From a virus, in IMG/VR virus record IMGVR_UViG_3300023179_000620, positions 1 through 20,308 of that record: DNA of 20,308 nt, one strand, 5' to 3'. Below are positions 1 to 20,308 of this stretch, piece after piece (the stretch's first letter is position 1; every line of letters starts with the position of its first letter). The notes beneath the pieces were generated by a model. It did no database searches. It saw nothing but the letters and a program-made list of their open reading frames with translations, and was not told the DNA's origin. The position numbers were made by a program, and so were the translations under genes.

Positions 1-2
1 AC

Positions 3-1163
3 AACGGCAATACGATAGGCCGCGTGCCCGGTGTCTTCGAAGCACTGTCAAACTCAGGTCTCTTTGTAACAGGATCTGTCTCTGCCTCTGACACAACTCT
101 CATAGTGAGACCCGGGTACACAAATGGTAGCTCCCTAGGAGTTCTAGATGTTCAGAACAAGGCAGGAGGCACACTTCTGTATGTTTCAGGAAGCGGAAAT
201 GTCGGAATAGGAACAAGTACGGTCTCATCCAAACTTCACATTTTTGGATCCAACGGAGAGACAGCAACAATCATTCGTGGCGGCACTACAGCACCCGCAA
301 ATGCAAAACCAATACTCCAGGTTATCGGGTATGATAACAGCACAGTTCTCTGGGTATCTGGATCTTCCACACATGGTGCAAGAGTTGGAATCGGAACAAC
401 AAATCCAAGAGCTTCAGCCATGCTTGAAGTTGGTTCAAAAGGAAGCTCAGGAACTAACAACTACGTCAACGTGGAGGCATCTTCAACTGGAGAATGCGGT
501 TATTCTTGGACTAACGGCGGTGCAAATGCGCTCTGGAAATTCTCAAGAGCTGCCTCCACTAGCAACCTGTCTTTGACAGAGCAAGGATCGAGCAATATCG
601 CGCTTCTGTGTGAATATACCACGGGATATGTCGGAATAGGAACGGGGGATCCTTCTGAGAAGCTACACGTCGAAAGTGGAAATGTTAAGGTTAACACTTC
701 AGGTTACGGTGTGATTCTTCCATCGACCCCTTCAAATGCAGGCAGTCAAACACTTGACTGTTATAACGAATTCACATCCACTAACGTGGTTCTTGTGACA
801 GGCGGCGATGGAGCCGTCACGATGCAATCAAGTACTGCAGTTGTTACTCGAACAGGAAGAATGGTTACAGTCGCAGGTGACTTGCAGATAGATTCAGATT
901 GGAAAGGAGCTTCATCAGGAAGGATGTGGATCAACTTCAATAATGCATCCCCAGCATTACCACTTCCTGCAATAAATACTGCAGTATCGATCTGGGCAAC
1001 AAATCTCTTTGGGTCATTTTCAAGCCCAATAATTGGTTATCTAAGCACCGATGGGCTCTTGTACATCGACCAATTCGACAGCGGAATCTATAAAGATCTA
1101 GCACCGTACATAACAAACAACACGAACATAAAGTTCACAGTTACTTATTCTTCTGCATCATAG
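3..1163 (+). CDS. Tail fibre / receptor-binding protein, 5'-truncated
   Basis: The reading frame is open from the first in-frame codon of the window, so the N-terminus lies outside it. About 386 residues are visible. Three repeats of the type VGIGTxxPxxKLHV occur, near bases 199-250, 376-430 and 625-675. Such repeats form triple-beta-helical shafts in phage tail fibres and bacterial trimeric adhesins. The last ~120 residues change character (VTRTGRMVTVAGDLQI, then aromatic/Pro/Asn-rich beta segments) and look like a compact receptor-binding tip. No C-terminal S74 intramolecular chaperone motif is seen, so the trimer must fold without one or with a separate chaperone. The gene ends 4 bp before the convergent glycosyltransferase stop. 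The shaft call is firm; the tip role is inferred. Confidence 0.8.
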   Translation, partial: NGNTIGRVPGVFEALSNSGLFVTGSVSASDTTLIVRPGYTNGSSLGVLDVQNKAGGTLLYVSGSGNVGIGTSTVSSKLHIFGSNGETATIIRGGTTAPANAKPILQVIGYDNSTVLWVSGSSTHGARVGIGTTNPRASAMLEVGSKGSSGTNNYVNVEASSTGECGYSWTNGGANALWKFSRAASTSNLSLTEQGSSNIALLCEYTTGYVGIGTGDPSEKLHVESGNVKVNTSGYGVILPSTPSNAGSQTLDCYNEFTSTNVVLVTGGDGAVTMQSSTAVVTRTGRMVTVAGDLQIDSDWKGASSGRMWINFNNASPALPLPAINTAVSIWATNLFGSFSSPIIGYLSTDGLLYIDQFDSGIYKDLAPYITNNTNIKFTVTYSSAS

Positions 1164-1167
1164 TCAA

Positions 1168-1872
1168 TCAGATCGATACAGTCTTCTGGTGATCTATTTT
1201 TATAGATGGATCGAGCAGGATCTTGTATCCTGCTCGTTTCACTTTCCGACACCAACCCACGTCCTCAGAGGTCGTGTCACGCAGGTCGTCAATTACGATT
1301 AATTCTGAATTGAACCACGGGTACTCAATTTTCGTGAATACTTCTGTCCTCACCAGGGCGAATCCGAGGCCCAACCAGTCCACCTCGAGGAGGGGATTTG
1401 CAAGACTGCGAGCCTGACCAAGAGTATAAGAAGGAAATGTGTAGTGCTTCTTGAAGAATTCTACATCCCAAGTGCCTGCCACGATCCTCTTATCCACCTC
1501 ACGAGAAAGTGCCTCTGTGGAGTAACAGTACGCACCTGCCACCACGGGAACGTTGTGATTCCACAACTTCCAGAAATCTTCAGGCGTGAACACAATATCG
1601 CTGTCCACCATGAAGATGTGCGTGACATCCTTCGTTCCATAGGGTTGCTGAAACTCTCCGCGCTCAAGTGAAGCACCGCACACTTGAGCGCGCCCATGTG
1701 GAAGGAAAGAACTTTTGGAAAAATTAAAATGATGCCTCAGGCCTCTCCTCTGGAGGTCGGCCTGAAGCATTAGGAGAGATTTAACTGTGTCAGTGTGGAT
1801 TGAACCACCCGTAGGACAAGTGATCATCACCACGGGTGGACTTGTATTGAGAGTCAATGGTTGTTTGATCAT
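1168..1872 (-). CDS. Glycosyltransferase (GT-A fold, family 2-like)
   Basis: 234 residues. The GT-A pattern is visible: an N-terminal strand (VVMITCPTGG), the nucleotide-sugar/metal motif DSD in HIFMVDSDIVF, a central DWLGLGFALV segment, and a C-terminal SEDVGWCRKVKRAGYKI resembling the acceptor-side ED motif of GT2 enzymes. It probably transfers a sugar to phage DNA, a virion protein or a host surface polymer; the acceptor cannot be read from the sequence. The start chosen is the ATG at 1872 rather than a GTG two codons upstream, because it forms an ATGA overlap with the upstream gene's stop and has AAGGAG 7 nt before it. It is co-transcribed with the VWA gene. Confidence 0.75.
   Translation of the reverse strand: MIKQPLTLNTSPPVVMITCPTGGSIHTDTVKSLLMLQADLQRRGLRHHFNFSKSSFLPHGRAQVCGASLERGEFQQPYGTKDVTHIFMVDSDIVFTPEDFWKLWNHNVPVVAGAYCYSTEALSREVDKRIVAGTWDVEFFKKHYTFPSYTLGQARSLANPLLEVDWLGLGFALVRTEVFTKIEYPWFNSELIVIDDLRDTTSEDVGWCRKVKRAGYKILLDPSIKIDHQKTVSI
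1212..1236 (+). terminator. Probable intrinsic terminator of the tail-fibre gene, inside an antisense gene
   Basis: A perfect 9-bp inverted repeat, CGAGCAGGA / TCCTGCTCG, flanks a 7-nt loop (1221-1227) and is followed by TTTC on the plus strand. It lies about 50 nt past the tail-fibre stop and within the 3' part of the minus-strand glycosyltransferase coding sequence. The U tract is short, so termination strength is uncertain. Confidence 0.5.
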
Positions 1873-3212
1873 CTCCACGCTCCTTCCACAGAGGTGACAT
1901 CATCCATCTTGATGACGAGATCGTTCGTCTGAAAGTACATCTTCTGACCCTTGCCGAGTACGTAACCACGCTTGATGCGGCTTGGGACTGGTTCACTGCA
2001 CTCTCCGTCGGTCATGATGAGAAGGCCATCCCAGCGGCCACGATTCTTGGGATCATTGGCAAACTTGGTCGGAGCATTGAAGTCCGTGCCTCCACCACGG
2101 ACACGCTTCGCGGGATGGTTGGAACCTCGACGCCACTCGTACAGGTCCTTCTCGTAGGCCACAGTGTCGAAGGGAAGAATGTCAATTGACACTTTCTTCG
2201 TGAGGGATGAGAGCTCGGAGAAAAACTCCGAGAGCATTTCATTGGAGACAGACCCTGACTGGTCGATGGCGATGAGGAGCTTTGCTGTATATCCTCGCTT
2301 CACGCCGGGATGAATGTATGGATAGCGAGAATTGATCCTCTTAATCGAGGTGGTACGTCCGCCGCGGGTAATGGAACCAACGAATTGTCGGAGCACGTTG
2401 CGCCAGTTGATGATGTTGCTGACGGACTTTCGAATCTGGTCGGCAAGTTCGACGGGAATGTTTCCCCATCCGTTCGCCTGAGAGTCGGCATGCTTCGTGG
2501 CCTTCTCGACCATCGCTTTCACCTTGCCCTGAACGTACTCGCGCTGTTCCTCAGGAAGTTCCTGCCACTTGCCGTGGTCGTCCATGGAGCCGATCACGTA
2601 CTCCTCACCGTCGCCTTCTCCGTCAAAACCTTGACCACCGGCCTCCTTATCCTTGTCGGACTCCTCCTTGATCTTCTCGAAGTACCATTCGGAAGCCTTC
2701 ATCGGAGGAAGCTTCTCAATCACTTTCGCGAGCTTCATGGCCTGTTGCTCGTCCTTTGTGTACTCACGACCCTCCGGATGCTTCGGAAACTTTCCGGGGA
2801 TGATGCAGAACTCGGGAAGGGGACGGTCACCGTTGAGACGACCGCCGTTGCCGTGCTTCGCAGTATCCATGATGATGGAGTTGATCGCACAGTCTGTCGC
2901 GATGTTCCATAGTTGCGGAGGAGTGCGCCGACGACCGTAGAGGTGGCCGAACACGAGGTGGTAGTACTCGTGGGTGAGAACGCCGCGGACCTCCCACTGG
3001 GACAACTTCGAGAAGAAGTCCGGATTCCAGAGGAGCGTGATCTCGTCGGTCTTCTCGTTGAACGCCACCGCCGCGGTCGGGAGGGACTTCGTGGGGACCT
3101 TGTGGATGTGGCGGCTCAGTTCAGCGAAGAACGGAGAATCCTGTAGGAAGCTGATCAGGTGCCGGTCGAGATTGAAGTCCGTGACAGGCTCGTTTTCGGT
3201 TTGTTCGATCAT
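1869..3212 (-). CDS. Metallopeptidase-like / VWA-domain protein (DUF2201 type)
   Basis: 447 residues in two parts. The N-terminal part carries HEYYH followed by H (residues ~81-90), the zinc-binding pattern of metallopeptidases, then a conserved cysteine/Asn helix. The C-terminal part is a von Willebrand A-like domain: DQSGS (~317-321, MIDAS), then GGGTD (~373-377) and MTDGE (~400-404). A charged Glu/Gly-rich linker (~185-210) joins them. This matches the DUF2201 family, whose cellular members often sit beside a MoxR AAA+ ATPase; none is visible here. Proteolytic activity is unproven. The ATG at 3212 is preferred over an upstream GTG because a conserved promoter ends 6 nt before it; there is no clear Shine-Dalgarno sequence, suggesting a leaderless mRNA. 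Confidence 0.75.
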   Translation of the reverse strand: MIEQTENEPVTDFNLDRHLISFLQDSPFFAELSRHIHKVPTKSLPTAAVAFNEKTDEITLLWNPDFFSKLSQWEVRGVLTHEYYHLVFGHLYGRRRTPPQLWNIATDCAINSIIMDTAKHGNGGRLNGDRPLPEFCIIPGKFPKHPEGREYTKDEQQAMKLAKVIEKLPPMKASEWYFEKIKEESDKDKEAGGQGFDGEGDGEEYVIGSMDDHGKWQELPEEQREYVQGKVKAMVEKATKHADSQANGWGNIPVELADQIRKSVSNIINWRNVLRQFVGSITRGGRTTSIKRINSRYPYIHPGVKRGYTAKLLIAIDQSGSVSNEMLSEFFSELSSLTKKVSIDILPFDTVAYEKDLYEWRRGSNHPAKRVRGGGTDFNAPTKFANDPKNRGRWDGLLIMTDGECSEPVPSRIKRGYVLGKGQKMYFQTNDLVIKMDDVTSVEGAWR

Positions 3213-3218
3213 AGGAAC

Positions 3219-3249
3219 ACTATACTCCGGTGAGGCGAAACTTTGCACT
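3219..3249 (-). promoter_or_regulatory. Promoter P1 of the VWA-glycosyltransferase unit
   Basis: The minus strand reads AGTGCAAAGT (3249-3240), then 15 nt, then TATAGT (3224-3219). The ATG begins 6 nt after the -10 element. It is one of seven copies of the same architecture in this window. Confidence 0.65.
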
Positions 3250-3281
3250 CAGATGAAGACAGAATATTCGGGAAATTGATC

Positions 3282-4085
3282 CTACCTGACATCCGTGCAA
3301 CAACGGAAACCTTGCTGGTAGAAGGCGAAAGATTCGTTGTGGATCCTCGTGGAAGGCCTGCACCGGGTCCGGACCACAGACCAGTACCCTCCCTTCAGGA
3401 TCGACCTATACCCAGACTTCCTCGTGGAACTCGTCCACTCGTCCACGTTTCCGGTCATGTCGTGGACCCCGAACGGACTCACGCACCTCTCCATGGATCC
3501 ACTGGGAACTCCCTGCCACAGTCTCAGTAGTTCCTCGCCTCGCCTCGCAGGGTTCTGAAGCGCCTCAACATCAGGTGCGATCCACTTGTGATCGATGTTG
3601 CAGGCGCTCGGGTCGCGGTCGTAACCGTACGGATACGGAAGTCCCTCCTCACCTTCGCAGGCGAAGGTCCACTCCTCCTCGGTGCACAGGCGCTTCCCGG
3701 CGTGTTCGCAGGTCTTCTTCGCGGAGTACCAATCGATGAACACCACAGGCGTGGCACCCACCTCGTTCGGGAATTCATACGTGTCCATGCAGAAGTCCAT
3801 CTGATGGCGTTTGTTTTTTAGACCGTCAGTAACCTTGGTCCATTTCTCTCGATTAAATCTGGCACACCTGGCAGGGAACTGGGTGGAGATCCACTCATCG
3901 CAGGTGGAATCCTGGAGGACCTCGATCATGTCAGATCCTGCAGGAAGTGCATTACCTTTCACCCGCACGGTGCCCTCGGGGCAACTCTTCACCCTCAGCG
4001 CTTGGTACTCAGGTTCGGAACCGGCGGCGAACACCACGCCCCCGAGGCACAGGAAAGTAGAGAACACGAGAAAATTCTTCAACAT
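3282..4085 (-). CDS. Secreted FGE/SUMF1-like (C-type-lectin-fold) protein
   Basis: 267 residues beginning with a signal peptide (hydrophobic core FLVFSTFLCLGGVVF, likely cleavage after FAA). The rest matches the formylglycine-generating-enzyme/sulfatase-modifying-factor fold: FCMDTYEFP, GKRLCTEEEW, DMTGNVDEW (~209-217), LKGGYW and YQQGFRCC near the end. In true FGE two copper-binding cysteines lie five apart; here only the second is present (a Gln replaces the first), so formylglycine formation is unlikely and a binding or structural role is more plausible. The mature part has twelve cysteines, suggesting disulfides in the periplasm or outside the cell. The ATG overlaps the upstream stop (TGATG) and has AGGAGG 4 nt before it. 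Possibly captured from a host gene. Confidence 0.75.
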   Translation of the reverse strand: MLKNFLVFSTFLCLGGVVFAAGSEPEYQALRVKSCPEGTVRVKGNALPAGSDMIEVLQDSTCDEWISTQFPARCARFNREKWTKVTDGLKNKRHQMDFCMDTYEFPNEVGATPVVFIDWYSAKKTCEHAGKRLCTEEEWTFACEGEEGLPYPYGYDRDPSACNIDHKWIAPDVEALQNPARRGEELLRLWQGVPSGSMERCVSPFGVHDMTGNVDEWTSSTRKSGYRSILKGGYWSVVRTRCRPSTRIHNESFAFYQQGFRCCTDVR

Positions 4086-4321
4086 CACTCCTCCTCTGGA
4101 AACGCTTGCCTCATCGCATCATACGCAATCCTGCGCATCTCGTCCACCTCTTCCTGAAGGGAACCGTACACATCACGCCTCCGGATGCGATCGAGCGCAG
4201 ATGTGCACGCCATCATTGCCCTGTACACCTTGGCGTACGCCCGCCTCGCAGGTTCGTTCTCGGGCTTCATGAGCAACCTGTGGAGGTGCGCAGAGTCCTT
4301 GAGTTCACCCTCAGTTGGCAC
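4085..4321 (-). CDS. Small helical hypothetical protein
   Basis: 78 residues, rich in charged residues and predicted all-helical (e.g. ARRAYAKVYRAMMACTSALDRIRRR). No family is recognised. It starts with GTG inside the last codons of the ligase gene (11-bp overlap), preceded by a strong GGGGGAGG about 6 nt upstream, and its stop overlaps the next ATG as TGATG. Translational coupling on both sides supports it being a real gene. Acidic C-terminus. Confidence 0.65.
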   Translation of the reverse strand: MPTEGELKDSAHLHRLLMKPENEPARRAYAKVYRAMMACTSALDRIRRRDVYGSLQEEVDEMRRIAYDAMRQAFPEEE

Positions 4322-5645
4322 GGTACGCCTCCCCCGCTGCGATCACCTTGGGATCCACATCGCGGGGATCACGTTCTCGAATGAACACAGGGAATCGGAC
4401 CTTGCCATCGCTCGTGAGCCCGTCCGCCGTGAGTGGATCAGGTTGGCCCTCCACCTCGATGATCTTGCCGATCCACGAGTCCGGATCGATGGAGATCTCC
4501 GCGCGGATCTTGTCGTTGTAACCACCGCCCACCTTCGTGACCACGCCGTTAGGCATCACCACTTGGAAACCGCCCCACAGGCCCTCACGCTTGGAGCCAC
4601 GGTTGCCTTCGTAGTGGCCCACGATCACGCCTTCGTACGTGGTGACCGGCTTCAGCTTGAGAACGGAATCGGAGCGCTTGAAGATGTACGGGGAGGCGAG
4701 TTTCTTCACCATGATTCCTTCGTAACCGCCTTCAATGCACTTGCCGTAGAACTTGAGGAGTTGGTCCTGGTCCTTCGCAGTGATGCCGCCAACGTGGACC
4801 ACGTGGTCAGAACCTACCTGTTCGACGAGTTCCTTGACGAGATCGACTCGAGAGAGGAGGTCGGCATCGTTGGCCTGATCCTTCCAGTCATCGAAGACCA
4901 TCGCATCGAACACGTTGTACACCATGCCGGAATCGTCCTTCGCAGTCTTGTGAGACATGACCACCGATGCTGTCTCATTCCAGTCGCGGCCCATACATTC
5001 CCCATCAAGAACGAAGTTATCCCATGGGGCCGACTCGAGCGCCGACTTGATTGTGGGAAGGGTCTCGATGGGAGAACCGCTGCGGGTGAACATGGTGACC
5101 ACGCCGTTGTTCTTCACTGCAATGCAACGAAGACCGTCGAGCTTCGGTTCCACTCGGACCGGATACTCGATGGATTCTGCGATCACGATGCCCTTGCCCG
5201 TCTCGTGGTGGGCCTCGAGTGATTCGGCGAGCTGAACGGAGAACTTGGCGATCGCACCGGACCACGTCTTCTCCACGAGGGACTCCGAGGCTCCGACCCG
5301 AAGGTTGCGGAGGAGGATGCGGAGGCACCACTTCTGTTGCGGCCCGGTCATGTCGGTGAAGAGGCGGACCACGAGGTCCTTCGCGGCGTTGCCTGTAACC
5401 GCACGAGTGGAGAGCTTCTCGTAGATCTCCTCAAGGAAGTCTTCGAGGACTGCATCGTCATCTCCGATGCCGCACGCTTTAGGCATCTTAAACTTGTTCA
5501 CAAAGAAGTTAATGTAAGGATCGCCGGCGGCAACGAACACGCGTTTGAGAAGGTCGTTGCCACGGTTCTTGCGGAGGACTTCCTCCTTGAAGAGGCGGGA
5601 GTTGTCAGATTCCAGGGCTTCGAGGATGTCGATGACTGATTCCAT
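4311..5645 (-). CDS. ATP-dependent DNA ligase
   Basis: 444 residues with the nucleotidyltransferase motifs of ATP ligases in order: motif I EPKLDGLR (adenylated Lys ~168), motif III VLDGEC (~212-217), IIIa VFDAM (~245-249), IV EGIMVK (~309-314) and V LKLKP (~329-333). An OB-fold follows (VGHYEGNRGSKREGLWGGF ... VTKVGGGYND), ending with RFPVFIRER. The N-terminal ~150 residues resemble the helical DNA-binding domain of T4-type phage ligases. It seals nicks in phage DNA replication and repair. The ATG at 5645 lies 7 nt after the -10 element of promoter P2, with no convincing Shine-Dalgarno sequence. First gene of a three-gene unit with the 78-residue protein and the FGE-like protein. Confidence 0.93.
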   Translation of the reverse strand: MESVIDILEALESDNSRLFKEEVLRKNRGNDLLKRVFVAAGDPYINFFVNKFKMPKACGIGDDDAVLEDFLEEIYEKLSTRAVTGNAAKDLVVRLFTDMTGPQQKWCLRILLRNLRVGASESLVEKTWSGAIAKFSVQLAESLEAHHETGKGIVIAESIEYPVRVEPKLDGLRCIAVKNNGVVTMFTRSGSPIETLPTIKSALESAPWDNFVLDGECMGRDWNETASVVMSHKTAKDDSGMVYNVFDAMVFDDWKDQANDADLLSRVDLVKELVEQVGSDHVVHVGGITAKDQDQLLKFYGKCIEGGYEGIMVKKLASPYIFKRSDSVLKLKPVTTYEGVIVGHYEGNRGSKREGLWGGFQVVMPNGVVTKVGGGYNDKIRAEISIDPDSWIGKIIEVEGQPDPLTADGLTSDGKVRFPVFIRERDPRDVDPKVIAAGEAYRAN

Positions 5646-5652
5646 GGTCTTC

Positions 5653-5683
5653 AGTATACACTCTTGGTATTAAACTTTGCACT
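5653..5683 (-). promoter_or_regulatory. Promoter P2 of the ligase unit
   Basis: The minus strand reads AGTGCAAAGT (5683-5674), 15 nt, TATACT (5658-5653), then 7 nt to the ligase ATG. It is among the closest copies to the window consensus. Confidence 0.7.
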
Positions 5684-5697
5684 GTTGCGAAGATTTA

Positions 5698-6408
5698 TTA
5701 TTCTGTCCGCTTGACTGACACGAGATATGCAGGATTTTGAGGAATCATAAAGAAATACTTTTTGACAATTGGAGAGCGCCTGCTTCCTTCGTTAAAAGTA
5801 ACCTCGTAATTTCCAGGTGGAATGTCTACAAAGTGATCTCGAGAGATCCCTCTAGATTTTCCGCCTTTTCTCAGGCCACGAATCAGCTGTGGTTCATTCC
5901 ACTTCGTGATGGAAGCAATTTGATCGCAGATCTTTTTGTGCCGGATTTGGTCTTCACGTTGAACACGTTGCTCATTCGTGAGAGTCTGGATTTGCATCTG
6001 TTTACCGACCAGAGCATCTAGTTCTGTAACGAGAGAGGCGAGTCCCATCATGCACTCTGCACGCTCAACGATTTCTTCGGTCTTCATGTTCCAACGAGAA
6101 TTAACTCCGGTCGACATGCGAAACTCGTAGGTCTTCCAGACGTTTCCCTCGGAATCCAACCTCTCGACGTCATCGGTGATCCACTTAAGCTGTAGATCTG
6201 CGATCCCCTGATAGTAACGATCACCGACGTTCGACTTAGTGATGATGAAATCGAGCCGCAGGTCCTTATCGGGTTCTCCCGAGAGGAAAATTTTTCCAAG
6301 ATCCTCGTACTTCTTCTTGTCGAGGAACTTGCAAACCTCATGTTGCAGGATCTTCTGCATCACGAGCCGCGAGATGATCTTCTTTGTGTCAGTTTCTTGT
6401 GCCAACAT
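5698..6408 (-). CDS. Hypothetical phage protein, 236 aa
   Basis: No family recognised. The start ATG at 6408 lies 2 nt after the stop of the upstream secreted protein and has GGGGAAG before it; longer in-frame extensions upstream overlap that gene and were rejected. The N-terminal ~110 residues alternate helices and strands (FIITKSNVGDRYYQG, LQLKWITDD). Residues ~113-165 form a long helix, possibly coiled coil. The C-terminal third has a beta-rich segment (HFVDIPPGNYEVTF) resembling a small beta-sandwich or carbohydrate-binding type domain. No signal peptide. Second gene of the unit driven by promoter P3. Confidence 0.7.
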   Translation of the reverse strand: MLAQETDTKKIISRLVMQKILQHEVCKFLDKKKYEDLGKIFLSGEPDKDLRLDFIITKSNVGDRYYQGIADLQLKWITDDVERLDSEGNVWKTYEFRMSTGVNSRWNMKTEEIVERAECMMGLASLVTELDALVGKQMQIQTLTNEQRVQREDQIRHKKICDQIASITKWNEPQLIRGLRKGGKSRGISRDHFVDIPPGNYEVTFNEGSRRSPIVKKYFFMIPQNPAYLVSVKRTE

Positions 6409-6410
6409 TG

Positions 6411-6608
6411 TTACTTCCCCAGAGATGCAAAGCACCGGATCCGCAAGTCTTCCTTCTTGATGAAGGAACAGTACGAAGAGTTCCTCGTGGAAGACGCCAT
6501 GCACATCATTCTCTCGTCATGATCGTTGACGAAACCGCAGGATGCTGTACCTGCAGAAACTTGAACGGATACGGCTGTGACCATTAGAAATGCAATGTGC
6601 TTCATCAT
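6411..6608 (-). CDS. Small secreted cysteine-containing protein
   Basis: 65 residues: a clear signal peptide (MMKHIAFLMVTAVSVQVSAG, likely cleaved after an AxA-like site) followed by ~43 residues with four cysteines (SCGF, MMCM, SYCSF, IRCF). It is probably disulfide-bonded in the periplasm. No family is recognised. Its promoter (P3) places the first ATG 7 nt after the -10 element; a second ATG follows directly, so the start could be one codon later. Neighbours are a secreted lytic transglycosylase upstream and a cytosolic hypothetical downstream. A role in lysis control or superinfection exclusion is possible but purely contextual. Confidence 0.65.
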   Translation of the reverse strand: MMKHIAFLMVTAVSVQVSAGTASCGFVNDHDERMMCMASSTRNSSYCSFIKKEDLRIRCFASLGK

Positions 6609-6615
6609 GGTTACA

Positions 6616-6646
6616 ACCGTATCCTGATTTTGACTCAGTTTACACT
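6616..6646 (-). promoter_or_regulatory. Promoter P3 of the secreted-protein unit
   Basis: The minus strand reads AGTGTAAACT (6646-6637), 15 nt, TACGGT (6621-6616), then 7 nt to ATGATG. It has a weaker -10 than P1 and P2 but identical spacing. Confidence 0.6.
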
Positions 6647-6656
6647 GAATCAGTGT

Positions 6657-7232
6657 TCATAGTTCACAAGTGTTTCTCTCGCGAACGTAGAAAGAAGACA
6701 AACTCTGCATGCAGCAGGTCTGAATCTTCTGGCTCGCAATGCTCGTATTAAGATTCTTGTGGACCCTCTTATAAGTCCAATGTTCATGACGCGCTGCGTA
6801 AGATTCCTTGTTGGGATTTCCCGAGGTGTAGCACTTGAACGTGGAAGAAGCTTCCGGGGAGCGCGTCCAGCACGCATCCAAAACGTGAAGTGCTAAACGA
6901 AGCTGCAGCTTCCTGTTGCCACAGATCTCTTTGCGAGAGAACCCTTGCCAATTAGGTCCTCTCATCACTTGTCCAAGCCCTACAGACTTTCCACCGTCAC
7001 CTGCGACCTTGCAGGACTCGATGTCTTTGCGCAAAGCCGATTCTCCGACGGCGACTGCGGCAAGCATAGGCAAAGCACTGTCCTGAGGAAGTGTACCTTT
7101 AATGCGGCCTGACGCATATTCATTATTTACGACCGAGACCATGTCTTCTGACACAACTCTGAGCCGATCTTGGCTGACACCCGGCAAAGCTGTCTGCAAT
7201 GCCAGCATCAGTGCGATAGCTAAATTAGTCAT
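6657..7232 (-). CDS. Secreted lytic transglycosylase-like (SLT/lysozyme-fold) protein
   Basis: 191 residues. A short hydrophobic N-terminus (LAIALMLALQTALPGVS) looks like a signal peptide. The core AAVAVGESALRKD ... SVGLGQVM matches the goose-lysozyme/SLT pattern, where Glu (~64) is the catalytic acid and the GLGQ turn lines the active site; a later FKCYTSGNP segment fits the Tyr/Asn-containing third motif. It likely cleaves peptidoglycan in the periplasm, at infection or lysis, separately from the GH24 endolysin. Five or more cysteines occur. The ATG at 7232 has AAAGGAG 11 nt upstream, directly after a structured leader. Confidence 0.7.
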   Translation of the reverse strand: MTNLAIALMLALQTALPGVSQDRLRVVSEDMVSVVNNEYASGRIKGTLPQDSALPMLAAVAVGESALRKDIESCKVAGDGGKSVGLGQVMRGPNWQGFSRKEICGNRKLQLRLALHVLDACWTRSPEASSTFKCYTSGNPNKESYAARHEHWTYKRVHKNLNTSIASQKIQTCCMQSLSSFYVRERNTCEL

Positions 7233-7250
7233 TATCTACATTTCTCCTTT

Positions 7251-7308
7251 GTGATCTTCTCTTTGAGTTTGTATTCTTTTGGAATACATTTGTATCCAAA
7301 GAGATCAC
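7251..7308 (-). repeat. Nested hairpin in the leader of the transglycosylase gene
   Basis: An outer stem pairs GTGATCTTCTCTTTG (7251-7265) with CAAAGAGATCAC (7297-7308), with a 3-nt bulge. It encloses a second hairpin GTATTC / GAATAC (7271-7276 / 7282-7287). On the minus-strand RNA the ribosome-binding site AAAGGAG follows immediately. No U tract follows, so a processing signal or translation-control structure is more likely than a terminator. Confidence 0.5.
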
Positions 7309-7346
7309 TAACTATATACAAAAACCGAACTTGTTTAACTCAAACA

Positions 7347-7703
7347 TCATTCATCGGATTTTGCATCACTCTTCTTCTTTTTCTTCTTTGTGTCATTTTG
7401 ATCACGAGAATGTTCTTGAATATTCTCGGATTCATTGGAGATTCTTAGAGAAGGATCAAGATCAGGATCAAGCACTACAATGCCTTCTGTAGGAAGAGTG
7501 TACTCATGCGTGGTAGGATTTCCCATAATTTTCAAGAATGTACTCTCTTCAGGAGGAACAACTCCTATAGTTCTACATCTTGAAACCAAGAGATCGTATG
7601 TAGTAATTCCTGTCTCGGTAAGAAAATTCTTTAGATTCGTTCTCTTTTTTCTTAAGACGCTTTCAAGTGTAACCTTAGAAAGACTTTTTTGCTGAAGTTT
7701 CAT
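7347..7703 (-). CDS. Hypothetical protein with basic/acidic tail, 118 aa
   Basis: No family recognised. The N-terminal half is basic and helical (VTLESVLRKKRTNLKNFLTE), the middle contains TYDLLVSRCRTIGVVPPEESTF with possible HTH-like helices, and the C-terminus is low complexity (DTKKKKKKSD). The last segment resembles a disordered nucleic-acid-binding or cleavable tail. It starts with an ATG preceded by AAAGGAAAAC. It lies 43 nt downstream of the sigma-4-like gene and 114 nt upstream of the transglycosylase, with that gap filled by a structured leader. Confidence 0.6.
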   Translation of the reverse strand: MKLQQKSLSKVTLESVLRKKRTNLKNFLTETGITTYDLLVSRCRTIGVVPPEESTFLKIMGNPTTHEYTLPTEGIVVLDPDLDPSLRISNESENIQEHSRDQNDTKKKKKKSDAKSDE

Positions 7704-7746
7704 TTTTGTTTTCCTTTGGCTTCTTGAAATTCTTTTTTGCTAGAAT

Positions 7747-8019
7747 CTAACTTGTCTTTTCTAGGTCTTGCAGAATACAACATACAGCCTTTTGAAATTG
7801 ATGCGATTTTACAATCTTTTCTAGTCTATGTTCTGGCACTTCCAAGTCCCAGCTCTCTAAGATTGCATCTGCAAATTTCCTCATGACTCTAATCACATAA
7901 TTTCTTGCCGAAGAATGGTTCATCTTGAACCCAATTTCGGTCATCATGTTTGCAATTTCTCTATAGTTTACACCCTCGTCTTCGGACACGGTGGCATAAA
8001 CAGGTCTATTCTTTTTCAT
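7747..8019 (-). CDS. Sigma region 4-like helix-turn-helix protein
   Basis: 90 residues. The segment NYREIANMM ... MNHSSARNYVIRVMRKFADAI has the layout of sigma70 region 4.2: a first helix ending in an A/G-rich turn, then a recognition helix with S-x-A-R and a trailing basic R-x-M-R-K-F. The expected role is binding a promoter -35 element or acting as a small transcription regulator. Context supports this: two genes upstream lies a sigma factor that stops before its own region 4.2. Its start overlaps the previous stop as TAATG. It could instead be an independent HTH regulator; the split-sigma idea is inference. Confidence 0.6.
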   Translation of the reverse strand: MKKNRPVYATVSEDEGVNYREIANMMTEIGFKMNHSSARNYVIRVMRKFADAILESWDLEVPEHRLEKIVKSHQFQKAVCCILQDLEKTS

Positions 8020-8249
8020 TATTTATCACCATTCCAGGACATTCTAGAAAATTTCATTCTTTGAAGTTGGTCAAGCCGACTATTGAGACCTTTTTCAATA
8101 TTACCACTGTAAGTGTTTTCACTAAACTTTTGCTCAAGCCGATCTATTGATTCAATAAGAGACTTTGCTTTCTTATTGATTAAGACAACATGGACAAACG
8201 TCAGTGATGAAAACAAAAATGTGATTTGTGAAAAGATCTCAACATTCAT
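8019..8249 (-). CDS. Small membrane protein with coiled-coil tail
   Basis: 76 residues. Residues ~5-25 ([20 protein letters not shown]) form one membrane segment at the N-terminus, followed by a charged, probably coiled-coil region ([15 protein letters not shown] ... LDQLQRMKF). No family recognised. It starts by ATGA overlap with the sigma-factor stop and ends in TAATG with the HTH gene, so it is translationally coupled between two transcription genes. Spanin, holin or a membrane anchor for its neighbours are all conceivable; none is supported specifically. Confidence 0.6.
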
Positions 8250-9064
8250 TTGAGATTTTCTCCGTGTTCAAGCTTTTGCAGCTCTTCATCGGTGACAAGA
8301 TATTCAGGTGACTCCGACTCTTCTTCGTCAAAAAGACCGAATCGAAGCTTCAATATTGCTGATTCTTTTTCTGACAAATTTGACAAAACCGATCTAACAA
8401 CTTCCATCAGTTCTTTTGAGGAAACATTGTAAAACGGGTCTTTTCTTTCGTCTGTATCCTCTACATAGTCTTCGTATGTTTTTGAAGAACTTTGACCTAC
8501 ACCGCACTGATCATTGAGAGAAACAATGTTGTGACTTGAAGACATTGTTGCCTTCATCACTGTCTCAGAAGCACCAATCAGTGCAAGCAGCTCTTCTTGG
8601 GTGGGCTCAATTCCCGTTTCTTTTCTTAGTTTTTCAGCCTCTTGGATAAGCTTCCTCTGAATTCCTGCAGCGTGGGCAGGAAGCCTGATCATTCTCTTCC
8701 TCTTCAAGACATGTTGAGAGATCGCCTGCTTGATCCACCACGTGGCATATGTGGAGAACCGAAATCCCTTCTTGTAATCGAAGCGTTCGATCGCCTTGAG
8801 AAGTCCGAGATTCCCCTCTTGAATGAGATCCTCGAGGGGAATGTTGTGGCCCTTCTGCTTCTTTGCAATGGAGATGACAAGACGAAGGTTGCTTTCGATC
8901 AGCTTCTTTCTTGCTTTTTCTCCTGCAGTTCCACCTGCTTCATAAACCTGAAAGAGGCTAACAACTTCTGGGTGCTTAAGCTGCGGATGGTTTTTTAGCT
9001 CATTGAGATATGTCCCAATGGATCCGTTGTCTTGAGAAGTTAGAGTTTTTTTTGTTGAAAGCAT
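8246..9064 (-). CDS. Sigma70-family factor lacking region 4.2
   Basis: 272 residues. Region 1.2 is at ~14-40, region 2 at ~52-128 ([54 protein letters not shown]), region 3 at ~129-185 and region 4.1 at ~223-245 ([19 protein letters not shown]). Region 2 retains the aromatic residues used for -10 recognition and melting. After FGLF, where a group 1/2 sigma continues into the region 4.2 helix-turn-helix, this protein has an acidic tail ([17 protein letters not shown]) and stops. It therefore appears able to bind core polymerase and the -10 element but not a -35 element by itself. It probably directs phage gene expression. The gene begins 66 nt after the previous stop, beyond an 8-bp hairpin. 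Confidence 0.9.
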
Positions 9065-9112
9065 TTCAGTTTTGCTTTATAAATCAAGTTGATATTTGAA
9101 TTTTATGATGTA

Positions 9113-9132
9113 GATTGCAGCGCCCTGCAATC
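9113..9132 (-). repeat. Perfect 8-bp hairpin before the sigma gene
   Basis: GATTGCAG / CTGCAATC arms surround a 4-nt loop. It overlaps the stop codon of the upstream gene. No U tract follows on the minus strand, so it may be an attenuator, a processing site or an mRNA-stabilising 3' end. Confidence 0.5.
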
Positions 9133-9463
9133 AATTAAAAGAAGAGTAATCTTCAAGCTCAAGAACAGAATTTTCGTAAAATGCGTCAGGGTTAGACTTT
9201 AGATACTTTTCGTGTGCAATTCTTCTTGCAGATCGAATCTTTAGCTCTCTCTGTGCATAACAAATTTCAACTTCCCATGGTGTCGTATCGACACCATTCT
9301 TCAAAGCTTCTTCTCTGTCATTTTGGAGACTAGAGTGATACTTGTCTAGATTTTCATCATCAAAATATGTCAAAGAATTCATGTCAACAACCTCTGGAAG
9401 CTCCATGCTAATGTAAGAGTTGTTCGTCTTGGAGGAAACGTTCTTCTTGATGTTCTTCTTCAT
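9131..9463 (-). CDS. Hypothetical acidic/helical protein, 110 aa
   Basis: No family recognised. The lysine/asparagine-rich N-terminus is followed by an acidic patch (TYFDDENLDKYHSSLQ) and a long helix (EVEICYAQRELKIRSARRIAHEKYL). No signal peptide or membrane segment. It starts 9 nt after the stop of the 43-residue membrane protein and is the last gene before the hairpin that precedes sigma. It belongs to the unit driven by promoter P4. Confidence 0.6.
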   Translation of the reverse strand: MKKNIKKNVSSKTNNSYISMELPEVVDMNSLTYFDDENLDKYHSSLQNDREEALKNGVDTTPWEVEICYAQRELKIRSARRIAHEKYLKSNPDAFYENSVLELEDYSSFN

Positions 9464-9472
9464 TCTATTGTC

Positions 9473-9604
9473 TCACTTGATGTTGTTATTGATCTTCTTG
9501 ATTACTGCGTAAACTACTGCGACTGCTGTTGCTACTCCGAGAACACCCAGAAGTAGGTGTTTCTTGGATGTCTTATCATGAGATTCACTATTTTGCATTT
9601 TCAT
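9473..9604 (-). CDS. 43-residue single-pass membrane protein
   Basis: The start ATG at 9604 lies 3 nt after the upstream stop; the stop is at 9473-9475. The sequence has a polar N-terminus (MKMQNSESHDKTSKK), one hydrophobic segment of ~20 residues (HLLLGVLGVATAVAVVYAVI) and a short basic tail (KKINNNIK). This is the layout of small phage membrane proteins, but size alone does not identify a holin. Tight packing between two coupled genes supports it being expressed. Confidence 0.6.
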   Translation of the reverse strand: MKMQNSESHDKTSKKHLLLGVLGVATAVAVVYAVIKKINNNIK

Positions 9605-9607
9605 GAT

Positions 9608-10006
9608 TCACTCACTTTTGATCGAATAAGGGAGCCATTTCGGTTTTAATTTTCGTGCTTCAAGGTTGTACATTATGTTTCTTGAGCCAAGGGGGTTCAC
9701 GCTATGAACAATCACTTCGAGTGGTAATTTATGATCAGGTAAATCAAAGATTCTTTCTGATGCATGGTAACCCGTGAAGTACCGTACCTTGCCCCAACCG
9801 TCAACATACGTTTCACATCCTTCGTGATCCCCCAGATCATGGTCAAGATGGATCAAATCCCAAGGAGATCCACTCTTAAGACAGGAGATGAATTCTGAAT
9901 ACGTGTAAGCATGGGTGATCTCATGGCCCTCGTAGGCGACACTAAAGTGATCATGACGAACCTTTTCGTCATCGAGAATCAAGATTCGCAAGAGATTACT
10001 CCCCAT
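9608..10006 (-). CDS. Cyclic-phosphate-processing receiver (cREC) type protein
   Basis: 132 residues with the receiver-like fold of the family called cyclic-phosphate processing receiver domain: LILDDE (~9-14), HLDHDLGDHEG (~53-63), then VIVHSVNPLGSRNIMYNL (~98-115). The conserved Asp/His/Asn residues replace the usual phospho-acceptor chemistry, and the family has been predicted computationally to act on nucleotide or RNA cyclic phosphates; I know of no firm biochemical proof. It overlaps the deaminase gene by 28 bp and is followed 3 nt later by the membrane protein. In a phage with tRNAs, a role in RNA-end repair is a reasonable guess. Confidence 0.7.
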   Translation of the reverse strand: MGSNLLRILILDDEKVRHDHFSVAYEGHEITHAYTYSEFISCLKSGSPWDLIHLDHDLGDHEGCETYVDGWGKVRYFTGYHASERIFDLPDHKLPLEVIVHSVNPLGSRNIMYNLEARKLKPKWLPYSIKSE

Positions 10007-10341
10007 TCGTTAGGTCCGATGGTGTAAACAATGCGGGAAACACCTGCGATTCGAAGCTTTCTTTCACACCCTACGCAGGGTTTTGCCATTGCCCAGGATC
10101 CATCTTTTCGGGCTACTCGTGCAACCCAAACAGTCGATCCTGGTGTGAGCTTCCGGGCAAGGCGTGCTTCTGCGTGGTGCCGTCCTTCGAGGGTGGCATT
10201 AGGAGCCGGGATGTTTCTCGAGGAAACAAACACGCCATCGGCTCGAAGCCCTATCGTTCCAAGAAGAAAAGTTCGAGCATCCTTGCTGCTACGGATTGCG
10301 GCAGCGGCTGCTTCAGCTAACATCTTTTTGTCGGAAGCCAT
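9979..10341 (-). CDS. Zinc-dependent cytidine/deoxycytidylate deaminase-like protein
   Basis: 120 residues. Zinc-site motifs of the deaminase superfamily are visible: HAE (56-58, with the catalytic Glu) and PCVGC (88-92). Small size and order fit CDD/CMP-deaminase-like proteins; nucleotide, nucleoside or RNA substrate cannot be decided. Expected reaction: hydrolytic deamination of a cytosine (or adenine) base. It is the first gene of a long unit that continues through cREC and sigma. The ATG at 10341 is 12 nt after the -10 element of promoter P4, with only a weak GAGAG as ribosome-binding site. Confidence 0.8.
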   Translation of the reverse strand: MASDKKMLAEAAAAAIRSSKDARTFLLGTIGLRADGVFVSSRNIPAPNATLEGRHHAEARLARKLTPGSTVWVARVARKDGSWAMAKPCVGCERKLRIAGVSRIVYTIGPNEWGVISCES

Positions 10342-10353
10342 GTTGGTGCTCTC

Positions 10354-10384
10354 AGTATAACTACTTTCGAGAGTCCTTTACACT
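10354..10384 (-). promoter_or_regulatory. Promoter P4 of the deaminase-sigma unit
   Basis: The minus strand reads AGTGTAAAGG (10384-10375), 15 nt, TATACT (10359-10354), then 12 nt to the ATG. If real, the phage sigma gene lies downstream of a promoter of the same family, which would allow autoregulation. Confidence 0.65.
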
Positions 10385-10455
10385 GGTTGAAGGTTGAAGA
10401 GAGTTAATTGGCAAATTCCAAATAACAATATGAACTTACATGGTGAGATTGAAGC

Positions 10456-10485
10456 TGTACAACAATTTTTTTATTCTTTGATACT
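10456..10485 (+). promoter_or_regulatory. Possible promoter of the endolysin gene
   Basis: GATACT (10480-10485) ends 7 nt before the ATG at 10493. TGTACA (10456-10461) lies 18 nt upstream as a weak -35. It resembles the window's promoter family only loosely. Confidence 0.35.
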
Positions 10486-10492
10486 TAGAAAT

Positions 10493-11203
10493 ATGAGCAT
10501 CAACAATAATCTCGTCACATCAATGAATGGTCTTCAGTTCATCGAAAAGTGGGAAGGCTGCGTTCTCACACCTTACAAGGACGTTGCCGGTCTCCGAACC
10601 ATCGGAATCGGTTACCTCATCAAGCCAACGGACAACTTTCCAGACGGTGTTGCCATCACGAAGGAGAAGGCTTATGACCTCCTCCGCGAAGAGGTGAAGA
10701 AGTGTGAGGACTCGATCAAGAAGAACATCAAAGTTCAGCTCACGCAGAACATGTTCGATGCACTCGTCTCGTTCGGTTTCAACTGCGGCGTTGGAGTTTA
10801 CTCGAACTCCGGCGTGGCTCGTGAGACCAATGCTGGTAACTTCGCAGGTGTTCCTGAGAGGCTTCTCGATTGGTGCAAGGCCACGATCAACGGCAAGAAG
10901 GAGATTGTCCCAGGTCTCTACAACAGGCGCAAGGAAGAAGGAGAGCTGTTCCTCAAAGGAAGCGGAATATCCCCTGTTTTTGGACCAAAAACCGTGAGGC
11001 TTAACCCACAGTGGAATAAAACAACAATTACTGCGGCCCAAACGGTATTGAAGGCAGCTGGGCTGTACAAGGGGAACATCGATGGAACCTGGGGGATCGG
11101 AACGAGCGGAGCTGTTGCAGCCTTCGCAAAGGCAAATAAGATCGCCCTGAGAGATCCCGCAACTCCAAATGCGGCATTGTTCGATGCCCTCAAGATCGAT
11201 TAA
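10493..11203 (+). CDS. Endolysin: GH24 lysozyme with peptidoglycan-binding domain
   Basis: 236 residues from the chosen ATG. The GH24 (T4-lysozyme type) catalytic region has FIEKWEGC (Glu ~21), an Asp in PYKDVAG (~30) and Thr in LRTIGIGY (~36), followed by FNCGVG and PGLYNRRKEEGELFL. The last ~60 residues (YKGNIDGTWGIGTSGAVAAF) are a PG_binding_1-like repeat. It hydrolyses host peptidoglycan at lysis; no signal peptide is seen, so it needs a holin. The start is uncertain: ATGs at 10430 and 10523 are in frame, none has a good Shine-Dalgarno sequence, and 10493 was preferred because of the -10-like element 7 nt upstream. It is one of only two plus-strand genes and converges on the zinc-ribbon gene. 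Confidence 0.9.
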   Translation: MSINNNLVTSMNGLQFIEKWEGCVLTPYKDVAGLRTIGIGYLIKPTDNFPDGVAITKEKAYDLLREEVKKCEDSIKKNIKVQLTQNMFDALVSFGFNCGVGVYSNSGVARETNAGNFAGVPERLLDWCKATINGKKEIVPGLYNRRKEEGELFLKGSGISPVFGPKTVRLNPQWNKTTITAAQTVLKAAGLYKGNIDGTWGIGTSGAVAAFAKANKIALRDPATPNAALFDALKID

Positions 11204-11209
11204 GATCGA

Positions 11210-11404
11210 TCACTTCTTCGATGAGCTGTAGTTATCTGCGGCCCATCCGTCGCCCTTCAACACAAAAGATCCTCCACCTGAGATGAGGCGGTTGTAGCAT
11301 TCAATCTTGCACTGTGGACAAGGTGTGTGAGGATCATCCTTGATGGACTGGATCGTCTCAAAATCGTGATCGCAAACTAAGCACTTATAATCGTAAGTTG
11401 GCAT
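11210..11404 (-). CDS. FmdB-type zinc-ribbon protein
   Basis: 64 residues beginning MPTYDYKCLVCDHDFE with a second pair CPQC, giving a four-cysteine zinc ribbon, then LISGGGSFVLKGDGWAADNYSS. This matches the FmdB/putative regulatory zinc-ribbon family, common in bacteria and some phages; its biochemical role is not established. The ATG at 11404 is preferred over an upstream GTG/ATG extension because the protein then begins exactly like family members. Its start lies inside the 3' end of the upstream endonuclease gene (28-bp overlap), where a consensus-like sigma70 promoter also lies. Confidence 0.8.
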   Translation of the reverse strand: MPTYDYKCLVCDHDFETIQSIKDDPHTPCPQCKIECYNRLISGGGSFVLKGDGWAADNYSSSKK

Positions 11405-12123
11405 GGCTTTTCTATTATAGCAGTAGATCGTATTTCTTTCAAACAATTTCTGTAGAATGGAACACCTACATCCTTCTCAGTAATCCACAAATAGCTGAAT
11501 CCCTTAGAAGACATTTCTTTCAGAGCAGCTAATTTTTCTTCTTGAGTTGAAAGATATGTTTTCCATTTACCAGAAAGTTTTTCTCCAACGTAAGGCGTTG
11601 TGTACTTGACTTCAACTATTATCTTATCATCAATGATAAAATCCGGTTGATATTTTCTACCACTTGACGTAACAATATGACCTCTGAATCTTTCAATTTT
11701 CGATTCAGGATTGTCCTGAAAATACTTTTTTAGAAAAGCATATTCAAGTGCAGAATCACATCGGATTCCTCTATGTTCTGTCTTTATTCCGTAACCAACA
11801 TTTCCTTTTTCAATTTCTCGAATTCTTGCAATTCGTAACTTCTCTTTTACTGCATCGTTAGAATTGCTAGCAAGAACTGCACAATGGTGACTGCAATATT
11901 TTTTGCTTGTTTTAACAGTTGAAAACTCATTACTGCACTTCAAGCAATTTTTGACAAGAAGAGTTCTTGTCCTCAGTCTTCCTTTCAAGGAATTGCTTAT
12001 CTTTTCGTTTTTAGAACTTTTCTTGCATGTAGAAGAAAAAGTTTTTGAACATTTTAGACCGCAGAATCTGCCTGAACCATAAGTTCCATCATGGGACGAA
12101 TTACAAATTTCACAATTTTGCAT
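11377..12123 (-). CDS. PD-(D/E)XK homing-type endonuclease with two zinc modules
   Basis: 248 residues. The N-terminus has two zinc-binding modules: C4/C7/C21/C25 (CEIC ... FCGLKC) and C60/C63/C77/C81 (CLKC ... YCSHHC), a layout I associate with free-standing phage homing endonucleases. The nuclease core follows: Glu ~127 in SALEYAF, PD at ~160-161 (YQPDFII) and EVK (~171-173). It would make a double-strand break in an intron- or gene-less relative, spreading itself by recombination. It sits between the zinc-ribbon gene and tRNA-Lys, and its end overlaps the former's promoter and start, as expected for an invading gene that preserved its neighbour's expression. The region is A+T-rich. Confidence 0.75.
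   Translation of the reverse strand: MQNCEICNSSHDGTYGSGRFCGLKCSKTFSSTCKKSSKNEKISNSLKGRLRTRTLLVKNCLKCSNEFSTVKTSKKYCSHHCAVLASNSNDAVKEKLRIARIREIEKGNVGYGIKTEHRGIRCDSALEYAFLKKYFQDNPESKIERFRGHIVTSSGRKYQPDFIIDDKIIVEVKYTTPYVGEKLSGKWKTYLSTQEEKLAALKEMSSKGFSYLWITEKDVGVPFYRNCLKEIRSTAIIEKPCQLTIISA
11414..11442 (-). promoter_or_regulatory. Consensus-like host sigma70 promoter for the zinc-ribbon gene
   Basis: On the minus strand TTGAAA, 17 nt, then TATAAT, with the ATG 9 nt further on. Unlike the other promoters here, the -35 is host-like. It lies within the coding sequence of the neighbouring endonuclease. Coordinates are good to about 1 nt. Confidence 0.65.
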
Positions 12124-12174
12124 GTGAATAACTATTTGTTCGATCCTAAAACTTACAGATTATTTACAACGTCG

Positions 12175-12246
12175 TGGAACACCTGAGAGTTGAACTCAGT
12201 TCAAGAGGTTAAAAGCCAATTGCATCACCGCTAATGCTTGTGTTCC
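12175..12246 (-). tRNA. tRNA-Lys (UUU), with degenerate anticodon stem
   Basis: A 72-nt cloverleaf: acceptor GGAACAC / GTGTTCC (7 bp), D stem GCAT / ATGC with GG in the loop, anticodon loop CTTTTAA (UUU), and T arm CTGAG-TTCAACT-CTCAG. The anticodon stem is ATTGG / CCTCT: only the first and the last two pairs match, the two in the middle do not. CCA is not encoded. It may be functional but poorly folded, or decaying. Confidence 0.75.
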
Positions 12247-12339
12247 ATAGAGGTTACTCACGACCTAATCCGCCTGATCGATTTCACCTTCTTTAAATGT
12301 CATGAGGCGCGCATGCCTGGGGCGTTTCATACCCCCAGT

Positions 12340-12370
12340 ATATCGATGATGATGATCATATCATCGATAT
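12340..12370. repeat. 11-bp perfect inverted repeat between two tRNAs
   Basis: ATATCGATGAT (12340-12350) and ATCATCGATAT (12360-12370) are separated by 9 nt, 2 bp downstream of the 3' end of tRNA-Ser. A second small inverted repeat, CTGGGG / CCCCAG (12317-12322 / 12333-12338), is next to it. The 12247-12339 spacer otherwise holds nothing recognised. Possible processing or termination structure; there is no U tract. Confidence 0.5.
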
Positions 12371-12372
12371 TG

Positions 12373-12459
12373 CGGAGAGAGAGGGATTCGAACCCCCGGT
12401 GCCCTTCCGAGCACGGCTGATTTCAAATCAGCTGCCTTAAACCACTCGGCCATCTCTCC
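12373..12459 (-). tRNA. tRNA-Ser (UGA)
   Basis: An 87-nt class II tRNA: acceptor GGAGAGA / TCTCTCC, D arm with GGCCGAGTGGTTTAAGGC, anticodon stem GCTGA / TCAGC around loop TTTGAAA (anticodon UGA), a long variable arm (CGTGCTCGGAAGGGCACC) and T arm GGGGG-TTCGAAT-CCCTC-like. Discriminator G, followed by CAA rather than CCA. Confidence 0.93.
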
Positions 12460-12464
12460 AATTT

Positions 12465-12710
12465 TTAAGATTTTCGAAACTCGAGCTTTCCTTCGGCTTC
12501 TGCAATGATCATCGCCTCGATGTATTCGAGATGTGAATCAGCACCTGGAATCTCGTGTCTTCTCTTTGTGAGATTCTCTTGAATTCTCAGGATCTCTGCC
12601 TTTGAGTTGGGACACTGAACCTTCTCACCTGGCTTCAGATTTGTGATTGCATTCTGAAGTTCAGGAAGAGGTGTTTCAGCTTTCGTATCTACATTATTTA
12701 CTCGTGGCAT
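12465..12710 (-). CDS. Hypothetical 81-residue protein between two tRNAs
   Basis: No family recognised. The sequence is mixed helical (PLPELQNAITNLKPGEKVQCPNSK, then HLEYIEAMIIAEAEGKLEF). KPGEKVQCPNSKAEI could be a short beta turn. No signal or membrane segment. The ATG has AAAGGTAAATC upstream. It lies 17 nt downstream of the tRNA-Asn 3' end and ends 5 nt before the tRNA-Ser 5' end, so it is likely carried on the same transcript as the tRNAs. Confidence 0.6.
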   Translation of the reverse strand: MPRVNNVDTKAETPLPELQNAITNLKPGEKVQCPNSKAEILRIQENLTKRRHEIPGADSHLEYIEAMIIAEAEGKLEFRKS

Positions 12711-12727
12711 GATTTACCTTTATTTTG

Positions 12728-12993
12728 CTCCGACTCCAGGGCTCGAACCTGGGACCCGAGAGTTACTTTACCACTACAATTTTCATTGCTCTTTCGATTT
12801 GTGGTCTGGACTATCCCATCATCCGTTCTGGATGGACCCATTATAGTCTCTGCACCTTCCCTTTAGGGCTTGGCTCAGGGTTGCCATATCTTTTGATGAA
12901 GGGTTCCCTGAAGTTCGGGTCTTTTACATTGAGTATTCCTACTCAACGCTGCCTTTGACAGCTCTCTGCTACTACCTACTGAGCTAAGTCGGA
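12728..12993 (-). tRNA. tRNA-Asn (GUU) interrupted by a group I intron
   Basis: 5' exon 12958-12993, intron 12766-12957, 3' exon 12728-12765. The joined exons give acceptor TCCGACT / AGTCGGA, D stem GCTC / TAGC, anticodon stem GAGAG / CTCTC with loop CTGTTAA (anticodon GUU), variable loop GGGTC and T arm CCAGG-TTCGAGC-CCTGG; discriminator G. Without removing 192 nt the anticodon loop cannot form. The intron sits between anticodon positions 35 and 36. CCA is not encoded. The upstream endonuclease gene's stop codon lies within the 5' end of this tRNA. Confidence 0.9.
12766..12957 (-). ncRNA. Group I self-splicing intron (IC3-like), 192 nt, in tRNA-Asn
   Basis: Minus-strand RNA. The 5' exon ends in U, paired to G in P1 (exon GCUGU with intron GCAGC, loop CAAAG). 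P2 is UUGAGUA-GGAA-UACUCAA. Core Q/P4 region: GGCAACCCUGAGCCAAGCC (12885-12867). P6/R/P7: GGGAAGGUGCAGAGACUA (12861-12844). P8: CAUCC-AGAAC-GGAUG. S/P7': GGGAUAGUCC (12817-12808). It ends in G (omega G). The core wording is nearly that of the cyanobacterial tRNA-Leu IC3 intron as I remember it, but P6 is reduced to a tiny hairpin. It holds no open reading frame of its own. Confidence 0.92.
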
Positions 12994-13652
12994 ATATGTT
13001 TTAATTCACGAACTGATTCTACATTAAGTATACCAAGTTGTACAAGATCTTTTCCTTCTAAGATTTTTAATTTTAACGGGAATTGAGACCACTTTGCTTC
13101 ATCTTTTGGTGTTCTGTATCCTTTGACTTCCACATAAACACCTTCTTCTTCAAGAAAGAAGTCAGGCGTGTAGTAAGAATCTTTTTCATTGAACCTGTAT
13201 TTAAACTTCTCTGTAGGTCTTCTCCACTTTATTCCAAGTTGATCAAGGTACATTGCATACTTGACCTCCCACATACCATGAAGCTTTACGCCATTGTATT
13301 CATGTGATCTTGATTTTGAGAAAGAGAGGTGCCAAGTTCCTTCTTCGACTTTCCTTAAAGTCGTTTCAGACAGCTTTTGACGAGTTTCTTGAGAAAGAGG
13401 TTTCCCTCTTTTTGCATCAGAAATTTTCTTATTAGTAATCTCAGACAAAGGATTGTTTGGGCATTTTGTCAAATGCCCACCTAGTTGCAACGGACTAAAT
13501 CCTGATTTACCACAATAACGGCACACACCATTATTCGACGGCCTTCTCCTTCTTGGACCTCTCCCATCGCACCAGGAAATGTGTCTTTCATAGCCGCCTG
13601 GGTGGATCTGAAACTTACACTTAGGACACTCTTTTGTTGGCATAGCTTTCAT
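12984..13652 (-). CDS. PD-(D/E)XK homing-type endonuclease with NUMOD3-like motif
   Basis: 222 residues. The N-terminus has two C-C-H-C zinc modules (C9, C12, H24, C28 and C44, C47, H60, C64), then a NUMOD3-like DNA-binding stretch (ISDAKRGKPLSQETRQKLS, ~78-96). The nuclease core is Glu ~129 (GMWEVKYAMYL), PD ~163-164 (YYTPDFFL) and EVK ~175-177, followed by KW and KLKIL. Its stop codon falls within the first 10 bp of the intron-bearing tRNA-Asn, so the gene abuts the tRNA without disrupting it. It is a candidate for moving the intron in trans. The start may be three codons later (ATG 13643); neither has a clear Shine-Dalgarno sequence. Confidence 0.75.
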   Translation of the reverse strand: MKAMPTKECPKCKFQIHPGGYERHISWCDGRGPRRRRPSNNGVCRYCGKSGFSPLQLGGHLTKCPNNPLSEITNKKISDAKRGKPLSQETRQKLSETTLRKVEEGTWHLSFSKSRSHEYNGVKLHGMWEVKYAMYLDQLGIKWRRPTEKFKYRFNEKDSYYTPDFFLEEEGVYVEVKGYRTPKDEAKWSQFPLKLKILEGKDLVQLGILNVESVRELKHIPT

Positions 13653-13697
13653 CTGTACTAAATATCATTGTGTACAGAAAAATGCCATACCAATTAA

Positions 13698-13880
13698 TCA
13701 ACTCTCATCTATATGGAAGCCAATTTGTTTCTTCGCACCTGGCGTTTCACGCAGTTCATCGATCGCGTGGATCACGCCGATCACTGCGGCACCAAGTTTA
13801 AGGAATGAAACTGTGCGAGGTGATGTCAGGACGGACCAGATGGTCTTCTTCATCCTCGAGATTTCCTTCATGTTGACCAT
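13698..13880 (-). CDS. Small membrane-associated protein, 60 aa
   Basis: No family recognised. The basic N-terminus (MVNMKEISRMKK) is followed by a hydrophobic segment (VSFLKLGAAVIGVIHAI) that may span or associate with the membrane, then a polar tail. It stands alone: promoter P5 lies directly upstream and the next gene downstream is the endonuclease. The ATG is 6 nt after the -10 element, with no Shine-Dalgarno sequence, so leaderless expression is predicted. Confidence 0.6.
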   Translation of the reverse strand: MVNMKEISRMKKTIWSVLTSPRTVSFLKLGAAVIGVIHAIDELRETPGAKKQIGFHIDES

Positions 13881-13886
13881 GATAAG

Positions 13887-13917
13887 ACCTTACACCACCG
13901 GGAATTAACTTTACACT
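13887..13917 (-). promoter_or_regulatory. Promoter P5 of the 60-residue protein
   Basis: The minus strand reads AGTGTAAAGT (13917-13908), 15 nt, TAAGGT (13892-13887), 6 nt, ATG. The -35 box directly abuts the TAA stop of the upstream gene. Confidence 0.65.
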
Positions 13918-14210
13918 TAAGTCGTCTCACTCGTTTCTTCGGGTGCAGCCTCAGCGGCAGCATCCTCGGGCTTAGCACCCTTCGTCTTGAAACCAATGTA
14001 CTCCTCGGCATCTTCAGGGCGCATGGGATCATTACTGCCCTTGTCCCCGGGAGATTTGTACCAATAGCCAAAAATATCGGTGCCTCGTTCGATCTCATAG
14101 GGATAGAAACCCTTCACGTCAGTTGGATCTGCGGTGATGCCTGGGCCTGATGGACCTTCTGCGATCACCTTGCGGATCAACTTACGAAGTTCAGCAATGC
14201 GAATCTTCAT
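13917..14210 (-). CDS. Phage protein with N-terminal tag MKIRxxELRxxIR, 97 aa
   Basis: The ATG at 14210 is chosen because the N-terminus (MKIRIAELRKLIRKVIAEG) then aligns with that of the adjacent upstream gene. The rest (FYPYEIERGTDIFGYWYKSPGD ... PEDAEEYIGFKTKG) matches no family I can name, and the tail is Ala/Glu-rich and probably disordered. It overlaps the upstream gene by 20 bp; AGAGG lies ~9 nt before the start. Its TAA stop touches promoter P5. The shared helical tag suggests a common targeting or binding function. Confidence 0.65.
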   Translation of the reverse strand: MKIRIAELRKLIRKVIAEGPSGPGITADPTDVKGFYPYEIERGTDIFGYWYKSPGDKGSNDPMRPEDAEEYIGFKTKGAKPEDAAAEAAPEETSETT

Positions 14211-14388
14211 CGAACTCGGCCTCTTCCAGTTCTTCATCTTCGAGGCCCATCCCAGCGTGGCCCATCGTTTCCACTTCATCATCGGTAACGGGCTCACCGG
14301 TGCCTGGGTACCAGCGCCCAGGAACCCATCCCTGTTCAACCAGAGTCTCACGGATAATTCTTCTTAATTCAGATAGGCGAATCTTCAT
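14191..14388 (-). CDS. Phage protein with N-terminal tag MKIRxxELRxxIR, 65 aa
   Basis: The N-terminus MKIRLSELRRIIRETLVEQG is a close match to that of the following gene. The remainder is Gly/Pro-rich (WVPGRWYPGTGEP) and ends in a strongly acidic tail (LEDEELEEAEFDED). No family recognised. The ATG is 7 nt after TATACT, and no clear Shine-Dalgarno sequence precedes it. An upstream in-frame start at 14442 would overlap the preceding gene and lose the tag alignment, so it was rejected. Confidence 0.6.
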   Translation of the reverse strand: MKIRLSELRRIIRETLVEQGWVPGRWYPGTGEPVTDDEVETMGHAGMGLEDEELEEAEFDEDSHC

Positions 14389-14395
14389 GGGATTA

Positions 14396-14425
14396 AGTAT
14401 ATCATACCTCGGAACAGTTATCCAA
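14396..14425 (-). promoter_or_regulatory. Possible promoter of the tagged-protein pair
   Basis: The minus strand reads TTGGAT (14425-14420), 18 nt, TATACT (14401-14396), then 7 nt to the ATG. The -10 and its distance to the start match the family, but the AGTGYAAAGT box is missing. Confidence 0.45.
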
Positions 14426-14632
14426 ATGGATCCATCCCACACGATTGTTGTGTGTGAGAACCTTGCGGTACAAAGTGGGATTGAGCCGCTTGGGCCGCCT
14501 CGGGTTCGATTCCGCGAGGATCAGCACGAGATCGCCTTTCGTGAGTTCATCGATCTCATCATCGAGATCATCATTCCACACGTGAACGTGGCTGAACTTG
14601 GCCTTCAACATCGAACCCACGGAGGCATTCAT
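14402..14632 (-). CDS. Small SH3-like phage protein, 76 aa
   Basis: The ATG at 14632 forms an ATGA overlap with the previous stop. The C-terminal half reads like a small beta-barrel: ELTKGDLVLILAES, then a basic loop, then THNNRVGWIHLDNCSEV. The pattern (turn, V-x-V strand, G-W-I/V-H, then N-C/F) recurs in several neighbours and resembles SH3-like domains. Function unknown. It is the last gene of the unit starting at promoter P6. Confidence 0.6.
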   Translation of the reverse strand: MNASVGSMLKAKFSHVHVWNDDLDDEIDELTKGDLVLILAESNPRRPKRLNPTLYRKVLTHNNRVGWIHLDNCSEV

Positions 14633-14994
14633 CTGAGGCCCCACAGGTGCATGTAATCCTCGTTTCCCACTGATCCGTGCTTCGGGCACCACAGCACTTG
14701 TATGTTTCCTGCTCGAAGATCGCTCAGCCAATCTTTCCAATCCCCCATGCCCTCAACACGATCGTAGAAGGCAACCGCACCCGGTGTAGCAACTGAGAGA
14801 TCTTTCTGAGGTTCCACAATGAAAGGTCCAGTGCTACCCACGGTTTTGGATACGAACACGGTGCCCACTTCCGGATAGAACGATCTCTTGGGTTCCTCCC
14901 CAATCTCTGCCTCAAGTTTCTGCACCCCTGCCTTGAGGGCATCGAGTGCCCCGTAGATCGTGGAGAAGATGCCCTTCATTTCCTTTCTTGCCAT
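14629..14994 (-). CDS. Hypothetical phage protein, 121 aa
   Basis: The N-terminal ~35 residues are an amphipathic helix (IFSTIYGALDALKAGVQKLEAEIG), possibly oligomerising. A beta-rich part follows (SFYPEVGTVFVSKTV, PGAVAFYDRV), ending in VLWCPKHGSVGNEDYMHLWGLR, in which a Cys and two His could bind a metal. No family recognised. The ATG has GAGG 5 nt upstream and starts 7 nt after the preceding stop. The repeated VG..V, F/HxW..R ending resembles the SH3-like neighbours. Confidence 0.6.
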   Translation of the reverse strand: MARKEMKGIFSTIYGALDALKAGVQKLEAEIGEEPKRSFYPEVGTVFVSKTVGSTGPFIVEPQKDLSVATPGAVAFYDRVEGMGDWKDWLSDLRAGNIQVLWCPKHGSVGNEDYMHLWGLR

Positions 14995-15001
14995 GGTAAC
15001 C

Positions 15002-15256
15002 TCAACAGGTGATCTTCAGGGAGTACGGGCAATTTAAACTCGTGCAGGTTCCACTCCCGCTCTTATTGGGATCGATCCCGCACTGTGGGCAGATTGGTTG
15101 CGCGTTCTCTGTGGATGTGTAGAGGAATGGAATCACAGGGGTTTGAACGTGGGAGCCTAGGGATTTCAACTTGTCCCGGAGCACATCAATCTTCAACTCG
15201 AGATCCTCGATCCTCCGCAACAGTTCCTTCTTCTTGATCTTCTTCTTCTCGCTCAT
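15002..15256 (-). CDS. Coiled-coil protein with C-terminal zinc ribbon, 84 aa
   Basis: Residues ~3-38 form a charged coiled coil (KKELLRRIEDLELKIDVLRD). The C-terminal part has four cysteines, CPQC and then C ... CPY, the layout of a small zinc ribbon resembling those that label cellular mRNA- or DNA-binding proteins. The role is unknown; it may dimerise through the coiled coil and bind nucleic acid. ATG with GGAGG 6 nt upstream. Sits within the P6 unit. Confidence 0.65.
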   Translation of the reverse strand: MSEKKKIKKKELLRRIEDLELKIDVLRDKLKSLGSHVQTPVIPFLYTSTENAQPICPQCGIDPNKSGSGTCTSLNCPYSLKITC

Positions 15257-15272
15257 GCCATCCTCCTACAAT

Positions 15273-15659
15273 TCACACTTCATCCTTTGGGATCACCCGA
15301 AAGTTCCATAGGTGATACCCGTACCTCACCCGCCCCTCGCGATCCACGAAGGCCCCGTGCCCCCGCATGTGTTCCACTTCACCGAGGTAGAGAACCGTTT
15401 CACCTGGGCGGAACGGGGAGAAGATGGAGTGATCATCTGGATTGGGATAGTACACCACGAGGGTGTTGGGTGGAACCTTCACGGTGAAGTGGGTGGGCCT
15501 CAGTTTCCCATCGGGGCGCGGAACCTCGAGGGAGAAGGGATCCGCGGGATACGGGTGTTGTTCCTTTTGGATCTCTCCGATATCCGCCCAGGTACTCACC
15601 TTCTCCTCAGGATACGTGCCCTTGTAGATTCCCGCAGAGAACTTCGATGTGAAACTCAC
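15273..15659 (-). CDS. SH3-like phage protein, 128 aa
   Basis: The start is GTG at 15659, overlapping the upstream stop as GTGA with AGGAGG before it; the longer frame extending into the neighbour has low-complexity His/Gly-rich sequence and was rejected. The C-terminal ~60 residues read FRPGETVLYLGEVEHMRGHGAFVDREGRVRYGYHLWNFRVI when pieced together: strand, turn, H-x-x-V/A strand, G-x-x-x-Y-H-x-x-N-F, an SH3-like barrel signature. The N-terminal part is Pro/Tyr-rich (YPADPFSLEVPRPDGKLRP). The partner is unknown. Confidence 0.65.
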   Translation of the reverse strand: MSFTSKFSAGIYKGTYPEEKVSTWADIGEIQKEQHPYPADPFSLEVPRPDGKLRPTHFTVKVPPNTLVVYYPNPDDHSIFSPFRPGETVLYLGEVEHMRGHGAFVDREGRVRYGYHLWNFRVIPKDEV

Positions 15660-15895
15660 TTGCCCTCCTTCTTCTTGGCGAGGGCGAGAACGGGGTAGGC
15701 CTGTGCCTCCGTGAGTTCCATCTCGATCACCTCCCAGAACGGGGAGATGGTGATGCCATCCTTCACGAGGCCCGTGATGTGGGATTTCAGGGCCCCGAGA
15801 GATAACCACACCTTTCCATCCTCCTCCCAATCGGGCCGGATCCCACCGGTGGAGTACTTGCCCGTGCTCAAATCTCGTATCTTGTAGATCTTCAT
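15656..15895 (-). CDS. Conserved phage protein (KIYKIRD ... GALKSHI type), 79 aa
   Basis: It begins MKIYKIRDLSTGKYSTGG and continues KVWLSLGALKSHI, then WEVIEMEL. I recall similar short proteins in many tailed phages: a two-strand start, a Gly-rich turn, then W-x-x-x-G-A-L-K-x-H. No function is known to me. It starts 1 nt after the previous stop and overlaps the next gene by 4 bp (GTGA), so it is translationally coupled. Confidence 0.7.
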   Translation of the reverse strand: MKIYKIRDLSTGKYSTGGIRPDWEEDGKVWLSLGALKSHITGLVKDGITISPFWEVIEMELTEAQAYPVLALAKKKEGK

Positions 15896-15896
15896 C

Positions 15897-16199
15897 TCAC
15901 CAGTTCCTCATCTTCGCTTCAGAATCATCCAGTAGTGCCCGAATCCGCGGGTAATCGTGTGGGTTCAATTGAACGGTATCGTAGTGCCCGTACCTCTCGG
16001 TTCGCCCGAACACGTACTTCACCGCGAGGATCAATCTCTTCCACCAGGGCCTCCAGTGGTTGAGGGGAACGGAGATGGAGATATCACCCATCTCAGGATC
16101 CACCTCGAACCTCACGTTGTGATCGAAGGAGGTGCACTGGCACTCGAACCGGTGAAACCCCTCGTTCTTGATGTACGAACCACTTATTCCATCAACCAT
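15897..16199 (-). CDS. Conserved phage hypothetical protein, 100 aa
   Basis: The pattern CQCTSFDHNVRFEVDPE ... ISVPLNHWRPWWKRLILAVKYVFGR resembles a small family common in phages, in which a Cys/His start, a beta hairpin and the aromatic W-x-x-x-K-Y-I/V-F-G helix are conserved. It may bind a metal through the CQC and H residues. Function unknown. It starts inside the upstream gene's 3' end (16-bp overlap) with GGGAG 7 nt before the ATG. Confidence 0.65.
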   Translation of the reverse strand: MVDGISGSYIKNEGFHRFECQCTSFDHNVRFEVDPEMGDISISVPLNHWRPWWKRLILAVKYVFGRTERYGHYDTVQLNPHDYPRIRALLDDSEAKMRNW

Positions 16200-16636
16200 G
16201 AACCATCTCCCATGTAAGATTCCGGATCCTCGATCTCAACCTCCAGTTGTGGATCTCGAACCCAAACGTAGTTTTCCTTCCGCCAGTACTGAAGCACCTT
16301 CACCGGAATGGAGCTCATCGTGGGCCCCACACCACAACACCCGCCTCGAGGTGGATCTCCGTAGTGGATCTCCTTCGTGGTGATGAGATCCGTGAGCGAG
16401 GGCATCCTCCTGCTGCTGCCGATCACGTGCACCGTATCGAACCTGCTCCATGAGAGTTCCACCTCGTAGTAGGTTCCACAACCCTGGCAGGCGATGAGCA
16501 GGAGGGCAACCTCCTCCGCGTAGGTGTTGGATGAGTGCTCCGGTGAGAACTCAACATACCGGGGAACACCGACCGAGTTCCACCACACGGGAGGTTCGGG
16601 GATACGTGATGTGATATCTTCGTACGAGGGTAACAT
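16184..16636 (-). CDS. Conserved phage protein with probable zinc site, 150 aa
   Basis: The N-terminus YEDITSRIPEPPVWW is followed by GVPRYVEFSPEHSSNTYAEEVALLLI pieces and CQGCG, later IHYGDPPRGGCCGVGPTMSS. The four cysteines plus His make a zinc site plausible. I recall this architecture in many phage genomes without assigned function. The ATG is 9 nt after the -10 element of promoter P6, with GGAGG in between; a transcript starting 7 nt after the -10 would exclude most of that site. First gene of the P6 unit. Confidence 0.65.
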   Translation of the reverse strand: MLPSYEDITSRIPEPPVWWNSVGVPRYVEFSPEHSSNTYAEEVALLLIACQGCGTYYEVELSWSRFDTVHVIGSSRRMPSLTDLITTKEIHYGDPPRGGCCGVGPTMSSIPVKVLQYWRKENYVWVRDPQLEVEIEDPESYMGDGSWLME

Positions 16637-16645
16637 CTCGCCTCC

Positions 16646-16676
16646 ATACTACACCTCTGAGGGTGTACATTACACT
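16646..16676 (-). promoter_or_regulatory. Promoter P6 of the seven-gene small-protein unit
   Basis: The minus strand reads AGTGTAATGT (16676-16667), 15 nt, TAGTAT (16651-16646). As at P5, the box begins directly at the TAA stop of the upstream gene (ACTTAAGTGTAA in both). Confidence 0.6.
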
Positions 16677-16936
16677 TAAGTTATCTCATCCAGTTCATCG
16701 GAAAAGCACACGCCTACGCCGTGAGGCGTGAGTACCTTGATCCACCAGGTGCGGTTCATGATGCTTGCTTTTCTCATCTCCAGGACAATTCCTATCTCAT
16801 TGGGACCAAAGGGAACATCTGAAAAATCGTGCTCAAGGATCTCGCTCCAAGAAGACTCACCTTCATCACCCACCAGCATCTCTGGTGGGTCTAGATAAAC
16901 AATGTCCTCGCAGGTTACAAGAGAGCCCACTTTCAT
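16676..16936 (-). CDS. SH3-like phage protein, 86 aa
   Basis: The N-terminus MKVGSLVTCEDIVYL and the C-terminal half EIGIVLEMRK ... WWIKVLTPHGVGVCFSDELDEI fit a five-strand SH3-like barrel: G-I-V-L, W-x-K-V, P-x-G-x-G, then a final L-x-x-I. Another protein two genes upstream shows nearly the same pattern, so the two may be paralogues. Acidic insert at ~24-40. ATG with GAGGGG upstream. Last gene of the P7 unit; its TAA stop is joined to promoter P6. Confidence 0.65.
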   Translation of the reverse strand: MKVGSLVTCEDIVYLDPPEMLVGDEGESSWSEILEHDFSDVPFGPNEIGIVLEMRKASIMNRTWWIKVLTPHGVGVCFSDELDEIT

Positions 16937-16942
16937 GGCCCC

Positions 16943-17242
16943 TCACAGTTTCCTGTGTTTCTCTAGCACATTGTTCCATCTTTCAATCCACCGCCTCATC
17001 TGCCCTGTCACTGCAGGAGAAACAAAAGTAAAATCTCCTACATAAGCAAATGACCCTGCTCCTGTGACTCCTTTATTTTCGTGAGCAAGAACGGCAAGCT
17101 TGAAAGCCTCTTGTATACTTTCAAGCTCTTCACGATAGAGATCACGCTGGCATGCGGGACAAACTTCAGATGAGCCTTCCCACGTGGTGGAGTGTTGCTC
17201 GCACCTACGAACTGAATCTTCAATATTCGATCGCGAACTCAT
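16943..17242 (-). CDS. Small zinc-ribbon-like phage protein, 99 aa
   Basis: The N-terminal part has CEQH and CPAC 15 residues later (RRCEQHSTTWEGSSEVCPACQRDL), a possible C-H-C-C zinc knuckle, followed by a helix (YREELESIQEAFKLAVLAHE) and a C-terminal helix rich in Trp/Arg (MRRWIERWNNVLEKHRKL). The middle (GAGSFAYVGDFTFVSPA) is beta-like. No family recognised. It begins 18 nt after the previous stop; a palindromic hairpin occupies that gap. Confidence 0.6.
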   Translation of the reverse strand: MSSRSNIEDSVRRCEQHSTTWEGSSEVCPACQRDLYREELESIQEAFKLAVLAHENKGVTGAGSFAYVGDFTFVSPAVTGQMRRWIERWNNVLEKHRKL

Positions 17243-17246
17243 CGTA

Positions 17247-17265
17247 CATAGTAAGTATTACTATG
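17247..17265. repeat. 7-bp palindromic hairpin between two genes
   Basis: CATAGTA / TACTATG arms flank a 5-nt spacer. It covers the stop codon of the upstream gene and ends 5 nt before the next ATG, so it could act as an operator or hide the start region. Confidence 0.4.
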
Positions 17266-17521
17266 CGCGAATTAAATTCCAATCACCTATCCAGCCGCAA
17301 GCTCCGCCCGGAACTATAAGTTTCACCCATCCATCTTCTCTCGTGTCCAGAACGATGCCGGTAGAATTACGGTGCCAGGTGGGGCCAACTTCTCCGATAA
17401 CGTCTCCCACCTCCACAGTGCGTGTGGGATCACGCGGAAACAGGTAAACTGATTCGACGTTAAAACTCGGCCTAACGAGCTCTCCGATTCTAAAGTTTGA
17501 TTCTGATCTTTTTGGGGCCAC
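17261..17521 (-). CDS. SH3-like phage protein, 86 aa
   Basis: The pattern RIGELVRPSFNV, VGDVIGEVGPT, STGIVLDTREDGWVKLIVPGG and GWIGDWNLIRA describes alternating strands with G-I-V-L, W-V-K-L, P-G-G and G-W-x-x-x-x-N-L, the same layout as the 86-residue protein at 16676-16936. It starts with GTG; GAGG is 14 nt upstream, unusually far, so the exact start is uncertain, but the next in-frame candidates would cut into the first strand. Function unknown. Confidence 0.6.
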   Translation of the reverse strand: MAPKRSESNFRIGELVRPSFNVESVYLFPRDPTRTVEVGDVIGEVGPTWHRNSTGIVLDTREDGWVKLIVPGGACGWIGDWNLIRA

Positions 17522-17537
17522 AAATACATAACTATCC

Positions 17538-18086
17538 TCACATTCCGTTTGAAATCAAATTTGCCTCGAGGTTGCGTGCTCTTTCTTCTCCGCTCACCTC
17601 CTCGAATCCCATCCTCTTCAGTTTCGATTCACGCACCGCGTATGCGATCTGGGAGGCAATGTTGTGGGGCAGGTACGCATGCCCGCCCGCCTTCTCCAGT
17701 GCGATCACGAAATCCACGAGAGAAGTTCCCGCGTGGATGGGTTTCACATCCGCGCCCTCGGTAACTCCCCAGGATGTTGGAATAAGCCACGCGATGGAAC
17801 CCCCATTGATTCGCTCCACACTCCACATGGAGTTGGGCCCACCAACTTCCGCGGGAGTTTCATACGGGCCATCCCAGGCAACCTTCATGAGGTGGTGCTC
17901 CACCCTCTCGGAACCCTCCTTGTGGGTACCGTACGGTTCACCCGCGTTGTGTTCGTAGGGGGCATCGTTCCAATCATCACCCCACTGATCCGCGAGAGGA
18001 ATGGAGGTGAACCAGGCGAACCGATCTCGCCCATCCACGTAACACAACTTCAGATCACCGATCTTAACATCCTTACTGTTGATCAT
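17538..18086 (-). CDS. Conserved phage hypothetical protein, 182 aa
   Basis: I recall a widespread phage family with the same landmarks: YVDGRDRFAWFTSIPLADQWGDDWNDAPYEHN, GEPYGTH, then KVAWDGPYETP and SVERINGGSIAWLIP. The Trp/Asp-rich WGDDWNDAPYEHN block is the most distinctive. No function is established to my knowledge. The C-terminal third is helical (DFVIALEKAGGHAYLPHNIASQI). The ATG overlaps the upstream gene by 14 bp with AGGA close by. Confidence 0.65.
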   Translation of the reverse strand: MINSKDVKIGDLKLCYVDGRDRFAWFTSIPLADQWGDDWNDAPYEHNAGEPYGTHKEGSERVEHHLMKVAWDGPYETPAEVGGPNSMWSVERINGGSIAWLIPTSWGVTEGADVKPIHAGTSLVDFVIALEKAGGHAYLPHNIASQIAYAVRESKLKRMGFEEVSGEERARNLEANLISNGM

Positions 18087-18972
18087 TCTTCATTCCTAAC
18101 TTCGTGAGATTCCGGATCACGTGCATCTGATCGTAGGAATCGAGAAGCATCGAGATCTTCAGAACCTCAGCCGGTGGCGAAGTTTCGATGAACATCTTTG
18201 CGAAGGAGTGGATGCTGTACTTCTTCACCGCCTCGCCCCAACGCATCAGTGTGCCCGCGTTCACCGCCTCCATCGCACTGAAAACCGCCTCCACGTAGGG
18301 TGCGTGATCGCCTGGCCGGAGATCGGCGTAGAGGTGCTTCTTCGCCCACTTTCGAACCCGCCACAGAAGATTCGGTTTGTTCCAGATATCGATTCCAAGT
18401 TGCCGTTTCTCTTCCAGCTGCAGCCAGCCGATCGTGTAGTGGATCCCGCCCTCTTCAAGCACCACCTTCGCGTTCGCGATATCGAACGTGCCGATAACAT
18501 CCTCGGGCTCACCGTGCACCTTCGTGATGATCTGGAGAGCTCGGCGCCCCACCCTGTAATCCATCGCGTATCCTGCGCGGGAACTCCCCATTCCATAGAT
18601 CCCAGGCCGGCAATCGAGGGCACTGATCATCGCAGCTGCACCCTGAGGATCGCGGAAGAATAGATCGATATCACCTGCGGTTGCCTTCCAGAACACCGCC
18701 TCCCGCGGGGTAGGGGCACCCAATTGCACTCCGTGCTTCTTCGCGTATGCAGGAATCTGAGAGTACCAATCGATCCGATCCCAGGCAGCCTTGTTGTTTC
18801 CTCCGCACAGAACACCGTATGCGAGGGCTCGAGCGAAGCCACCCGCAACGTATCCGCCACCTCGGAGGGCATTGTTCAGGGCCCAGGCACCTTCACCATC
18901 GAGGAGCCCGCGGGAGTGCATCTCTCCCACCCAATCGATCCGCTTAAAACCCCAGCCATTGAATGGGCTCAC
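18073..18972 (-). CDS. Pol-beta-type nucleotidyltransferase-like protein
   Basis: 299 residues. The nucleotidyltransferase signature is visible: GGFARAL (~44-50), the paired carboxylates DID in GDIDLFF (~101-103), and a third Asp in GTFDIANAK (~164). After it come RKWAKKHLYADL-type helices like the helical half of CCA-adding or poly(A) polymerases. It would transfer a nucleotide to an RNA, protein or small molecule; the substrate is unknown. Start: GTG at 18972, overlapping the previous stop as GTGA with GAGG upstream; a GTG six codons earlier was rejected. Notably none of the phage's visible tRNAs encodes its CCA end, but a link is speculative. Confidence 0.65.
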   Translation of the reverse strand: MSPFNGWGFKRIDWVGEMHSRGLLDGEGAWALNNALRGGGYVAGGFARALAYGVLCGGNNKAAWDRIDWYSQIPAYAKKHGVQLGAPTPREAVFWKATAGDIDLFFRDPQGAAAMISALDCRPGIYGMGSSRAGYAMDYRVGRRALQIITKVHGEPEDVIGTFDIANAKVVLEEGGIHYTIGWLQLEEKRQLGIDIWNKPNLLWRVRKWAKKHLYADLRPGDHAPYVEAVFSAMEAVNAGTLMRWGEAVKKYSIHSFAKMFIETSPPAEVLKISMLLDSYDQMHVIRNLTKLGMKNDQQ

Positions 18973-19166
18973 TGTGCCACCTCGCTCCACTCAGAGAGAT
19001 CCGCCATTGCCTCGAGATCTCCACCACGCTTGATGTAATCGATCCCACCATCGGTGAAGATCGCCTTGCACTCACACCACACGAAATCGTGCCGGTGCTT
19101 CGATTCGATCACGGTGTTGCACTTGAGGCAACGAACCACGTTACGCAGCAATTTTCGCTCGCTCAT
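18969..19166 (-). CDS. Zinc-ribbon phage protein (DUF7695-like), 65 aa
   Basis: CLKC (~13-16) and CEC (~31-33), with ESKHRHDFVWC between, then FTDGGIDYIKRGG. The C-C ... H-D-F ... C-x-C, DGG-x-x-Y pattern matches a small phage family I associate with the name DUF7695; function unknown. A strong GGGAGG precedes the ATG. It overlaps the previous gene's end by 26 bp and the next gene's start by 4 bp. Confidence 0.7.
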   Translation of the reverse strand: MSERKLLRNVVRCLKCNTVIESKHRHDFVWCECKAIFTDGGIDYIKRGGDLEAMADLSEWSEVAQ

Positions 19167-19890
19167 CGTTTCCTCCCTTCTCGGAAATCATCACATCACC
19201 ATTGATCCACGAGAGGCGCCCCATGGAATCGCTCTGGGCGATCATCATCCTACCCTCGTTCTCGATGATGTACACGGTGGGCGGATAGTAGTACGGGTGA
19301 ACATATTGGGAACCCCTCTCCTCCCTGATGCGATCGAGTTGCACCTGGAGGCGATCCTGGATTGCCCGATGCAGGATCCGCTCATACACACAGTACATCC
19401 GGTGGAGGCGGTTGGCCCTGTGCTCCATCCGGCCGATCTCTCGTCCACCTTCTTCGTACTTGATCACCACCATCTTCTCGGGGTTTCGGCCGCCCTCGAT
19501 CAGCTCCTTCGCGAGCCGAACGGGATCCTCGTGGGAGATGCCGCCGCGCTCGTAACGAAGAATCCAATCTGGTTCCGTGAACACGTAGAGGGAATCCTTG
19601 GGCTCGAGCCCGCGGGCCTCGTGGGCGAGCTTCAGGGTACCCCACAGTACACCGTTGGCGATCTTCCACATCTCGTTGATCTCTGCCATCCGCTTCTCGA
19701 GTGCGCGCCAGTTCAGGATCACCTCGGGCTTCACGCCTGGGTAGGAAGAGGCGGGGCGGTTGTACGGATGTGCCGTGTAGATCCGCCGGGAACGTTCGGC
19801 CATGATCTTCTGCGCCTTCGTGGGGCGCTTGGGAAGCACAAAGGCCGGCTTGTAATCGGGGATAAGATCATCGATGTTGAAAGTTTGCAT
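19141..19890 (-). CDS. Hypothetical phage protein, 249 aa
   Basis: The start ATG at 19890 overlaps the upstream stop (TGATG); an in-frame extension upstream was rejected because it lies in the neighbour's coding region. Mostly helical and basic (KRPTKAQKIMAERSRRIYTAHPYNRP; LEKRMAEINEMWKIANG), with a central mixed region (SLYVFTEPDWILRYERGG) and a C-terminal long helix (ILHRAIQDRLQVQLDRIREE) followed by strands (TVYIIENEGRMMIA). No recognised family; not a membrane protein. The high G+C matches its neighbours. Confidence 0.65.
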   Translation of the reverse strand: MQTFNIDDLIPDYKPAFVLPKRPTKAQKIMAERSRRIYTAHPYNRPASSYPGVKPEVILNWRALEKRMAEINEMWKIANGVLWGTLKLAHEARGLEPKDSLYVFTEPDWILRYERGGISHEDPVRLAKELIEGGRNPEKMVVIKYEEGGREIGRMEHRANRLHRMYCVYERILHRAIQDRLQVQLDRIREERGSQYVHPYYYPPTVYIIENEGRMMIAQSDSMGRLSWINGDVMISEKGGNDERAKIAA

Positions 19891-20228
19891 CACAGCTTGC
19901 CTTTGTGGTTCATCGCACCGGATTGCGTAACGGTGCGGAAGTTGATGCCGGGATTCACAGAAGTATGAGATCCAAGCTGGCACTCTTTTCCGCGAAATAG
20001 CCCGGAATTATTCTGAAAATATGCCTTGTAGGTTTCGCGATCGGATTTGTTGTTGAATGCCAGGATCGCGATGGAGGCCATCTTGCCATCGCCAGAGGAA
20101 ACACCGAGGTACCGGGGAACATCCTCACCGGTGCACTCGGGGCACTCGTTGATGCGCCCGCCAACTCGGCGCTTCGCAGGGGAATCGGTATCGAAGGTGC
20201 CTTCACAGTGGATGCATTCACGAATCAT
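19890..20228 (-). CDS. Zinc-ribbon phage protein, 112 aa
   Basis: Starts at ATG 20228 with GAGG ~7 nt upstream; a longer in-frame extension runs through promoter P7 and was rejected. CIHC (~5-8) and CPEC (~29-32) form a four-cysteine zinc ribbon. The rest (ASIAILAFNNKSDRETYKAYFQ ... NSGLFRGKECQLG) matches no family I recognise; the tail with SHTSVNPGINFRTV is polar. First gene of the unit running down to 16.7 kb. Unlike P1-P6, its mRNA would have a normal leader (~28 nt) and a usable Shine-Dalgarno sequence. Confidence 0.7.
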   Translation of the reverse strand: MIRECIHCEGTFDTDSPAKRRVGGRINECPECTGEDVPRYLGVSSGDGKMASIAILAFNNKSDRETYKAYFQNNSGLFRGKECQLGSHTSVNPGINFRTVTQSGAMNHKGKL

Positions 20229-20263
20229 GATAACCTCGAGAACGTTGGGGGTTGAACATCTAT

Positions 20264-20294
20264 AGGATACCATCTCCCGGGTGCACTTTGCACT
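20264..20294 (-). promoter_or_regulatory. Promoter P7 of the 20.2-16.7 kb unit
   Basis: The minus strand reads AGTGCAAAGT (20294-20285), 15 nt, TATCCT (20269-20264), then a 35-nt gap to the ATG. Confidence 0.65.
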
Positions 20295-20308
20295 CAGAAA
20301 GATCATCT

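Follow-up and report, generated by a model that had tools for sequence, protein, structure and literature searches.

A group I intron in the anticodon of a phage tRNA-Asn gene and its candidate endonuclease partner

A 2014 review noted that the phage introns reported to that date all lay in protein-coding genes, despite the many tRNA genes that phages carry (PMC3984707). The window, the whole 20,308-nt stretch of viral DNA analysed here, contains a tRNA-Asn gene that is split inside its anticodon by a group I intron. The locus raises the question of whether this insert is a working intron, and of how an intron that encodes no endonuclease could have reached, and perhaps moved into, such a site. 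We consider it probable (roughly 0.75) that the intron splices and that, with the endonuclease gene immediately upstream, it takes part in collaborative homing at tRNA-Asn, the endonuclease having been linked to the tRNA gene first.

The interrupted tRNA-Asn gene and its intron

A group I intron of 192 nt (12957-12766) separates anticodon positions 35 and 36 of the tRNA-Asn(GUU) gene (12993-12728, minus strand). The gene and its neighbours are arranged as follows.

12958..12993, minus: 5′ exon of tRNA-Asn, ending ...GAGAGCUGU (G34 U35)
12766..12957, minus: intron, 192 nt, running from C to omega-G (12766); no internal ORF
12728..12765, minus: 3′ exon of tRNA-Asn, beginning U36 A37 A38; G73 discriminator; CCA not encoded
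12372..12459, minus: tRNA-Ser(UGA), uninterrupted, in the tRNA-Asn cluster
12174..12246, minus: tRNA-Lys(UUU), uninterrupted, in the tRNA-Asn cluster

ARAGORN with default settings called no interrupted tRNA at 12993-12728 (minus). Excision of exactly 12766-12957 in silico yields a 74-nt tRNA-Asn(GTT) with a GUU anticodon, G73 and a cloverleaf, bearing out the insertion point and intron extent proposed in the sequence-only reading. That reading also had the exons joining perfectly, which is not quite the case: the acceptor, anticodon and T stems are intact, and the D-stem (12968-12984) has a single C-U mismatch (C13-U22), with a loop one base longer than in the close relatives L047, L034 and L103, whose D-stems are perfect. 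Because of this mismatch and the longer D-loop, the window copy of the tRNA may be slightly defective or may carry a sequencing error.

The insert matches the Rfam model RF00028 (Intron_gpI) at 12967-12785 (minus), end to end over model positions 1-253, with 56.9 bits (E 2.8e-12) against a gathering cutoff of 50 bits. The covariance model places a group I core, P3-P8 with the guanosine site in P7, within the following helices.

12949..12961, minus: P1, exon CUGU (12961-12958) with intron GCAG (12952-12949); U.G wobble at the 5′ splice site
12928..12947, minus: P2, 8 bp, GGAA loop; two-sided changes in 6/8 pairs
12835..12921, minus: P3, 12921-12917 with 12839-12835, enclosing P4-P5-P6
12855..12873, minus: P6 (12873-12872 with 12856-12855) and P6a, hairpin CCC-UAAA-GGG (12868-12859)
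12809..12848, minus: P7, guanosine-binding helix, 12848-12844 GACUA with 12813-12809 UAGUC; P8 inside
12770..12805, minus: P9, 12805-12801 with 12774-12770, bearing a covarying hairpin with a GAAA loop

We drew the anticodon stem and P1 to P9 on an alignment of the eight complete phage introns described below. Among the 460 cells of this drawing, 94.8% were paired (82.4% in shuffles), and 27 of the 59 pairs had changed on both sides, against 11.7 in shuffles, none of which reached as high a count (0/500). Sliding the partners by 1-3 columns reduced pairing to 27-41%. All eight sequences share an unvarying P1 and P7, the U.G pair at the 5′ site and the omega-G at the intron end; covariation is seen in P2, P3, the anticodon stem and the P9 hairpin. 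RNAalifold recovered most of the drawn helices unprompted, and the pre-tRNA folds with z = -4.06 relative to shuffles. The compensatory changes across the eight sequences indicate selection on the intron fold. A convincing P10 was not evident in the intron. Chance resemblance to a group I intron is ruled out by the E-value, the covariation and the empty site described below.

Much of the anatomy that had been read from the letters was thus recovered, including the U.G pair in P1, the P2 with its GGAA loop and the terminal G, together with P7. Two descriptions did not survive: P6 had been called nearly eliminated, which is wrong because both P6 and a 3-bp P6a are present, and the intron had been called unusually compact, although its 192 nt lie inside the 186-342 nt range of bacterial introns at the same site. 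Assignment to subgroup IC3, by what we take to be its definition, is plausible on anatomical grounds: no P5abc, no P7.1/P7.2, a GNRA loop on P2 and a location in a tRNA anticodon loop. The same small, ORF-less architecture, with a GNRA-capped P2 and U.G at the splice site and lacking P5abc and P7.1/P7.2, is found in the bacterial IC3 introns of cyanobacterial tRNA-Leu(UAA) and Azoarcus tRNA-Ile(CAU). Those introns are inserted after positions 34 and 36, respectively, whereas the window intron lies in a phage tRNA-Asn(GUU), between 35 and 36, and has a branched P9.

Same-site introns and an empty site

Scanning viral contigs for the exact core AACCCTGAGCCAAGCC, a tRNA-Asn 5′-exon pattern and a core pattern revealed further tRNA introns in L047 (= L002), L034, L103 (= L085), L003 (= L019), L106, L105, L104 and L010. 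The intron in L104 is cut by the contig end, leaving eight complete introns including that of the window; all eight have the boundaries CUGU|...G|UAA and splice in silico to tRNA-Asn(GTT). L233 is an additional phage tRNA-Asn intron, and a broader tRNA-Asn pattern scan of the viral contigs gave no credible new case, the sole match to pass its filters not being intron-like. In an intron tree, six compact phage introns form one clade (99/99.8); a single origin of all eight is neither shown nor rejected (p-AU 0.614). In L010, a contig of 436 kb, an intron-containing tRNA-Asn (1926-2227) and an intronless one (2787-2861) lie close together amid dozens of tRNAs.

Introns at the same site also occur in bacteria. 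We searched 84,980 bacterial and archaeal genomes with GGTAGAGCANNNNNCTGTN{3,12}GGCAGC and obtained 106 matches; about half hit other genes by chance and were discarded. A tRNA-Asn with a group I-like insert of 186-342 nt at the identical site, and with the same P1, is present in at least 49 bacterial genomes, and six of the nine bacterial loci scanned with Rfam passed RF00028, with up to 96 bits. The carriers are mostly Patescibacteria and also include Elusimicrobia, Nitrospirota, Omnitrophota and others; single taxon assignments may be wrong, because most carriers are metagenome bins. Group I introns in the tRNAs of CPR/Patescibacteria have been noted before (PMC8172020). The bacterial introns from our scan share the exact tRNA-Asn site and P1 with the window intron; unlike it, they are chromosomal, no relative of the window endonuclease was found in the bacterial tRNA-Asn intron loci searched, and the compact phage clade is separate from them in the tree. 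A site common to phages and many bacterial genomes makes tRNA intron exchange between the two testable.

The allele without the intron was found in a close relative. The window, 20 kb in length, comes from a large phage. A DNA-ligase search identified relatives on contigs of up to 297,894 bases, and in one of them, L057, the ligase is 92% identical and the contig largely colinear with the window. Its order is a 60-aa gene, an intronless tRNA-Asn(GTT), tRNA-Ser(UGA) and tRNA-Lys(UUU), with neither the intron nor the 222-aa endonuclease gene that in the window sits between the 60-aa gene and tRNA-Asn.

13698..13880, minus: conserved 60-aa gene; in L057 its end lies some tens of nt ahead of tRNA-Asn; it marks the left flank of the insertion

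The acceptor stems of the two alleles agree, and the anticodon stem is GAGAG in intron carriers of the window lineage versus ATTCG in L057. This difference fits co-conversion of the flanking exon, among other explanations.

With these comparisons, two rival readings can be weighed. If the boundaries are moved by +1 to +3, the spliced product becomes tRNA-Asp(GTC), which is what ARAGORN calls in intron mode (tRNA-Asp(gtc), with the 192-nt intron displaced by 3 nt), so the interrupted gene might be read as tRNA-Asp(GUC), or the splice sites placed elsewhere. We chose the unshifted boundaries because only there does a U precede the 5′ site and a G end the intron; ARAGORN calls relatives Thr or His, yet every one fits CUGU|..G|UAA and Asn, and the empty site of L057 is itself tRNA-Asn(GTT). 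On the splice-site rules and the empty site we reject the tRNA-Asp reading, which we regard as highly improbable. That the intron or the tRNA is a decaying remnant from which no useful tRNA is made would account for the mismatched D-stem and longer D-loop of the window copy, but we judge this unlikely given the three intact stems, the perfect D-stems of L047, L034 and L103, the invariant P1 and P7 and the selection on the fold suggested by the compensatory changes.

Across the unspliced phage homologues, the labels given by ARAGORN were Asp, Thr, His, Tyr or Asn. This is an annotation hazard: in intron mode the program assigns interrupted tRNA-Asn genes of different phages to Asp, Thr, His or Tyr. 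Phage tRNA counts may be biased, because interrupted tRNAs are overlooked or wrongly named by a standard tRNA finder.

The neighbouring endonuclease gene

Directly upstream of the tRNA, and overlapping it, lies an open reading frame.

12984..13652, minus: free-standing endonuclease (predicted), 222 aa; CxxC zinc-finger-like motifs, weak NUMOD3, PD-(D/E)XK core (YTPDF...YVEVKGY)

Its stop codon, TAG, coincides with positions 8-10 of tRNA-Asn (U8-A9-G10); the identical 10-nt overlap with tRNA-Met occurs in Vibrio phage Kuja and Escherichia phage PhaxI. By its motifs, the 222-aa protein is a putative PD-(D/E)XK homing endonuclease: the PD...ExK residues (P163 D164, E175, K177) are invariant in ten homologues, as is CxxC. 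NUMOD3 and Phage_endo_I matches fall below the Pfam cutoffs, and a profile search of PDB sequences matched T7 endonuclease I weakly (E 7e-4). An AlphaFold2 model has a mean pLDDT of 75, with most of the core above 90; because a Foldseek search of this model against the PDB gave no significant match, the predicted fold rests on the motif and the weak profile matches.

At every tRNA-Asn locus of the linkage check, the end of the endonuclease ORF falls in the interval from 17 nt inside the tRNA to 6 nt before it. The ORF adjoins an intronless tRNA-Asn in L004 to L007, and a wider search added five such loci (L220, L222, L223, L225 and L243), eleven relatives directly beside tRNA-Met and, among the weakest matches, mostly genes away from any tRNA. 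In the endonuclease tree, the tRNA-Asn-linked set stands apart from the tRNA-Met-linked and other copies (81/85), and the intron-linked copies form one clade (96/86) nested among those linked to intronless tRNA-Asn (98/97). In two lineages the intron lies beside C-terminal remnants of the endonuclease: a 78-aa ORF in L103/L085 and 68 aa in L233. No relative was detected next to the phage tRNA-Asn introns of L106, L105, L010 and L104, and the partnership is therefore not general.

A second PD-(D/E)XK-like ORF of 248 aa (window 11377-12123, minus) lies just past tRNA-Lys. It is probably another mobile tRNA-linked endonuclease, because L085/L103 have it at 97.6% identity and L057 lacks it.

Collaborative homing and its alternative

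From the anatomy and conservation of the intron, we infer the following course of splicing. P1 would pair U35 with G, and an exogenous guanosine bound in P7 would attack after U35; the freed U35 would then attack after the omega-G, joining U35 to U36 and rebuilding the GUU anticodon. No endonuclease is encoded in the intron, and the upstream free-standing PD-(D/E)XK protein would serve as its partner, coming from a family that is often tied to tRNA genes, in the window's branch to tRNA-Asn. The endonuclease would cut tRNA-Asn alleles of co-infecting phages that lack both intron and endonuclease, near the anticodon loop, and repair would copy endonuclease and intron together. By splitting the target, the intron would shield its carrier from cutting. 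The link between endonuclease and tRNA-Asn would predate the joining of the intron.

At this locus, a free-standing endonuclease gene adjoins an ORF-less intron, and both are optional. The two look like co-spreading partners because the endonuclease adjoins tRNA-Asn in related viruses even without an intron. Empty sites, endonuclease alone, both together and the intron with a dead endonuclease are all found, as a homing cycle predicts, and the tree orders these states; the locus counts are biased, since either the endonuclease or the intron was the query that led to each locus, and the tree topology is less affected. Whether the pair amounts to a two-part mobile element aimed at the tRNA-Asn anticodon region, in which the endonuclease came first, abutting the tRNA, and then gained the intron at its cut site, is to us an evenly balanced question; if it does, a single phage lineage would capture the route that has been proposed for how ORF-less introns gain mobility.

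The intron might instead be genuine and spliced yet passive, vertically inherited or of an ancient bacterial type, beside an endonuclease that is an unrelated tRNA-cluster homing gene and no partner at all. Turnover of homing endonuclease genes beside a resident intron (PMC10448857) would be expected to look similar and counts against collaborative homing. Same-site introns are widespread in bacteria, mostly Patescibacteria, with no relative of the endonuclease found at those loci; the gene is missing beside four phage introns, and it also occurs beside intronless tRNA-Asn. Against such independence, the intron-linked endonucleases form one supported clade, as do the compact introns, and both elements are jointly absent from L057. 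We therefore hold a passive intron to be possible but doubtful, and prefer collaborative homing.

Parts of this arrangement have counterparts elsewhere. I-Ssp6803I, in the Synechocystis tRNA-fMet intron, is a homing endonuclease of the PD-(D/E)XK type that targets the anticodon region of a tRNA; it is encoded inside its intron, whereas the window endonuclease is free-standing and upstream. SegB of T4/T6 belongs to the GIY-YIG family, unlike the predicted PD-(D/E)XK protein of the window, and its tRNA has no intron. Like the window gene, SegB is a free-standing phage homing endonuclease tied to tRNA genes, and it cuts inside them (PMC13096335). The tRNA-fMet endonuclease is cited in PMC3984707. 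The precedent for collaborative homing is F-CphI and the psbA intron of cyanophage S-PM2 (PMC6083498), where likewise an ORF-less intron adjoins a free-standing endonuclease gene that can occur without the intron; here, by contrast, the target is a tRNA gene and the endonuclease a predicted PD-(D/E)XK protein with zinc-finger-like motifs rather than of Endo VII type.

tRNA introns occur in several large phages. Klebsiella phage Muenster (L108, MT708547) has, at about 1413-1720, an unannotated CAU-anticodon tRNA with a group I intron after the anticodon (104 bits), and L049 and L238 contain similar CAU-tRNA introns. Phage tRNA introns are undescribed in the open-access literature that we searched; we claim no priority, because subscription papers lay outside that search.

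Several further observations arose. Four more Klebsiella phage records match a stretch similar to the Muenster intron tRNA. In L238, near 1932, an endonuclease relative is convergent to the intron-bearing CAU tRNA, a possible second pairing of endonuclease and intron. The marine phage KT997847 (L107) has unannotated group I introns at 734-914 and 1443-1623, in a structural-gene region, and two neighbouring CDS of this phage, each annotated as capsid protein, may belong to a single gene as its exons. Finally, at 9608-10341 of the window, an ORF with a cREC_REC domain shares 28 nt with a deaminase-like ORF, near endolysin and sigma-factor genes.
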